From: Synechococcales cyanobacterium S06
Lineage (GTDB): Bacteria; Cyanobacteriota; Cyanobacteriia; Cyanobacteriales; JAABRE01
Assembly: GCA_011391125.1 (NCBI GenBank)
Contig: JAABRE010000009.1
Span: 1-64,000, forward strand
Direction of reading: 5' to 3'
Length of the DNA: 64,000 nucleotides
Below the pieces are notes generated by a model. The model saw only the letters and a program-made list of their open reading frames with translations. It did no database searches and had not been told where the DNA came from. Positions within the stretch are counted from its first letter, which is position 1. Every line of letters starts with the position of its first letter. Shown here one piece after another: positions 1 to 64,000 of this stretch. The translations under genes were made by a program, and so were the position numbers.

Positions 1-41
1 CAATCCCCCAATCCCCCAATCCCCTAATTCCCCAATCCCTC
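1..41. repeat. Short C-rich tandem repeat
   Basis: Five imperfect copies of a unit like CAATCCCC fill the left edge of the window. The array probably continues beyond it. No gene is visible here. Confidence 0.6.
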
Positions 42-95
42 ACTGTTTTGACATCCAAGAATGAAAGACTCTGATTTTTTGTCCCCTGAACCTGC

Positions 96-101
96 TATAA
101 T
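96..101 (+). promoter_or_regulatory. Possible -10 box for the STAS gene
   Basis: A perfect TATAAT lies 38 bases upstream of the STAS start codon. No convincing -35 element is seen at the usual distance, so this is only a plausible promoter. Confidence 0.35.
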
Positions 102-139
102 TTGACAAAATCAGATCAATTTTTACCCAATTCTCATTT

Positions 140-460
140 ATGAAAACTGCTGTTAAAGTTATTAGACCCAATGGTATTTTAGACGGAACACAAGCAACTC
201 AGTTTCGACGCGAGATCAATGACAGTCTCAGCAAAAATACTAAAATCATTTTAATTGACTTCCAAGACGTAACTTTTATGGATAGTTCCGGTTTAGGTAT
301 TCTTGTCTTAGCGCTCAAAAACGCTCGTACAGCTGGTTGTGAGCTTTTCCTTTGTTCTATTAATGAGCAAATTAAAATGTTATTTGAATTGACCAGCATG
401 GACCAGGTATTCAAAATATATGCTAATCGAGCCGAATTTGAATTATCTCTCCCGAATTAG
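140..460 (+). CDS. STAS-domain anti-sigma factor antagonist (SpoIIAA/RsbV-like)
   Basis: This 106-residue protein is essentially one STAS domain. The family works in partner switching: the unphosphorylated form binds an RsbW-like kinase, and phosphorylation of a conserved serine releases it. The motif FMDSSGLG at residues 46-53 is the phospho-acceptor loop, with Ser49 or Ser50 as the expected site. The length is normal for a stand-alone antagonist. A receiver-PP2C phosphatase lies convergently just downstream and an RsbW-like kinase follows, so the three probably form one regulatory set. The ATG is the first in the frame and no strong ribosome-binding site precedes it. The ultimate target, a sigma factor or another process, cannot be read from the sequence. 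Confidence 0.9.
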   Translation: MKTAVKVIRPNGILDGTQATQFRREINDSLSKNTKIILIDFQDVTFMDSSGLGILVLALKNARTAGCELFLCSINEQIKMLFELTSMDQVFKIYANRAEFELSLPN

Positions 461-581
461 CCGAATACCCATTTAAGTGTCTTATTTTTTTAAGGGGAAT
501 ATCCTCCCTAAAGCCTCATTCCTTAATTCCGTTGGAAGAGATAAATTAAATGGGTAAGTGCTTGGTTTTATCACTAGATAT

Positions 582-1745
582 TCACCTAAATTTAATTTCC
601 ATAATTGATAAATCATCTTCAAATAGTAGCAAATTATGTTCTTGTTTTATCTTATTAATTAACTCATCTAGGTTACTATTATTTTTTTTTCTATAATTTT
701 GCAATAAATTAAGAAAATTATCTAAACCTGAAATTTTACCATCTTTTTGCTTAACTTCATAAATACCATCACTAAAGACATAAAGATAGGAGTTTGCTGT
801 TATATTGCAACTTGTATCTTGATAATTAACATTAGCAAATATTCCCACCGGAAAGCCATCATTTTTTAATTTTTCTAACTCGTTTTTTTCAGGATTAGAA
901 AATAATATTGCTGGTGGATGTCCCGCATTACTATAAACTAAGGTACGATGTCTGGTATTATAAACACCATACCACATCGTTAAATATTTATCTTGCCTGT
1001 CATTAACTTGAAAAGTATCATTTAATCTTGTTAAAACTTCACTAGGTTGATAATAATTAACCCCTGATAATAATTGATTCCTTAATAAGTTGATCACCGA
1101 TAAAGAAGGTAAAGCTGACCTCAAACCATGACCACAGACATCTAATAAATAAAAAGCCAGATTATACTCGTCTAACCAATAGTAATCAAAACTATCTCCT
1201 CCTAACTGACGAGAGGGAATAAATCTAGTATCAATTGTTATTCGTTCATTCTTTAATGGTTCAGGTAAAATTGAAACAACATATTCCGCAGCTTCGGCTA
1301 ATTCTTCTTCCAATATTTGCTTCTGTTTCTGTAAGTCATAATGTAATTTATATAATCTTAAACCTGCTCTTACTCTTGCTTGTAATTCAAAAATTTCTAT
1401 TGGTTTACACAAAAAATCATCACTTCCAGCATCTAATCCCTTAACTCTGTCGGATATTGAATCAAGAGAGGTTAGTAAAATGAAAAATGTACTCGCAAAT
1501 TTAGCCGTTGATTTTATTTGGCGACAGACCTCTAAACCATTCATTTTTGGCATTAACCAATCACAAATGATCATTGCTGGAACTAACTTTTTTGCTAAGG
1601 CTAAACCTTCTTCGCCATCACTTGCTAAACTTATTTGATAACCTTGATCACTTAATGCTTTTTTTAAGAAAATACGAATGGCAGGATCATCATCTATCAC
1701 CAAAATTTTAACAACAAAATTCTTATTTATTTGCTCTTGACTCAT
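582..1745 (-). CDS. Response regulator with PP2C (SpoIIE/RsbU-type) phosphatase domain
   Basis: This 387-residue protein has an N-terminal receiver domain (about residues 12-130) with the acidic triad DDD at 18-20, the phospho-acceptor Asp62 in CDWLMP and Lys114 in CKP. A short coiled linker (about 135-155) leads to a SpoIIE-type PP2C domain with metal-binding motifs GGDSFDYY, DVCGHG, NAGHPP and FSDGIYE. The family dephosphorylates STAS antagonists in response to a histidine kinase. The STAS gene at 140-460 is the obvious substrate candidate and the RsbW-like gene at 2025 the opposing kinase. It is transcribed on the minus strand, convergent with the STAS gene and divergent from the kinase gene. 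Confidence 0.92.
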   Translation of the reverse strand: MSQEQINKNFVVKILVIDDDPAIRIFLKKALSDQGYQISLASDGEEGLALAKKLVPAMIICDWLMPKMNGLEVCRQIKSTAKFASTFFILLTSLDSISDRVKGLDAGSDDFLCKPIEIFELQARVRAGLRLYKLHYDLQKQKQILEEELAEAAEYVVSILPEPLKNERITIDTRFIPSRQLGGDSFDYYWLDEYNLAFYLLDVCGHGLRSALPSLSVINLLRNQLLSGVNYYQPSEVLTRLNDTFQVNDRQDKYLTMWYGVYNTRHRTLVYSNAGHPPAILFSNPEKNELEKLKNDGFPVGIFANVNYQDTSCNITANSYLYVFSDGIYEVKQKDGKISGLDNFLNLLQNYRKKNNSNLDELINKIKQEHNLLLFEDDLSIMEIKFR

Positions 1746-2024
1746 GTTAATTTTAAATTAAATCGAAAACCTACTTCATTCTTATCATAATTACGATCTG
1801 GGTTTACTATCCATCAGAAAAAGCGATCGCAATTTCCCTTGATTTTTATAAATCATAATGTCAGAGCTGATTAAGCCTTGTATTCTAGTGGTTTAATATT
1901 CGAGTTAATGAGTCAGGAGCATCGGCCAAAACTCCAATCTTTAAAAATTTACACAATTTATTGAGGATTGCCACTGAAGCTATACTATTATTTTAACCGA
2001 CTTATTCCTATATCTTAAAGCTAC

Positions 2025-2468
2025 TTGAATTATTCTAAAGTTCTTGCTCAAACTCGTTTTAAAGTTCCTAGTGATTTGAAATCATTAGATCAACTTTTAA
2101 TGCGATCAGAAAAAATCAACTTTAGCGGTATACCCAAGCAGATTTGGCTTGAGTTTCAATTGGCTTTAGTCGAAGGTTTTACCAATGCTGTTCGTCATGC
2201 CCATAAAAATTTAACTCCCGAAGTCCTGATCGAAATTCAGATTATTGTTTTTACTGACAAAATAGAATTATATGTGTGGGATTATGGAAATTATTTTGAT
2301 TTAAAAGCTTTTATGGCTAAATTACCGCAAAAAAAGCACCCTTTAGCCCTCGGAGGTCGTGGTTTAACTATTTTGCATCAAATTGCTGATGTTATTAGTT
2401 ACACTCGTGATGAAACTAATCGTAACTGTCTCTTCATTCTTAAATATTATTCTAGTGAATCTGCCTAA
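2025..2468 (+). CDS. RsbW/SpoIIAB-like anti-sigma serine kinase (HATPase)
   Basis: This 147-residue GHKL-type ATPase carries the N-box EGFTNAVRHAHKN, a G1-like DYGNYFDL and a G2 motif GGRGLTI. Proteins of this size and motif order phosphorylate STAS antagonists and bind a partner such as a sigma factor. The start used is TTG at 2025; no ATG lies near the N-terminus in frame, so the exact start is less certain than the identity. It is divergent from the PP2C gene and probably completes a partner-switching set with it and the STAS gene. A strong hairpin follows at 2561-2601. Confidence 0.85.
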   Translation: MNYSKVLAQTRFKVPSDLKSLDQLLMRSEKINFSGIPKQIWLEFQLALVEGFTNAVRHAHKNLTPEVLIEIQIIVFTDKIELYVWDYGNYFDLKAFMAKLPQKKHPLALGGRGLTILHQIADVISYTRDETNRNCLFILKYYSSESA

Positions 2469-2560
2469 CATATTTTTGTGAAATTGTCAAGAGAGACTGT
2501 AACACTTTAAAAACTGTCACACTCGCGAAAAAATAGCCCGAAAAAAGATTTTCTCAGACT

Positions 2561-2601
2561 AAAAAGCTAAAACCTTGATACAGTAAAGGTTTTAGCTTTT
2601 T
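2561..2601. terminator. Strong bidirectional hairpin terminator
   Basis: Two perfect 16-base arms (2561-2576 and 2586-2601) with a 9-base loop form a hairpin starting with A5 and ending with T5, so it can terminate from both sides. It lies between convergent genes, the RsbW-like gene and the DHH-CBS fusion gene. Nothing else is seen in 2469-2788. Confidence 0.9.
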
Positions 2602-2788
2602 AATTTAAAAAAAAGTCGTAATTAGCTCATGTTAAATTATTTTAGCATAGTTTTAAAATTGTTCTTGTTTTCAAGGTTCAAAATCGGGCAAATTCAGCGA
2701 TTTTTGCCAAAAAGGTCTGAGAATTATTCTCAATTATTTTGCCTTCATTGTTTTAAATTTTAAAACAAAATTAAGTTTTAGATAAGTT

Positions 2789-5506
2789 TTACTTATTGAT
2801 GACCAAATTTTGTAGAAAAATTTTAGCTTCTGAAAAGTTGTTAATTTTACCGTCTAAAGTAGATTTTAATAACTCATCCAAGATAATTTTGTAATTAGGA
2901 CCAGGAGAATAACCAAGAGTTTTTAAATCATTACCATTTAAAGGAGACTGAATCTGAGACCATTTAGTAAGATAAAGCCAAATAGTACGACGAATAGACT
3001 TATTATTTCTAACAGCAATTAATAATAAAGTAGGGGAATTATATTCCCGTAAAAAGAAGACAAGTTCACTTAAAGAAGGGGAATTAGAGAGAAAATCTCT
3101 TACCATTGTTTCATTTTTCTGTAAATTTGTTAACCGTTTAATACTATTATTTGGTAACTGAAGATGACTCGCTAAATTACCCCTAATTGAGTCATCCAAA
3201 TTGGCAATTAAAATTTCTAATCTAATTAACCAATGGTCTAAATTCTGGTTAGAATCAATGAATTTCAACCAACGAGAAATACAACAAATTTGCCACCATA
3301 ACTGGGGATTTAAAGTTAAATTATTGTCAAGACAACGGAGGGAATTGAGAGAATTAAGTAACTTTAAAGCCGGTTTCCAATAAGAAGCTTCAAGGATATA
3401 TTTTAATTCAGTACGCAACCTAGTTGTTAAAGCTGGAGCGAGGTGTTTTTGTAAGCGTAAACGGTCATAAACTCCGCTTTCGATGGCATAATAAATGTAA
3501 GTTTTCGTTTGTAATTCTATTTCAAAACCGAGTCGAACAGCGAATCTAACTGCGCGATAAATCCGAGTAGGGTCCTCAATAAAACTATTAGGATGTAATA
3601 CTTTTATGTGCCTATTTTTTAAGTCAATTAATCCACCAAAGAAATCCAATAATTCACCTTGACGGGGAGAAGTGAGACGTAAAGCTAAAGAATTAATGGT
3701 AAAATCACGACGGTATAAATCTTGGCGAATGGAACTAGCTTCCACTTCCGGATTAGCAGCAGGATAGGGATAAAATTCGGTTCTAGCTGTAGCAATATCT
3801 AACCAAAGAGAGCCCAAATTTTGGTCTTTATGCCAAAATAAAGCCGCAGTTTGGAATGCTCCATGAATGGACAAACGAGTCTGGGGATAAATAGTTTGTA
3901 AAGCTTGAGCTAACTCAACACCAGCATGAGTATCAGCCGAATCATGAAAACCATCAACCACTAAATCTAGATCCTGTAATAATAAAAATTTTTCCTCGGT
4001 TTCTGCTAATAATAAATCTCGAACTGCTCCGCCAACTAGATATAAATGCCAACTTCTTTTTCGAGCTTCATTGGCTATTTGATTTAACAAGTTCCAAATG
4101 GGAGGAGATAAACGATTTTTGATGGCCGGTAATAAACAAGAAGTACGGGGTTTTTCATTAGGACTTGATTGTATTTCATCTCTTTGTTGATGCAGTTTTC
4201 TTAAAACATCAGTACGAGTAACAATTCCGATTAATTTGTCTCCATTTAAAACAGGTAATCTACCCACATCATAAGTCACCATTAAAGACTCAATTTCGGG
4301 TAAAGTTGTTTCGGGAGTAATAGTTTTTAAATTGCAGGTCATATAACCTTTAACCGGAGCATGACTAAAACCGTGATGTAAGGCTAAATCCAAATCACGA
4401 CGGGCAATTATGCCCAATAATTGCCCTTGTTCATTAACAACAGATAACCCCGAATGTCCATAACGAAATAAAATTCTTTGTGCTTGTTTGATGGTAGTTT
4501 GAGGGAGAATTGTTCTTACTGGTGATGACATCAAATCCCTAGCAATTGGGGGGTGAGGAATTTGTTCTTTGAACTCATTTAATAACTGATTTAAAGTTGT
4601 CTCGGGATTAACTTTTGCTAAACTGACAGAAGAAGCTTGAGAATGTCCTCCTCCGCCATATTTAGCAAATAATTGCTGAAGATTTGTTTCGGGAATACTA
4701 GTTCGACCAATAACTGTTAATCTGGTGTCAATATTATCAATTTCCTCATTTTTATTACGAATATAACAATGTCCTAAAAGTAAAGCATCAGTTTCAGTTA
4801 AATCCATTAAATGAGAGACAACATTTGATAAACCTGGAACAAAATTTTCGGTTTTTAATAATACCCAAGCAATGGTATAACCACTAACTGAAATTGTTTG
4901 TAACTCTTTTAAAGCAACGGTTAATATTTTTTGTAATTCTGAACTTAAACTTGGCTCCACATAGTCGGCAATAATTTTAACATTCGCTCCCTGAAACATT
5001 AACCAGGCCAAAGCTTGAGCATCTCTAGGAGTAGTTTGAGCGTAGGTTAAAGAGCCAGTATCAACATGAATTCCCAAAGCCATGACGGTAGCTTCAAAGG
5101 TTGTTAATTGAGTATTTTTTTCTTGTAAAAGTTCAGTAATTAAAGTGGTTGTAGCGCCCACAGCTTCAATTTGTTTATAGGTAGCTGGAATATTGCAATT
5201 TACATTGAGATGATGATCATAAATTTCGATCGCCTGTAACCCTGGCAGCTTGAACCATTCAGCAGCCTTACCAAAGCGATCGCACTGCTGACTATCAGGA
5301 ATAATTAAAGAAGTAATTTCTGCTTCTCTGACACTACGACGTTCAATCAAAGAAAATTCATCGCGGTGTAAAGCCAAAAAATCTCTGACGGCTGGGTGTG
5401 CTCCTCCAGTTAAAACAATTTTTGAACCAATTTTTAAACGCGATAAACCAACGGCTGCTCCCACAGCATCAAAATCGGCAGTTGAATGACATAAAATTAA
5501 ATCCAT
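2789..5506 (-). CDS. DHH-CBS-CBS-tRNA nucleotidyltransferase fusion protein
   Basis: This 905-residue protein combines three modules. The N-terminus is a DHH/DHHA1 phosphoesterase (HSTADFDAVG at 7-16, DHH at 97-99, GGGGHSQA near residue 285). Two CBS domains follow (about 320-440), likely sensing adenine nucleotides. The C-terminal half is a class II poly(A) polymerase/CCA-adding head with LVGGAVRDLL, an acidic DLDLVVDG and RRDFTINSLA. Proteins of this layout occur in cyanobacteria and related bacteria, where some members add only CC or only A to tRNA; which activity this one has cannot be read off. The ATG start is directly followed by the DHH motif, so the N-terminus is secure. It appears to be transcribed alone. 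Confidence 0.9.
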   Translation of the reverse strand: MDLILCHSTADFDAVGAAVGLSRLKIGSKIVLTGGAHPAVRDFLALHRDEFSLIERRSVREAEITSLIIPDSQQCDRFGKAAEWFKLPGLQAIEIYDHHLNVNCNIPATYKQIEAVGATTTLITELLQEKNTQLTTFEATVMALGIHVDTGSLTYAQTTPRDAQALAWLMFQGANVKIIADYVEPSLSSELQKILTVALKELQTISVSGYTIAWVLLKTENFVPGLSNVVSHLMDLTETDALLLGHCYIRNKNEEIDNIDTRLTVIGRTSIPETNLQQLFAKYGGGGHSQASSVSLAKVNPETTLNQLLNEFKEQIPHPPIARDLMSSPVRTILPQTTIKQAQRILFRYGHSGLSVVNEQGQLLGIIARRDLDLALHHGFSHAPVKGYMTCNLKTITPETTLPEIESLMVTYDVGRLPVLNGDKLIGIVTRTDVLRKLHQQRDEIQSSPNEKPRTSCLLPAIKNRLSPPIWNLLNQIANEARKRSWHLYLVGGAVRDLLLAETEEKFLLLQDLDLVVDGFHDSADTHAGVELAQALQTIYPQTRLSIHGAFQTAALFWHKDQNLGSLWLDIATARTEFYPYPAANPEVEASSIRQDLYRRDFTINSLALRLTSPRQGELLDFFGGLIDLKNRHIKVLHPNSFIEDPTRIYRAVRFAVRLGFEIELQTKTYIYYAIESGVYDRLRLQKHLAPALTTRLRTELKYILEASYWKPALKLLNSLNSLRCLDNNLTLNPQLWWQICCISRWLKFIDSNQNLDHWLIRLEILIANLDDSIRGNLASHLQLPNNSIKRLTNLQKNETMVRDFLSNSPSLSELVFFLREYNSPTLLLIAVRNNKSIRRTIWLYLTKWSQIQSPLNGNDLKTLGYSPGPNYKIILDELLKSTLDGKINNFSEAKIFLQNLVINK

Positions 5507-5513
5507 TTAATTA

Positions 5514-5607
5514 GTTGATAATTGTTAATTAATAGTGAGAATTTCGCTCACACTCCCTAATTGTCAATTGTCAATGGTTAATTGTCAATTGCTTTAATTG
5601 TTTAATT
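5514..5607. repeat. Heptamer-type repeat tract (TTGTCAA-like)
   Basis: Degenerate units such as AATTGTC and TTAATTG repeat upstream of the DHH-CBS gene. The remaining stretch up to psbZ (5608-5878) shows no gene and presumably holds the psbZ promoter. Confidence 0.5.
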
Positions 5608-5878
5608 GACCTTAAAGAAAAATAGTCGAAATTTATTGCCCATCTTAACCAGTAGAAATACTTAGTTAACCTCAAACCCTTTCAGGAGAGGAGGTTTATC
5701 CCGATTTTACCCTTGATTTAAGAGAAATATTCTCAAAATAAATTAATAAAGCATCCTTGATTTATAATTAAGGCTCAGAAGGCCTCAAATTTTGATAACT
5801 TACTAACAGTATCTTTTAATAATACTCAGTCCATGGGTGCTATTACATTACCTTTTTGTTTTTTCGGAGATTTGTAAA

Positions 5879-6067
5879 ATGTCTATTCTTTTTCAATTAG
5901 CTTTAGTTGCTTTAGTTCTCTTATCTTTTTTGATGGTTGTCGGTGTACCAGTTGCCTATGCTGCTCCCCAAAATTGGGATCAATCTAAACCCTTATTGTT
6001 TCTTGGTTCTGCAATTTGGCTAGTTTTAGTCGTAGTTGTCGGTATTCTTAACTTTTTTGTAATTTAA
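5879..6067 (+). CDS. psbZ: Photosystem II reaction centre protein Z
   Basis: This 62-residue, two-helix thylakoid membrane protein (Ycf9) sits at the periphery of the photosystem II core. The sequence [17 protein letters not shown] opens the first helix, and the second ends in ILNFFVI, as in known PsbZ. The start is ATG at 5879, preceded by GGAGA; an in-frame upstream codon at 5837 would add 14 residues unlike any PsbZ. The lumazine synthase gene follows 70 bases downstream after a hairpin. Confidence 0.95.
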
Positions 6068-6075
6068 TCCCTTGG

Positions 6076-6108
6076 GGTGCGTTTTCTGTAAGAATTGCGC
6101 ACCTTTTT
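6076..6108 (+). terminator. Likely rho-independent terminator of psbZ
   Basis: GGTGCG (6076-6081) pairs with CGCACC (6098-6103), followed by five T. It lies between psbZ and ribH, so most psbZ transcripts probably end here. Confidence 0.6.
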
Positions 6109-6137
6109 CCCTGATACTCCCTACTTCTTAAATTAAA

Positions 6138-6623
6138 ATGACAACATTTGAAGGAAATTTTACCGACAATATCACTCAACTTCGCTTTGCGATTATTATT
6201 GGACGTTTTAACGACTTAGTCACCGATAAACTTTTATCCGGTTGCCAAGATTGCCTGAAACGTCACGGAATAGATGTTAACCCCGAAGGCAATCAAGTTG
6301 ATTACGTGTGGGTTCCAGGTAGCTTTGAAGTGCCCATGATTGCCCGTCAAATGGCTCTTAAAGGCGGTTACGATGCCATTATCTGTCTCGGAGCGGTAAT
6401 TCGTGGCCAAACCCCCCATTTTGACTATGTTTCTGGGGAGGCCGCTAAAAATATTGCCGCGGTGGGAATGCAAACTGGAGTCCCTGTAATTTTCGGCATC
6501 TTGACTACAGATACCATGCAACAAGCTCTCGAAAGAGCAGGAATTAAAGCCAACCATGGTTGGAATTATGCCCTCAATGCTCTGGAAATGGCGAATTTAA
6601 TGCGCCAAATCAAGGCCAATTAA
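6138..6623 (+). CDS. ribH: 6,7-dimethyl-8-ribityllumazine synthase
   Basis: This 161-residue enzyme condenses the riboflavin pyrimidine intermediate with dihydroxybutanone phosphate, the penultimate step of riboflavin synthesis. Typical motifs are present: VPGSFEVP near residue 60, [16 protein letters not shown] (substrate and phosphate site) and GILTTDT, with an ending [14 protein letters not shown] matching the family. Length and start are normal. It follows psbZ with a hairpin in between. Confidence 0.95.
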
Positions 6624-6661
6624 GGTTTTCCCCCTGGTGTAAAAAAATTTTGGAAAAAGGC

Positions 6662-6689
6662 TTGACAATTATATTTTTTTTTGTAATAC
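6662..6689 (+). promoter_or_regulatory. Promoter of the tRNA-Gly gene
   Basis: A perfect TTGACA (6662-6667) is followed after 16 bases by TAATAC (6684-6689) preceded by TG. The 5' end of the tRNA is 18 bases downstream, a fitting distance for a sigma-70-type promoter. Confidence 0.7.
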
Positions 6690-6706
6690 TTAATAACGTT
6701 GGCAAT

Positions 6707-6778
6707 GCGGGTATAGCTCAGTGGTAGAGCGTCACCTTGCCAAGGTGAATGTCGCGCGTTCGAATCGCGTTACCCGCT
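6707..6778 (+). tRNA. tRNA-Gly (GCC)
   Basis: The 72-base sequence folds as a full cloverleaf. The acceptor arms GCGGGTA and TACCCGC pair perfectly, the anticodon stem TCACC/GGTGA encloses TTGCCAA with anticodon GCC, and the T arm carries GTTCGAATC. The discriminator base is T. No CCA is encoded. Confidence 0.97.
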
Positions 6779-6825
6779 TAATCAAAAGCATCAATATTCC
6801 TTATTTCAAGCGACAGCCTTTCGGT

Positions 6826-6853
6826 GTAGGGGTTAACGGCCGTTAACCCCTAC
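6826..6853. repeat. 28-bp perfect palindrome, GGCCGTT family
   Basis: Each half reads GTAGGGGTTAACGG. Related palindromes with GGGCGAACGG halves lie at 8725-8744 and 54037-54064. It sits just downstream of the tRNA gene and could form a strong hairpin. Confidence 0.85.
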
Positions 6854-6865
6854 TGATAACTGTTA

Positions 6866-6989
6866 TACTAATTCCAAATAAAAATTAAACAAAAGTTTTT
6901 AGTTTGTTGTTTGACTTTATTCCTAAGAAGCGCTAAAGCGCAACTACGAACCTATTTTTCAACTGTTTTAATCTTAATTGGAATCACTA
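6866..6989 (-). mobile_element. Family A miniature inverted-repeat element, copy 1
   Basis: This 124-bp element is bounded by inverted ends of the TAGTRATTCCAA type (left end TACTAATTCC, right end GGAATCACTA) and flanked by TA on both sides. It contains a GCGCTAAAGCGC palindrome. It has no coding capacity. TA duplication and TIRs suggest a Tc1/mariner-IS630-mobilised MITE. Confidence 0.85.
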
Positions 6990-6998
6990 TAACTGTTA

Positions 6999-7122
6999 TA
7001 GTAATTCCAAATAAAAATTAAACAAAAGTTTTTAGTTTGTTGTTGGACTTTAGTCCTAAGAAGCGCTAAAGCGCAACTACGAACCTATTTTTTAACTGTT
7101 CTAATCTTAATTGGAATTACTA
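6999..7122 (-). mobile_element. Family A miniature inverted-repeat element, copy 2
   Basis: This second 124-bp copy is in the same orientation as copy 1, only nine bases away, with ends TAGTAATTCC and GGAATTACTA and flanking TA dinucleotides. It carries palindromes GGACTTTAGTCC and GCGCTAAAGCGC. Together with copy 1 it fills the gap between the tRNA and the TPR gene. Confidence 0.88.
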
Positions 7123-7209
7123 TAACTGAAATGACTTGCATAATGAACTAATAAAAAGTAATCTTGAATACAAGATTAAAAAAATTTATGAATAAGTTAT
7201 TAGTTAATT

Positions 7210-8505
7210 ATGACTCAATTGCCACAAAAAATAGTTATAGTTCATACATTAGCAGATGAAAAAGCAAAATGGCTCAAATTAATTGAGTCAGGAGACTGGG
7301 AAGTAGAAGATCAATCAGCTAATCAAGATCTGATTCAATTAATTGAGAATTGGTTGGCACAGAAAAGGCCTTTACCAATTTTAGTATTAATTGATATGGC
7401 CGCTCAAACACCCGATGGTCATTTTTTGCAGGCAACTTCTTTGGCTCGTTGGTGTAAGGAACAGGATATTGCTCTGAAGATAGTTGGTCTTCATGCCAAA
7501 CAAGAAACTATTAGTAACATTGAAGCTAATTTTGCTAAATATCAAGGATTAGTGGGCATTTTACCCAAAATTAGTCTTAATAATCGTCAGGATATTATTA
7601 CCCGTTTAGAAGAAATCTTAGGTACAAAACTTAAGTTATCCCCAGAGGAAATCCCTTCTCCCCCCCCAGAAATTATCCCTGTTAAGGAAAAAACACCTGC
7701 TCCAATTCAGGAAAAAATACCCCTCCCCGTTAAGGAAAAAACACCTGCTCCAGTAGTTACAGAATTACCAGCGAAAAAAACCGTAAATTCCCTAGAATCT
7801 CTCCATGAGGCCATTAAGGAAAATCCCCAGTCTCCTGCTCTTTATTGTGACAGAGGAGAGCTTTATTTCAGTTTAGGTGACGAAAAAGCTGCCTTTGCTG
7901 ATTATCAACAAGCTATTAAACTGGATGCTAAATTTGAACCAGCTTATCTTGCTCGTGGTATTGCTTTTTGTAAATTAGGTAATTATACTGCGGCCATCAA
8001 GAATTTAGATCAAGCCTTAAAATTAAATGGTAAAAATGCGATCGCCTATCATCAAAGAGGATTAGCTCGTTTTCATTCGGGAGATGAAGGAGGAGCGAGG
8101 AAAGATTATGAGCAAGCAATTAAGCTAAAGTCAGATTTTAGTCAAGCTTATAATGACCGAGCTTTTTTGTTCTATTTGTTAGGGAAAACTAAGGAAGCTT
8201 TACAAAACTACGATTTAGCCATTAAATATGATGCTAATTTTGCCGATGCTTATTATAATCGGGGTAACATTTATTCAGATTTAGCTAGATTTGAGGAAGC
8301 TATTGAAGATTATAACCAAGCGATTCGTGCTAATCCCAATTTAGCTCCTGCTTATGGCAATCGTGGTATTGCTTTTTATGAATTGGACAAGGTTGAAGAG
8401 GCCATTGGGGATACTACCAAGTCAGCTAATTTGTTTAAACTTCAAGGATATCAGGACAATTATAAACAAGCTTTAGAAACTCTCAAAGAAATGAGAGCTA
8501 ATTGA
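7210..8505 (+). CDS. Receiver-like/TPR protein
   Basis: This 431-residue protein has an N-terminal alpha/beta region (about 1-140) resembling a degenerate response-regulator receiver. A Pro/Lys/Glu-rich linker (about 145-195) repeats units like KEKTPAPI, and six or so tetratricopeptide repeats (about 205-420) follow with patterns such as AYYNRGNIYSDLARFEEA. TPR arrays mediate protein-protein contacts; no catalytic motif is seen. The acidic pocket expected of an active receiver is not obvious, so phosphorylation is doubtful. It stands alone, with family A elements on both sides (6866-7122 and 8554-8677). The partner is unknown. Confidence 0.8.
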   Translation: MTQLPQKIVIVHTLADEKAKWLKLIESGDWEVEDQSANQDLIQLIENWLAQKRPLPILVLIDMAAQTPDGHFLQATSLARWCKEQDIALKIVGLHAKQETISNIEANFAKYQGLVGILPKISLNNRQDIITRLEEILGTKLKLSPEEIPSPPPEIIPVKEKTPAPIQEKIPLPVKEKTPAPVVTELPAKKTVNSLESLHEAIKENPQSPALYCDRGELYFSLGDEKAAFADYQQAIKLDAKFEPAYLARGIAFCKLGNYTAAIKNLDQALKLNGKNAIAYHQRGLARFHSGDEGGARKDYEQAIKLKSDFSQAYNDRAFLFYLLGKTKEALQNYDLAIKYDANFADAYYNRGNIYSDLARFEEAIEDYNQAIRANPNLAPAYGNRGIAFYELDKVEEAIGDTTKSANLFKLQGYQDNYKQALETLKEMRAN

Positions 8506-8553
8506 GAGTTGATAGTTATCAGTTAACAGTTATCAGTTATCAGTTATCAGTTA

Positions 8554-8677
8554 TAGTAATTCCAATTAAGATTAGAACAGTTAAAAAATAGGTTCGTAGT
8601 TGCGCTTTAGCGCTTCTTAGGACTAAAGTCCAACAACAAACTAAAAACTTTTGTTTAATTTTTATTTGGAATTACTA
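8554..8677 (+). mobile_element. Family A miniature inverted-repeat element, copy 3
   Basis: This 124-bp copy is in inverse orientation to copies 1 and 2, with ends TAGTAATTCC and GGAATTACTA and flanking TA. It lies between convergent genes after a TTATCAG heptamer tract (8515-8552). Confidence 0.88.
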
Positions 8678-8724
8678 TAACAGTTAACATTGACAACGAT
8701 TCAGTTAACTGTCAACTATTATAA

Positions 8725-8744
8725 GGGCGAACGGCCGTTCGCCC
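8725..8744. repeat. GGCCGTT-family palindrome
   Basis: Half-site GGGCGAACGG and its exact reverse complement form 20 perfect base pairs between the convergent TPR and permease genes. Same family as 6826-6853 and 54037-54064; it may act as a terminator. Confidence 0.8.
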
Positions 8745-8757
8745 CTACTATTAACTG

Positions 8758-10215
8758 CTAAAAGTCTTCTTCTGTTAATGCGATTTGCTCTTCGGGAGCT
8801 TCCGCAATTAAAGCTGACCTTCTAAAGAACCAGAAATAGGCGATCGCAATGATAATAAATACAATGACCAAACCCACAGCTAATTGGTAGGCCGGATCAG
8901 CAAAACAAGCTAATAAGGCAATGATAGATAAAATTATACCCACAAAAGCACCGGGCAATCCCAAAGGACTTTGATAAGGTCGAGGAAGATTGGGACGATT
9001 GAGTTTTAATTGAATATAACTACAAAGTACGATGGCATAAGAAATTACCGCTCCACAGACTGCCATATTTAATAAAGCCGGCCCTAGGTTGGCATCTTTA
9101 GCAACAACACTAATGATAAAAGTACAAGCTAAACCGACTCCTCCCCCCAAAATTAACGCTCTAGCAGGGCTACCATTCTTATTAGTCACGGAAATCCAAC
9201 TGGGGATATATCCGGCCCGGGAAAGGGAAAATAACACACGTCCGTAGGCATAAATAATACAGTGGAAACTGGCGATTACTCCCGATAAACAGAGGAAAAT
9301 AAAAAAATCAGCCAGGAAACCTGGTCCAAAAATTAGTTTAAACCCGTCTGCTAAAGGTGCTCCCGACAGTCCCACCGCAGCCGCTCCTTGTAGAAGTTCT
9401 CCACTGCCTGATTTTAATTCCAAGGGAATACCGGAATTGAAAGTAAAGATTAAAAAAGATAATCCTAATAAGGTGTACATCCCATTGGTTAAGGCTTTCG
9501 GGATGTCGGTAACGACGTTTTCCGCTTCTTCGGCAGCCAAGGGTAATTGTTCAATGGCTAAATAAAACCAAATTGCATAGGGTAAAGCTTTGAATATTCC
9601 AGCACCTACGGGAATCTCCGTCGTAAACCACCAAGCCGGATTAAAATTACCAGTAAGTAGTAATCCTAAACAGAAAATCAAGATAACGGCGATCGCAGTT
9701 ATTGTGGTGTATAAGCCAACTTTGAGGGTAGTTTTAACACCCAAGGTATTGATGTAGATAAAGAGGGCATAAAACGTACACCACCAAACAGGTTGGGGTA
9801 CAACGGGTACAATGGTGTTTAAATAAGCGCCGATGAAATAAACAATTACCGCTGGAGTTAACACATATTCGATCGCCTCGACTACACCGGCAATAAAGCC
9901 CATAAAAGGACCGTAAGCATAGCGAGTAAAGGAATAGAAGCCTCCCGCGTAGGGTAAAGCGGCGGATAATTCAGCAATACTGAAAACTAAACAGAGATAC
10001 ATGGTGGCCATCATCATCGTGGCGATCGCCAACCCGCCAAAACCACCACTGGCTAAACCAACATTCCAGCCGGAAAATTCACCTGAGATTACAGCCCCAA
10101 CACCCAAACCCCAAAGTAGCACCCAGTTAGCACCTTTTTTAAGCTGTCGTCGTTGTAGATATTCGCCGTCAATATTGGCGTAACGCACTACTTTTTTTAA
10201 TTTTCTTCCAGTCAT
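8758..10215 (-). CDS. APC-superfamily permease, ethanolamine permease type
   Basis: This 485-residue inner-membrane transporter has about 12 hydrophobic segments. Stretches such as GAVISGEFSGWNVGLASGG, SIAELSAALPYAGGFYSFTR and EAIEYVLTPAVIV match the ethanolamine permease branch of the amino acid/polyamine/organocation superfamily more than general amino-acid permeases. Substrate assignment rests on family resemblance alone, since no ethanolamine ammonia-lyase gene is nearby. It is transcribed from the minus strand, divergent from the PhzF-like gene; the 146-bp gap is very AT-rich. Confidence 0.82.
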   Translation of the reverse strand: MTGRKLKKVVRYANIDGEYLQRRQLKKGANWVLLWGLGVGAVISGEFSGWNVGLASGGFGGLAIATMMMATMYLCLVFSIAELSAALPYAGGFYSFTRYAYGPFMGFIAGVVEAIEYVLTPAVIVYFIGAYLNTIVPVVPQPVWWCTFYALFIYINTLGVKTTLKVGLYTTITAIAVILIFCLGLLLTGNFNPAWWFTTEIPVGAGIFKALPYAIWFYLAIEQLPLAAEEAENVVTDIPKALTNGMYTLLGLSFLIFTFNSGIPLELKSGSGELLQGAAAVGLSGAPLADGFKLIFGPGFLADFFIFLCLSGVIASFHCIIYAYGRVLFSLSRAGYIPSWISVTNKNGSPARALILGGGVGLACTFIISVVAKDANLGPALLNMAVCGAVISYAIVLCSYIQLKLNRPNLPRPYQSPLGLPGAFVGIILSIIALLACFADPAYQLAVGLVIVFIIIAIAYFWFFRRSALIAEAPEEQIALTEEDF

Positions 10216-10361
10216 GTTTATTAAAAAAATTTTTTAGATCAGAGCATATTATAAAGAGAATGCTCTAATTTTGAACGAGATTTTAACATTAATTAATAAT
10301 TAAATTTAGTTATTATAGGTAAATTATTTTATAATAATATCATTAATTAATAAGAACGAAC

Positions 10362-11276
10362 ATGAGCTATAAATATTATTGGTGTGATGTTTTTACTGAG
10401 GAAATATTTGGCGGCAATCCTTTAGTCGTTTTTCCGAATGCGGAGGGACTTTCCACGGCAAAAATGCAACAAATAGCGAGGGAATTTAATATTTCTGAAA
10501 CAGTATTTGTTTTTCCCCCTAAAAACCCAAAAAATACTCGTTGTTTGCGTATTTTTACCCCAAATTCAGAAATACCTTTTGCGGGCCATCCTACGGTAGG
10601 AACAGCTTATATTTTAGGTTTAATATCAGCTATTCCCTTAGAAAATGACCTTACCAAAATCATTTTGGAAGAAAAAATAGGAGAAATTCCTGTTAGTATT
10701 ATCAGTAAAAATGGCAAACCAATTTATACTCAACTTAGTGCTTCTCAACTGCCAGAAATAGGAAAAAATCCTCCTTCGGTAAATATTTTAGCCGAATTAC
10801 TTAGCTTAGAAACCACTGATTTATTACAGGAAAAAGACCATCCTCAAGCCATTTCCTGTGGACTTCCTTTCCTGTTTATCCCCTTAGTTAATCAAAATGC
10901 CCTCAAAAAAGCCCAACTTAAACGAGAAATTTGGGTCAAAGAATTATCCAATTATTGGGCACCTCATTTATTCCTATTTACCTATGAAACTGAATTACCA
11001 AATAGTAAAATTAGCGCTCGAATGTTCGCTCCGGGGTTAGGCATTGATGAAGACCCCGCCACCGGTTCAGCGGCCACAGCTTTAGCGGGTTATTTAGCAA
11101 CACGAGATCGCACTGTTGACGGAACTTTACATTGGCAAGTAGAGCAAGGATTTTTCATGGGAAGGCCAAGTATTCTACAGGTTGAAGCTGATAAAAAACA
11201 AGGCGAAATTACTGAAATTCGAGTGGGAGGAACATCAGTTTTAGTTAGTGAAGGAAAATTAACAATTAATAATTAA
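10362..11276 (+). CDS. PhzF-family isomerase-like protein
   Basis: This 304-residue protein belongs to the PhzF/YddE family of epimerase-like two-domain enzymes. Family signatures are [16 protein letters not shown] at the N-terminus, the catalytic-Glu region [18 protein letters not shown] and the C-terminal phosphate-binding loop [18 protein letters not shown]. Such proteins are widespread and usually not involved in phenazine synthesis; the substrate is unknown. Its 3' end overlaps the convergent downstream gene by 4 bases. Confidence 0.88.
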
Positions 11277-11851
11277 CAATTGTCCACTGTTAATTCCATT
11301 TTTTCTTCTTGTTTAAATAGCTCAGGAGTTTGGATTACAAAAGGTAAACAAGCTCCTTGTAATCCTTTTTTAATGCGTTCGGGGCTATTTTCAAATAAGA
11401 CAAAAAAGGGATAAATTTGCGCTGCTCCTTCACTTAACATATGTTCATCACAACGAGGCATTAACCATTCATAATCATGAGCTAATAATACCTGAGTTTC
11501 TCGCCAGCGACCAAGAAAATGAGATAAATCTTCATTCGGTTTATGAATAAAAATCAGAATTTCTACTCCTAATTTAATTTTCCATTCTGGATCACACATT
11601 AAAATAGCGATATCACAGGATAACATCTGTGCTTCCATATAATTAGTAGTAACAAAACTATCGTTATTCATCTGTTTATGATAACGAATTTTTGCTACAG
11701 GTAGGGGAATTGTAACGACACTTTCACTAGCACGACGCATACTCGGAATCATCTCTAAATAGGGACGATGCTGTTTTAAAAGCGGGATAACGGAGCTTCG
11801 ATTGCTGTATTCCGCTAATAATATTTCATAATCAGATTGTTTGACAGACAT
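11273..11851 (-). CDS. Conserved hypothetical protein
   Basis: I do not recognise a named family for this 192-residue soluble protein. It has no signal peptide or membrane segment. A region EILIFIHKPNEDLSHFLGRW in the middle and MPRCDEHML further on look conserved in character. It lies just downstream of the pil cluster on the same strand side but is separated from pilC by about 150 bases of repeats, and it overlaps the phzF-like gene tail-to-tail by 4 bases. A role in pilus function would be speculation. Confidence 0.6.
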   Translation of the reverse strand: MSVKQSDYEILLAEYSNRSSVIPLLKQHRPYLEMIPSMRRASESVVTIPLPVAKIRYHKQMNNDSFVTTNYMEAQMLSCDIAILMCDPEWKIKLGVEILIFIHKPNEDLSHFLGRWRETQVLLAHDYEWLMPRCDEHMLSEGAAQIYPFFVLFENSPERIKKGLQGACLPFVIQTPELFKQEEKMELTVDNC

Positions 11852-11872
11852 TCTTAATTACATCCTAATTTT

Positions 11873-12000
11873 AATAAGTAATAATTGATAATTAATAATT
11901 AATAATTAATAAAAGAATAACTATCAACTATCAACTGTCAACTATATTTTGATAATTGATAATTAAAAAAAGAATAACTATCAACTGTCAACTATCAACG
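11873..12000. repeat. Heptamer tandem repeats downstream of pilC
   Basis: Units like TAATTGA and TATCAAC repeat, and the block containing AGAATAACTATCAACT occurs twice, suggesting a local duplication. It lies between pilC and the 192-residue hypothetical gene. Confidence 0.65.
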
Positions 12001-12005
12001 GTTTT

Positions 12006-13226
12006 TTAGCCAAGTGCTTCAAATATTTTGAACATTGGTAAATACATCGATAGCAAAATCACACCAACTAATCCGGCGATCGCCACCATCATTAAAGGTT
12101 CAAGGACACTGGTTAAAGCTTTAACCGCTTGTTCCACCTCATCCTCGTAGAAATCTGCTACTTTCATCATCATGCTATCTAATTCTCCAGTTTCCTCACC
12201 AATGGTCATCATTTGTAAGGCCAAAGGAGGGAAAACCGCTGCTCTTTCCAAAGCAACACTTAACATTCCTCCTTCTTGAATTTCCCTTTTCGCTCCGGCG
12301 ATCGCATTAGCAATAATCACATTACCAGAGGTTTCTTGTACAATGTCCAAACAGTTAAGAATTGGTACACCAGAACGGGTTAAAGTACCAAAAACGCGAC
12401 AAAAACGAGCCACAGCGGATTTTTCGTTTAAGTCACCAAATAAGGGTAATTTGAGCAATAACTGGTCAATTTGTAACTGTCCCATGGGAGTAGCATAATA
12501 TTTTTTAATTACAAATACTGACCCCGGAAAAGAACCAATAATCGGGATAATAGCCGGACTACGCATAACCGCACTAATATTCAGCATAATTTGGGTTAAC
12601 AAGGGCAATTCCACCCCTAAACCCTCAAAAATGCCCGCAAATACGGGAATGAGAAACATGGTCATGGCAAAGAAAACTAAGACGGCGAGAGAACCAACGG
12701 CCACAGGATAGGCCATCGCTGATTTAATCTGGTTTTGTAACCTGGCCATATCTTCCAAAAGTGTGGCTAGACGGTTTAAAACTTCATCTAAAACCCCACC
12801 CACTTCGCCAGCTTGAATCATACAGACATATAGTTTGTCGAATACTTCAGGGTGTTTAGCCATCGCATCCGAGAGATTATTTCCCTCTTGAACTTCCGCA
12901 TTAATTGCGGTGAGAGCTTTTCTTAACTTGGGGTTACTTGCTTGTTCACCCAATACGCCCAAACAGCGAACAATGGCGACCCCAGCATTAATCATTACCG
13001 AAAATTGACGGGAGAAAACGGCTTTATCTTTAACCGTCACTTTCGCCATCATTAATTCAAATTGAGCTAAATAGACATCTAAATCAATGCCCGCCGGAGC
13101 AATTTTACCGACAGCAGGGTAGCGATTACTGAGGATACTACGAGCAACTTCAGGGGAATTTGCTTCTATTTTTTCTTTTTTCGCTTTTCCAGTACGATCA
13201 CGAACATCAGCAACATAAATAGGCAT
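12006..13226 (-). CDS. pilC: Type IV pilus inner-membrane platform protein PilC
   Basis: This 406-residue protein has two homologous T2SF domains, each followed by membrane segments (about residues 170-195, 220-240 and 375-400). The hallmark segments FSRQFSVMINAGVAIVRCL and FCRVFGTLTRSGVPILNCL mark the two halves. PilC anchors the pilus ATPases to the inner membrane and is needed for motility, adhesion and often DNA uptake. It is the last gene of the pilB-pilT-pilC set, separated from pilT by 267 bases of heptamer repeats, so co-transcription through the repeats is likely but not proven. Confidence 0.95.
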   Translation of the reverse strand: MPIYVADVRDRTGKAKKEKIEANSPEVARSILSNRYPAVGKIAPAGIDLDVYLAQFELMMAKVTVKDKAVFSRQFSVMINAGVAIVRCLGVLGEQASNPKLRKALTAINAEVQEGNNLSDAMAKHPEVFDKLYVCMIQAGEVGGVLDEVLNRLATLLEDMARLQNQIKSAMAYPVAVGSLAVLVFFAMTMFLIPVFAGIFEGLGVELPLLTQIMLNISAVMRSPAIIPIIGSFPGSVFVIKKYYATPMGQLQIDQLLLKLPLFGDLNEKSAVARFCRVFGTLTRSGVPILNCLDIVQETSGNVIIANAIAGAKREIQEGGMLSVALERAAVFPPLALQMMTIGEETGELDSMMMKVADFYEDEVEQAVKALTSVLEPLMMVAIAGLVGVILLSMYLPMFKIFEALG

Positions 13227-13236
13227 AATTTTAGTG

Positions 13237-13463
13237 GATAGTTAATAGTTGATAGTTAATAGTTAATCGTTGATAGTTGATAGTTGATAGTTAATAGTTA
13301 ATCGTTGATAGTTAATAGTTAATAGTTGATAGTTGATAGTTGATAGTTAATAGTTGATAGTTGATAGTTAATAGTTGATAGTTGATAGTTATTACCTAAA
13401 AACCTATTACCTATTACCTATTACCTATTACCTAAAAACCTATTACCTAAAAACCTATTACCT
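13237..13463. repeat. Long heptamer repeat tract between pilT and pilC
   Basis: About twenty near-perfect units of GATAGTT/AATAGTT (13237-13392) are followed by ACCTATT-type units and ACCTAAAAACCTATT blocks (to 13463). It resembles the short tandem repeats known from cyanobacterial intergenic DNA. It has no dyad or spacer structure, so it is not a CRISPR array. Confidence 0.85.
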
Positions 13464-13493
13464 GACTTGGTGCAATTCGTCTAATAATTGAAT

Positions 13494-14597
13494 TTATTTA
13501 CGTTTAGCAGTAGCAGACAGGGGAGTCACACCAATTAAACGTTGTAATTCGTCGGGTTTACTACTCTTACTTAAAGCTTCTTCCATGGACAAACTACCAG
13601 CTTTCACATAATTAGCTAAAGCTTGTTCCATGGTTTGCATTCCTAATTTACTTCCAGTTTGAATAGCAGAATACATTTGGGAAATTTTACCTTCGCGAAT
13701 TAAGTTAGAAATAGCAGGAGTAACGACCATGATTTCTTGACACATAACCCGTCCAAATTCTCCGGGTTTCGGATTATGTTTTTTCGCTAAACATTGGCTA
13801 AATACCGCCAAAAGAGAAGTAGATAATTGAGAACGAACTTGGGGTTGTTGTTCGGGAGGAAATACGTCTAAAATACGGTCAACTGTACCAGCAGCTGAAT
13901 TGGTGTGTAAAGTTCCCATCACTAAGTGACCAGTTTCTGCGGCGGAAATTGCCAAACCAATAGTTTCTAAATCCCGCATTTCACCCACCAGAATAATATC
14001 AGGATCTTCCCGTAAAGCTGATTTTAAAGCATTGGAAAAACTCTTCGTATCCTCACCTTTTTGTCTTTGGTGAAACAGACTTTTAATATTAGGAAAAACA
14101 TATTCAATGGGGTCTTCTACTGTTAAAATATGTTCACTTCTGGTACGATTAATTAAGTCTAACATAGCCGCCATCGTGGTAGTTTTACCTGAACCAGTTT
14201 GACCAGTTACTAACACCATTCCCCGAGGACGTTCGGACATTTCGCGCACAATTGGAGGCAAACCCAACATATCAAAATTAGGAATTTTGGAAGACAAAGC
14301 CCTTAAACAAGCGGCATAGCAGCCCCTTTCTTTATATACATTAACCCGAAAACGAGCTAAACCTTTTACACCATAAGAACAATCTAACTCCCAATTCTGC
14401 TCTAAATCTTTACGTTGGGTATTATTAAGCATACTAAAGATTAATTTTTGGCTTTCTTGGGGAGTTAAAGGTTCTTCTCCAATGGGTCCAAGTTTACCAC
14501 TAATGCGAAAATAAATAGGAGCACCCGCTTGAATGTGCATATCAGACCCACCCATTTCTACTAACTGCTCCATTAAGTCTTCGATCATTAATTCCAT
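13494..14597 (-). CDS. pilT: Type IV pilus retraction ATPase PilT
   Basis: This 367-residue hexameric ATPase powers pilus depolymerisation, which drives twitching or phototactic motility. Visible motifs are Walker A GQTGSGKTTTMA, the Asp box VEDPIEYVFP, Walker B IILVGEMRD and the His box TGHLVMGTLHTNSA. I place the start at ATG 14597 because AAGGAGAACC directly precedes it; an upstream ATG at 14654 would add 19 residues unlike PilT. It lies 87 bases after pilB and before pilC. Confidence 0.95.
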   Translation of the reverse strand: MELMIEDLMEQLVEMGGSDMHIQAGAPIYFRISGKLGPIGEEPLTPQESQKLIFSMLNNTQRKDLEQNWELDCSYGVKGLARFRVNVYKERGCYAACLRALSSKIPNFDMLGLPPIVREMSERPRGMVLVTGQTGSGKTTTMAAMLDLINRTRSEHILTVEDPIEYVFPNIKSLFHQRQKGEDTKSFSNALKSALREDPDIILVGEMRDLETIGLAISAAETGHLVMGTLHTNSAAGTVDRILDVFPPEQQPQVRSQLSTSLLAVFSQCLAKKHNPKPGEFGRVMCQEIMVVTPAISNLIREGKISQMYSAIQTGSKLGMQTMEQALANYVKAGSLSMEEALSKSSKPDELQRLIGVTPLSATAKRK

Positions 14598-14684
14598 TTT
14601 TGGTTCTCCTTTTTTGACTATTTTATTATTATTAAATAGGTGAATAATTAACAATTATTCATTTTTACTTCTTACTTTTTACTT

Positions 14685-16676
14685 CTATCCAAAACGAGGA
14701 GTTAAACAATAGGGACAATCAATCCATTCTTGTTGAGCTTCCGCTCCACAAGTGCGGCAAGTTAAAGAACTCTTGCGTTGTGCTTTCAACTCTGATTCCA
14801 AACCAGAATCGGTGAAAGTCACCCTTTCTACTTCCTCTAGTGTAGTATGCCCTTCTTTGACTAAATTCAAGCTATAGGCCAATAAAGTTACCATTCCCTC
14901 TTCCACCGCTGCTTCTTTAATGGTATCAGTGGTCGCTCCTTGGTTAATTAAAGAGGCTAAACGTTCTGTAACTTTCATGACCTCATAAACCCCAACCCTT
15001 CCTTTATAACCTCCTCCGTTACATTTAGGACAGAGAGTACCTTTGGCTCTTGCTTCTTTGATTTCATCTGCTGTTAAAGTATTCGCTTTATAAAGGGTAA
15101 TTTCTGCGTCTCCAGAACTGGTAAAACCAAAGCGGTTTAATTCTTCTTTGCTGGGTTGATAAGCTACTTTACATTGACCACAAACCCGACGCATTAAACG
15201 TTGTGCTAATACTCCTAATAACGCTCCAGATACCATGAAAGGTTCAACGCCCATTTCATCCAAACGGGCGATCGCCCCTGCTGCGTCGTTAGTATGTAAA
15301 GTGGTTAAAACTAAGTGACCAGTTAAAGCAGCTTCGATCGCCGTTTTAGCGGTTTCCTTATCCCGAGTTTCACCGACGAGAATAACATCGGGGTCCTGAC
15401 GCATAAAAGCGCGCAGAATACTGGAAAAATCCATCCCCTTCTCGCGAATTACCTGCACCTGGGTAATACCAGGTAAAGAGTATTCAATGGGGTCTTCAGC
15501 GGTACTAATGTTAACACCGGGGTGATTACGTTCAGCTAAAACCGAATATAAACTGGTGGATTTGCCCGAACCCGTGGGACCGGTTACCAAAAATAGACCA
15601 AAAGGACGGCCGGCCAATTCCCTGACAATTTCTAAAGTTTCCTTACTACTAATGAGGAAATCTAAACCCAATTGAGTGGAAGAGTTATCCAAAATCCGCA
15701 AACAAACTTTTTCGCCATAACGACTGGGTAAAGTATTAACCCTAAAATCCACCTTTCTACCTTGGAAAATACGGCGAATTTTGCCATCTTGGGGGGAGCG
15801 ACGTTCGGCAATGTCCATATCGGCCATAATTTTAAAACGAGCTACCGCTGCGGGAATAATTTTTTTTGGCAAAGGGGGAAATGCTTGGACTAAAATTCCA
15901 TCCTTGCGAAAACGAACCCGCAAACTTTCTTCTTGGGGTTCCACGTGGATATCCGAAACCCCTTCTTGGAGACCTTTGGCGAGAATTTTATTAACCAAAG
16001 CAATGATCGGAGCATCATTAGCACTATTGGAAGTGAGGTCTTCACCATCGTCGTCTTCAACTTCTTCCAAATTGGTGTTGCCCAAATTTACCAATTCACT
16101 GGAAACATCAACCTGCTGATCTAATTTTTTTCTTTCCTCATCTTTTATTTTTAAATCAATATATTTATCAATTAACTCTTGAAAATCTTCAGCGGTCATA
16201 ACCCGTCGTTGAAAATCAATATTTTGATTTCTCAGTAGGCGTTTTAGTTCATCTTGAGCGGCTAAGTTGTTAGGATTAACCATTCCCACAATCAGCAGAT
16301 TCTCATTTTTGCTTAAGGGCAAAATCTGATAACGACGACAAATATCCACCGAAACTAAACTGCCTAATAATTCAGGGGTTTGGTTATCTTCTTCGGCGCT
16401 AATTTCAGGATCGAAACATTCCACACCATAGAGAATTTTTAACTCAAATAAACGGGTATTTTTGTATTGTCTCTGTAATTCTGGAGTTAATTCTCGGCCG
16501 GTTATCTGCTGCAATACTTCAACCAAAGGACGGCCTGATTTGCGAGTTTCGATCAAGGCCTTGCTCATTTCTTCCCGATCCACAAAACCTGATTGAATCA
16601 GTTTGTTACCAAAGGGGGAGAAATCATTTCTCAGAGCTAAAGCTCGATTACGTTTCATTGATGAAAAGTTAGTCAT
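14685..16676 (-). CDS. pilB: Type IV pilus extension ATPase PilB
   Basis: This 663-residue GspE/PilB-family ATPase drives pilus assembly. An N-terminal MshEN-type region (about 20-180) precedes the ATPase core with Walker A GPTGSGKSTS, AEDPIEYSLPG, Walker B VILVGETRD and the His-box region LTGHLVLTTLHTNDA. A zinc-binding tetra-cysteine segment (CGQC and CPKC) is present, as expected for PilB. Unusual is a second C-terminal zinc-ribbon-like tail with CRTCGAEAQQ and CPYC after the normal end, which adds about 30 residues. It is the first gene of the pil cluster. Confidence 0.95.
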   Translation of the reverse strand: MTNFSSMKRNRALALRNDFSPFGNKLIQSGFVDREEMSKALIETRKSGRPLVEVLQQITGRELTPELQRQYKNTRLFELKILYGVECFDPEISAEEDNQTPELLGSLVSVDICRRYQILPLSKNENLLIVGMVNPNNLAAQDELKRLLRNQNIDFQRRVMTAEDFQELIDKYIDLKIKDEERKKLDQQVDVSSELVNLGNTNLEEVEDDDGEDLTSNSANDAPIIALVNKILAKGLQEGVSDIHVEPQEESLRVRFRKDGILVQAFPPLPKKIIPAAVARFKIMADMDIAERRSPQDGKIRRIFQGRKVDFRVNTLPSRYGEKVCLRILDNSSTQLGLDFLISSKETLEIVRELAGRPFGLFLVTGPTGSGKSTSLYSVLAERNHPGVNISTAEDPIEYSLPGITQVQVIREKGMDFSSILRAFMRQDPDVILVGETRDKETAKTAIEAALTGHLVLTTLHTNDAAGAIARLDEMGVEPFMVSGALLGVLAQRLMRRVCGQCKVAYQPSKEELNRFGFTSSGDAEITLYKANTLTADEIKEARAKGTLCPKCNGGGYKGRVGVYEVMKVTERLASLINQGATTDTIKEAAVEEGMVTLLAYSLNLVKEGHTTLEEVERVTFTDSGLESELKAQRKSSLTCRTCGAEAQQEWIDCPYCLTPRFG

Positions 16677-16997
16677 AAAGCAAGCTAAATAAATTTACCT
16701 AAAAATTATTCTTTTTTGCAACTGAAAATTAATTCTAAAGCGACCACAGTTTTGTTGAGTAAAGAATAAACGTAATTCACTCAGAAGAGAGTTTTTTTTC
16801 AGCCGTATCTTTATCATATCGCCAAAAAAGTTCTCTACAATTAAGATCATAACTGTAATTGGCGAACTATTTTTTATAGTTTGTGATTACCGATTCGTGT
16901 TAAATTTGGTTAGACTATCTAGTGACAATTTCAAGTCTCTTGATCCACCTTTTCAAGAGGGAATCAACTTCAGAATAAGTTTACATTAACTGACATT
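16677..16997. promoter_or_regulatory. Divergent control region of pilB and grpE
   Basis: This 321-bp region separates divergent pilB and grpE and must hold both promoters. No CIRCE element (TTAGCACTC-N9-GAGTGCTAA) is seen. A GAGT/ACTC dyad around 16756-16782 is weak. No small gene is apparent. Confidence 0.4.
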
Positions 16998-17792
16998 ATG
17001 AGTGAAGCACAAAAACAACCAGAAACAATTATAGACAATAGCCAAGAATTACCAGTTTCTCAAGATGGGGTTGAGATTCAGGAATCAATTGAGGCTCAAA
17101 CTCCCTCCTTTCAAGAAAATAATGAACCCGAGAACAAGCAAGCATCTAATCTGACCGAGGAAACCAGAGCAACAGCAACAACAGAAGATGGAGACAATTT
17201 AAGCCCAAGTTTTGACGACTGGGAATTAGTTATCGATACTTTACAACAAGAAAATGCGGCACTCAAAGGCCGGCTAGAAGAACAAGTTAAACAAACTGAC
17301 CAGTTTAAACTTCAATTTGTCCGTAATGCGGCGGATTTTGAAAATTTCCGTAAACGAACCGAAAAAGAAAAGGAAGAATTAGAATATCAAGTTAAAAAGA
17401 AAACTATTACGGAATTACTTGGTGTTATTGACAATTTCGAGCGGGCGAGAACTCAAATTAAACCCACCACCGAGGGAGAAACTACCATTCATAAAAGCTA
17501 TCAGGGAGTTTACCGTCTCCTAGTTGATAGTTTGAAACGCATTGGTGTTTCAGCCATGAAACCAGAAGGCGAACTATTTGATCCGAATCTACATGAAGCC
17601 GTTATGCAGCAGGAAACCAATGATTACCCCGAAAATACGGTCATGGAACAATTCCAACGGGGCTATTTGTTAGGCGATCGAGTTTTACGTCATGCCATGG
17701 TTAAAGTGGCAACGCCGGCGGAAGATGAACCAATGCCCGAATCGGAAACGCCATCCACCGTTGAAACCGAAGCAACGGTAACTGAGGTTTAG
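16998..17792 (+). CDS. grpE: Nucleotide exchange factor GrpE
   Basis: This 264-residue co-chaperone releases ADP from DnaK. The N-terminal 70 residues are acidic and disordered, then a long coiled coil (about 80-140) includes FVRNAADFENFRKRTEKE, followed by the beta-wing domain with GVSAMKPEGELFDPNLHEAV and GYLLGDRVLRHAMVKVA. It is longer than E. coli GrpE because of acidic tails at both ends, as is common in cyanobacteria. It heads a grpE-dnaK-dnaJ-tusA-rsgA run. Confidence 0.95.
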   Translation: MSEAQKQPETIIDNSQELPVSQDGVEIQESIEAQTPSFQENNEPENKQASNLTEETRATATTEDGDNLSPSFDDWELVIDTLQQENAALKGRLEEQVKQTDQFKLQFVRNAADFENFRKRTEKEKEELEYQVKKKTITELLGVIDNFERARTQIKPTTEGETTIHKSYQGVYRLLVDSLKRIGVSAMKPEGELFDPNLHEAVMQQETNDYPENTVMEQFQRGYLLGDRVLRHAMVKVATPAEDEPMPESETPSTVETEATVTEV

Positions 17793-17811
17793 TCCTAATT
17801 AAATTACCGAA

Positions 17812-17839
17812 GGAATTTGGTTTTTTTTGACCAAATTCC
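17812..17839 (+). terminator. Hairpin between grpE and dnaK
   Basis: GGAATTTGG (17812-17820) pairs with CCAAATTCC (17831-17839) around a T-rich loop. With no T run after it, it may be an attenuator, a processing site or an mRNA stabiliser rather than a terminator. Confidence 0.5.
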
Positions 17840-17878
17840 TCCCTCGAAAATAAACTTTATTAATTATGATTACTGGTT

Positions 17879-19888
17879 ATGGGAAAAGTCATTGGGATTG
17901 ACCTAGGAACAACTAATAGTTGTGTGGCTATTTTAGAAGGTGGAAAACCTGTCGTCGTACCGAATTCCGAAGGCAATCGCACCACTCCAAGTATCGTTGC
18001 TTTTGGTAAAGGGAATGAACGTTTAGTCGGTCAATTGGCTAAACGTCAGGCGATTACCAATGCCGAAAAAACCGTTTATAGTATTAAAAGATTTATCGGC
18101 CGTCGTTGGGATGAAACCGAGCTCGAAAGATCTAGAGTCACCTATAAATGTGTCAAAGGTAGGGATGACACCGTGGATGTCAAAATTGGTAATCGTGGTT
18201 ACACACCCCAAGAAATCTCCGCCATGACGCTACAAAAATTAAAAGCAGATGCGGAAAGCTTTGTTGGTGAAAAAATAACACAAGCTGTGATCACAGTTCC
18301 AGCTTACTTTACTGATGCACAAAGACAAGCGACTCAAGATGCAGGAACCATCGCTGGTTTAGAAGTATTACGCATTATAAATGAACCAACGGCCGCTGCT
18401 TTGGCCTATGGTTTAGATAAACAAGATAAAGAAGAATTCGTCTTAATTTTTGACCTCGGAGGTGGAACTTTTGACGTTTCCATTTTACAGTTAGGAGGCG
18501 GTGTCTTTGAAGTTAAAGCCACGGCCGGTAATAATCATCTCGGAGGCGATGATTTTGATACCAGAATTATGTCTTGGTTGATGGACAAGTTTAAACAACA
18601 ATATGGCATTGATCTTTGGGCAGATAAAATGGCGGTTCAAAGGTTACGGGAAGCGTCAGAAAAAGCGAAAATAGAACTTTCTAGCACTTTAAATACTCCC
18701 ATTAATTTACCTTTTATTACGGCCGATGAAACCGGTCCTAAACATATTGAAACGGAAATTTCTAGGGCGCAGTTTGAAGAGTTAGCTAAGGATTTAATTG
18801 AAAATACCATAAATCCTGTCACCCAAGCCCTTAAAGATGCGGATTTAAAAGCAAATCAAATTGATCATATTATTTTAGTTGGTGGCTCAACCCGAATTCC
18901 CGCCGTACAACAAGGGATTAAAAAGTTTTTTGGCAATAAAGAAGCGGAAAAATCCGTTAATCCCGATGAAGCCGTAGCTTTAGGAGCTGCTATACAGGGA
19001 GGAGTTTTATCGGGACAAGTTAACGATGTTTTATTATTAGATGTTATTCCCTTATCTTTAGGAATTGAAACCGTCGGCGAAGTATTTACTAAGATTATTG
19101 AACGCAATACCACGATACCTACCAGTAAATCTCAAACCTTTTCCACGGCCACCGATGGCCAAACTTCGGTGGAAGTCCATGTCTTGCAAGGAGAAAGAGC
19201 CATGGCCAGAGATAATAAGAGTTTAGGTAAATTTTTGATGACTGGTATTCCGCCGGCACGTCGAGGTTTACCCCAAATTGAGGTTAGTTTTGAAATAGAT
19301 GTTAATGGTATTTTAAAGGTTGATGCTAAGGATCAAGGAACAGGGAAAGCCCAAAGTATTGTGATTAGTAATACCGGTGGTTTAAGTGCCGCCGAAGTAG
19401 AGAAAATGCGCCAACAAGCCTCGGATTTTGCGGAACAAGATTTATTGCGCTTGCAAAAAGTCGATCTCAAAAATCAGGCTGAAGCTTTGTTTTATAGTTA
19501 TCAGACGACTTTGGAAGAAAATAGGGAGTTAGTTACTGACAGGTTAAAATTACAAATAGAGAACAAGAAAAAACAGTTAGAAATTGCCTTGATGGATCCT
19601 CGCATGGATTTGGATCAATTAAAATCCTTATTAGAAAGCTTCCGGGAAACACTTTTAAGCATTGGTTCAAATGTTTATCAACCTTCGGCAAAAAACAAGC
19701 AGCGTTCTGCGGAACAATTATTTAATAATCAAATTATCAGTGGCAAAGGTACAATTACTCAACAAGTGATGGGAGCAGGAACTAATCTTGACTTAGGAGA
19801 GATGAATATAGATGAGCTTGACTATACTGGGGACGATGAAATCATCGAGGAAACGGTGATTACAGGAGATTATGAGTCCATTGACTAA
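17879..19888 (+). CDS. dnaK: Chaperone protein DnaK (Hsp70)
   Basis: This 669-residue Hsp70 has [12 protein letters not shown] at its start, the phosphate-2 motif [14 protein letters not shown], the adenosine motif [11 protein letters not shown] and the linker [13 protein letters not shown]. The substrate-binding domain and helical lid follow, with an acidic tail. It folds and disaggregates proteins with GrpE and DnaJ encoded beside it. Cyanobacteria often have several dnaK genes; this one, next to grpE and dnaJ, is probably the main stress-related copy. Length and start are normal. Confidence 0.97.
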
Positions 19889-19980
19889 AATAATTGACAA
19901 GAAATTGTTAATTGTTTTTGCTATTCTGTAATTTGTAAGTGTTCGAAAAATTTATAGGTAATTTATCAGAGTAAGAATTT

Positions 19981-21114
19981 ATGGCAGGTGACTATTATGA
20001 AATGCTCGGTGTTTCCAGAAATGCTGATAAAGATGAGCTCAAAAAAGCCTATCGTCGTTTAGCTAGGAAATATCATCCCGATGTTAACCAAGAACAAGGA
20101 GCCGAAGAACGTTTTAAAGAAATAAACCGAGCTTATGAGGTGTTGTCTGAACCAGAAACTAGAGCGAGATATGATCGCTTTGGTGAAGCAGGAGTATCCG
20201 GAGCTGGTGCTGGTTATCAGGACTTCAGCGATGTCGGTGGTTTTGCTGATATTTTTGAAAGCATTTTTAGCGGTTTTGGTGGTGGTGGTGTCGGTGGTCA
20301 AACTGCTGGACGTAGAAGAACCGGGCCAGTTCGAGGCGATGATCTGCGTTTAGACCTAAAATTAGATTTTCGCGAAGCAATTTTTGGTGGTGACAAGGAA
20401 ATTAGAATTCCCCATTTAGAAAACTGTCAAGTTTGTGATGGTAGTGGAGCTAAACCTGGTACTGGTAAAAGCACTTGTGCGACTTGTAGTGGTAGTGGTC
20501 AAGTTCGTCGTGCCACCCGTACGCCTTTTGGTAGTTTTGCTCAAGTTTCCGCTTGTCCCACCTGTAATGGCGAAGGGCAAATAATTGAGCAAAAATGCGA
20601 ATCCTGTGGCGGTGCTGGTCGAAAACAGGAAACTAAAAAGCTGAAAATTACCATACCGGCTGGGGTTGATAATGGTACTCGTTTAAGGGTATCTCGCGAG
20701 GGAGACGCCGGAGCACGAGGTGGTTCTCCGGGGGATTTGTATGTTTATCTGTTTGTGGAAGCAGATCAGGAATTTTATCGCGAAGGGATTAATATTCAGT
20801 CTGAGATTACCATCAGTTACCTACAAGCTATTTTAGGCTGTAGTTTAAAGGTTAATACTGTCGATGGTAAGGAGGAGTTAATTATTCCTGCTGGCCTACA
20901 ACCGAATACGGTTTTAACTTTGGAAAATAAGGGAGTACCAAAATTAGGTAATCCTGTTAGTCGCGGTGATCATTTGATTACCGTTAAGGTGGAAATTCCC
21001 ACTAAACTTAGTGGTAAAGAGCGGGAATTGTTGGAGGAATTGGCGAAAATTAAGGGTGATAGTACGGGAAAAGGCGGTTTAGAGGGGTTTTTAGGGGGAT
21101 TTTTTCATAAATGA
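19981..21114 (+). CDS. dnaJ: Chaperone protein DnaJ (type I Hsp40)
   Basis: This 377-residue protein has all type I parts: a J domain (about 1-70, HPD in KYHPDVN), a Gly/Phe-rich linker (about 75-115), four CxxCxGxG zinc modules ([32 protein letters not shown]) and the C-terminal substrate domains. It delivers clients to DnaK and stimulates its ATPase. The stop overlaps the start of the following tusA-like gene (ATGA), showing translational coupling. Confidence 0.97.
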
Positions 21115-21344
21115 GTCACACTCAACCCGATTTTCAATTAGATTTGCGGGGAGTTCCCTGTCCTCTCAATTTCGTTCGTACTAAACTTAAATTGGAGCAA
21201 ATGTCAGTGGGACAATTGTTGGAAGTTTGGTTAGATCCCGGTGAACCCATGGACAATGTCCCCGATAGTTTAGTCATTGAAGGTTATACCGTTGAAGAAA
21301 TTCACAGGCAGTCCGACTTTTTTGTCATGAAGGTGAGACGGTGA
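21111..21344 (+). CDS. TusA-family sulfurtransferase-like protein
   Basis: This 77-residue protein has the TusA/SirA signature [20 protein letters not shown], with the CPxP-type motif present as CPLN (the second Pro replaced by Asn), followed by the alpha/beta fold ending FFVMKVRR. The family relays persulfide sulfur through the Cys. It overlaps dnaJ by 4 bases and rsgA by 4 bases, so the three are translated from one mRNA. The exact sulfur acceptor is unknown. Confidence 0.9.
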
Positions 21345-22390
21345 CCAATATTACTCCTGAAACTGGTAAATTGCTTGGTACGGTGGTCGCTGTACAAGCC
21401 AATTTTTATCGCGTTCGTCTGTCTCCTGCTTTCCCTCCCGTCTGTCTCCTTTGTACTCGTCGCTCCCGTCTCAAAAAAATTGGCCAAAAAGTAATGGTGG
21501 GAGATTTGGTTTTGGTGGAAGAGGTTGATTTTGTTGATCAAAGTGGGGCGATCGCCGAAGTATTCCCTCGCCAAACGGAGTTAACTCGGCCTCCGGTGGC
21601 CAATGCTGACCAAATTTTGCTAGTTTTTGCGGTGGAAGACCCTCCCCTAGAACCTTGGCAATTAAGCAGGTTTTTAGTCAAGGCCCAAAGTACGGAGTTA
21701 AATCTCTGTCTCTGTTTAAATAAAACCGATTTAATCACGGAGGAAACCCGCTTAAAATGGCAGGATTCCCTCGAAAAATGGGGCTATAAGCCGTTTTTTG
21801 TCAGTGTTGACACGGGGGATGGAATTGCAGCTTTGAGCGACTATTTAAGCGGTAAAATCACCATTGTAGCTGGTCCTTCGGGGGTGGGTAAGTCCAGTTT
21901 AATTAATACTTTAATCCCTGATCTACATTTAAGGGTTGCTGCTGTTTCCGGCAAGTTGCACCGTGGTCGTCACACTACCCGTCATGTGGAGTTATTTGAG
22001 TTACCCGGTGGTGGTTTGTTGGCGGATAGTCCAGGGTTTAATCAACCAGATTTGGATCTTGATCCGGTTAATTTGGCTTTTTGTTTTCCTGAAATTCGGG
22101 CTAAATTGACTCAGGGAAGTTGTAAGTTTAATGATTGTTTCCATCGCGATGAACCTGATTGTGTTGTCAGGGGAGATTGGGAACGGTATGAATTTTATTT
22201 GACTTTTTTGGCGGAGGCGATCGCCCGTGAAGCAGCGTTGCATAAAACACCGGATCAGGAAGCGAGTTTAAAAATAATGGTAAAAAATGATGGTAAAAAG
22301 CAGTTTGAACCTCGTTTAGAAAGCAAGAAATATCGCCGATCTTCTCGTCGTGAAAAACACCAAAATTTATCGAATTTGTATGATAATTAG
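21341..22390 (+). CDS. rsgA: Ribosome small-subunit-dependent GTPase RsgA
   Basis: This 349-residue circularly permuted GTPase matures the 30S subunit. An OB fold (about 1-75) is followed by the permuted G domain with G4 NKTDL before G1 GPSGVGKSSL and G3 DSPGF, then a zinc region with CKFNDCFHRDEPDC. The C-terminal 50 residues are basic. It begins with GTG overlapping the tusA-like stop. Heptamer repeats follow. Confidence 0.95.
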   Translation: MTNITPETGKLLGTVVAVQANFYRVRLSPAFPPVCLLCTRRSRLKKIGQKVMVGDLVLVEEVDFVDQSGAIAEVFPRQTELTRPPVANADQILLVFAVEDPPLEPWQLSRFLVKAQSTELNLCLCLNKTDLITEETRLKWQDSLEKWGYKPFFVSVDTGDGIAALSDYLSGKITIVAGPSGVGKSSLINTLIPDLHLRVAAVSGKLHRGRHTTRHVELFELPGGGLLADSPGFNQPDLDLDPVNLAFCFPEIRAKLTQGSCKFNDCFHRDEPDCVVRGDWERYEFYLTFLAEAIAREAALHKTPDQEASLKIMVKNDGKKQFEPRLESKKYRRSSRREKHQNLSNLYDN

Positions 22391-22447
22391 ATAATAAGTA
22401 AGAGGTAATAAGTAATAGGTAATAGGTAATAGGTTAAGAGGTTAAGA
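22388..22447. repeat. AGGTAAT heptamer tract downstream of rsgA
   Basis: Units such as AGGTAATAGGTAAT repeat imperfectly. The same unit appears inside the element that breaks the PIN gene (30292-30400). Confidence 0.65.
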
Positions 22448-22641
22448 GGTAAGAAAAGTGAGATATTTTTTTATCAATAACCTCAAATTGTAACCTTGTC
22501 AAGTATAAATAATATATTTGAGTCAATCCACCTAAAAATCAGATTTCTAAATAAATGCTTAATTGCCTAATTTTAATCCTTAAAAAAATCTTAAAATTAA
22601 GGCAAAAAACTTAAAAGTAATTAATAATAAAAGTGTCCAAA

Positions 22642-22755
22642 ATGAGTAAAAAAATCTTAATTTTAGCCGGAAATTTTGTTGAAGACTATGAAATCATTGT
22701 CCCCTTTGTCGGGGTAAGTCTTGTTACCTACCCAAAAAATCCGATTTCAGCTTAG
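22642..22755 (+). pseudogene. N-terminal remnant of a DJ-1/PfpI-family gene
   Basis: A 37-codon frame begins MSKKILILAGNFVEDYE and continues IIVPF, closely resembling the start of cyanobacterial DJ-1/PfpI (class I glutamine amidotransferase-like) proteins of about 200 residues. After residue 22 the resemblance stops and the frame ends 15 codons later. No further part of the gene is visible before the convergent DUF1815 gene. It is therefore read as a deletion remnant, although expression of a short peptide cannot be excluded. Confidence 0.7.
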
Positions 22756-22855
22756 GAAATCCGATTTTAAATTGATTTATCGTTATAAAGTGATGTAGAT
22801 AACAAGAAAAAATAGAATTTAATTGAGAATAACTAAAATTGTGATCGAAAGCTAA

Positions 22856-23224
22856 TTAAGGAGCGAGGGCAATAGTTTGTAGTTCTTGTAAATTATTTGG
22901 GGTTTCTTTTGAAGAATTTGGCATATCATATTTGATTACATCTGCCAATTCTTGTAGTTGACTAATAGCTTCGGCTCCTTCTAATTTCATTAATTCTCGT
23001 TCATCTCGCATTTCTGTCCAAGTTATGCCATAATCTGACACCAAAAAGCGAATCAGGTGATTACCACCAAAACTGACCATAAAAGAAGCACTGTGGAGTT
23101 CATTACCACAGGTATAGCAGGAAGCTACATAACCTCTTTTTTCTAGGACAATGGCTAAGGCTTGAAGATTCATTACCAAGTCTTGAACAAAATCACGATG
23201 TTGTTCGGCAAGTCGTTTAAACAA
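22856..23224 (-). CDS. DUF1815 family protein
   Basis: This 122-residue protein matches the cyanobacteria-specific DUF1815 family, with FVQDLVMNLQALA, SCYTCGNELHSASFMVSFG and FLVSDYGITWTEMRD. Two cysteines form a CYTC motif. The function is unknown. The C-terminal tail after IKYDMPNS is variable. It stands alone, convergent with the DJ-1 remnant and divergent from pgl. Confidence 0.9.
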   Translation of the reverse strand: MFKRLAEQHRDFVQDLVMNLQALAIVLEKRGYVASCYTCGNELHSASFMVSFGGNHLIRFLVSDYGITWTEMRDERELMKLEGAEAISQLQELADVIKYDMPNSSKETPNNLQELQTIALAP

Positions 23225-23479
23225 AATATTCCTCCAACCAACAATAAATAAACATAAGTAGATCTGTTTTAATATTTTTTTAAGATTTACCCGCTTTACT
23301 TTTTACCATAATCGAGTCTAAAAAATATCTCTATTTATAATAATGCCCTTTTTTGGCGATAAGTTTCATTTTTGCATTAGTTCTTAATATTTGACATAAA
23401 CTAAAATAAAAATGTTCCCAAAAGGATTAACTATCCTAAAATTAGTTTACCAAATTTAAGTGAGACAAGATTAAAAACC

Positions 23480-24202
23480 ATGGCTAAAGACATCGAAATC
23501 CTTGGCGATAAAACCGCTTTAATTGAACGAGGATTAGGGTTAGTGGAACAAAAAATTGCATCAGCGATTCAAGAAAGAGGACAATGTACCATTGCTTTAG
23601 CTGGTGGTAGTACCCCAAAACCTTTGTATGAAGCATTAGCGCACAAATCTTTACCTTGGGAGAAAATTCATGTGTTTTGGGGAGATGAACGTTATGTGGC
23701 TCCGACACATCCTGATAGTAACGAGAAAATGGCGAGGGAAGCTTGGTTAAATAAGGTGAATATTCCGGCTAGTAATATTCATGCTATGCCAACGGGGGCA
23801 GGAAATCCAGCCGTTGATGCGAAAAAACATGAGCAAGAATTACGGTCATTTTTCTCGGTTAAAGAGGGAGAAATTCCGATTTTTGATGTGATTTTGTTGG
23901 GAATCGGTGATGATGGTCATACTGCTTCGCTTTTTCCCCAGACTGAAGCTTTAAAAGTCAGGGATTGTTTAGTTACCGTGGGTAATAAAGATAGTGAACC
24001 CCGTCTTACTTTTACTGTACCTTTAATTAATCATGCTCGTTGTGTGATCTTTTTGGTAGCTGGCGAAAATAAACAACCGGCCTTAGGGCAAATTTTCGCT
24101 GAGATTGCTGACGAATATCAATATCCTGCTCGTCTGATTCAACCCCAAGGCGATCTTTACTGGCTTTTAGATAACACTGCCGGTGCTAAAATTAATTATT
24201 AA
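23480..24202 (+). CDS. pgl: 6-phosphogluconolactonase
   Basis: This 240-residue enzyme hydrolyses 6-phosphogluconolactone in the oxidative pentose phosphate pathway, which supplies NADPH at night in cyanobacteria. Signatures are IALAGGSTPKPLYEAL, VFWGDERYV and ILLGIGDDGHTASLFP. Length is normal and the ATG start is clear. The zinc-ribbon FHA gene follows after a heptamer tract. Confidence 0.95.
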   Translation: MAKDIEILGDKTALIERGLGLVEQKIASAIQERGQCTIALAGGSTPKPLYEALAHKSLPWEKIHVFWGDERYVAPTHPDSNEKMAREAWLNKVNIPASNIHAMPTGAGNPAVDAKKHEQELRSFFSVKEGEIPIFDVILLGIGDDGHTASLFPQTEALKVRDCLVTVGNKDSEPRLTFTVPLINHARCVIFLVAGENKQPALGQIFAEIADEYQYPARLIQPQGDLYWLLDNTAGAKINY

Positions 24203-24213
24203 TTGTCAGTCAT

Positions 24214-24256
24214 CAGTTTTCTGTTGTCAACTATCAACTATCAACTATCAACTATT
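24214..24256. repeat. TATCAAC heptamer tract before the FHA gene
   Basis: Several TATCAAC units run right up to the ATG of the FHA gene at 24257. They occupy the place of the ribosome-binding site. Confidence 0.7.
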
Positions 24257-24877
24257 ATGATTGTTTGTCAGAATTGCCAGCACCAAAATCCTGATGGTGC
24301 AGTGAACTGCGAAGCTTGTTATACTGATTTACCTAGTCTGACAACTTGTCCTCATTGTGGAGTTTCAATTCTCAGTAATGCTGTTTTTTGTGGTAGTTGT
24401 GGTAAGAGTTTGCAACCTTTAGAAGTCGAGTTATCTGCCAATAATGCTCTTGAAATTGGTCAATCTGAACCTATTTCTGTAATTAATGAGGTAACTCCTC
24501 TTCTCGTTGACCCGATCGCCACGGCCACGGTTTTACAAACGAGCAAAACAGCTAAATTAGTTCATGTTCAAACTAATACGATTATGGAGATTCCGAATAG
24601 TATATCTATCATTAATATTGGTAAAGCTAATCCTCAATTGCCTCCTGACATCGATGTTTCAGGTTTCCCGAATTCGGAAATTGTTTCTAGGGTTCATGCT
24701 AGATTAGTAGTGGAGAATAATGAATTTTATCTGGAAGATTTAGGTAGTTCTAATGGTACTTATATTAACCATTTACCTTTATTAAAAGGCGATCGCCATC
24801 AGTTAAAAATAGGTGATCAAATTAGTTTAGGAAAGGAAGATAAGGTAACATTTATATTTCAATTAGTCTCAGGATAA
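24257..24877 (+). CDS. Double zinc-ribbon/FHA domain protein
   Basis: This 206-residue protein starts with two zinc-ribbon-like CxxC pairs (CQNCQHQNPDGAVNCEAC, then CPHCG and CGSCG) and ends with a forkhead-associated domain containing SRVHARL and LEDLGSSNGTYIN. FHA domains bind phosphothreonine peptides, so it is probably a reader of Ser/Thr kinase signalling; two such kinases are encoded further on. I choose ATG 24257 over a TTG at 24203, because the extra residues would be translated heptamer repeats. Confidence 0.88.
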   Translation: MIVCQNCQHQNPDGAVNCEACYTDLPSLTTCPHCGVSILSNAVFCGSCGKSLQPLEVELSANNALEIGQSEPISVINEVTPLLVDPIATATVLQTSKTAKLVHVQTNTIMEIPNSISIINIGKANPQLPPDIDVSGFPNSEIVSRVHARLVVENNEFYLEDLGSSNGTYINHLPLLKGDRHQLKIGDQISLGKEDKVTFIFQLVSG

Positions 24878-24924
24878 TTCATTAGTTATCACGACAAAAA
24901 TTCAGTAGTTATTATTTTTTGATT

Positions 24925-25749
24925 ATGATTGAACATTCTGCTATTGTTTCAGTTGATTGGCTTAATTCTAATCTTAATGACCCAAATTTAGTGATTATTG
25001 ACTGTCGTTTTCAGTTAAATAATTCGCAATTTGGCTATCAAGAATACGTAAAAAGTCATATTCCGGGAGCTTTTTATCTCCATTTAGATGAGGATTTGTC
25101 CTCTCCCGTCCAAAAACACGGAGGTCGTCATCCTTTACCCAATTTTGACCTTTTTGCCGCTAAAATGGCTAATTTGGGCATTAAACGCGGGGAAACAAGG
25201 GTTATTGTCTATGATAGCTCCCGTTTTGCCTTTGCTTCCCGTTTATGGTGGTTATTGCGTTATTGTGGCCATAAGCAAGTTGCCTTATTAGATGGGGGTT
25301 GGCAAGCTTGGCAAGCAAATAATTACCCGGTTACTCAAGAAATTCCCTCGGAAAAATCCGGTCATTTTGTACCCGAAATGCAAACGGATTGGGTGGTGGA
25401 AATCGAAAATGTTAAGAAAAGAAAAGATTTGGCCAAGGTAATTTTACTGGATTCCAGGGAAGGCGATCGCTATCGTGGGGAAAGAGAACCCATTGATCCA
25501 ATTGCTGGACATATTCCGGGAGCAGTTAATTCCTGTTGGTTAGATGTCACAAATGAGCAAGGATACCTACGATCTTTAAAGGAATTAGAAACAATTTGGT
25601 CATCTTATTCAGAAACAGATGAACTAATCGTTTATTGTGGATCAGGGGTGACAGCTTGTGTTAATCTATTTTCCTTAGACTTAATCGGTAGAAAACCACC
25701 GTTATTATATCCAGGAGGCTGGAGTGATTGGTGTTCTTATTTAATTTAA
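24925..25749 (+). CDS. Two-domain rhodanese sulfurtransferase
   Basis: This 274-residue thiosulfate or 3-mercaptopyruvate sulfurtransferase has an inactive N-terminal rhodanese domain (about 1-145, with VIVYDSSRFAFASRLWW) and a catalytic C-terminal domain with the active-site loop YCGSGVTACVNL. The CGSGVT loop is typical for mercaptopyruvate-type enzymes (SseA). It follows the FHA gene by about 50 bases and could be co-transcribed with it. ATG at 24925 is preferred to a TTG two codons earlier. Confidence 0.9.
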   Translation: MIEHSAIVSVDWLNSNLNDPNLVIIDCRFQLNNSQFGYQEYVKSHIPGAFYLHLDEDLSSPVQKHGGRHPLPNFDLFAAKMANLGIKRGETRVIVYDSSRFAFASRLWWLLRYCGHKQVALLDGGWQAWQANNYPVTQEIPSEKSGHFVPEMQTDWVVEIENVKKRKDLAKVILLDSREGDRYRGEREPIDPIAGHIPGAVNSCWLDVTNEQGYLRSLKELETIWSSYSETDELIVYCGSGVTACVNLFSLDLIGRKPPLLYPGGWSDWCSYLI

Positions 25750-26491
25750 TGATTCTAAGCGATATTGGTTAACTTGTGGGGTACAATTAGTTAAACATAC
25801 CTTTATATATTTCAGCATAAGTATATGTATTACTTTAACCAAAGTGTAGTGAAATGGGCATCTTCTTATTTATATTTGTCTATTAATCTATGACAAATGT
25901 AAGGTTTTTTACGGCTAAAATTCTAACTAATTAAGCTCAATATAGTCTCTTTTTTTTGAGATATTCTTGTTTACTGGGATTATTTATTTTAAAACTAATT
26001 TAAAATTTACAACCGGAGGAATTTATTAATTTTTTACTTTTATTTTTCAGATTTTATCACCGATTTAAACTTTTTAAAAAGCTTCTTTTACAAAAATTTA
26101 TTAAGCTTAATACTGGTATTTTTAAGTTAAAAGAGTATCTAGTTTAAATCAGCAAAATTAAGATAATCTAACGCTTTTATCAAAGCTAAAAGTTCATCAC
26201 TAATCTGGTAGTTAAAACACAGATTATAGTCGTGATCAATTTATCAAAATTAATTACTAATTAATAATAAAAAATCTGATAACTAATGGTTAGAATAAAG
26301 TTCCCTTGGTAATTTAATATTAATCCCTCTAAACTTTTGGAGTGTCAATTAAAGTTGACTAGATTAGTTTAAGAAACTGAGCCGATTTTTTCGGTCTAAT
26401 TTTAATCACAAATTTGCTCATCTAAAAACAAGGTGAGTAATCTCTCAAACAACGTAAATAAATACAATCAAAATATTAGGTGCTATATTCT
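25750..26491. other. Long AT-rich intergenic region
   Basis: Over 700 bases separate the rhodanese and NYN genes. No family A element, long ORF or RNA gene is recognised. A 33-codon frame on the minus strand (26240-26139) ends with an amphipathic stretch DELLALIKALDYL. It has no ATG start and may be a remnant or chance. Confidence 0.4.
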
Positions 26492-27019
26492 ATGAGTTTT
26501 AAAAGAGACCGTCTTTCGATTTTTGTGGACGGAAATAATATGTTTTATGCACAACAAAAAAACGGCTGGTTTTTTGATCCCCGTCGGGTTTTAACCTATT
26601 TTACCAGTGATCCTTCCGTAAGTTTAATTAATGCTTTTTGGTACACTGGTTTAAAGGATTCCCAAGATCAACGAGGTTTTCGTGATGCTTTAATTAGTTT
26701 AGGTTATACAGTCAGAACGAAAATTCTTAAGGAATATTACGACGATTCTTCGGGTCGTTATTCCCAAAAAGCTAATTTAGATATAGAAATTGTGGTCGAT
26801 ATGTTTAATACGGTTGACCAATATGATCGGGTCATTTTATTTAGTGGTGATGGCGATTTTGAACGTGCGATCGAATTATTACGTTCAAAAAATACCCATA
26901 TTACGGTGGTTTCCACGGAGGGAATGATCGCGCGAGAGTTGAGAAATGCAACGGATCGTTATATTGACTTAAATGATATTCGCGATCAAATTGAGAAAAA
27001 TGATAACTCTTTTGAGTGA
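26492..27019 (+). CDS. NYN-domain (LabA/DUF88-like) protein
   Basis: This 175-residue protein has the PIN-like NYN fold, with LSIFVDGNNMFYAQ at the N-terminus and VILFSGDGDFERAIELL carrying the conserved acidic residues of the putative metal site. NYN proteins are RNase-like, and the cyanobacterial relative LabA influences circadian output; whether this one is an orthologue is unknown. ATG at 26492 is preferred over a GTG four codons upstream. leuA follows 53 bases downstream on the same strand. Confidence 0.85.
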   Translation: MSFKRDRLSIFVDGNNMFYAQQKNGWFFDPRRVLTYFTSDPSVSLINAFWYTGLKDSQDQRGFRDALISLGYTVRTKILKEYYDDSSGRYSQKANLDIEIVVDMFNTVDQYDRVILFSGDGDFERAIELLRSKNTHITVVSTEGMIARELRNATDRYIDLNDIRDQIEKNDNSFE

Positions 27020-27072
27020 GTTTTTTAAAATTTAGTTTATCGTAGAAAATAACAGGAAAATTTAAGAAATTT

Positions 27073-28680
27073 ATGAGCACTAATCAAGACCGAATTATAA
27101 TTTTTGATACCACTCTCCGGGATGGCGAACAATCCCCCGGTGCTACTTTAAATGTAGATGAAAAAATTACGATCGCCCGCCAATTAGCTCGACTTGGGGT
27201 AGATGTCATCGAAGCTGGTTTTCCCCGTGCAAGTTCTGGAGATTTTGAAGCTGTACAAAAGGTAGCTGAAATAGTCGGAGTTGAAGACGGCCCGATTATT
27301 TGTGGTTTGGCCCGGGCAAATTTTGACGATATTAAAATCGCAGGAGAAGCGTTAAAACCCGCAGCAAAAGGTCGTATTCATACTTTTATCGCAACTTCTG
27401 ATATTCATTTGGAATATAAACTCAAAAAATCCCGCTCGGAAGTTTTGGCCATTATACCCGAAATGGTCGCTTATGCCAAGTCTTTTGTGGACGATGTGGA
27501 ATTTTCCCCCGAAGATGCCGGCCGAAGCGATCCTGAATTTCTCTATCAAGTTTTAGAAGCGGCGATCTCCGCTGGTGCAACTACGGTCAATATTCCTGAC
27601 ACGGTGGGTTATACAACACCGGCTGAATTTGGCGGTTTAATACGTGGGATCAAGGAAAACGTGCCTAATATTGACCAAGCCATTATTTCTGTCCATGGGC
27701 ACAATGACCTCGGTTTGGCTGTTGCTAATTTCCTCGAAGCTGTCAAATATGGCGCACGGCAGTTGGAATGTACCATCAATGGAATTGGCGAAAGAGCCGG
27801 CAATGCGGCACTGGAAGAATTGGTCATGGGACTCCATGTCCGTCGTCAATATTTTAATCCCTTCCTCGGCCGAGCTCCCGAATCCACTGAACCCCTTACT
27901 AATATTATCACTCAGGAGATTTACAAAACCTCCCGTTTGGTTTCGACTTTAACTGGGATGATGGTTCAACCGAATAAGGCGATCGTCGGAAGTAACGCAT
28001 TTGCCCATGAATCTGGCATCCACCAAGACGGTGTCCTCAAACATAAGTTGACCTACGAAATCATGGACGCAGAATCCATTGGTCTCACTACCAACTTGAT
28101 TGTTTTGGGCAAGCATTCGGGGCGCAATGCTTTTAGAACTCGTTTAACGGAGTTGGGTTTTGACCTCTCGGAAACCGACCTCAATAAGGCCTTTTTGCGT
28201 TTTAAAGACCTGGCCGACAAGAAGAAGGAAATTAGCGATTGGGATTTGGAAGCAATTGTTAAGGACGAAATTCAACAACCGCCGGAATTGTTCCGTTTAG
28301 AGACAGTTCAAGTTTCCTGTGGTGACAATTCCAAACCAACTGCCACCGTGGTGTTGACTACTCCTGACGGTGAAGAATTAACCGATGCCGCCGTGGGTAC
28401 TGGTCCCGTGGATGCTGTTTATAAAGCCATTAATCGCGTGGTCAATGTTCCCAATGAGTTGATTGAATTTTCTGTGAAATCCGTCACGGCCGGTATTGAT
28501 GCGATCGGCGAAGTGACCATTCGCTTATCTCACGAGGGCAAAATTTACTCTGGCCATGCTGCCAATACTGACATCATTGTAGCCTCGGCCCGCGCTTATG
28601 TGAGCGCTTTAAATCGCCTTTATGCCGTGATTGGTCATCGAAAAACCGAAGAAGGGCGATCGTCTGTGGTTGTTGGTTAA
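27073..28680 (+). CDS. leuA: 2-isopropylmalate synthase
   Basis: This 535-residue enzyme joins acetyl-CoA and 2-oxoisovalerate in the first committed step of leucine synthesis. The catalytic TIM-barrel has [16 protein letters not shown], the metal-binding [13 protein letters not shown] and [13 protein letters not shown], then [11 protein letters not shown]-terminal regulatory domain (about 395-520) implies leucine feedback inhibition. Length is normal for the long LeuA form. A hairpin follows 11 bases after the stop. Confidence 0.97.
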
Positions 28681-28690
28681 GTTATTCAAA

Positions 28691-28707
28691 GCAGGCAAAA
28701 TGCCTGC
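28691..28707 (+). terminator. Hairpin downstream of leuA
   Basis: GCAGGCA and TGCCTGC form seven pairs around AAA. Only a weak T tract follows, so termination may be partial. Confidence 0.6.
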
Positions 28708-28758
28708 CTTGTCCAGCTTGACAAAATGTCGATTATACCCATATAGAATAAAAAAACT

Positions 28759-29052
28759 TTAATTTTCCTCATCTAAAACAAAAGAAACAAAAGTTGTTCC
28801 TTGAGGTAAAGAATAGGTAATAAATCTTTTCGAGATGGTGATACTTTCATGGGGATCGTTAATGTCACTTAAATCTAATGAACTAGGATCTTCCACAAGT
28901 TGCTCACCCATATAACACCATAAATCAACTCCTAAAATTGACTGTCCTTTTTGTTCAATTTTCCTCAGAAAATTAAGTGCATCCGAAGGAGTAAATAAAC
29001 GTTCTCCTGCTTTTATAATACCTAATTGTTGATATTGATCAACAATTTTCAT
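28759..29052 (-). CDS. Hypothetical small protein
   Basis: I do not recognise the family of this 97-residue protein. It is soluble and acidic, and ends with TTFVSFVLDEEN. A middle segment ILGVDLWCYMGEQLVEDPSS and the size recall immunity-protein-like or antitoxin-like small proteins, but this is only an impression. It is convergent with leuA and its upstream side is packed with miniature elements, so it belongs to an accessory zone. Confidence 0.55.
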   Translation of the reverse strand: MKIVDQYQQLGIIKAGERLFTPSDALNFLRKIEQKGQSILGVDLWCYMGEQLVEDPSSLDLSDINDPHESITISKRFITYSLPQGTTFVSFVLDEEN

Positions 29053-29069
29053 TTTGTATTCTTAATTTG

Positions 29070-29168
29070 TAGCACTTTCCGATTAAATGTGATAGACCCC
29101 TCACCCCCTACCCCCTCATCCCAATGGGAGAGGGGGAAAGAGAGGCAAAATGTCAAATGAAAATGCTA
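29070..29168. mobile_element. Family B miniature element, copy 1
   Basis: This roughly 99-bp element begins TAGCACTTTCCGATTA and ends AAAATGCTA, with a C-rich block CCCCTCACCCCC and a GAGAGGGGGAAAG block in the middle. A second copy with the same ends lies at 57066-57167. Short inverted ends and absence of coding capacity suggest a MITE. Confidence 0.7.
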
Positions 29169-29179
29169 TCTAGTTGATA

Positions 29180-29303
29180 TAGTGATTCCAATTAAGATTA
29201 AAACAGTTGAAAAATAGGTTCGTAGTTGCGCTTTAGCGCTTCTTAGGACTAAAGTCCAACAAGAAACTAAAAACTTTTGTTTAATTTTTATTTGGAATTA
29301 CTA
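29180..29303 (+). mobile_element. Family A miniature inverted-repeat element, copy 4
   Basis: This 124-bp element with ends TAGTGATTCC and GGAATTACTA is flanked by TA. It lies 11 bases after the family B element in the gene-poor zone upstream of the 97-residue gene. Confidence 0.88.
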
Positions 29304-29364
29304 TAACTTAAATTTAACCGATCAAAGAGCTTGAAACTCATTTTTGCGAGTTCCATCGGGATTA

Positions 29365-29486
29365 TAGTAATTCCAATTAAGATTAGAACAGTTGAAAAAT
29401 AGGTTCGTTGTTGCGCTTTAGCGCTCCTTAAGCATATCGCTGACAACTATCAAATTAGATTGTTTAATTTTTATTTGGAATTACTA
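29365..29486 (+). mobile_element. Family A miniature inverted-repeat element, copy 5 (diverged)
   Basis: A 122-bp variant has the same ends and TA flanks, but its right half is replaced by a sequence around CTTAAGCATATCGCTGAC. The GGACTAAAGTCC palindrome is lost. It is probably older or recombinant. Confidence 0.8.
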
Positions 29487-29571
29487 TATGTCTTGTATCC
29501 TTTGTTGGCCGAGTTTGATCTGGATTTAAGTAAACTGTTTTGACTAATTCCTCTGTCCAACCTCTTTTTTT

Positions 29572-29719
29572 GGCGTTGCACCTATGCAAGATGATTTGAT
29601 ATTTATTTTCAATGTAGGGGTAGGGCTTGTCCCTACCCTATCAGCGTTTCGGGGGCAACCACGTAGGGGTCTTGTGCCTACCCTGCCCCTACAATTTCAT
29701 CTCAGAGTCATGCAACGCC
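29572..29719. mobile_element. Family G miniature element with GGCGTTGCA ends
   Basis: Outer inverted ends GGCGTTGCA (29572-29580) and TGCAACGCC (29711-29719) enclose an inner inverted pair starting GTAGGGG (29614) and ending CCCCTAC (29692). The roughly 148-bp unit has no ORF. Only one copy is seen here, so mobility is inference. Confidence 0.6.
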
Positions 29720-29968
29720 CTTTTTTTTAGTTGAACCTTAATTTTTTTACTAATTATTAAACTTTTCACAATAATTTTATCTAATTTATTTTAACTTAAT
29801 AATTACTTTTTTCAGCTAGACAATGAAATCTCATTAAAATCAGCTTCTTTACCTTCTTATTTACCTTTTTTACTATAATGGATAATTAGATAAATTTTCC
29901 TACTTAATGATTGAATTTTCTTAAATAGCCCACCCTAAAAACTAAATTGTAGAAATAGGAGTCATAAT

Positions 29969-30262
29969 ATGTTAGAAGTTAAAGAAACTAATTGGCCGAC
30001 TGAAACTTTAGAACATCGTTTTAACAGGTTAATTACTCAAGAATTTAGACGTAATGAACCTTATCCAGAGTTATTAAATATTCAGGAAATGACTGATTTA
30101 ATTAAGGGTTTATTTGCGAATTTTCCCCTAGAAAATATTTCTGATGATGATCTTAGTCATCGTATTGACGGTATTTTAGCAAATCATTGTCTCTCTAAAT
30201 TATTGAGTGATTTTACTCCTGAACAAATGACGGAGTTTGAAAATGCAGTTATGGGGAAATAA
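29969..30262 (+). CDS. Hypothetical protein, probable antitoxin partner of the PIN gene
   Basis: This 97-residue acidic protein is preceded by AGGAG at a good distance. I do not recognise a DNA-binding antitoxin family in it; it is mostly helical with LSHRIDGILANHCLSKLL in the middle. It ends two bases before the ATG of a PIN-domain gene, the arrangement of toxin-antitoxin operons, so an antitoxin role is inferred from context. Since the toxin gene is broken, it may now be an orphan. Confidence 0.55.
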   Translation: MLEVKETNWPTETLEHRFNRLITQEFRRNEPYPELLNIQEMTDLIKGLFANFPLENISDDDLSHRIDGILANHCLSKLLSDFTPEQMTEFENAVMGK

Positions 30263-30264
30263 TT

Positions 30265-30781
30265 ATGGAAGGTTATTTATTAGATACCAATAGACTTCTT
30301 GCAGAAGTCAGGTAATAGGTAATAGGTAATAGGTAATAGGTAAAGAAATTGACGCTTATGAGAGGAAAATTGATTTTATTCTTAGTTTCGCAAGAGGTCT
30401 AATATTGTCACCGAATTTGTGAAGCAAAATCCTGAAATTCTGGCTAAAGCTGATTTATGCAAGCAACAAGAGCAACCTATTTATATTAGTGTCATGACCT
30501 ATTATGAAATTTATCGTGGTTTAATTGCTGTTAATGCTACTCGTAAATTACAAATCTTTGAAATGGTCATTAAAAAATACCAAATTTTACCTTTAGATGA
30601 GATTAATTTGTTACAAATTGCGGGTAATATTTATGCTGATTTGAAACGACGAGGTAAAATAATTCAAGATGCTGATATTTTAATTGCTGCTACGGGAATT
30701 TATTATAATTTAATTGTCGTTTCTAATGATTCTGATCTCCACAGAATTAAGGGTTTAAATTCGGAAAATTGGTTATCTTAA
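30265..30781 (+). pseudogene. VapC-like PIN-domain toxin gene, disrupted by insertion
   Basis: The gene starts MEGYLLDTN, typical of a PIN ribonuclease, then runs into a 109-bp inserted element and a stop. The rest (30404-30781) continues IVTEFVKQNPEILAKADL and holds later PIN features: VMTYYEIYRGL, IIQDADILIAATG and VVSNDSDLHRI. Deleting the element plus one AAT copy (112 bp) rejoins DTN to IVTEF in frame and gives a normal 134-residue protein. The insertion length is not a multiple of three, so the toxin must be inactive. PIN toxins of this type cleave tRNA or rRNA. Confidence 0.88.
30292..30400. mobile_element. Family C miniature element inside the PIN gene
   Basis: This 109-bp element has ends AGACTTCTTGC and GCAAGAGGTCT (one mismatch as inverted repeats) and is flanked by a direct AAT duplication (30289-30291 and 30401-30403). 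Its interior holds four AGGTAAT heptamers, and its left end a GACTTCT-tgc-AGAAGTC hairpin. It has no coding capacity. Confidence 0.85.
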
Positions 30782-30880
30782 ATAATTTGCTGAAAAATAT
30801 TTCTATCATTCAAAATGGGATCAAATTTTACCAATATTAACCTTTCTGAAAAAGGGCGATCGCCTTGGCTATTTTATTAA

Positions 30881-33523
30881 TTATTCCCATTCTTTTTGCC
30901 AACCTTGACAGGAATTTTCGTCACAATTAGGGGTAATTAAGATCGCGGTATTTTGAAGGCGATCGCTTCCTTGAAATGTAATTTCACCAGACATTCCGTC
31001 AAATTTATTGTTAGGATTAACTAAGTATTTTTGTAGTTTGGAACTGCTTAATGGTGGTTTTATTTGCGATAAAGCATCAAGCAATACTTTTGTGGAATCA
31101 TAATCGATAACTTGTCGGACTATTTCTTCATTTAATAAATTGTTACCCCAAAATTTCTTTAACTCATTTATTTGTTTTCTCTGATTTTGATTTATCTTTT
31201 CAGAATAATCTGACCAAGGGACAGAAATGACAATATTTTTAGCAATATTAGTATTTTCTGTATGAATTGATTCTTCATAAAGAGTCATAACGTTACCAGT
31301 TCCGATTAAAAATTTGCCGTTATTTTCTTTAATTATATCTTTAGTATTGCTAATTTCCAAGCTGGTGGCAGAATTATTAGTAAAAGCATCTGGACATAAA
31401 ATAAGTGCTATTTTTTCCTTTCTCTTTTTTAAGTTTTCAAGGATTGATTTTATGTCAATTTTTTCTTCCAAGTTATAGGTTTTTATAACAGAATGTTTTG
31501 ACCAATTTTTTTCAAATTCTTGTTTAAAAGAAAGGCTAAAAATTTTTTCTGAATAAAATATAACAACTTTTTGATAGCCTTTATTTTGTAAATATTGAGC
31601 TAAAAGTTGAGTTTGGTCTTTATTAGTAGAAACCACCCTAAAAAAGTAAGTTTGTTGACTGGTATCTGTTAAGGTTAATTTCTGATTATTTTTTAAAGTT
31701 ACTTCATTGGCGGTACTAGCAAATGACATTAATACTAATTGGGCCTTTTTATAAGTATCTTTGGTATTAATCGTAGCTCTTGAACTATAATGACCTATTA
31801 CTCCATAAAGTTTTCGTTTAACAAGTTCTTTAGCGATATACTGTGCTATTCCTTCGGTTTTGTTATCTCCGACATTGTTTTCATCATTAGCAACTAAAAT
31901 CAAAACTTGATTTTGGTTATTATTTTCGTTAAATTCTTTTTGTTTATATCCGATTCCTTTTAGGGTATGTTTACTGACTTGATCTGGACCGTCTTTTTGT
32001 TTTGTGATAGGAATAACGACGGCCAAAGGGATTACTTGATTTTGGTTAATTTTTCCGAGTTTAAGTTTTTGTAAAACTTGTGCATTATTTAAAAAGATCA
32101 ATGTTTCCCCATCTTTATTATTATCAAATGATGTTTGTAAAGACTTAATTGCTTGATCAAAATTTTTATTGGCAAATTCTTCTATTCCTTTTCTCTTATT
32201 TAGCTCTGTTGGTGGAGTTTTCATTAATGATTTTTCACCACAGGATAATAACCGATTTTCTGGTGTTAATTTACAGGTTTCAATTAATTGAATTGGTTTT
32301 CGATATGTATAAATTAAGAAAATAATTAAGAGTGTAATTATTAGTAATAAACTGAATCTAAGAGGTTTTTTGTACTTTTTAAAGAAGTTTTTAAGCTTAT
32401 TCAAAAAAGTAGGATTATCTGGCTTGTTTCCCTGTAACATTTCCCAAGTTAATATCGGTATAGCTGCATTTTTACATAACAAAGGTAGCCAACTTGCTAG
32501 GGGAAATTCATCTTCTAAACCCTGTAATCTTTCTCTTGCTTCCCGCAAAGCTAAAGGTAATGATTCTCTCTGAAAAGCATTAAGAAAATACCTGATAAAA
32601 TTAGCAGCTACCTCATTAGGGACTTTTTCTCTAAAAACAATAACTCGTGGTACTTTATATTGTAGCGCTGTTTTAGCTAAACCAATTCCATCACAAGAGT
32701 TAAAAATTAATAATTGTAAACCATTTTTAGTAGCTTCTCTTAACCCTTTTTCTAATAAATTAATGCTTATTCTTTCCTTTGGATTAATTTGTATAGTACC
32801 ACCTTTACCATGTCCGGCAAAAAAGATAACAGACCATCCTTTTTTATCCCATAATTTCTCATTAATATTCTTTAAATTTGTTTCATTTTTTGGTATAACA
32901 ACTAATTCTATAGATGATTCGTTTTCTAATTCTTTTAATACTTCTTTATGTTTTTCTAAATCAAGATCGTTTGTTTCACCAAAAATAGCTAAAATTCTTA
33001 TTTTATCTCTCTGATAATTTCTGATCAAAGGATGAATGAACTGTAAATTGCTCAAAATCAACTCAGCAGCTTCAAAAGTTTCAAAAAAATCCCATAAGTG
33101 TAAAGGTAAACGAGCTAATTGTTGATCATCGGTTTCAATTATCAATAAAATCTCATCATTCCTATTAAAATAAGTCAGGATTTGTCTATTAATTGACGCA
33201 AATTCTGGTGAATGTAACCAGGTGTTAATTGTCTCTTTTAATGTCTCACAAAGAGTATCAAAATCTGTTAACGAGATATTGGTAAATCCTGTAGGATCAA
33301 TAGTTATTTCAAGTGATGGTTGTCGAGTTATTTGCAATAAACTTTCATAGAATATTTGCCATTCTTTATAAACATTAAATACTGTGTTTGCTGATGGTAA
33401 TTTTCCTATCACTTGTGCTGGTGGTTGATGAAGTTTTTGTAAACGAGCCGTTACGTCATAAGTAATATCACCATTTAGTGAATTTTGGACAAAGGAAAGA
33501 ACAGCAGAACAATTCATGGGCAA
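30881..33523 (-). CDS. CHAT-protease domain fused to a periplasmic ligand-binding receptor domain
   Basis: This 880-residue protein has an N-terminal CHAT (caspase-like) peptidase region (about 100-350) with catalytic His238 in FFAGHG and Cys277 in FNSCDG. A single membrane segment (about 389-405) follows a basic KKYKK stretch, which places the N-terminus in the cytoplasm. The C-terminal part (about 490-880) looks like a type 1 periplasmic-binding (Leu/Ile/Val receptor) fold, with IPLAVVIPI, GVIGHYSS, KKAQLVLMSFASTANE and DGMSGEITFQGSDR. The architecture suggests that an external ligand controls an internal protease. It is the last gene of a likely operon with the DUF1822 and sigma-like genes. 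Ligand and protease target are unknown. Confidence 0.8.
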   Translation of the reverse strand: MPMNCSAVLSFVQNSLNGDITYDVTARLQKLHQPPAQVIGKLPSANTVFNVYKEWQIFYESLLQITRQPSLEITIDPTGFTNISLTDFDTLCETLKETINTWLHSPEFASINRQILTYFNRNDEILLIIETDDQQLARLPLHLWDFFETFEAAELILSNLQFIHPLIRNYQRDKIRILAIFGETNDLDLEKHKEVLKELENESSIELVVIPKNETNLKNINEKLWDKKGWSVIFFAGHGKGGTIQINPKERISINLLEKGLREATKNGLQLLIFNSCDGIGLAKTALQYKVPRVIVFREKVPNEVAANFIRYFLNAFQRESLPLALREARERLQGLEDEFPLASWLPLLCKNAAIPILTWEMLQGNKPDNPTFLNKLKNFFKKYKKPLRFSLLLIITLLIIFLIYTYRKPIQLIETCKLTPENRLLSCGEKSLMKTPPTELNKRKGIEEFANKNFDQAIKSLQTSFDNNKDGETLIFLNNAQVLQKLKLGKINQNQVIPLAVVIPITKQKDGPDQVSKHTLKGIGYKQKEFNENNNQNQVLILVANDENNVGDNKTEGIAQYIAKELVKRKLYGVIGHYSSRATINTKDTYKKAQLVLMSFASTANEVTLKNNQKLTLTDTSQQTYFFRVVSTNKDQTQLLAQYLQNKGYQKVVIFYSEKIFSLSFKQEFEKNWSKHSVIKTYNLEEKIDIKSILENLKKRKEKIALILCPDAFTNNSATSLEISNTKDIIKENNGKFLIGTGNVMTLYEESIHTENTNIAKNIVISVPWSDYSEKINQNQRKQINELKKFWGNNLLNEEIVRQVIDYDSTKVLLDALSQIKPPLSSSKLQKYLVNPNNKFDGMSGEITFQGSDRLQNTAILITPNCDENSCQGWQKEWE

Positions 33524-33582
33524 TAACGTTAAATATAGGGATGATTCCTAAATTTAACGTATATTGAACCTATTTCGACTGT

Positions 33583-34785
33583 TTAGATACAAAACTTTTC
33601 ACTAATAGTTACTCCTTCTAGGCTAATTTCAATCTTAAATTCATCTCCATTGTCACAGGAAAACTGACGCAATTGAATATAATTATTATGGAATCTTGAA
33701 GTCACTGTTTGTAATTTTTCTCCTGAAATTAAACACAAACTTACACTTAAATTATTCGGTAAATAAATGTTATTACCAAATGGATGAACTTGCAATGAAA
33801 TATTATATCTTCCTTTACTATCAGTAAGTATTATTAATAGTAAAACAACGGATTTTTCACCTATTTCTAGTTGTAAATTAAGTAACTTAGCGCGACTAAT
33901 TGGATTATTAATAGTTGCCGTTGACATTATTGGCTCTCTTGGCAAATAATCACTTCTTAATAACCACCCTAATTCGATCGCTTGATCTAGCTTGTTTTCT
34001 AGCCAGTCTCTTAGATTAGTTCGCTTTGAAGCTAACTGATAATTAACTCTTTGGTGATATAATTTGGTTAACCATTTTTCATTATTTAATAAGGCAGCCC
34101 ACTGAGAAAAATTAACATCTAAACGGGGAGAATAACGGGAAACTTCACTTAATTGTGTGATTAATTTTTGGGCGGTTTCTGTTGATAACTCTGGTAAAGA
34201 TTGCAGTTCTCCCTTTTCTTCACACAATTCCAGAGCCGAGTAAAGTAAATCAAGATCGTAAATGATGTTATCGACACTAACAAAATATTCTCGAAAAGTC
34301 GGGTCAAAATCCGCCGTTTTTTTCACCGTTTCTCGCGAAACAAATCCCCAAATATGCAGATATTTTTCCTCTGATTCTAACTCTAATTGTACGGGTAAAT
34401 AGTAATCTCCTGCCCAATTGGGAATATCAACCCATTCTTGGGGAATGGTAAATTCTTCGGTGTCGATCGCCTCACTAGGGATTAAAATTAAACGTTTAGA
34501 ATTCCCATTTTCTGAGAAATTAATCGTAATTGAACTGCCATTCACAAATTCCCAAGTTTCAGGCTTAGTAGCACATAAGTTGACATTTGTCAAGCCTAAC
34601 TTTTGTTCAATCCAGGGAACAAAAACAGAGGTAACTAAACTATTAAGATAGCAATTATGTTTACCTGTTTGATTAGAGTAATTTTTAGTAGCTAATTGGG
34701 CATTTGTCAAGTCAGAATCGCTAATTTTAAGCCAAATATGTTCAGAATCAAGATTAGTTAAAGTTTCAAAAGATCGGGTATTCAT
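33583..34785 (-). CDS. DUF1822 family protein
   Basis: This 400-residue protein resembles cyanobacterial DUF1822 proteins, with HNCYLNSLVTSVFVPWIEQ near the N-terminus, TWEFVNGSSITI and the beta-rich VDIPNWAGDYYLPVQLELES. The C-terminal 110 residues look like a beta-sandwich (LNLQLEIGEKSVVLLLIILT onward). The function is unknown. It lies 59 bases upstream of the CHAT-receptor gene on the same strand, so the two are probably co-transcribed. A repeat tract of TTATCAG lies just upstream. Confidence 0.75.
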   Translation of the reverse strand: MNTRSFETLTNLDSEHIWLKISDSDLTNAQLATKNYSNQTGKHNCYLNSLVTSVFVPWIEQKLGLTNVNLCATKPETWEFVNGSSITINFSENGNSKRLILIPSEAIDTEEFTIPQEWVDIPNWAGDYYLPVQLELESEEKYLHIWGFVSRETVKKTADFDPTFREYFVSVDNIIYDLDLLYSALELCEEKGELQSLPELSTETAQKLITQLSEVSRYSPRLDVNFSQWAALLNNEKWLTKLYHQRVNYQLASKRTNLRDWLENKLDQAIELGWLLRSDYLPREPIMSTATINNPISRAKLLNLQLEIGEKSVVLLLIILTDSKGRYNISLQVHPFGNNIYLPNNLSVSLCLISGEKLQTVTSRFHNNYIQLRQFSCDNGDEFKIEISLEGVTISEKFCI

Positions 34786-34861
34786 GGAAAAATTGCTCCT
34801 AGTTTATTGATAATATTAAATTGCGATGTTCTTTGCTGTTTTATGCGTAAAAAAGGTCATT

Positions 34862-34894
34862 TCAGTTATCAGTTATCAGTTATCAGTTATCAGT
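34862..34894. repeat. TTATCAG heptamer tract
   Basis: About four exact TTATCAG units lie in the 208-bp gap between the sigma-like gene and the DUF1822 gene. Confidence 0.75.
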
Positions 34895-34993
34895 TTTTCT
34901 CCGTCACCAAGCAGGAGGAAACCTAAAAAAGACTTATTCTTCTTATTTTTTACTTTTTAAAAAGGCTCGGATATCTTACACAGCTTTCCTTGG

Positions 34994-36238
34994 TCAAATT
35001 TTCTGATAAAACTGTAATATTTCCCTGATTAATTCTCTTAATTTTGACCTAGCAATTTCTGTGAAACTTTCGAGGTGAAAATTATCTTGTATTTGTGTTG
35101 CAATATAATCGGTATTACTAATTTCTGAACTATGGTTGTTCAAAGTAAGTTGTTGGATTTTGCGATCGTAAAAATCCCTCATACTTTCCTTCAAATATTG
35201 CAATTGTTCAGAAGTGGGTTTAGGTTTAATTTTCTGAGAATTATGGGGGTGAAAAGAGTGGAAAATTTGTTGATAAATAAATGTTCCTAGACGAGAAACC
35301 GTTGATTGATTAATTCCCAATTCTTTTGCTGTTTTTATCTGCCCAAATTTTAAAGCAAAATTATAAAAGGCAATTTCTTTTTGTTTGGTTTCAAAATTAG
35401 TTAATATCTGATTAATAAACTGTGTTAACATTTGTATTTCTTCCAAATACGTATCATCTTCAACTACATTATTAGGACTAGGAATAACGTCTATTAAAGG
35501 AGATTCTTTTTTTTGCTGAAACCAAGATTGATCAAGGGAAATCAAGGGAGGATTATCCACTAATTCTCTAATTTTTTTCCCGACAAAATCGAGTATATCT
35601 TTAACATTTTCTCCTGTCAGGGGAGTCTTATTTTGGCTTAATTTATTAAACTCATTAGCAATTTCTTGAAAGTCATTATCTATCCATTTATTACAGGGTG
35701 AATTAACCTGACTAGATTTTTTTACACATCCACACAAAATAGAATACTGCTCAATTTCAAGGGAATTGCTGGCTACTTCTAACCATCGTTTCCGAGTTGA
35801 ACGGACTGCCACACCGCGATCAGTAATACTAAAATTTGGCATAAGATATTTCCTAATCTGCTTACGAAAGCAGTCTTTGATCATAAAATTAGAAGGAATT
35901 TTAAACTTATATTTTTCCTGTTCAAAAAACCGGCAATGTAAAAGATCATAAGTGAGATCAAACAAATAGGCTAATTCATATTTTATTAAATAACCAGAGA
36001 ATCGCTGGTATTCTTTTCTCACAACTATTACGCAACGATTCATTAAGTAACATTGCCAAACCCTGATTAATTGCTTATTTTTTGGGTTAATTATTAACTC
36101 TTTTAATAAATGGGAGTGTAAACGTGAGGAGTGAATTTCCTCACCCATATTGTCAATATAATTTCGTAAGCTTATTTCTTCTCGGTATCTGACGCAATTT
36201 CCTTCTATTCTAGGTCGGGTGTAAAATATTTGGATCAT
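34994..36238 (-). CDS. Sigma-70-like or HTH regulatory protein
   Basis: This 414-residue, Lys/Asn-rich protein has a helix-turn-helix near residues 300-330 (KTAKELGINQSTVSRL) after a long helical part, an arrangement recalling region 4 of sigma factors. Clear region 2 motifs are not seen, so sigma activity is uncertain. I think similar proteins accompany DUF1822 and CHAT genes in other cyanobacteria, but this is recollection, not tested. It heads the three-gene unit at 30.9-36.2 kb and may control it. Confidence 0.55.
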   Translation of the reverse strand: MIQIFYTRPRIEGNCVRYREEISLRNYIDNMGEEIHSSRLHSHLLKELIINPKNKQLIRVWQCYLMNRCVIVVRKEYQRFSGYLIKYELAYLFDLTYDLLHCRFFEQEKYKFKIPSNFMIKDCFRKQIRKYLMPNFSITDRGVAVRSTRKRWLEVASNSLEIEQYSILCGCVKKSSQVNSPCNKWIDNDFQEIANEFNKLSQNKTPLTGENVKDILDFVGKKIRELVDNPPLISLDQSWFQQKKESPLIDVIPSPNNVVEDDTYLEEIQMLTQFINQILTNFETKQKEIAFYNFALKFGQIKTAKELGINQSTVSRLGTFIYQQIFHSFHPHNSQKIKPKPTSEQLQYLKESMRDFYDRKIQQLTLNNHSSEISNTDYIATQIQDNFHLESFTEIARSKLRELIREILQFYQKI

Positions 36239-36315
36239 ATTTTTCCTGGTTTAATTGATGTTGTAATATTGCGATAACTGAGGCTAAATTATGCACAGAT
36301 TCTCCCAAAAAAGAT

Positions 36316-36346
36316 AAAAAGGACTTCCGAAATAACTCGAAAGTCC
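36316..36346 (-). terminator. Rho-independent terminator of the RTX gene
   Basis: On the minus strand GGACTTTCGA pairs with TCGGAAGTCC (one mismatch, six-base loop), followed by five T. It separates the RTX gene from the sigma-like gene. Confidence 0.8.
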
Positions 36347-36388
36347 CACAAAAAAAGGAGTAAATTTTAGGTCACGAATCTGAACCAA

Positions 36389-39300
36389 TTAAACGACCTG
36401 AAAATCAGCGTTTGTAAGGGCTAAACCACTGTTTAAAGTAGCAAATTGAACTACCGTAAAGGAATTACCAATTCCATCTTTATCGAAGAAGACAGCACCT
36501 GTTGAACTGTTATAGATAAAGCGATGATCAGCAGTTGTCGCTTTACTTCCTGTAACAAAAGCCGTTGTAGGTAAAGTTCCAGCAGTTAAACCACCAAAAC
36601 CTGTTCCTGAAATGAGCAAAGTATCATCAATGACTGAAAAATCAGTGATTTTATCTTTTCCTTCGGTGCTACTATTAAAACGGAAACTATCCTTACCTGC
36701 ACCTCCAGTTAAAACATCATTGCCAACACCGCCAATCAAGGTATCGTTGCCGTTTCCTCCTAAAAGGGTATCCAAACCAGCTCCTCCAGTCAAGTTGTCA
36801 TTACCGTTATTCCCTGTAAGGGTATTGTTACTTGAATTACCGGTGAGAAGATCGTTGTAATTTGAGCCAATCAAGTTTTCGATCGCCACCAGAATATCGC
36901 CATTAGCTTCACCTAAAGAACCAAGATTGGTAGTTAAATTAACGGTAACAGCAGAGGTAGCACTACTGTAACTTGCGGTATCAGCTCCTAAACCACCGTC
37001 TAAAGAATCAATACCCAAACCACCGGTTAAAACGTCATTGCCAGCATCACCAATAAGGGTATCATTGCCGGAAGAACCGCTTAAATTGTCATTTCCTGCA
37101 CCACCATTGAGGATATTAATGCCATTATTGCCGGTTAAATTGTCGTTTAAGGTGCTTCCAGTAAGATTTTCGATGGAAATGAGGCGATCGCCCAAAGCCT
37201 CTCCAGTGCCTAGATTAGTGGTTAAATTAAAGGTGACGGACGAAGTTGCGGTTGCATAGCTTGCCGTGTCAATCCCTGCTCCACCGTCTAAAGTATCAGC
37301 TCCTAAACCGCCAATTAGGGTATCATTGCCGGAAGAACCGTTTAAGTTGTTGTTAGCGTCATCGACTTTGAGGGAATCTGCCAACTGTGAGCCAATGATA
37401 TTCGAGAAATTCTCCACAGTAAACGAAAGAGTACCTTGGGGAGTATTGAAAACCGTTAAACTATTACTAGCGAGGTCAACATTTAAAGAGCTAGTGGTAC
37501 TGGTACTAGAATCAATAGCGTTGAGATAGTCAGAATTACCAACAATTCTTTCAGCAGAAACCGTATCAATTCCCAACTCTCCTTTATCAATAATACCTGC
37601 GGGTTTGAGGGTAATTGCTGTGGTTAAATTGCTGTAATCGACGGTATCAACACCAACTCCCCCTGTGATTGTATCATTGGCCAAACTTGCGAAGAACAAA
37701 TCATCTCCACCTTGACCATCAAGACTATTATTACCCTCATCACCAATGATGAGATCATCAGTTTGACTACCAGTTACATTAGCGAAGTTAACCACCGTAA
37801 AGGTGACATCCCCAGATGGCAAACCAATCACCGTCAAAGTGTTTTGGGACAAATCAATATTAATTGGGGTTGTGGAACTAGAAGAAGCATCAATCAGATT
37901 GCTAGATGAACCATTAGCAACAATCTGCTCCACTTGGACAGTATCAGTTTCACCATTAGCTTTAAAAATAATACCTTGTACTTGTAAGGTAATGGCGCTA
38001 TCCACGAAACTGTAATCAACTGTGTCAATACCTTCACCACCAACGATTGTATCATTGGCCAAACTTGCGAAGAACAAATCATCTCCACCTTGACCATCCA
38101 AACTATTTATCCCCTCATTCCCTGTGATCTGGTCGGCTAATTGGCTACCTTCAACATTGTTAAAGTTATAAACATCAAAAGTGACATCACCTAAGATCAA
38201 GAAACTAGCTGCGAGGTTCACATCAACAGCATTAGTCAAGCTGTCCGAAGCATCAATGGTGTTAACAAAGGCGGAATTAGCGATGATGATTTCAATGGAT
38301 TGAAGTGTATCTGTTCCTAAAGCGCCCTTATCAACGATTCCTTCAGCTTTCAAGGCGATCGCCCCTGAGAGATTGCTATAATCTACAATGTCAATTCCGT
38401 CTTGACCATTAATACTAAAGCTGCCAATAGTGACAATCAAGTCATTATCTTCTGGAGTTCCCTCTAAGACTAAGTCATTATTAAATACTTGGGCATAAAT
38501 TCCGTAAGTTGCTTGATCAGTCCATGTGATAACATAACCGCCATCAGATAATGCTGTTGTTGCCGAGAGAAATTGACGATCTTGTGTATTATTGGTATTA
38601 ACTAAAAATTCTTCCCCAACTAAATTACCATTACTATCAAGTCGTTGTGCGTAAATATCTTCATAGCTACTATTAGAGGGGGTAGATTGCCATGTAATCA
38701 AGGTATCTCCATTGGCTAACAATGTAGCTGAAGGTTCATACTGCCAACCAGTGGTAGTGGTATTGACCCGAAAGGCCGAACCTACAGCCTCCCCATTGCT
38801 GGCATATTTTTGTCCATAAATATCAACACCATCAATAGATGAATGCCAAAGGACTATAAAACCACCATTACTTAATGGAGCTATTGTAGATGGTTTAATC
38901 TGTGCAACGCCGTTGCCTAGGTTAATTTGAGCAGAAGAAGTGACAACAAACTCACTACCAACAGGATTACTATTGGCATCAAATCGTTGTCCACGAATAG
39001 CATTATCAAAATAACTGTTTCCCCAAGTAATAACGAATCCTCCATTAGTCAATGATACCACTGACGCATTTTCTCGATAACCGGAGGCTGAACTATTAAG
39101 ACGAAATTCACCGCCCCTAGGATTGCCATTAACATCATATTTTTGACCATAAAGTCCAAAAATTGGTTGATCAGACCCAAAACCACCTTGATCATTGTAT
39201 GACCAAGTCGCCAGAAAGCCACCATCAGTTAAACTAATGACTGATGCATCATTTAAACGAGATGTGGTGCTAGTATTAGCTTGAAATTGAGTGCCAAGAG

Positions 39301-39592
39301 GATTGCCATTACTATCATAGCGTTGTCCATAAACTCCGCCGCCCGAACCATTAGTCCATGTAACGACAAAACCATCATTTTTTAGACCTGTAACAGAGAG
39401 TGAGCTACCCTCGTTGATTTGATTTGTATTAATTTTGAACTGGCTGGTGGAAGGTGAGCCATTCTTGTTATAAACTTGTGCAAAAATATCTGGACCAGAT
39501 TGCCAAGTAACAAGAAAACCATCTCCATTAGCTAAAGTTGCCGTTTTAGAAACTGAACCATTCGCCACTCGAAATTCGTTAATATTACTCAT
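36389..39592 (-). CDS. RTX-type calcium-binding secreted protein
   Basis: This 1067-residue protein has two halves. The N-terminal half (about 1-390) is made of roughly eight repeats like GGFVVTW...IYGQRYDSNGNPLG. The C-terminal half has nonapeptide calcium-binding repeats of the GGxGxDxLx type (for example GGAGNDNLSGSSGNDTLIG) and ends in an uncleaved hydrophobic tail TNADFQVV, as in type I-secreted RTX proteins. No N-terminal signal peptide fits that route. The start is placed at ATG 39592 (MSNINEFRVANGS); an upstream ATG at 39715 would add an unrelated 41 residues. No protease, lipase or toxin domain is recognised. Confidence 0.88.
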   Translation of the reverse strand: MSNINEFRVANGSVSKTATLANGDGFLVTWQSGPDIFAQVYNKNGSPSTSQFKINTNQINEGSSLSVTGLKNDGFVVTWTNGSGGGVYGQRYDSNGNPLGTQFQANTSTTSRLNDASVISLTDGGFLATWSYNDQGGFGSDQPIFGLYGQKYDVNGNPRGGEFRLNSSASGYRENASVVSLTNGGFVITWGNSYFDNAIRGQRFDANSNPVGSEFVVTSSAQINLGNGVAQIKPSTIAPLSNGGFIVLWHSSIDGVDIYGQKYASNGEAVGSAFRVNTTTTGWQYEPSATLLANGDTLITWQSTPSNSSYEDIYAQRLDSNGNLVGEEFLVNTNNTQDRQFLSATTALSDGGYVITWTDQATYGIYAQVFNNDLVLEGTPEDNDLIVTIGSFSINGQDGIDIVDYSNLSGAIALKAEGIVDKGALGTDTLQSIEIIIANSAFVNTIDASDSLTNAVDVNLAASFLILGDVTFDVYNFNNVEGSQLADQITGNEGINSLDGQGGDDLFFASLANDTIVGGEGIDTVDYSFVDSAITLQVQGIIFKANGETDTVQVEQIVANGSSSNLIDASSSSTTPINIDLSQNTLTVIGLPSGDVTFTVVNFANVTGSQTDDLIIGDEGNNSLDGQGGDDLFFASLANDTITGGVGVDTVDYSNLTTAITLKPAGIIDKGELGIDTVSAERIVGNSDYLNAIDSSTSTTSSLNVDLASNSLTVFNTPQGTLSFTVENFSNIIGSQLADSLKVDDANNNLNGSSGNDTLIGGLGADTLDGGAGIDTASYATATSSVTFNLTTNLGTGEALGDRLISIENLTGSTLNDNLTGNNGINILNGGAGNDNLSGSSGNDTLIGDAGNDVLTGGLGIDSLDGGLGADTASYSSATSAVTVNLTTNLGSLGEANGDILVAIENLIGSNYNDLLTGNSSNNTLTGNNGNDNLTGGAGLDTLLGGNGNDTLIGGVGNDVLTGGAGKDSFRFNSSTEGKDKITDFSVIDDTLLISGTGFGGLTAGTLPTTAFVTGSKATTADHRFIYNSSTGAVFFDKDGIGNSFTVVQFATLNSGLALTNADFQVV

Positions 39593-39817
39593 GTTGATTA
39601 TTGTACTCAAAAAAGTTGTTATTTTTTGCTTGAGCGTTTCTATAGAAACTATTGCGCGGGGTTTTGTAAGATTATGAATCAACAAAAAACTTTTTTTTTG
39701 ATTCAGCTTTTCCAATTTATCCCACTGAATACTTCAACGTGGTTCGTGGTTGGACTAAAGTCCCAAGAAAAGCTCGTTTTGGCAATAAATCACAACTACA
39801 AATTTTCCTAAGAGAAT

Positions 39818-40060
39818 TTATTTGATTAAAATTTTATAGTAATGCCAAACATAATCAATGGGTGCAGAAGGAGAGACGATATGATCAGCAACCATGGCTA
39901 AGAAAAGAAATCTTTTGTATTCTTGAATCACCCGTACGGTATAGATTTCAGACCATCTGCATGACCAAGATAGTTTATAGGAAAAGGGAAAAACAACTCC
40001 TGGAGTATCTAGGTTAAAATGGCAAATTTTTTCGTACAATTCTTGTTCTGCTGGTTTCAT
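39818..40060 (-). CDS. GRDP-like (DUF1399) protein, apparently C-terminally truncated
   Basis: This 80-residue protein starts MKPAEQELYEKI after a perfect AAGGAGG and contains VIQEYKRFLFLAMVADHIVSPS and IDYVWH, matching the first part of glycine-rich-domain-protein-like (GRDP) proteins. Relatives continue after the VWH motif with HLLYTRSYW; here the frame turns to YYKILIK and stops. The bases at the break read ACTATA, like the ends of family A elements, and GGACTTTAGTCC occurs about 60 bases further on, so an old element insertion may have cut it. It follows the kinase gene by 22 bases. Confidence 0.65.
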   Translation of the reverse strand: MKPAEQELYEKICHFNLDTPGVVFPFSYKLSWSCRWSEIYTVRVIQEYKRFLFLAMVADHIVSPSAPIDYVWHYYKILIK

Positions 40061-40082
40061 AATTATTCTTTGACCTCCTTTA

Positions 40083-41492
40083 TTAACCACCACCACCACC
40101 ACCACCACCACAGGAAGGTTTGGGGGGAACTTTCGGTGTCGGGTAAATAATCTGTAGTTCTAAGTCCAAAAATTCGCTTAATTCTTTGCCAATCCACCAA
40201 AATTCGGCTGCTGTTAAATTGGCGATCGAGTATTTATTTGAACCTGCATAGATGAATAATTCAGGCTCGATTTTGACTTTCCCTCTGTTTTCTACCTTAC
40301 CTGTGCTATCAAGATATTTGTCAAATTCGTAACTGGGGGAATATCCTAACAAGGAAATTTCTGAACGAGGGTTATTTAATACTCTGAATCCCAATGTGTT
40401 ATAAGCTTCTATTTGGTTAGGGTTAATGATGATTTTTGCTAATATTTCCCTATGCTTCATGACTTGCCATCCAAAAAAGAAAAGAAGGAAAATTGGAAAT
40501 AAGGAACCAAAAAATAAGAAACCAAAAAATAAAGGGATTAAAGTTGAAAATATAGCATCTCCTAACAGTTTGATGATATAACTGATAGATATAGTCCCGA
40601 ATATTATCTCCAATCGATCGCCTTCACCTTGCCATTTTACCTTGGTATATTTCGGTTTAAGTTCCGGATAATTACTAATATTACCATCGCTAGATATTAG
40701 AGCAGTTTGTGCTATTTTAGCATCACTAAAACGGCGATCTAAATGATGTTGTATCATTTTATCTAACCATTTTTGAAACCGGTTACTTAACTGATTTGTC
40801 TTAAATTTAATTTGTCCATTAACTAAAGGTAATTCGGCGGGATGAGTACCTGTAACCAGATAAATTAGGGTCATTCCTAAACTATATAAATCCGAAGCAG
40901 GAACAGCTTGACCGCCAAATTGTTCTAGGGGAATATAGCCATAACTTCCCACAATGGTAATTGTACCTCCTTCTTTATTGGCAACGGTTTGAACCGAACC
41001 AAAGTCCACTAAATAAATGTCACCAATACTATTACCAGAACGATTACTTAGCAAAATATTACTAGGTTTAATATCTCGGTGAATAACGATGGGATTTTGC
41101 CCATGAAGATACTGTAAAATTTGTAAAAGGCGAGCGGCTAATTCCACTAATTCTGCTTCGGAAAACTTACGACCTTGTTGAATCCAAGTATCCAAAGAAA
41201 CCGCTTCAATATAAGTTTGTACCAAAGCAAAACCATGATAATTATTATCATTAACTTCAAAGTAGTCTAAATATTTAGGAATGGCAGGATGAGCGAGATT
41301 TTGTAAGGTTTTCGCTTCTCTTTCAAATAATTTGAGATCATCCCACTGAAAATCTTGGTCAAAAAGTAAAATTTTAATTACGACTACATTTTTAGAAAAC
41401 AAATCTTCGGCCAAAAAAGTCCTTCGGCCAGCTTTTTTGCTTAGTTGTTCCCCAAGTTGATAGCGATTATTTAATACAATATTATTGTCCAT
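40083..41492 (-). CDS. Membrane-associated Ser/Thr protein kinase with Cys-polyGly tail
   Basis: This 469-residue protein has an N-terminal Hanks-type kinase domain (about 10-265) with VIHRDIKPSNILL and the DFG motif YLVDFGSVQTV; the Gly-rich loop is poor. Two hydrophobic segments follow (about 300-345), then a domain of about 110 residues and a tail KPSC followed by eight glycines. Cys/Gly-rich tails of this sort are known at the end of some cyanobacterial membrane proteins, and here the next gene on the strand is a GRDP-like gene, whose family name comes from a glycine-rich domain. The tail is encoded by GGT repeats, so its length may vary by slippage. Confidence 0.85.
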   Translation of the reverse strand: MDNNIVLNNRYQLGEQLSKKAGRRTFLAEDLFSKNVVVIKILLFDQDFQWDDLKLFEREAKTLQNLAHPAIPKYLDYFEVNDNNYHGFALVQTYIEAVSLDTWIQQGRKFSEAELVELAARLLQILQYLHGQNPIVIHRDIKPSNILLSNRSGNSIGDIYLVDFGSVQTVANKEGGTITIVGSYGYIPLEQFGGQAVPASDLYSLGMTLIYLVTGTHPAELPLVNGQIKFKTNQLSNRFQKWLDKMIQHHLDRRFSDAKIAQTALISSDGNISNYPELKPKYTKVKWQGEGDRLEIIFGTISISYIIKLLGDAIFSTLIPLFFGFLFFGSLFPIFLLFFFGWQVMKHREILAKIIINPNQIEAYNTLGFRVLNNPRSEISLLGYSPSYEFDKYLDSTGKVENRGKVKIEPELFIYAGSNKYSIANLTAAEFWWIGKELSEFLDLELQIIYPTPKVPPKPSCGGGGGGGG

Positions 41493-41768
41493 CTGTTCTA
41501 ATTGGTAACTGTATAATTTCTCTTGCGATGGTTTAGGTGAATTTATGCAGGGTAATTCTCCTTGTTTCTAAAAAAACTTTATTGAGGGGATATCGCCCTT
41601 TTAGTTAATAGTTATGGTAAATTAAGCTATATTTTTGAGTGCCATGGCGCTCATTTTTGTAGGATAGTTAAGCTATAATTTGTCTGGTTATTTAAAATTT
41701 TGACCAAAGAATTTGGTTTCAAGTCTCCTAGCTTGGTGACAGATAAAAACTAATAACTAATAACTGAA

Positions 41769-43352
41769 ATGAAAAGGATATTCCGCTCGATTATGATTAA
41801 AACTAAAACTAAAATTGCTCAAATTTCAAATAAGTTAAATTTACTGATTGATTCCCCTTGGAAAGTTATACTTATTTTTTCAGTTATCGGTTTATTTGCT
41901 ATTCTTAATCACTCCATGTGGCGAGATGAAATGAATACTTGGTTAATTGTTCGAGATAGCAATTCATTCTTAGAAATGGTGAATAATGTTCACTATCAAG
42001 GTCATCCTTTATTATGGGCTTTATCGATCTCTTTTTTATATAATTTTGTTAAAAATCCGCTCATAATGCAGTTATTTCATTTATGTTTGGCGATAACTGC
42101 TATGATTATTTTTTGGCAATATAGTCCTTTTAAAAAGTGGCAAAAAATCTTATTTACTTTCGGTTATTTACCTTTTTATGAATATTTGGTAATTAGTCGC
42201 AATTATACTTTTGGAATGTTATTTTTATGGGCATTCTGCGCTACTTTTAATTCCCGTAAAAAAACTTATTTAATTTTAGCCGTTATTTTAGGCTTAATGG
42301 CTAATAGTAATGCCTATGCTTTATTTATTTCTTGTAGTTTAGGATTAATGTTATTGGTGGAATTTTGTTTTGATAAAAACCACCGTCAGGAATATTTTAA
42401 AAAGGCGAAGAAATACGATTTTTTCCTAAGTTTATTTATCCTAATTTCTTTATATATTTTATCTATTTATATTCTGTCTCCTCCTCCTGATAGTGCTAAT
42501 CATGGTGGTCAAGATGGGTTCTTTTTTGCTTTTGAATTAAAGCGTTTTTTCATAGCTTTAGGTAAGTTATTTAGTGGTTATATCTTAATTACGCCTAAGA
42601 AACAATGGTTAGATTTAATTATTTGTAGTATAATAAGTTTATTACTTTTTGGTTTCACCATTTTTCGATTATCTAAAAAACCTTTGCCTTTATTTTTTTA
42701 TGTTGTTGGTACTGGTTTCATTTTAGCTTTTAATTATTTTCGTTTTATCATTGCGGATTTTCGACACTTTGGACATTTTTATTTAATTTTACTGGCCGCT
42801 TTTTGGTTAGCAAATTACTACGAAGATTCAGCTTTATTAAGCAAAATAATACCCTTAAATAAAAAGCAATTTACTTTAGTTAATCAGGGGTATTCTTGGG
42901 TATTAATGTTAATTTTAGTCGCTAATTTTTTAGGCGGAATAAATGGATTAACACGGGATATACTGATACCATATTCTGCTAGTCGTGAAACGGCAAATTA
43001 CATTAAACAAGCAGACTTAAATGATGAATTTATTGTGGGTAGTGAAGATGCGCAAATGGCTGCTTTATCTGGTTATTTGTATCGCAAATTTTATTACCCA
43101 GAATTACAAAGAATTGGCAGTTTTACCCTTTTTATTAAAGAAAGAGTGTTTGTCAAACATGAACTGATTTTAGAGCAAATTAAACAGATTTTACAGGAAA
43201 AAACAGATTTGAACAAAGTTTTGTTAATTCTGAATAAACAACTCAAAGTAAGTCATAGGGATTTAAAAATAACTCCCATTAAAGAGTTTAAAAATTCTTT
43301 TAACCGAGATGAAAAATATTATTTATATTGGGGAGAATTAATTAAGAATTAA
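41769..43352 (+). CDS. GT-C-like polytopic membrane protein, copy 1
   Basis: This 527-residue protein has about ten hydrophobic helices. The first extramembrane loop holds HSMWRDEMNTWLIVRDS, an acidic DE pair as in GT-C (PMT/ArnT-type) glycosyltransferases that use polyprenyl-linked sugars. A C-terminal soluble part begins near PYSASRETANYIKQ. The next gene, one base after its stop, is a paralogue with the same layout. The reaction is unknown. Confidence 0.72.
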   Translation: MKRIFRSIMIKTKTKIAQISNKLNLLIDSPWKVILIFSVIGLFAILNHSMWRDEMNTWLIVRDSNSFLEMVNNVHYQGHPLLWALSISFLYNFVKNPLIMQLFHLCLAITAMIIFWQYSPFKKWQKILFTFGYLPFYEYLVISRNYTFGMLFLWAFCATFNSRKKTYLILAVILGLMANSNAYALFISCSLGLMLLVEFCFDKNHRQEYFKKAKKYDFFLSLFILISLYILSIYILSPPPDSANHGGQDGFFFAFELKRFFIALGKLFSGYILITPKKQWLDLIICSIISLLLFGFTIFRLSKKPLPLFFYVVGTGFILAFNYFRFIIADFRHFGHFYLILLAAFWLANYYEDSALLSKIIPLNKKQFTLVNQGYSWVLMLILVANFLGGINGLTRDILIPYSASRETANYIKQADLNDEFIVGSEDAQMAALSGYLYRKFYYPELQRIGSFTLFIKERVFVKHELILEQIKQILQEKTDLNKVLLILNKQLKVSHRDLKITPIKEFKNSFNRDEKYYLYWGELIKN

Positions 43353-43353
43353 G

Positions 43354-44928
43354 ATGTTTTTACCAATAAAAAGACAACTATTTGAATACTTGAAATTATT
43401 AATTGATTCACCGTGGAAAATAATACTTATTTTTTCAGTTTTAGGTTTATTTGGTATTCTTAATCATTCTATGTGGCGGGATGAAATGAATACTTGGCTA
43501 ATTGTTCGTGATAGTGATTCATTTTCAGAAATGGTGAATAATGTTCACTATCAAGGCCACCCTTTATTATGGGCTATTTGTGTATCTTTGGTGAGAAATA
43601 TTACCGATAATCCACTAATTATGCAGTTATTTCATCTTAGTTTAGCTATTAGTTCCATTAGTATTTTTTGGTTATATAGTCCTTTTAATTATCGCCAAAA
43701 AAGCTTATTTACTTTTGGTTATTTTCCCTTTTATGAATACTGTTTAATTGCTCGACCTTATGCTTTAGGAACTTTATTTTTATTAACTTTTTGTGCGACT
43801 TTTAATTACCGCCAAAAAACCTATTTAATGGCCGCTTTTTTATTAGGTTTAATGGCCAATACTAATGTTTATCCTTTATTAGTATCCTTAGCTTTAAGTT
43901 CGATGTTATTATTAGAATTAGTATTTAATCAAAAGCACCGTAAAACTTATTTTAAACAAGCTAAAAAGTACGATTTATCTTTAAGTATTGTAATCTTAAT
44001 TGTCTTATATATTATCGCAATTTATATTATTTTACCTCCTGGAGACAGTAATAATCATGGTGGTTTAGATGAAGGTTGGGTATTTTATTTTGATTTTCAC
44101 CGTTTATTAATTGCCTTAGTAAGATTAATTGCGGGTTATTTCATTATCATACCTAGTTCGTCACAGTGGTTAGATTTTGATTTAATTTTATGTGCTTTAA
44201 TTGCGGTATTTATTTTCGGTTTAACCCTCATTAAGTTAGTAAAAAAACCTTTAATTTTCTGGTTTTATTTAAGTGCTAATCTGGCAATTTTTGCCTTTAC
44301 TTATGTAAAATTTTTAGGTTCAACTCGACATTTTGGTTTTTTATATTTAACCTTAATAACTGCTTTTTGGTTAGCCAATTATTACCCCAATTCAAATTTT
44401 TTAGTTAATAAATTTAAGCTAAAATCTGAGTTATTAAATGTCGTCAAAAAATGGCATTATATCGCGTTTATGATCATTCTTTATGTGCAGTTTCTCGGAG
44501 GAATTATCGGTTTTTCAAGGGATGCGTTGAGTTTTCATTTTACTAATCCCTATTCAGCAAGTCGTCAAACTGCTAATTATATTCAAAAAAACGACTTAAA
44601 TAATGAGTTTATTGTAGCAAGTGAAGATGCAACCATGGCTGCTTTATCTGGTTATTTAAACCGTAAATTTTACTATCCTGAATTACAAAGAATTGGTAGT
44701 TTTACTCTCTTTACCAAGGAAAGACAAGAAATCTCACATTCTGAAGTCTTAAAACAGGTTAATTTCTTATTAAAAAATGACCAAAGTTTAGCCAAAATTC
44801 TGTTAATTTTGAATAGCAAATTAGAAATTAATGAAACTAATTTGAATATTACTCCTTTACAAAGTTTTGAAAAATCTTTAATCAGAAATGAAAAATTTTA
44901 TCTTTATTTCCTAAGCGAAAAAATTTAA
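43354..44928 (+). CDS. GT-C-like polytopic membrane protein, copy 2
   Basis: This 524-residue protein is a tandem paralogue of the upstream gene: HSMWRDEMNTWLIVRDS and VNNVHYQGHPLLWA are identical in both, and the C-terminal PYSASRxTANYIxxxDLNxEFIV is shared. Divergence is highest in the helices and in the last 100 residues. The single-base gap implies translational coupling. Likely substrates are lipid-linked sugars, by analogy with the GT-C fold. Confidence 0.72.
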   Translation: MFLPIKRQLFEYLKLLIDSPWKIILIFSVLGLFGILNHSMWRDEMNTWLIVRDSDSFSEMVNNVHYQGHPLLWAICVSLVRNITDNPLIMQLFHLSLAISSISIFWLYSPFNYRQKSLFTFGYFPFYEYCLIARPYALGTLFLLTFCATFNYRQKTYLMAAFLLGLMANTNVYPLLVSLALSSMLLLELVFNQKHRKTYFKQAKKYDLSLSIVILIVLYIIAIYIILPPGDSNNHGGLDEGWVFYFDFHRLLIALVRLIAGYFIIIPSSSQWLDFDLILCALIAVFIFGLTLIKLVKKPLIFWFYLSANLAIFAFTYVKFLGSTRHFGFLYLTLITAFWLANYYPNSNFLVNKFKLKSELLNVVKKWHYIAFMIILYVQFLGGIIGFSRDALSFHFTNPYSASRQTANYIQKNDLNNEFIVASEDATMAALSGYLNRKFYYPELQRIGSFTLFTKERQEISHSEVLKQVNFLLKNDQSLAKILLILNSKLEINETNLNITPLQSFEKSLIRNEKFYLYFLSEKI

Positions 44929-44986
44929 TTATTTAATTATCAAGATTAGCTTTGCCTACTTACGCTGAACAAAAAAACTTTAATAC

Positions 44987-45065
44987 TTGGTAGGGTGAAT
45001 TAGCAGCGAGATTAATTTAGATGAAAAGCTAATAACTTTTAATTCCCAGCGTAACCCACCATCTT
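44987..45065. repeat. Family D 79-bp repeat, first tandem copy
   Basis: It starts TTGGTAGGGTGAATTAGC and ends GCGTAACCCACCATCTT, with imperfect inverted ends (GGGT..TTA / TAACCCACC). It is immediately followed by a second copy; a third, diverged copy lies at 57268-57340. Confidence 0.8.
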
Positions 45066-45144
45066 TTGGTAGGGTGGGTTAGCCGCGAGATTAATTTAGA
45101 TGAAAAGCTAATAACTTTTAATTCGCAGCGTAACCCACCATCTT
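45066..45144. repeat. Family D 79-bp repeat, second tandem copy
   Basis: Nearly identical to the preceding 79 bases, with GGTGGGTTAGCC at the left end. The rest of 44929-45343 shows no gene and should hold the ndhF promoter. Confidence 0.8.
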
Positions 45145-45343
45145 AAAATTAAGTCATGATAATTAAGTTTTTTATCTTCACAAAAGTTACGATTCAGTAT
45201 CTTTTGACTTGTATATTCAGGCAATGAAACTGCGATCAGGAATTTCTTGAGATGCTAAGTATCAATACCAATAACCTACTTATGTGTCAGAATAATGAAC
45301 GGTAATTTATTGATAGCGTACAACTTAAACTAGAACTTACAGA

Positions 45344-47383
45344 ATGGAACTAATTTATCAATATGCATGGCTAATCCCTGTTCTACCCTTGGTAGGAGCG
45401 ATGGTGGTGGGCCTCGGACTAATTTCTTTAAACAAAGCAACCAACAAACTCCGTCAGGTCAACTCTGTTTTCATCATCTCCCTGTTAGGAGCTTCCATGG
45501 TGTTAGCTTTCAACCTGCTTTGGAGTCAAATTCAAGGCCATGCTCCTTACAACTACAGTTTTGAGTGGGCTTCCGCGGGTGATTTTCACCTCAGAATGGG
45601 TTATACCATTGACCAACTCAGCGCTTTAATGTCGGTCATCGTGACAACGGTGGCTTTTTTAGTGATGATTTACACCGATGGTTACATGGCCCATGATGAT
45701 GGTTATGTCCGCTTTTACGCGTATCTCAGCATTTTCAGCGCTTCCATGTTAGGTTTGGTCATCAGCCCCAACTTGGTGCAAATCTACATCTTCTGGGAAT
45801 TGGTGGGGATGTGTTCATATCTCCTCATTGGTTTTTGGTTCGACAGGAAAGCTGCTGCAGATGCTTGTCAAAAGGCTTTTGTAGTCAATCGAGTTGGTGA
45901 CTTTGGCCTACTTTTAGGAATGCTCGGTTTATATTGGGCAACGGGTACATTTGAATTTGAGTTAATGGGAGAGAGACTCTCTGATTTAGTCTCCAGTGGC
46001 ACTTTAAGCGCCGGTTTAGCCGCTATTTTCGCAGTTTTGGTCTTTTTGGGTCCTGTTGCAAAATCGGCTCAGTTTCCCTTGCACGTGTGGCTACCTGACG
46101 CGATGGAAGGTCCGACACCCATTTCTGCCTTAATCCACGCTGCCACCATGGTTGCTGCTGGAGTCTTCCTCATTGCGCGGATGTATCCCGTCTTTGATGA
46201 CATTCCCGTCGCTATGAATGTGATTGCTTGGACTGGTGCATTTACAGCGTTTTTAGGTGCTAGTATTGCCTTAACCCAAAATGACATTAAAAAAGGTTTA
46301 GCTTATTCCACCATTTCCCAATTAGGTTACATGGTAATGGCCATGGGCATTGGAGGCTATACTGCTGGATTATTCCACTTGATGACTCACGCCTATTTTA
46401 AGGCGATGTTGTTCTTGGGTTCAGGTTCGGTAATTCACAGTATGGAAAGTGTGGTCGGCCATGATCCAGTTTTAGCACAGGATATGCGCTTAATGGGTGG
46501 CCTACGCAAATATATGCCAATAACTTCGGCAACTTTCCTCATTGGTACACTGGCAATTTGCGGTATTCCTCCCTTTGCTGGTTTCTGGTCAAAGGATGAA
46601 ATCCTCGGTTTGGCTTTTGAAGCGAACCCCGTTTTATGGTTAGTGGGTTGGTCAACGGCCGGATTAACTGCATTCTATATGTTTAGAATGTATTTCATGA
46701 CCTTTGAAGGCAAGTTTCGCGGCAACGACACCGGTATCCGTAATCAACTTTTAGCCGAGGCCAACGGTATTAATTTCGGTCCGGGAGCGATGAATGTCAA
46801 GGAGTTGGACCATAATCATGACCATGGCCATGATCATCATCATGCTCCCCATGAATCTCCTTTCACCATGACCTTCCCGTTAATGGCCTTGGCTGTTCCT
46901 TCTATGTTAATTGGTTTATTAGGTAGGCCTTGGGAAAATAATTTTGAACAGTTCATTTCTGCTCCCGGAAAACTGGTCGAACACGTCCACCATTTTGACT
47001 TGACCGAATTCCTGATTATGGGTGGGAATTCCGTTGGTATCGCTTTAATTGGGATTACTTTCGCTTCTTTGATGTATTTGCGCGGCAAAATTGATCCGAA
47101 GGCGATCGCCGCTAAATATCCTCAACTTTACCAATTTTCCCTCAAGAAATGGTACTTTGACGAAGTTTACGACAAAATCTTTGTTTATGGTTCTCGTCGA
47201 TTAGCTCGACAAATCCTTGAAGTTGACTTCAGGGTCGTTGACGGTGCGGTTAACCTGACAGGTTTAGCAACGTTGATTAGTGGCGAAGGCCTGAAATATA
47301 TTGAAAATGGTCGCGCTCAATTCTACGCTTTGATTACTTTTGGTGCAGTTTTGGTGTTTGTGATTCTGTTTAGTGTGATTTAG
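45344..47383 (+). CDS. ndhF: NAD(P)H-quinone oxidoreductase subunit 5
   Basis: This 679-residue thylakoid NDH-1 subunit has about 16 membrane helices and takes part in proton pumping during cyclic electron flow and respiration. FWELVGMCSYLLIGFWFDR, GPTPISALIHAATMVAAGVF and LAYSTISQLGYM are strongly conserved antiporter-like motifs. It is of the NdhF1 type by overall similarity. A loop near residues 485-505 contains a His-rich run (HNHDHGHDHHH). A terminator follows at 47452. Confidence 0.95.
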   Translation: MELIYQYAWLIPVLPLVGAMVVGLGLISLNKATNKLRQVNSVFIISLLGASMVLAFNLLWSQIQGHAPYNYSFEWASAGDFHLRMGYTIDQLSALMSVIVTTVAFLVMIYTDGYMAHDDGYVRFYAYLSIFSASMLGLVISPNLVQIYIFWELVGMCSYLLIGFWFDRKAAADACQKAFVVNRVGDFGLLLGMLGLYWATGTFEFELMGERLSDLVSSGTLSAGLAAIFAVLVFLGPVAKSAQFPLHVWLPDAMEGPTPISALIHAATMVAAGVFLIARMYPVFDDIPVAMNVIAWTGAFTAFLGASIALTQNDIKKGLAYSTISQLGYMVMAMGIGGYTAGLFHLMTHAYFKAMLFLGSGSVIHSMESVVGHDPVLAQDMRLMGGLRKYMPITSATFLIGTLAICGIPPFAGFWSKDEILGLAFEANPVLWLVGWSTAGLTAFYMFRMYFMTFEGKFRGNDTGIRNQLLAEANGINFGPGAMNVKELDHNHDHGHDHHHAPHESPFTMTFPLMALAVPSMLIGLLGRPWENNFEQFISAPGKLVEHVHHFDLTEFLIMGGNSVGIALIGITFASLMYLRGKIDPKAIAAKYPQLYQFSLKKWYFDEVYDKIFVYGSRRLARQILEVDFRVVDGAVNLTGLATLISGEGLKYIENGRAQFYALITFGAVLVFVILFSVI

Positions 47384-47477
47384 GTTTTTCTATCTCACGC
47401 AAAGACGCACTCGAAGCAAAGAATCAATCTGTGCTCAATTTTCATTTTTTTAGGGGTTAATTGCCCCTTTTTTTTAT
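47384..47477 (+). repeat. Direct repeat, left copy: ndhF 3' flank
   Basis: The sequence after the ndhF stop, including CGCAAAGACGC, AAAGAATCAAT, CTCAATTTTCATTTTTT and the terminator, recurs at 49290-49375 with some substitutions and a gap of about 8 bases. The two copies bracket the restriction-modification genes. Confidence 0.8.
47452..47476 (+). terminator. Terminator of ndhF
   Basis: AGGGG pairs with CCCCT around TTAATTG and is followed by eight further T. A duplicate in which the stem reads GGAG instead of GGGG lies at 49350-49375. Confidence 0.8.
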
Positions 47478-47563
47478 TTATAGCTAAGACTTTCTTAATC
47501 AGGGAGATTTCCGATGGTTTAAGATAAAATATTAAAGTTTAGTAATAATTAAGTGAGTAAAAA

Positions 47564-48343
47564 ATGTTAGATTATCCTAGTGATTTTATTAATAAAATTA
47601 TTTGTGGAGATGCGATCGAAATAATGAAACAAATTCCTGATCAAATGCTTGATTTGATTGTAACATCTCCGCCCTATAATCTCAAAAATTCGACAGGTAA
47701 TGGTATGAAAGATGGTAGAGGAGGAAAATGGGCTAATGCAAAATTAGTTAATGGATATTCCCATCATAATGATAATATGCCCCATGAAGAATATGTAGCT
47801 TGGCAAAGAGATTGTTTATCACAAATGATGAGAATTATTGCTGAAGATGGAGCTATTTTTTATAATCATAAATGGAGAGTACAAGGGGGTTTATTACAGG
47901 ATCGACAGGATATTGTTTCCGGTTTTCCTGTCAGACAAATAATTATTTGGAAAAGAAAGGGAGGTATAAATTTTAATCCGGGTTATTTTTTACCTACTTA
48001 TGAAGTTATTTATTTAATCGCAAAACCAGAATTTAAACTAGCAAAAAAAGCGAATGCTTATGGAGATGTTTGGGAGTTTGATCAGGAGATGAAAAACCCA
48101 CATCCTGCACCTTTTCCTGTTTCTTTAATTGAGAGAATAATATCTTCTACTAATGCACAAATTGTGTTAGATCCTTTTATGGGTTCTGGTACAACTGCGA
48201 TAGCTGCTAAAAAATTAGGTAGAAATTTTATCGGGATTGAAATATCTCTTGAATATTCCCATTTAGCGACATCAAGAATAGAAAATAACACGTTTCCTGT
48301 GACAGATTCCGATCTTATTACTGAACAAATAAGTTTATTTTAA
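47564..48343 (+). CDS. DNA methyltransferase of a type II restriction-modification system
   Basis: This 259-residue enzyme has the catalytic motif TSPPYN near residue 33 and the AdoMet-binding motif DPFMGSGTTAIAA near residue 205, the beta-class order used by N4-cytosine and some N6-adenine methyltransferases. The adjacent MvaI/BcnI-like endonuclease remnant favours N4-cytosine methylation of a CCNGG-like site, as for those enzymes; this is inference. ATG 47564 is the first start. With the nuclease gene broken it is probably now an orphan methyltransferase. Confidence 0.9.
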   Translation: MLDYPSDFINKIICGDAIEIMKQIPDQMLDLIVTSPPYNLKNSTGNGMKDGRGGKWANAKLVNGYSHHNDNMPHEEYVAWQRDCLSQMMRIIAEDGAIFYNHKWRVQGGLLQDRQDIVSGFPVRQIIIWKRKGGINFNPGYFLPTYEVIYLIAKPEFKLAKKANAYGDVWEFDQEMKNPHPAPFPVSLIERIISSTNAQIVLDPFMGSGTTAIAAKKLGRNFIGIEISLEYSHLATSRIENNTFPVTDSDLITEQISLF

Positions 48344-48374
48344 AAAGTAGCTAAAAAATTTTACTAAAGAAAGT

Positions 48375-49259
48375 TTGATCACAGAACTTATCCACATTAG
48401 AGAACAAGGTTGGATTAAAACTAAAAGAAAAAATAATGATGGTGGAGTCGGTAATACTTTAGAAGATTTATTAGGAATAGAAGAAAATAATTTACCGATC
48501 GCCAATGCAGCCGAATGGGAATTAAAAGCACAGAAAAAAGGCACTTCTTTAGTAACACTTTTTCACCTAGAACCTTCACCGAAAGCTTATAAATTTGTCC
48601 CTTCAATATTGTTACCTAATTATGGTTGGAAACATAAAGAAGCAGGTAAAAAATATCCTGAAAATGAAATGAGTTTTAGACAAACTATTAATACAAAAAT
48701 ATTCAGCGATCGGGGTTTTTCGGTCCAAGTAGATCGAGAAACACAAAAAGTACAAATAATATTTGATGTCAATAAAGTTAATCTCAATAAACATCAAAAA
48801 TGGCTTAATTTTGTCGAGCAAAATATTGGTTTAGAAAACTTAAATCCACAACCTTATTGGGGTTTTGATGATTTGTATAGTGATTCCAATTAAGATTAAA
48901 ACAGTTGAAAAATAGGTTCGTAGTTGCGCTTTAGCGCTTCTTAGGACTAAAGTCCAACAACAAACTAAAAACTTTTGTTTAATTTTTATTTGGAATTACT
49001 ATATCATAAAGCTGGGACAAAATTACATAATTGTTTCTTTATCCAAGCATCAGCAAAAAAAATAAATGGTGAATTACATTTTCTTTATGAAGATATTTAT
49101 ATGCTGAAAAAATTGGATTTAGATAAGTTTATCTCCACCATAGAAATCGGTGATATTTATGTAGATTTTGACGCAAGAACCGGACATAATCATGGTACTA
49201 AATTTAGAATCAAAAAAAATGCGTTTATCAAATTATATGATATATTCGCCAATTATTAG
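48375..49259 (+). pseudogene. MvaI/BcnI-type restriction endonuclease gene split by a family A element
   Basis: The 5' part (48375-48877, TTG start) has GGVGNTLEDLLGI and the PD-(D/E)xK-type core EWELKAQKKGTS, resembling the MutH/MvaI/BcnI superfamily. A 124-bp family A element flanked by TA then introduces several stops. The 3' part (49004-49259) continues HKAGTKLHNCFFIQAS. Removing 126 bases (element plus one TA) joins DDLY to HKAG in frame and gives a 252-residue protein, about the family's size. The insertion is also in frame by length, but its stops block translation, so the nuclease should be truncated after about 170 residues. Confidence 0.88.
48878..49001 (+). mobile_element. Family A miniature inverted-repeat element, copy 6, inside the endonuclease gene
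   Basis: This 124-bp element has ends TAGTGATTCC and GGAATTACTA, with TA at 48876-48877 and 49002-49003. It carries GCGCTTTAGCGC and GGACTAAAGTCC palindromes. The uninterrupted gene would have a single TA here, which confirms the target duplication. Confidence 0.93.
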
Positions 49260-49289
49260 TTAAATTAACAAAATTTTGTGTAATTTGAT

Positions 49290-49375
49290 TTTTTTCCGTA
49301 TCTTCCGCAAAGGCGCAAAGAATCAATTTGTGATCAATTTTCATTTTTTAGGAGTTAATTGCCCCTTTTTTTTAT
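49290..49375 (+). repeat. Direct repeat, right copy of the ndhF 3' flank
   Basis: CGCAAAGGCGC, AAAGAATCAATTTGTG, TCAATTTTCATTTTTT and TTAATTGCCCC repeat the ndhF downstream sequence of 47384-47477. The hairpin stem has one mismatch (GGAG), so this copy is probably a weaker terminator. Confidence 0.8.
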
Positions 49376-49392
49376 GATTAAATTCAGAATAT

Positions 49393-49998
49393 TTAAGGTA
49401 AATTATCTAATAAATTATTGAGAGCTTCTTCTTTATTTTTATCTGGTATTTGCTCAAAAACCTTTTTGAGTAATTCCGGTGAAGCATTCTTTTTAAACCA
49501 GTCGTCATCAGGTTCATTATTTAAGTTTAAATAATATCTCAATCTCTTTTTAATTTCTTCCTGATCATATTTATCTAATTGTCCGAGCCTTTCTAACCAA
49601 TTACCCAAGTTATCTTTAAAACAATTACCATCTACAGTACAAATTTGATTAACTAAAGCATAAGACTTATTTGAAAGTCCATTTTTTTGATTTGTTGTGA
49701 TGGGATAAGTGGTAGGTAAACCAGCAAATGTATCTTGAGAAGTTAAAGGAATTACAGTAAAAGTTTGCAGATAATTAGTATTTTCTTTAAACTCATTATT
49801 TTCCCACACAATATAAGGATGAAATCCCCTTAAAACTCGACTAGAATTAATAGTTAAATCACAAAAATCTGTTTTACAAATAACTTCACCAGGAGCATTA
49901 AGATTATAAATATGTTGGTGTCCTTTTTGACATCGTAAAGAAACTAAATGAGGATTAATCATATAAATCCATCCTAATTTTGGTCGTTTTCCAGCCAC
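49393..49998 (-). CDS. MazF/PemK-like toxin
   Basis: This 201-residue protein resembles MazF-type endoribonucleases, with GWIYMINPHLVSL, RVLRGFHPYIVWENNEF, FTVIPLTSQDTFAGLPTTYP and SYALVNQICTVDGN, followed by a helical extension of about 60 residues not usual in MazF. A CQKG/CKTDFC pair may bind zinc. It begins one base after the stop of the Panacea-like gene, the standard toxin-antitoxin order. Likely activity is mRNA cleavage, but specificity is unknown. Confidence 0.75.
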   Translation of the reverse strand: MAGKRPKLGWIYMINPHLVSLRCQKGHQHIYNLNAPGEVICKTDFCDLTINSSRVLRGFHPYIVWENNEFKENTNYLQTFTVIPLTSQDTFAGLPTTYPITTNQKNGLSNKSYALVNQICTVDGNCFKDNLGNWLERLGQLDKYDQEEIKKRLRYYLNLNNEPDDDWFKKNASPELLKKVFEQIPDKNKEEALNNLLDNLP

Positions 49999-49999
49999 T

Positions 50000-50485
50000 C
50001 TATACTCCTAATTCTAACAGCAATTTTTCACGTTCTAATTGAAGATTAAGTTGAGCTTTTTGCTCTGGTTTATATTTAGAGATTGCCTCTTTCATTGGTT
50101 CAGTTTGATATACATAATTCAATAAATCATTGAATTTATCATTACCCGCTCCGGCCCATTCTTTTCTAATATTATCTAACATTAATTCAAGACTTTCTGA
50201 AAATTGAAAATCTCCCGGATAATTAATATTAGTTAATTTAATTAACCGAGTATTTCCAGAGGAAACTTCACAAAGCTGATTATTTTGTTTTAAACTATTT
50301 AAAACAGCGTCTATTTCTTCATGCCAAGGCCCATGTTTATAGAAACGCCAATCTAGTTCAGTTAACTGTTTTCCTGTCCATTTAACAGCATATAAATCCG
50401 CTAAATATAAGAATTTTACCAACTGAGTTTTAGTTATGTAACCTTTTGTTTTCTCGACAAAATATAAGATTAATTTTTCTAGCAT
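50000..50485 (-). CDS. Panacea-domain (DUF4065/SocA-like) antitoxin
   Basis: This 161-residue protein has the Panacea domain signature VKFLYLADLYAVKWTG with WRFYKHGPWHEEI after it. Panacea (PanA) proteins act as antitoxins for many unrelated toxins, some MazF-like; here the one-base spacing to the toxin gene at 49393 supports such a pair. It is transcribed toward the toxin. It is divergent from the orthocaspase gene. Confidence 0.78.
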   Translation of the reverse strand: MLEKLILYFVEKTKGYITKTQLVKFLYLADLYAVKWTGKQLTELDWRFYKHGPWHEEIDAVLNSLKQNNQLCEVSSGNTRLIKLTNINYPGDFQFSESLELMLDNIRKEWAGAGNDKFNDLLNYVYQTEPMKEAISKYKPEQKAQLNLQLEREKLLLELGV

Positions 50486-50797
50486 GGTATTGACCTCTTA
50501 TAGCTAGGATTGTAGCTATTCTAATAATAACTATTTACATTTTAACACTAATCGGATTCACTCAGAAAAATTCTCATTCAAAATAATTAAGAAAAAAACC
50601 TTAAATTAGTCACAATTTGATTAATTGCTGTGTTCGGATTTTTGCTAAAAATTAGTGATCTAAAAACAGAAGGTTTAATTATCCCTTTTTTAAGAGTTAA
50701 TCTAAGCTAAAATCAAATTATAATATACAAGAAAGTGGTAAATCTTTAAACTTTTTGACGATTTATTTGACAAATACTTTCTAATTGTTAATTCTCT
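50486..50797. promoter_or_regulatory. Divergent region between Panacea and orthocaspase genes
   Basis: This 312-bp AT-rich gap must contain both promoters. No clear operator, hairpin or small ORF is recognised. Confidence 0.35.
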
Positions 50798-53011
50798 ATG
50801 AAACGTCGTAATTTTGTTCAGTTAACTTTAGGTTCGACTTTAGCCACCTTGGGTTTAAGTCAGTTTCAAATCGAAAAAAAAGGTTTACAATATGCAAAAG
50901 CTATCGCCCAAAATACCCCTCGAAAATTAGCATTGTTGGTTGGTATCAATAATTATGAAAAATATCCGCTTTCAGGTTGTATTACCGATGTTTATTTGCA
51001 AAAGGAATTATTAATCCATCGCTATGGTTTTAATCCCCAAGATATATTAATAGTTAGTGATGACTCAGAAATAAAACCAACTCGTAACGGTATTTTACAA
51101 GCATTTGAGGAACATTTAATTAAGCAAGCAAAACCAGAAGATGTGGTAGTATTCCATTATTCGGGTCATGGTTCAAGAATAGTGGATATTAATAATTCAG
51201 GTAAAAAAAATAGTACCTTAGTTCCCCTAGATCGACAAATAAATAACGTGGGAGGACAAAGAACTGTCTCTGATATTATGGGGAAAACTCTGTTTTTATT
51301 GATGTCGGCTTTACCTACAGAAAATGTCACCGTTGTCTTAGATAGTTGTCACTCTGGAGGCGGAAAACGAGGTAATTTAAAAATAAGATCTATTACTGAA
51401 TTAGGAGATTATCCCAGCAATGAAGAATTTGCCTATCAACAACAGTGGTTAACCCGTTTACAAATGTCACCCGACCAGTTTGAATCTAAACGCCAACAAG
51501 GTGTGGCTAAAGGGGTGGTTATTGCTTCAGCAGGTGAGAAACAATATGCTGCTGACGCTCCTTTCAATGGATTTTATGCAGGAGCTTTTAGTTATGTGAT
51601 GACTCAATATTTATGGCAGGAAGCGAGTAACCAAAATATGGGTAATGTGATTACGACTTTAGCTACTAATACTACCGCAATTTCTAGTAGTAAACAAGTC
51701 CCAGAATATGAATATAAAGGAAATTCCCCCCAACAACCAGTGTATTTCCTGAATAAACAAGTGCCGCCAGCAGAAGCTGTAGTTACCGAGATTCAAGGGA
51801 ATGAAGTGGAATTATGGTTAGGTGGAATAGCACCCCAATCCTTTGCTGCTTTTAATCAGGGTGCAAGATTTGCTTTAATAAATAAACAGGGAAAAGTCCA
51901 AGGTTTAGTGGAATTAACAGATAGAAATGGGGTAAAAGGTAGGGGTAAAATTGTTAAAAGTGATGGTCAGGTACAAAGGGGTTTATTATTACAAGAACAA
52001 GCAAGAATTATTGCTGATGATTTTCGCTTAAAAATAGGTTTAGATGACTCTTTAAAAGGTGAAAATACTACGAATTTGAAAAATTTGGTCGGTATTGAAA
52101 GGTTAGAATTTTTACCTTTAGGTCAGGGTGAAGTTCATTATATTTTCGGAAAAATGACTCCGGAATTATCCCAAGAATTAAGCCAAAATCAAACCGAAAA
52201 TATTCCAGCTGTAGGAAGTTTTGGTTTATATGGACAAGGTTTAGATTTAATCCCGGATTCCTTTGGCAATAGTGGAGAAAATTTAACCGATGCTTTAACC
52301 CGTTTAAAAACAAAATTACGCTCATTATTGGCTGCTAGATTAATAAAATTAACCTTAAATTCTGATTCATCAAAACTTAATGTTTTGGCAACAATGAAAC
52401 TGAAAAATGGGGAGTTAGTAGCGAAAAATTTTACGGTGAGAGGAGGAATTAATGCTACGGACAACAAAGCTCCGGAAGCTTTATTTTCAGGTTTAATTAA
52501 AAATGGTAATAGTAATATTCCCCAAGTAAAAGTTAATTCTTTGATCGAATTTAATATTACTAATAATGAAAAACAGGATTTATTTGTCACAGTAATAGTA
52601 ATCGATTCTGATGGCACAATTAATATTATTTTCCCCAATACTTTAACGGATAATAATAATAGTGTTGTCAAATCTGGGGAAACTAGAATTATTCCGGATG
52701 GTAATAAAGGTGATCAATTTAGTTTAAGAATAGGACCTCCTTTAGGGATTGTGGAAGTTTTAATAATTGCTAGTGTTTCACCTTTAACCGATGCTTTAAA
52801 AACTTTACAGGGAATTGCTTCTCGGGGTGGTCAAAGGGGTGGAACTCCTGTAACTTTAAAAGATAATGATTCCACTGAAACTGTGGATAATCTTTTGAAA
52901 GATGTCGATCAGGGTAGTCGCGGAATTTATGCTCAATATAACCCAAATTCTCGCTCTCTTGATACCAGTTTATTGGCGGCAATGTCTATTACTTTTTCCA
53001 TTAATAATTGA
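50798..53011 (+). CDS. Orthocaspase (C14 caspase-like peptidase) with C-terminal extension
   Basis: This 737-residue protein starts with a Tat-like export sequence (MKRRNFVQLTLGSTLATLGL) and then a p20 caspase domain (about 43-310). The catalytic dyad is His124 in HYSGHG and Cys184 in DSCHSG. Orthocaspases cut after Arg or Lys. The C-terminal 400 residues are beta-rich, ending with a DUF4384-like part (about 580-665, DLFVTVIVIDSDGTINIIFP). The signal suggests the periplasm or membrane. Function in stress or cell death is only suspected for the family. Confidence 0.9.
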   Translation: MKRRNFVQLTLGSTLATLGLSQFQIEKKGLQYAKAIAQNTPRKLALLVGINNYEKYPLSGCITDVYLQKELLIHRYGFNPQDILIVSDDSEIKPTRNGILQAFEEHLIKQAKPEDVVVFHYSGHGSRIVDINNSGKKNSTLVPLDRQINNVGGQRTVSDIMGKTLFLLMSALPTENVTVVLDSCHSGGGKRGNLKIRSITELGDYPSNEEFAYQQQWLTRLQMSPDQFESKRQQGVAKGVVIASAGEKQYAADAPFNGFYAGAFSYVMTQYLWQEASNQNMGNVITTLATNTTAISSSKQVPEYEYKGNSPQQPVYFLNKQVPPAEAVVTEIQGNEVELWLGGIAPQSFAAFNQGARFALINKQGKVQGLVELTDRNGVKGRGKIVKSDGQVQRGLLLQEQARIIADDFRLKIGLDDSLKGENTTNLKNLVGIERLEFLPLGQGEVHYIFGKMTPELSQELSQNQTENIPAVGSFGLYGQGLDLIPDSFGNSGENLTDALTRLKTKLRSLLAARLIKLTLNSDSSKLNVLATMKLKNGELVAKNFTVRGGINATDNKAPEALFSGLIKNGNSNIPQVKVNSLIEFNITNNEKQDLFVTVIVIDSDGTINIIFPNTLTDNNNSVVKSGETRIIPDGNKGDQFSLRIGPPLGIVEVLIIASVSPLTDALKTLQGIASRGGQRGGTPVTLKDNDSTETVDNLLKDVDQGSRGIYAQYNPNSRSLDTSLLAAMSITFSINN

Positions 53012-53064
53012 CAATTGACAGTTAACAATTGATAATGAATTTAAAGTTTAGGAAAGTGATCAAA

Positions 53065-53316
53065 ATGTTATTCAATTCGCGTATTTATGTGACTCTCAGA
53101 CCTTCTGTTTTAGACCCTGCTGGAGTAGCTGTTCAATCAGGTGCGCAACAGTTGGGTTATCATGGTGTTGATTCTATTAGAATTGGCAAGTATATTGAAC
53201 TTAGTATCACTGCCGAATCGGAAGATCAAGCTCGTCAGCAATTAGATGAAATGTGCGATCAACTTTTGGCTAATCCCGTGATTGAAAATTATCGTTTTGA
53301 ATTAACTGCTGTATAA
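53065..53316 (+). CDS. purS: Phosphoribosylformylglycinamidine synthase subunit PurS
   Basis: This 83-residue subunit helps transfer ammonia between PurQ and PurL in purine synthesis. RIYVTLRPSVLDPAGVAVQ and QLGYHGVDSIRIGKYIEL are family hallmarks. ATG 53065 is preferred over upstream in-frame starts (53029-53035) because an AGGA precedes it and the family starts here. purQ follows after two bases. Confidence 0.95.
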   Translation: MLFNSRIYVTLRPSVLDPAGVAVQSGAQQLGYHGVDSIRIGKYIELSITAESEDQARQQLDEMCDQLLANPVIENYRFELTAV

Positions 53317-53318
53317 TT

Positions 53319-54020
53319 ATGAAATTTGGTATTATTGTTTTCCCTGGCTCAAATTGCGATCGCGATGTGGCCATGGTCACCGAAGGTCTGTTAAAGCAGC
53401 CAACTAGAATGATTTGGCATCAAGAAACGGACCTCTCAGATGTCGATGTGGTGGTGATTCCGGGAGGGTTTAGCTATGGTGATTATTTACGCTGTGGTGC
53501 GATCGCCCGTTTTTCACCCGTAATGCGGAGTGTGGTCGAACACGCAAACAAGGGAAAATATGTGTTGGGGATTTGTAACGGTTTTCAAGTTTTGACGGAA
53601 AGTCACTTATTACCAGGTGCTTTAATCAGAAACCGTGATTTACACTTCATTTGCGATCGCCAGCCTTTGCTGGTAGAAAGAAAGGACTCAGTCTGGACTC
53701 AATTATACTCAGAAAAAGAGGTAATTACCCTTCCCCTCGCCCACGGAGAAGGTCGTTATTATGCCGATGACGACACCCTCAAAGATATTGAGGATAATGG
53801 TCAAGTGTTATTTAGGTATTGTAATTCAACGGGAGAAATTACGGATGATAGTAACCCCAACGGTTCACTAAATAACATTGCGGGGATTATGAATAAAACA
53901 GGCAACGTGTTAGGGATGATGCCGCATCCAGAAAGGGCTTCAGACCCCAGTTTAAGAGCCATAGACGGGAGAAAACTGTTTGAAGGGTTAATTTCGTCAA
54001 AAATCCTAGTAAACCCTTAA
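53319..54020 (+). CDS. purQ: Phosphoribosylformylglycinamidine synthase subunit PurQ
   Basis: This 233-residue class I glutaminase subunit of FGAM synthase shows the Cys nucleophile in GICNGFQVLTE, IPGGFSYGDYLRCGA at the N-terminus and the His-Glu pair in MMPHPERA. It supplies ammonia for the fourth purine step. It is coupled with purS. purL is not in the window. Confidence 0.97.
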   Translation: MKFGIIVFPGSNCDRDVAMVTEGLLKQPTRMIWHQETDLSDVDVVVIPGGFSYGDYLRCGAIARFSPVMRSVVEHANKGKYVLGICNGFQVLTESHLLPGALIRNRDLHFICDRQPLLVERKDSVWTQLYSEKEVITLPLAHGEGRYYADDDTLKDIEDNGQVLFRYCNSTGEITDDSNPNGSLNNIAGIMNKTGNVLGMMPHPERASDPSLRAIDGRKLFEGLISSKILVNP

Positions 54021-54036
54021 TGGTTCGTTGTTGCGC

Positions 54037-54064
54037 GTAGGGGCGAACGGCCGTTCGCCCCTAC
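54037..54064. repeat. 28-bp perfect palindrome, GGCCGTT family
   Basis: Half-site GTAGGGGCGAACGG and its exact reverse complement lie 16 bases after the purQ stop. It may serve as transcription stop. The rest of 54021-54451 holds a second GC-rich stretch (54100-54150) and no gene. Confidence 0.85.
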
Positions 54065-54451
54065 ACCACCTTGACACGGTAATCCTTATTCATCCCCGAT
54101 GATTGGGGAGGGTAACCACAAGGGTTCCCCCTACCAAGGGGTGACTTTTTACCCAGTTTTCTTGGTAATCTTAAAAAAAAGTAAAATTAAGGACAAAAAA
54201 TCCGAAAATTAAAGCATAAATTATGTAGTTATGAGTAGAATAAGAGTATTAAAAATTAGATCAATGTTTGTCTAATTGATTAATCACAAGAAGACAAGAA
54301 CATCTAAATAATAATCAATTAATTCGCCATTTAGAAAGATCAAATTATCATTAAAGTAATAGTTAATCGGTAACAAGTTTTTGCTTACTTTTTACTTTTT
54401 ACTTCTTTTCCCCCAACACTCCCTAGCTTTTATCTTTACCCATTCTCTCCC

Positions 54452-55783
54452 ATGAATAAACAGATCATACATCTCTTGAGCGCAACATTGACCAAAATTC
54501 GTCAAAATACTATTCCCGTTGGTCTTTTCGTTGCTTTAACTAGCAGTTCCTTGCTGATTTCCCCTGTTAATAGTGAAGTAAAAAAAGGTATCGAAAATAG
54601 TCCGAAAAATGTAGTCGACGAAGTTTGGCAAATTGTTAATAGTGAATTTGTAGATCGGGACTTTAATCATACTGATTGGCTCAAAACCAGAGAAGAATTA
54701 CTCAGTCGTAATTATAGTAATAATCAAGAAGCTTATAATGCCATTCGTGACTCTTTAAAAAAATTAGGCGATAAATACACTCGTTTTTTAGACCCAGAGG
54801 CCTTTAGTGACTTAACCAGCCAAACTTCGGGGGAACTTTCTGGGGTCGGTGTCAGAATTGAAATTGATAAAAATACGGGTGTTTTAACGGTGGTTGATGC
54901 TGTACCTAAATCTCCGGCGGAAGTTGCTGGTTTAAAGTCAGGGGATCAAATTACCAAGATTAATGATCAATCTACTGCTTTAATGTCCCTAGAACAAGCT
55001 TCCGAAGCTATGCGCGGTGAAATCGGTACTGAAATTGTCTTGGAAATTTCTCGCGTTCAAAATAAACCTTTTCCGGTAACTTTAACCCGCGCACAAATTG
55101 AACTTCCTTCTCTTAGTTATTCCGTCAAAGAAGAAGATGGCCTCCGTCTTGGTTATATTAAATTAGATGAATTTACCGCCCATGCTGCTGAACAAATGCA
55201 AAAGGCGATTGAGGAAATGAGCCAGGACAAAATTTCCGCTTTTGTCTTAGATCTACGAGGCAATCCTGGAGGTTTGTTATTCGCAAGTGTGGATATTGCT
55301 AGGATGTGGATGCCAACTGGTTTGATTGTTCGTACTGTTGACCGTAAAGGTGGCGATCGGGAATTTTCCGCCAATAATACCGCTCTGACGGATTTACCTT
55401 TAGTGGTGTTAGTTGATGAAAATTCCGCAAGTGCCAGCGAAATTTTGACCGGTGCGCTCAAAGACAATAAACGCGCTACCATCGTGGGTACAACCACTTT
55501 TGGCAAAGGTGTCGTCCAATCTTTGCATTCGTTGTCTGATGGTTCAGGTTTAGCGGTGACCATGTCCCGTTATTATCCACCCAGTGGAATCAACATTGAT
55601 CACAAAGGCATTACTCCGAATATTGCTCAAGATTTAACCAGAGATGATCGTCTTCGTTTAAGCAAAAACCCTGATTTAATCGCAACTCCAGAAGACCCTC
55701 AATATAAAAAAGCGGTTAATGTGTTAAAAACCAGTCATGTCATTCCACCGACCAATATGACGGAATCTGTGAGTAGTCGCTAA
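54452..55783 (+). CDS. ctp: C-terminal processing peptidase (S41)
   Basis: This 443-residue Ctp-family serine protease has an N-terminal signal (hydrophobic VGLFVALTSSSLLISPV), a PDZ domain (about 125-215, GVGVRIEIDKNTGVLTVVD) and the catalytic Ser-Lys dyad in DENSASASEIL and TTFGKGVVQ. CtpA in cyanobacteria trims the D1 precursor of photosystem II; paralogues CtpB and CtpC exist, so the exact one cannot be decided here. It is convergent with the CBS/MCP-like gene and overlaps it by 4 bases. Confidence 0.92.
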   Translation: MNKQIIHLLSATLTKIRQNTIPVGLFVALTSSSLLISPVNSEVKKGIENSPKNVVDEVWQIVNSEFVDRDFNHTDWLKTREELLSRNYSNNQEAYNAIRDSLKKLGDKYTRFLDPEAFSDLTSQTSGELSGVGVRIEIDKNTGVLTVVDAVPKSPAEVAGLKSGDQITKINDQSTALMSLEQASEAMRGEIGTEIVLEISRVQNKPFPVTLTRAQIELPSLSYSVKEEDGLRLGYIKLDEFTAHAAEQMQKAIEEMSQDKISAFVLDLRGNPGGLLFASVDIARMWMPTGLIVRTVDRKGGDREFSANNTALTDLPLVVLVDENSASASEILTGALKDNKRATIVGTTTFGKGVVQSLHSLSDGSGLAVTMSRYYPPSGINIDHKGITPNIAQDLTRDDRLRLSKNPDLIATPEDPQYKKAVNVLKTSHVIPPTNMTESVSSR

Positions 55784-56922
55784 ATTAATAATTCGTCTTT
55801 TTGTTCGAGAATTTCGGCTAAATTAGTTAAAGCGATTTCGGTCTTTTGAGAATTACGAGATAACATTCCCACAACCTCTTTATTTTCCGTGGCCGTTTTC
55901 ACTAAAATATTAATTTGTGGCTTTAATTCTTCAGCAATATTATTCACCGTTGTATTTGCTTCGGCGATCGAGTTACTTAATTTTTGAATTTCATTAGCAA
56001 TAAGAGTAAAAGGAGTTTTTCTTTCATCATGATCGGGAAAATTAGCCGCCATAATTGACGATTGAAAAGATAATTTTTCCACTCTTTTATTAATTTTAGT
56101 AATCAGATTGGTAGCTTGGTCAACCAGTCTGAATTTACTATTAAAATCAGAACCAATTTCATTAATTTTCTCGGTAAATAAAATAATAGATTCCACACTT
56201 TTAGCTAAAGCAAAAAAAGTCTTTTTTCCTTCTCGAGAAACTAATATACTTACTTCAGAAAATCGGTTATTTAAGTTCGTAATTTTTTCACTTTTAGCTG
56301 CTAATTCTTCCGTTTGTAGTTGTAATTGTTCCGTCTGAATTTGTAATAATTCGTTTCTTTGCTGTAACTGAATTTGTTGACTTTCTAACTCTTGAGCGTA
56401 GGCTTTAACTTTTTCTCTTTCTTGTTCAATTTTGTGGGCATATTGTTTCAAATCATTTTCTTGTTCAATTAATTTGTCATTAATTTTGGCAAAAATTTGA
56501 GCTTGAGCTAAAATCAAAAGACTAACTTCTAAAAGTCCCATTTCTTCGTCCTTTTTTGTAATAATAATCGGTTCATAAAGCACATTATTAGAACGATTTA
56601 AAGCCAATTTTACGGCCTCAGTAATATGGCTAGAAAAGGGGATTTTCAATAATGGTTCATCTTGGCGATCGATCATGATTTTAATAGGTCGTAAACTATA
56701 GAGATCTCGACTATATTGTTTACTTAATTGCTCAAAAAATTGTCTTCGAGACTTAATACCAATTACTTGATTATTCTCGGTTATAAAAACTCCTAATATC
56801 TGAGGATTTTGGATTAAGTGTTGTTCCACTACTTGAGTTAAAATAGTAGCATCAACACGATAATTGTCTAAGGGTAATTCTTCTAAAGTTGTGGTTACAT
56901 CTGGGATAATATTATCTAACAT
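55780..56922 (-). CDS. CBS-like/coiled-coil/MCP-signalling-like protein
   Basis: This 380-residue soluble protein has an N-terminal CBS-like pair (about 25-150, ILGVFITENNQVIGIKSRRQF and EPIIITKKDEEMGLLEV), a long coiled coil (about 155-220) and a C-terminal helical part resembling a methyl-accepting chemotaxis signalling domain. There, LSFQSSIMAANFPDHDER replaces the usual hairpin-tip sequence ALNAAIEAARAGE, so kinase control of the classic kind is doubtful. No membrane segment is present. No che genes are nearby. Confidence 0.6.
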   Translation of the reverse strand: MLDNIIPDVTTTLEELPLDNYRVDATILTQVVEQHLIQNPQILGVFITENNQVIGIKSRRQFFEQLSKQYSRDLYSLRPIKIMIDRQDEPLLKIPFSSHITEAVKLALNRSNNVLYEPIIITKKDEEMGLLEVSLLILAQAQIFAKINDKLIEQENDLKQYAHKIEQEREKVKAYAQELESQQIQLQQRNELLQIQTEQLQLQTEELAAKSEKITNLNNRFSEVSILVSREGKKTFFALAKSVESIILFTEKINEIGSDFNSKFRLVDQATNLITKINKRVEKLSFQSSIMAANFPDHDERKTPFTLIANEIQKLSNSIAEANTTVNNIAEELKPQINILVKTATENKEVVGMLSRNSQKTEIALTNLAEILEQKDELLI

Positions 56923-57065
56923 AAATTTAATTATATTTTTTTATTCGCTCACTAAATACCATAAAAATATTACAATTAGGAGATTAAATTTAATTTATTA
57001 TCTGGTTAAATATCCTTGTTTAAGCTCATCAATTTTCCCAATTTAGATATTTAATTCTTGAGATA

Positions 57066-57167
57066 TAGCACTTTCCGATTAAGTGTTATATACCCCCTCA
57101 CCCCCCTACCCCCCTCATCCGAAGGGGAGAGGGGGAAAGAGAAGTAAAATGTAAACTAAAAATGCTA
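57066..57167. mobile_element. Family B miniature element, copy 2
   Basis: This 102-bp copy begins TAGCACTTTCCGATTA and ends AAAATGCTA, with TA on both sides (57064-57065 and 57168-57169). The interior has CCCCTCACCCCC and GAGAGGGGGAAAG blocks as in copy 1 at 29070. Confidence 0.75.
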
Positions 57168-57267
57168 TAATCAGAATTATTGATAATGGATAGTTAAAAA
57201 ATATTAATTATTAATTACCTTTTAAAACTCTATTTTTCCCTTTTTTTGTAATCAAAAATACTTATCC

Positions 57268-57340
57268 TTGGTAGATAGGAGCGAGATTTATTTTGATAAA
57301 AAACAAATAACTTTTGAGTCGCAGCGTTACCCATCATCTT
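57268..57340. repeat. Family D repeat, diverged copy
   Basis: It has TTGGTAG, GCGAGATT, AATAACTTTTGAGTCGCAGCG and CATCATCTT in the same order as 44987-45144 but with a short deletion at the left. Confidence 0.65.
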
Positions 57341-57521
57341 AAATAAGGTATCCAATTATCTAACAACAAAAAATCGAATTTATTTACTTTTAAATTTTTC
57401 GACCATTAACCTGTTAAAACAATTTGCTAAAATTTGAGTGGAAACTTTAATTTCTTTTATTTCTAATCTGATTTTTTCTATTAGTTAATAATTAACAATT
57501 GTTAATTGTTAATTATTGTTA

Positions 57522-57645
57522 TAGTAATTCCAAATAAAAATTAAACAAAAGTTTTTAGTTTGTTGTTGGACTTTAGTCCTAAGAAGCGCTAAAGCGCAAC
57601 TACGAACCTATTTTTCAACTGTTTTAATCTTAATTGGAATCACTA
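57522..57645 (-). mobile_element. Family A miniature inverted-repeat element, copy 7
   Basis: This 124-bp copy has the same orientation as copies 1 and 2, ends TAGTAATTCC and GGAATCACTA, and flanking TA. It lies 10 bases beyond the 3' end of the NnrU gene and may supply its terminator. The region 56923-57655 otherwise holds families B and D and no gene. Confidence 0.9.
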
Positions 57646-57655
57646 TAATTGTTAA

Positions 57656-58369
57656 TTACCAATTAACTTTACTGGTCATTTCCATTAACCAAGGGTGACC
57701 ATACCAAAGGAGAAAAATAAAGGCTGTTACGCCAATATAAGCAGGTTTAAGAAACTCTCCTGGTTGTAAAGTTTGACGGCCGTCTAAAACTGCTACAAAA
57801 GGGATGACCGAAGTTCGATCCTTAACCTTCAAAAATGCTTCACCGTAACGCTTTTCTAAACGTCGATCGCCATGCCAAACCGCAAACAAGTGATGAGCAA
57901 TCAAGCCAAGCGAGGTAACAATCATAAAAGTGCTGCCAATCCAGAGAGTATGGGCAATACACCAAATAACTTGTCCCACCATTTGGGGATGACGACTAAT
58001 GCGAATAATGCCGGTTTCGTAAAGATGCACTTGGGGTTTGGCGACGGCGGCAATTTCCAGTAAATTAAAAGTTGAAGGATAAAGAAAAATAAAAGAAATC
58101 GCCGACAAAACCCAAACCAGAGTTTTGATGACAGGAATATCTTGCACTTGCCATAAAATTAAACCGTCGTAACGGTGATTAAAAAAGTAGATAATCAGAA
58201 TAGTAGCCAAAGGAATACTAACCAAAGCAAACAAAATGCGATATAATCTAGCACCAATGATGCTTTCACCCCACATTCTTGCAGCAGCTAAACCACTGTG
58301 AACAATTGCAAAGACGAGCAGAAGCCCTAAAATGATGATATGGCTTAAAGTTAACGAATTTAGTTCCAT
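57656..58369 (-). CDS. NnrU-family membrane protein (Z-ISO-like)
   Basis: This 237-residue protein has six or so membrane helices and the NnrU pattern with FAIVHSGLAAAR at the N-terminus, RISRHPQMVGQVIWCIAHTLW, LIAHHLFAVWHGDRRLEKRYG and a C-terminal helix pair. Plant zeta-carotene isomerase Z-ISO belongs to this family and uses histidines to hold heme; the His residues in RHPQ, IAH and AHH fit. Whether the cyanobacterial protein isomerises carotene is inferred. It is divergent from rbcR, 96 bases apart. Confidence 0.85.
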   Translation of the reverse strand: MELNSLTLSHIIILGLLLVFAIVHSGLAAARMWGESIIGARLYRILFALVSIPLATILIIYFFNHRYDGLILWQVQDIPVIKTLVWVLSAISFIFLYPSTFNLLEIAAVAKPQVHLYETGIIRISRHPQMVGQVIWCIAHTLWIGSTFMIVTSLGLIAHHLFAVWHGDRRLEKRYGEAFLKVKDRTSVIPFVAVLDGRQTLQPGEFLKPAYIGVTAFIFLLWYGHPWLMEMTSKVNW

Positions 58370-58465
58370 AGATAATAAATTAAGAGCGATTTTTAGTAAC
58401 AGTACATGGTATCAATGAATTGAGTCGAGTTTTTTATTTAATCACCCCTTACCGCAAAAAAAAAG

Positions 58466-59458
58466 ATGACAGATATTCCCTTTACCCTAGATCAACTCCG
58501 CATCCTCAGAGCGATCGCCCTTGAGGGTAGTTTCAAACGAGCCGCCGATAGTTTATTTGTTTCTCAACCAGCGATTAGTTTACAAATTCAAAACCTAGAA
58601 AAACAGATCAGCGTACCCCTTTTTGATCGCGGCGGAAGAAAAGCCCAACTTACCGAAGCGGGTCATTTACTCCTCGATTATGGAGAAAAAATCCTCAGTT
58701 TGTGTCAGGAAACCTGTCGCTCCATCGAAGATTTACAAAACCTTCAAGGAGGCACATTGATTGTAGGAGCTTCACAAACCACCGGAACTTATCTCCTACC
58801 GCGAATGATGGGTTTATTTCGGGAAAAATACCCGGAAGTTGCCATCCAGTTGCAAGTACATTCCACCCGTCGTACTTCTTGGGCTGTAGCAAATGGTCAA
58901 GTTGATTTAGCAATTATTGGTGGTGAAGTCCCCAGCGATCTCCACGATATCCTTGATATTATCCCCTACGCTGAAGATGAACTAGCACTCATTTTGCCCG
59001 TCAATCATCCCCTCGTCCAAGAAACCGCCATCGATAAGGAAAATCTCTACAAATTAGATTTTATCACTCTCGATTCCCAATCCACCATTCGCAAAGTTAT
59101 TGATCAAGTTCTCACCCGTTTTGAAATTGATACCAGTAGATTGTCCATTGAAATGGAACTCAATTCCATTGAAGCGATTAAAAATGCTGTTCAATCAGGG
59201 TTAGGAGCAGCTTTTGTCTCCACCACGGCCATCGAAAAAGAGCTAGAAATGGGATTATTACACCATGCTAAGATTGAAGGAGTGCAAATTATACGCACAC
59301 TTAACGTCATTATTAATCCTAACCGTTATCGTTCTAAGGCCGCCGAAGCTTTTATTAAGGAAATTCTCCCTCAATTTGGGACCACTGATCCCGCTTCTTT
59401 TATTGGCGAATTCCCCGAAGCACCTCCCTTAGAAATTGAAAATGATGAAGAAGAATAA
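58466..59458 (+). CDS. rbcR: LysR-type transcription regulator RbcR (Ycf30)
   Basis: This 330-residue regulator has an N-terminal winged helix ([39 protein letters not shown]) and a LysR effector domain beginning [20 protein letters not shown]. The sequence is typical of the RbcR/Ycf30 branch, which activates rubisco operons in cyanobacteria and algae. Effectors in related regulators are RuBP or NADPH. It is divergent from the NnrU gene. It ends with an acidic tail ENDEEE. Confidence 0.88.
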
Positions 59459-59520
59459 TTAATAATGGACAATTAATTGTTGATTGATAAGTCTGGAATT
59501 ATAAATATAAATAATTTTTA

Positions 59521-59557
59521 CCAACTATCAACTATCAACTATCAACTATCAACTATT
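59521..59557. repeat. TATCAAC heptamer tract before the kinase gene
   Basis: Five TATCAAC units end 4 bases before the kinase ATG at 59561, as at the FHA gene. The tract replaces a recognisable ribosome-binding site. Confidence 0.75.
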
Positions 59558-59560
59558 GAC

Positions 59561-60979
59561 ATGGAAATTATTTGTACTCGTCCGGGTTGTGATCGTCCTC
59601 ATAATTATTTTCCTGATTTAGACCAGCCTTTTAATTTACAAACTGCACAGCAAAAATATTGTACCACCTGCGGAATGCCCTTAATTTTGGCAGGGCGATA
59701 TTTGCCTTCTAAACTGTTAGGTCAAGGAGGATTTGGAGCCGCTTATTTAGCTTGTGATCGTTATACTCCAACTCTCAGAAATTGTGTCGTTAAACAGTTT
59801 CAACCTGCGGGGAATTTATCATCACAACAGTTAGAAATTGCCTTGAAGTTATTTGAAAGGGAAGCTTTGGTTTTAGAAAAATTAGGTAGTAAAAATTCTC
59901 AAATTCCTGATTTATATGCCTATTTTCCCTTAGTTATTAACAAGATTAATAGTAATCAACAAGAGCAATTCTTTTATTTAGTACAACAATTTATTGACGG
60001 TGAAGATTTAGAACATGAGTTAGCAAAAAAGGGAACTTTTACCGAATCAGAAATATTAGAAATCTTACAGTCACTGTTACCTGTACTTAAATTTGTTCAC
60101 GAAAATAACTCAATTCATCGTGATATAAAACCTTCTAATATTATGCGGGATAAACAGGGCATTTTATATCTACTCGATTTTGGCGCTGTTAAAGAAATCG
60201 CCAATAATCCCGGCAATAACCCCTTGACTCCCTCCACTGGTATTTATTCCCAAGGTTTTGCACCCCCTGAACAAATGGCCGGTACTCAGGTTTACCCCTG
60301 TACTGACCTTTATGCTTTGGCCGCAACTTGTGTTATTTTACTTACAGGTAAATCTAGTCAAGATTTGTATGACACCTATAATAATAGATGGAAATGGCAA
60401 CAATTCGCTCCGAAACTAGGCGATCGCCTCACCAACATCCTGAATCAAATGTTGCAATCTTCTCCAGCAGACCGGTTTCAGACGGCCCAAGAAGTCCTTA
60501 ATTGTCTGGTTTCTCCTCCTCTCACATCTTCATCAACGGTAATACAAACACCTGTAGGGGAGAAGGGACATTCACCCCTACCTAAACCTGCTCCTCCTAA
60601 ACCACAAAAAACACCTATTTCAGTCATCCAATTTCTAGGAAATGCTGCCTTTACCGGTTTTGAAACTACTTTATTATCAATTATTTTTGCTAGTATTTTA
60701 CCGAATCTACAGTTATCTTTTGTGTTAGGAGCTATTAGTTTTCTCTTAATCATAACTGCTCTTTATTTTCGCATAATTGAAAAAATAGACTTAATTGTAA
60801 TTGCTTCCATTAGTTTCGCCATAATTTGGTTTATTCCTCTTTTACATGAGATTTTACTTACTTACAAATTACCCCTATTTTACTTAATTATTATTCCTCT
60901 TTTTGTTGCCCTTTTTTGTGTGGCGATCGCCACCATATTTCGTTTAATTTATCAAATATTATCAGGTCTTTTAAAATAA
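59561..60979 (+). CDS. Ser/Thr protein kinase with N-terminal zinc finger and C-terminal membrane helices
   Basis: This 472-residue protein has four cysteines in a zinc-finger-like N-terminus (CTRPGC then CTTCG) and a kinase domain (about 45-310) with LGQGGFGAAYLA, VVKQF, IHRDIKPSNIM and LLDFGAVKEI. About four membrane helices follow (about 350-465). Such four-Cys kinases (SpkB-like) are common in cyanobacteria. I prefer ATG 59561, because upstream residues would be translated heptamer repeats. Confidence 0.9.
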   Translation: MEIICTRPGCDRPHNYFPDLDQPFNLQTAQQKYCTTCGMPLILAGRYLPSKLLGQGGFGAAYLACDRYTPTLRNCVVKQFQPAGNLSSQQLEIALKLFEREALVLEKLGSKNSQIPDLYAYFPLVINKINSNQQEQFFYLVQQFIDGEDLEHELAKKGTFTESEILEILQSLLPVLKFVHENNSIHRDIKPSNIMRDKQGILYLLDFGAVKEIANNPGNNPLTPSTGIYSQGFAPPEQMAGTQVYPCTDLYALAATCVILLTGKSSQDLYDTYNNRWKWQQFAPKLGDRLTNILNQMLQSSPADRFQTAQEVLNCLVSPPLTSSSTVIQTPVGEKGHSPLPKPAPPKPQKTPISVIQFLGNAAFTGFETTLLSIIFASILPNLQLSFVLGAISFLLIITALYFRIIEKIDLIVIASISFAIIWFIPLLHEILLTYKLPLFYLIIIPLFVALFCVAIATIFRLIYQILSGLLK

Positions 60980-61055
60980 GGTGGAAAATTTTATGAGATT
61001 TAACTATTAAAGATTAAAATAATTGGCGATCCGACAAAATTACGACTTATTTATT

Positions 61056-62363
61056 ATGAAATTTGACTACGATTTAGTTATTATTGGTAATACAATAGAG
61101 GCGATTTACGCAGCTTCAAAAGCAGTTCACCTCAAATCTCGTGTCGCTTTAGTTTTTAGCGACGTAAAAGCTAATTTGAGAGTATCTGAAAGGCTTTTCA
61201 AACGAGGCTGCACCTTAGACATAAATCAACATTTAGGTTGTTTGGGAGTCGATGTTATTCTCGGTGACGGTGAGTTTATTGCTAAACCTAACCCTGTATT
61301 TCTTGTTAATAATAGAAAGCTAAAATCCCGCAGTTATTTAATTGCAACTGGTGCGAAAATTGTCCTTCCTAATATTCCTGATTTAGAGCAAATTGGTTGT
61401 CTAATTTTAGATCATTTTTGTCAGTCTGATTTAACTAATTTACCCCAGAATTTAGCCCTTATTGGAAACAATCCCCAATCAATCGAATTAAGCCAATTAT
61501 TGGCAAAATTAGGTAAAAATGTTAACTTAATTTTACGGGAAAAAAGGCTTTTACCTTACCTAGATTTTCAAGCATCTTTTTTACTTCAATGTCACTTAGA
61601 AACCGAGGGAATAAACATTTTTACCGAGTCTCCTTGGACACAGATTAAACAAATTGACCAGCAAAAATGGCTTCAAATTGGTAATCAAGTTATTCAAGTC
61701 GATGAGGTGATTTTAGCGCAAAATTATCAACCAAATTTAACCAATTTAAACCTGGAATCTTGGGGAGTAAAATTTAATCAGTCTGGTTTTCCTCTTGTTA
61801 ATAATAAATTACAAACTACTAATCCTAATCTTTATGTTTGTGGTGATATTCTCGGAGGTTATTCTCAAACCAATATTGCTGAATCTGAAGCCGATATTGC
61901 GGTAAAAAATGCTCTCTTTTTTCCCTTATTTAAGGTTAATTATAATTGTCTCCCTGTTACAGTTTTTACTAACCCCAATTTAGCTCAAGTTGGTTTGTCT
62001 GAAGACCAAGCCAAATACTATCATGGTAAAAATGTTCAAGTTATTTGTGAATATTTTAAACACCTTCCTAACCATCAATTTACTAACCAAAATAGCGGTT
62101 TTTGTAAGATAATTTTCCTTAATGATGGTACAATTTTAGGTTGTGTTATGGTCGGAGAAAAGGCCGCAGAAATTATTGGAGCACTCGCTTTTGCTATGGC
62201 ACAAAATATCAAGCTGCCCCAATTAGCTAATTTTTATTATCCCTATTTTACTAATAGTGCAATTATTAGCAAAGCTGCTCTTTCCGCCAAAATACAATTA
62301 TTAAAAAATAATAAAAATCTACTTAGTTTATTTGAAACGTGGTTTAATTGGCGAAAAAAATGA
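61056..62363 (+). CDS. Pyridine nucleotide-disulfide oxidoreductase-like flavoprotein, degenerate
   Basis: This 435-residue protein has the overall layout of the glutathione reductase/dihydrolipoamide dehydrogenase family: YDLVIIGNTIEAIYAAS, SYLIATGAKIVLPN, a second Rossmann motif LALIGNNPQSIEL, NLYVCGDILGG and the dimerisation part NPNLAQVGLSEDQA. Both GxGxxG dinucleotide motifs are altered and the redox CxxxxC is absent, so classic disulfide chemistry is excluded. Start ATG 61056 precedes the Rossmann strand. It overlaps the tmk-like gene by 4 bases (ATGA). Confidence 0.78.
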   Translation: MKFDYDLVIIGNTIEAIYAASKAVHLKSRVALVFSDVKANLRVSERLFKRGCTLDINQHLGCLGVDVILGDGEFIAKPNPVFLVNNRKLKSRSYLIATGAKIVLPNIPDLEQIGCLILDHFCQSDLTNLPQNLALIGNNPQSIELSQLLAKLGKNVNLILREKRLLPYLDFQASFLLQCHLETEGINIFTESPWTQIKQIDQQKWLQIGNQVIQVDEVILAQNYQPNLTNLNLESWGVKFNQSGFPLVNNKLQTTNPNLYVCGDILGGYSQTNIAESEADIAVKNALFFPLFKVNYNCLPVTVFTNPNLAQVGLSEDQAKYYHGKNVQVICEYFKHLPNHQFTNQNSGFCKIIFLNDGTILGCVMVGEKAAEIIGALAFAMAQNIKLPQLANFYYPYFTNSAIISKAALSAKIQLLKNNKNLLSLFETWFNWRKK

Positions 62364-62974
62364 CCAAATTTATTGTAATTGAAGGAATTGACGGTTCAGG
62401 AACTACTACTCAATCTGAACTTTTAAAGGAATATCTGTTAGGAAAAGGTGAAAAGGCGATCGTAAGTCCAGAACCTTCCGAGGGAATAATTGGCAAATTT
62501 GTGAGGAGTATTCTCCAAAATAAGGAGCTAATTAATCATAAGAATCAAAATTTCGATGAACAGATGGCCTATCTTTTTGCCGCTGATCGATATGACCATT
62601 TATATAACGAAAAAAACGGGGTATTTAAGTTAATTAAAGATGGTTATTACGTAATTAGTACCCGTTATTATTTCTCCTCATTGGCCTATAATTGCAATAC
62701 AGCTAAAGAATGGCAATTAGTCGAAACTTTAAACGAGAAATTCCCCCAACCTGACTTAGTTATCTACTTAGATTTACCGGTAGAAATCTCCCTAGAAAGA
62801 ATCAAAGATCGTTCCTTAAAAGAAGTTTATGAAAATCAAGCTAAGTTAACCAAAGTTAGGGAAAATTATCTCAAAATTTTTGCCAATTATCAAGGAAATT
62901 TGCTAAAAATAGAGGGAACAAAAACCGAAACAGAAATACACAATCAAATTATTGAGTATGATCATATTTTTTAA
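62360..62974 (+). CDS. tmk: Thymidylate kinase-like protein
   Basis: This 204-residue protein has the dTMP kinase fold: a P-loop IEGIDGSGTTTQ, a DR(Y) region AADRYDHLY, STRYYFSSLAYN and PDLVIYLDLPVEISLERI. It would phosphorylate dTMP to dTDP. Residue 15, normally the P-loop Lys, is Thr. ATG 62360 overlaps the stop of the flavoprotein gene, showing coupling; a TTG at 62348 would add four residues. It may be a second, variant thymidylate kinase. Confidence 0.82.
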   Translation: MTKFIVIEGIDGSGTTTQSELLKEYLLGKGEKAIVSPEPSEGIIGKFVRSILQNKELINHKNQNFDEQMAYLFAADRYDHLYNEKNGVFKLIKDGYYVISTRYYFSSLAYNCNTAKEWQLVETLNEKFPQPDLVIYLDLPVEISLERIKDRSLKEVYENQAKLTKVRENYLKIFANYQGNLLKIEGTKTETEIHNQIIEYDHIF

Positions 62975-62995
62975 TCCCCCATAATTTTCTGTGAA

Positions 62996-64000
62996 TTACT
63001 GATTAGAATTTGCGGGAATTTTTTGTAATCTTCGTTTAAATTCCTCCACTAATTCTGCTTTTGTTCTTTGTTTTTGGCCAATATTAACATAGTGATCGGC
63101 TAATTCTTCTAACTTGCCATTTAACACTAAGTTTCCAACTTGACCAGAACTAAGACCAGTAAAAATAAATCCATCATTTTTGATATAATTAGGAAGTTGT
63201 TGTTGGAAATATTTGGGTAGGGAAAACCAAGGAATTCCGGGGTTTTCATGGTGTTCAATGTGATAACCATCGTTAAAGTTTAAAGAGTTACCACGATTAT
63301 TAATACAAGCAAAAGTTGAGCGATAATTATTGTTAGGTTCATCCGGATCAACAAAAATATGTTGTTTCCAATTTCCTTCCATTAAAGCAAAAGACATTAT
63401 TAATGTGGGTAAGATAAAAACGAACAATGTAGTAATCGGTTTTAAGGCAAAAAGTCCAGCTATAATAGTAAAAAATAAGACTTCTCCAATGATAGAATGC
63501 AAAGCAGCTTTATAACGTTTTTTGAGAATTAAATGATAAGGAAGTTCAAACCAAATAAACAAAGCAAATCGCAACATATATTTCAAATGTTCTCGTTTAG
63601 AATCCCTTTGATAACCCATAGTTGAACTAACATCATGGGGGGCCATATTATTCTCAGAATGGTGCATTGCCAAATGATGAGCATAATACATCAAGGGAGG
63701 AATACCAAAAAAAGCGCATAAAAATGTGGTATTAATATGTTTGAGAAAGCGCCATTTTTTATTGAAAATGGGTGTATGGGTAGAATAATGCAGTGCAAGA
63801 ATAAAAGACCGCGTATAAACTATAATATTAAAAATCAGATAAAAACTACCAATACAATAGATAAAAATATTCGGTATTTTACCCTCTAAAAAATACAAGG
63901 AAATCCCCAGAGGAATCGAAGTGAGAAAAATATTAATCATCACATACAAAATGTAGATATGTTCTGGTTGTTTCTTGTTAATAATATTATTAATCAACCA
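62996..64000 (-). CDS. Membrane fatty acid desaturase (5' end beyond window)
   Basis: About 333 residues are visible. The frame stays open to the right edge with no ATG, so the true start is outside. Three histidine boxes are present: HYSTH, HHLAMHH and HIEHH, which hold the di-iron centre of membrane desaturases. Four membrane segments are seen. Substrate position and lipid are unknown. It is convergent with the tmk-like gene, 21 bases apart. Confidence 0.85.
   Translation of the reverse strand, partial: WLINNIINKKQPEHIYILYVMINIFLTSIPLGISLYFLEGKIPNIFIYCIGSFYLIFNIIVYTRSFILALHYSTHTPIFNKKWRFLKHINTTFLCAFFGIPPLMYYAHHLAMHHSENNMAPHDVSSTMGYQRDSKREHLKYMLRFALFIWFELPYHLILKKRYKAALHSIIGEVLFFTIIAGLFALKPITTLFVFILPTLIMSFALMEGNWKQHIFVDPDEPNNNYRSTFACINNRGNSLNFNDGYHIEHHENPGIPWFSLPKYFQQQLPNYIKNDGFIFTGLSSGQVGNLVLNGKLEELADHYVNIGQKQRTKAELVEEFKRRLQKIPANSNQ

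Follow-up and report, generated by a model that had tools for sequence, protein, structure and literature searches.

What does a cyanobacterial locus do that places a sigma-like protein, a DUF1822 protein and a transmembrane CHAT protease with a ligand receptor side by side? This question arises in Synechococcales cyanobacterium S06 (hereafter S06) on contig JAABRE010000009.1, of which positions 1 to 64,000 were analyzed (the window). The initial annotation had proposed an undescribed sensing system, in which proteolysis of DUF1822 or the sigma-like partner would be under the control of an external solute, and named a conflict-type function as another option. The three open reading frames are indeed intact. 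All are encoded on the minus strand, where the sigma-like protein comes first, followed by DUF1822 and the receptor protease (CHAT-PBP; Table 1). The listed start codon of the CHAT-PBP gene is TTG; translation more likely starts from the ATG at 33517, two codons further in. Since the 208-nt gap between the sigma and DUF1822 genes is unusually wide for a family with a median of 9.5 nt, co-transcription is less sure in S06 than in its relatives. An RTX gene was rejected as the first gene of the operon, given the strong terminator between this gene and the sigma gene.

Table 1 Features of the sigma-DUF1822-CHAT locus (positions in the window)
Feature	Position	Strand	Basis or remark
Intrinsic terminator after RTX gene	36320..36347	-	12-bp stem, then T run
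Divergent sigma-70-family protein, 414 aa, "large" class of DUF1822-linked sigma factors	34994..36238	-	
Region-2-like stretch, divergent, residues about 57-135	35834..36070	-	Alignment to family HMMs; 8b3z
Region-4-like HTH, residues about 270-325	35264..35431	-	Pfam Cro 288-316; sigma models 233-325
Tandem heptamer TCAGTTA x4.9 in the sigma-DUF1822 spacer	34862..34895	.	
DUF1822 protein, 400 aa, proposed sigma-to-protease adaptor	33583..34785	-	Pfam E 4e-72
DUF1822 N-terminal alpha/beta domain, residues 1-250	34036..34785	-	Covaries with sigma
DUF1822 low-confidence linker, residues 251-294	33904..34035	-	Covariation signal steps over here
DUF1822 C-terminal Ig-like beta-sandwich, residues 295-400	33586..33903	-	Covaries with CHAT protein N-module
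N-module-CHAT-TM-TPR-like-PBP receptor protease, 880 aa	30881..33523	-	
N-terminal alpha+beta domain, residues 1-165	33029..33523	-	AF2 model
CHAT peptidase domain, residues about 166-360	32444..33028	-	Pfam CHAT; invariant GH...NSCDG
Predicted catalytic His238 codon	32810..32812	-	Invariant column
Predicted catalytic Cys277 codon	32693..32695	-	Invariant column
Single TM helix 388-406, preceded by KNFFKKYKKPLR	32306..32362	-	Hydropathy; model helix 387-406
Type I periplasmic-binding domain (ANF receptor / LIV-binding), residues 493-880	30884..32047	-	Pfam, PDB profile search

In the receptor protease, Pfam CHAT matches residues 208–335 (E 3e-8; 33.9 bits against a cut-off of 24), and the proposed His238/Cys277 dyad was confirmed, with both residues invariant in 16 relatives; the loop after the catalytic His is shortened in the S06 protein. 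An N-terminal alpha+beta domain stands directly before the caspase-superfamily domain (AF2 model, Pfam CHAT) and is kept together with CHAT across cyanobacterial genomes. This N-module corresponds to EACC2 by its described architecture and neighbours, rather than by a sequence profile. The single membrane helix expected from the initial annotation was found at residues 388–406, and the positive-inside rule would place the N-terminus in the cytoplasm. Between the helix and the receptor lies a helical TPR-like stretch (about residues 441–488). Structure prediction also bore out the periplasmic-binding fold suspected at the C-terminus, which is two-lobed and of the Leu-binding-protein type: Pfam ANF_receptor matches residues 556–857 (E 9e-15), and the predicted structure of residues 493–880 superimposes on 4mlc with a VIA Z of 34.6 (rmsd 2.5 over 325 residues). 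This region thus shares its fold with Leu/Ile/Val-binding type I periplasmic binding proteins (4mlc/4q6b) but, unlike free ABC-transporter subunits, it is part of a membrane receptor protease.

The sigma-like protein is strongly diverged, with 9–27% identity to its relatives and matches below cut-off to sigma-70 models (TIGR02980 3e-6, TIGR02937 2e-5). It aligns over its full length to the HMM of the DUF1822-linked sigma family, which includes the S06 sequence itself. The profile of this family matches region 4 of FliA/SigF with an E of 5e-10 and, weakly, the sigma region-2 chain 8b3z (E 0.007), the corresponding S06 region being divergent. Judged via the family profile, the S06 protein therefore probably carries the region 4 HTH of the sigma-70 family. 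A kinship of this type of sigma factor to that of type III-E CRISPR systems was considered and rejected: the respective model NF041236 matched 5/25 relatives, which a control search attributed to generic ECF similarity. In that model's search of 194 genomes, S06 included, 181 gave matches and none exceeded the cut-off.

For DUF1822, the AF2 model (mean pLDDT 86) predicts an alpha/beta N-domain and an Ig-like C-terminal sandwich, with pLDDT values of 48–68 across residues 251–310. To model the protein in this way, and not as a TPR protein, is new here and disagrees with Kaur et al. (PMC8195603), who call DUF1822 a TPR protein in their brief mention of it. No Foldseek match was obtained at E<=0.001. 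The C-terminal sandwich gave middling fold matches, with Z values of 6.5 at most, and a match of residues 43–191 to a SPARDA chain (Z 6.3) was discarded as below the noise level of 8. Neither Csx30 nor any known anti-sigma factor was matched in sequence or fold when PDB profile and fold searches were run. A conserved Arg in the linker was rejected as the CHAT cleavage site, because it is also present in pairs without a CHAT neighbour and is absent from S06 and its nearest relative; hence, no CHAT-specific cleavage signature was found.

A search of gene neighbourhoods showed that the arrangement is strongly conserved in cyanobacteria, as the initial annotation would predict: DUF1822 is located upstream in 59/70 CHAT loci and a sigma factor in 56/70. 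Within the sampled loci, 119 of 129 DUF1822 genes directly follow a sigma factor gene of the same strand. When the sample was centred on DUF1822, sigma was found upstream in 33/37 cases and CHAT downstream in 12/37, which marks sigma and DUF1822 as the core pair and CHAT as an optional input. Pairs without CHAT exist and are found beside housekeeping genes. DUF1822 is present in 139/149 genomes of the same order, and the CHAT-PBP query matches 285/390 sampled cyanobacterial genomes, a count that also includes stand-alone receptor homologues. The C-terminal sensors of CHAT relatives (n = 16) vary between CHASE2 (12/16), PBP (2), nSTAND1 (2) and GUN4 (1); the receptor version recurs but is in the minority, and CHASE2 is commoner.

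The system is, however, not undescribed, since Kaur et al. 2021 (eLife, PMC8195603) report the same neighbourhood in one sentence as "EACC2-caspase + ECF sigma + DUF1822" with variable C-terminal sensors. The S06 locus resembles these systems in its constant N-terminal alpha+beta domain followed by a caspase-superfamily domain, in a C-terminal sensor drawn from a variable set that includes extracellular small-molecule receptors, and in the adjacent ECF sigma and DUF1822 genes; it differs in that their passage on these neighbourhoods names CHASE2 and not a periplasmic-binding receptor. For exactly these neighbourhoods the passage proposes autopeptidase activation and gives DUF1822 no role (PMC8195603). 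Accordingly, a stimulus might trigger self-cleavage of the constant EACC2-caspase part and thereby release the variable C-terminus or cause cell death, with the sigma factor as an additional output. The high variability of the C-terminal parts (CHASE2, nSTAND, GUN4, PBP) is indeed reminiscent of the conflict systems of Kaur et al. However, a small-solute receptor would be an unlikely sensor of invaders, and the sigma-DUF1822 pair is near-constant and also occurs beside housekeeping genes where CHAT is missing. In addition, the anti-phage defence models of PADLOC gave 0 matches for all three S06 proteins, and the genes often found downstream (DUF928, TPS secretion) are not toxins. Nothing at the S06 locus was found to favour self-destruction, and we consider such a function unlikely.

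An indication of how the three proteins may be connected came from their covariation. A DUF1822 tree of 92 triads shows one change of sigma class (large or small), compared to a mean of 31 after shuffling, and 10 changes in the C-terminal type of CHAT; the CHAT tree shows 9 changes of sigma class. Distances within the DUF1822 N-domain track those of sigma (rho 0.78 and 0.55 within the classes), but not those of CHAT across classes (-0.02). In contrast, distances within the C-sandwich follow those of the CHAT N-module (0.58 across classes; 0/300 permutations) and hardly those of sigma (0.03). The switch is a step at residues about 225–275, at the domain boundary, with a roughly flat signal on either side. 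This split covariation holds after thinning to 59 triads and also in CHASE2-type triads alone (0.39, p 0.002). The partition of DUF1822 into an N-domain that covaries with sigma and a C-sandwich that covaries with the first domain of CHAT, with a step at the boundary, is new here and points to two domain pairs, namely N-domain/sigma and C-sandwich/CHAT N-module.

Because the DUF1822 gene sits between those of sigma and CHAT, similar covariation could also arise from nothing more than linkage and recombination. The genes would then have been co-inherited with breakpoints inside DUF1822, whose C-domain need not contact CHAT. The gene order (sigma, DUF1822 N, DUF1822 C, CHAT) suits this explanation, as does the drop of the correlation with the sandwich along the CHAT gene from 0.58 to 0.14, which partly resembles distance decay. 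Plain distance, however, does not predict a step at the domain boundary that is flat on either side, and we consider an origin by linkage only less likely than not.

Altogether, we favour a ligand-gated, membrane-anchored signalling chain ending in the sigma factor, with DUF1822 as adaptor, and assign it a probability of roughly one half. Judging by the comparison, DUF1822 is probably what joins protease and sigma factor, and we infer that it bridges the sigma factor and the membrane-anchored CHAT protease. In such a chain, the LIV-binding-like domain outside the cytoplasmic membrane would bind a small solute, which is probably an amino acid or a related compound, and binding would be relayed via the TPR-like stem and the membrane helix to the cytoplasmic, caspase-like CHAT peptidase. 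The N-domain of DUF1822 may hold the sigma factor, while its C-terminal sandwich may dock on the EACC2-like first domain of the CHAT protein. Once activated, the peptidase would cut DUF1822, or itself, and so break the tether; the freed sigma factor, presumably inhibited by DUF1822 until then, could transcribe a regulon of its own. The covariation evidence agrees with the originally suggested, hypothetical route that leads from an external solute via DUF1822 proteolysis to a response in transcription.

Covariation gives the coupling of DUF1822 and sigma, but not its sign. DUF1822 might instead act as a positive co-factor or membrane recruiter of sigma, with CHAT as a non-cleaving or DUF1822-degrading shut-off switch, and CHAT-less pairs would be in line with this. 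However, the sign in the Craspase precedent is inhibitory, and the catalytic dyad is intact and invariant; we regard a positive role as improbable. A further caveat to the signalling chain is the divergence of the S06 copy, seen in sigma identity, the shortened post-His loop and the wide sigma-DUF1822 gap. Together with the tandem repeat in the spacer, these features could mark a decaying member of the family, with frames still intact but sigma and CHAT diverged and signalling lost. Yet none of the three frames is interrupted, the catalytic, TM and receptor parts are preserved, and the close relative L149 (Hydrococcus) retains the architecture with two tandem receptor copies, which makes decay an improbable explanation as well.

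Beyond S06, and more tentatively than the chain itself, DUF1822 might found a class of modular protease-gated sigma adaptors, in which a sigma-holding N-domain is combined with a swappable sandwich matching the N-module of a receptor-caspase. In that case, many pathways from a receptor-caspase to a sigma factor would operate side by side in cyanobacteria, as a counterpart of Craspase signalling without CRISPR.

Fusions of this kind have precedents: a caspase-ANF_receptor and a metacaspase-CHASE2 protein were reported by Asplund-Samuelsson et al. in 2012 (PMC3501461). These cyanobacterial proteins likewise fuse a caspase-fold protease to an extracellular receptor across the membrane, but they contain a metacaspase rather than CHAT, are represented by a single sequence per architecture, and come with no mention of a DUF1822 link (PMC3501461). 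A literature search found no published experimental function for CHAT-PBP or DUF1822. In the RseA/sigma-E system, an envelope signal leads to proteolysis of the sigma partner. In that system, it is the sigma partner that crosses the membrane, and the proteases are proteins of their own, whereas in S06 the protease itself carries the receptor. This regulated proteolysis has been discussed as a parallel to Craspase (PMC10028731). Like the S06 locus, Craspase combines a CHAT protease and an ECF-like sigma factor with an intermediary. In Craspase, the CHAT protease Csx29 cleaves Csx30, whose N-terminal domain binds CASP-sigma and whose C-terminal domain is cut; full-length Csx30 inhibits CASP-sigma (PMC10028731). 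Craspase is RNA-guided and cytosolic, whereas the S06 protease is a predicted membrane receptor. Furthermore, the S06 sigma factor falls below the NF041236 cut-off for the CASP-sigma family, and DUF1822 has no detected homology to Csx30, a kinship that the fold search does not exclude. By analogy to Csx29/Csx30/CASP-sigma in type III-E CRISPR, we infer that ligand-triggered proteolysis may free the sigma factor. If so, bacteria would possess a general route from an external solute to transcription via a caspase-like protease, and the logic of Csx29, Csx30 and sigma would not be special to CRISPR.

The source genome of the window is cyanobacterial (4.8 Mb, 168 contigs). The three-gene set proposed in the initial annotation was borne out: all genes are intact ORFs, Pfam recognizes DUF1822 as well as CHAT (residues 208–335) and ANF_receptor/Peripla_BP_6 (556–857) in the CHAT protein with a periplasmic-binding receptor (CHAT-PBP), and the sigma-like protein aligns with a sigma family. 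The spacer between the sigma-like and DUF1822 genes is unusually wide and carries a heptamer repeat, and a strong terminator closes the RTX gene ahead of the sigma gene. Besides that, the window encodes a PIN-domain protein; no antitoxin-like ORF of at least 30 aa was found directly upstream (30263–30418), and the gene could be VapC-like and either truncated or orphan.

Features of the triad and its surroundings in the window
Feature	Position	Strand	Remarks
PIN-domain protein	30419–30781		GTG start; Pfam E 7e-9
CHAT-PBP protein	30881–33523	-	intact ORF, 880 aa
DUF1822 protein	33583–34785	-	intact ORF, 400 aa; Pfam E 4e-72
Heptamer repeat	34862–34895		TCAGTTA × 4.9
Sigma-like protein	34994–36238	-	intact ORF, 414 aa
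RTX-repeat protein, large	36389–39715	-	upstream of sigma gene
Ser/Thr kinase	40083–41492	-	upstream of sigma gene

The sigma-like protein matches several sigma-70 models (1e-6 to 1e-2), each time under the curated cut-off. It can be aligned end to end with the sigma family preceding DUF1822 at other loci, but the window sequence was included in building that HMM, which makes the E-value circular. The family profile hits region 4 of FliA and SigF with E-values as low as 5e-10 and has a weak match to a region-2 chain; TIGR02937 (sigma-70 family) is matched by 20/25 proteins encoded upstream of DUF1822. Two sigma classes occur in triads, a large (~390–550 aa) and a small one (~210–260 aa).

In the CHAT-PBP protein, His238 and Cys277 are unchanged throughout 16 aligned relatives. 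Hydropathy shows a single membrane helix (388–406) preceded by a basic stretch, which places the protease probably on the cytoplasmic side and the C-terminus outside. The AlphaFold2 model (19 sequences, mean pLDDT 82) consists of an alpha+beta N-domain, the CHAT region, the membrane helix, three TPR-like helices (441–488) and a two-lobed domain (493–880). As had been anticipated, the latter is predicted to adopt a periplasmic-binding fold, matching the leucine-binding ABC substrate-binding protein 4mlc/4q6b (Z 34.6, rmsd 2.5, 325 residues) and supported by Foldseek (E 5e-18) and profile searches (5e-32). This part is widespread in cyanobacteria, both free-standing (~480 aa) and inside longer proteins, making it a mobile sensor module. 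The window CHAT domain has no Ser-rich loop following its catalytic His; the copy is a divergent member, possibly of reduced function.

Next, we analyzed the neighbourhood using 80 named loci retrieved with the CHAT-PBP profile. Among the 70 whose upstream sequence spans at least about 2.8 kb, same-strand upstream genes encode DUF1822 in 59 and a sigma factor in 56, so that the arrangement is conserved; both are present at 16/19 receptor-type loci, a type whose share is inflated by the receptor-type query. In a DUF1822-centred sample, sigma lies upstream in 33/37 and CHAT downstream in 12/37. Many CHAT-less sigma-DUF1822 pairs (relatives' loci L050, L052–L068 and others) sit beside housekeeping genes such as argJ and argS. 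The genome itself holds another triad, whose CHAT protein is of CHASE2 type (contig C99), and a sigma-DUF1822 pair without CHAT (C76). The CHAT query matched 285/390 cyanobacterial genomes, weak matches possibly reflecting the receptor part alone. The C-terminal sensor is mostly CHASE2 (12/16), otherwise nSTAND, GUN4 or PBP, and receptor-type proteins are in the minority. The nearest relative of the window triad, in Hydrococcus sp. Prado102 (L149), has two tandem receptor-CHAT genes; L149–L152 share this layout of one sigma-DUF1822 pair followed by duplicate CHAT-PBP genes, through which a single sigma factor may respond to two ligands. At L156, L157 and L158, the receptor-type triad is directly preceded by a gene for a free-standing periplasmic-binding protein. 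At L125, CHAT-PBP is broken into two frames (164 and 799 aa), which may reflect pseudogenization or a sequencing error. Directly downstream of CHAT, 32 of the 46 loci tested among L149–L228 encode DUF928 and another 3 a TPS-domain secreted protein; this extended operon is absent from the part of the Kaur et al. text available to us. Unlike many relatives, the window lacks both downstream, and therefore its regulon may differ.

The system had initially been considered possibly undescribed, but the neighbourhood already appears in Kaur et al. 2021 (PMC8195603). There, a constant alpha+beta domain ("EACC2") is joined to a caspase domain in one protein, and the C-termini vary, extracellular small-molecule receptors among them; most such neighbourhoods without TRADD-N encode ECF sigma and DUF1822, and autopeptidase activation with transcription as one output is proposed. 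An earlier paper from 2012 (PMC3501461) reports a metacaspase-ANF_receptor architecture. Our literature search found no experimental study of DUF1822 or of the triad system. The system is real, conserved and interesting, and as a neighbourhood it was known; new here are a structural correction of DUF1822 and its split covariation, which together yield a specific adaptor model open to testing.

The AlphaFold2 model of DUF1822 (54 sequences, mean pLDDT 86) places an alpha/beta N-domain up to residue ~250 and an Ig-like beta-sandwich at 295–400, with a poorly ordered linker joining them; this is at odds with the published label of a TPR protein. This label perhaps stems from a HEAT- or TPR-like helical insert (DEETRWxAAESLWxIDPxNP) in the linker of some relatives. 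Profile and fold searches gave no convincing PDB chain match, and no CHAT-specific cleavage motif was found in DUF1822.

On trees from 92 complete triads, sigma class switches once along DUF1822 (31 in shuffles) and nine times along the CHAT module; the DUF1822 tree needs 10 changes for the C-terminal type of the CHAT protein. Splitting DUF1822 gave one sigma-class change on the N-domain tree versus nine on the sandwich tree. Across sigma classes, sandwich distances track the CHAT N-terminal module (rho 0.58, 0/300 permutations), whereas N-domain distances do not (-0.02); within the classes, correlation to sigma is 0.78 and 0.55 for the N-domain versus 0.25 and 0.21 for the sandwich. The switch persists in 59 divergent triads, where the sandwich follows CHAT-protein residues 1–165 (0.46) more closely than the CHAT core (0.14), and in CHASE2-type triads alone (0.39, p 0.002). 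DUF1822 is the middle gene of the three, and operon recombination alone could therefore make each of its halves covary with whichever gene is closer. In sliding windows, however, the partner switch is a step at residues ~225–275, about flat on both sides, which speaks against plain distance decay, though not against domain-bounded recombination.

The simplest reading of this covariation is that DUF1822 acts as a two-faced adaptor, whose N-domain would carry sigma and whose sandwich would carry the first domain of the CHAT protein. Combined with an intact protease and a receptor, such an adaptor suggests a chain in which an external solute would activate CHAT, which would then cut DUF1822, or itself and thereby break the tether, to set sigma free; in this chain, the ligand, the cleavage step and DUF1822's inhibitory role are inferred. 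A signal of the III-E CRISPR sigma model proved generic when tested and was rejected. Sequence kinship with type III-E CRISPR is not demonstrable, but the logic is alike: there, the CHAT protease Csx29 cleaves Csx30, a protein that binds CASP-sigma through its N-terminal domain and, in its uncut form, inhibits it (PMC10028731).
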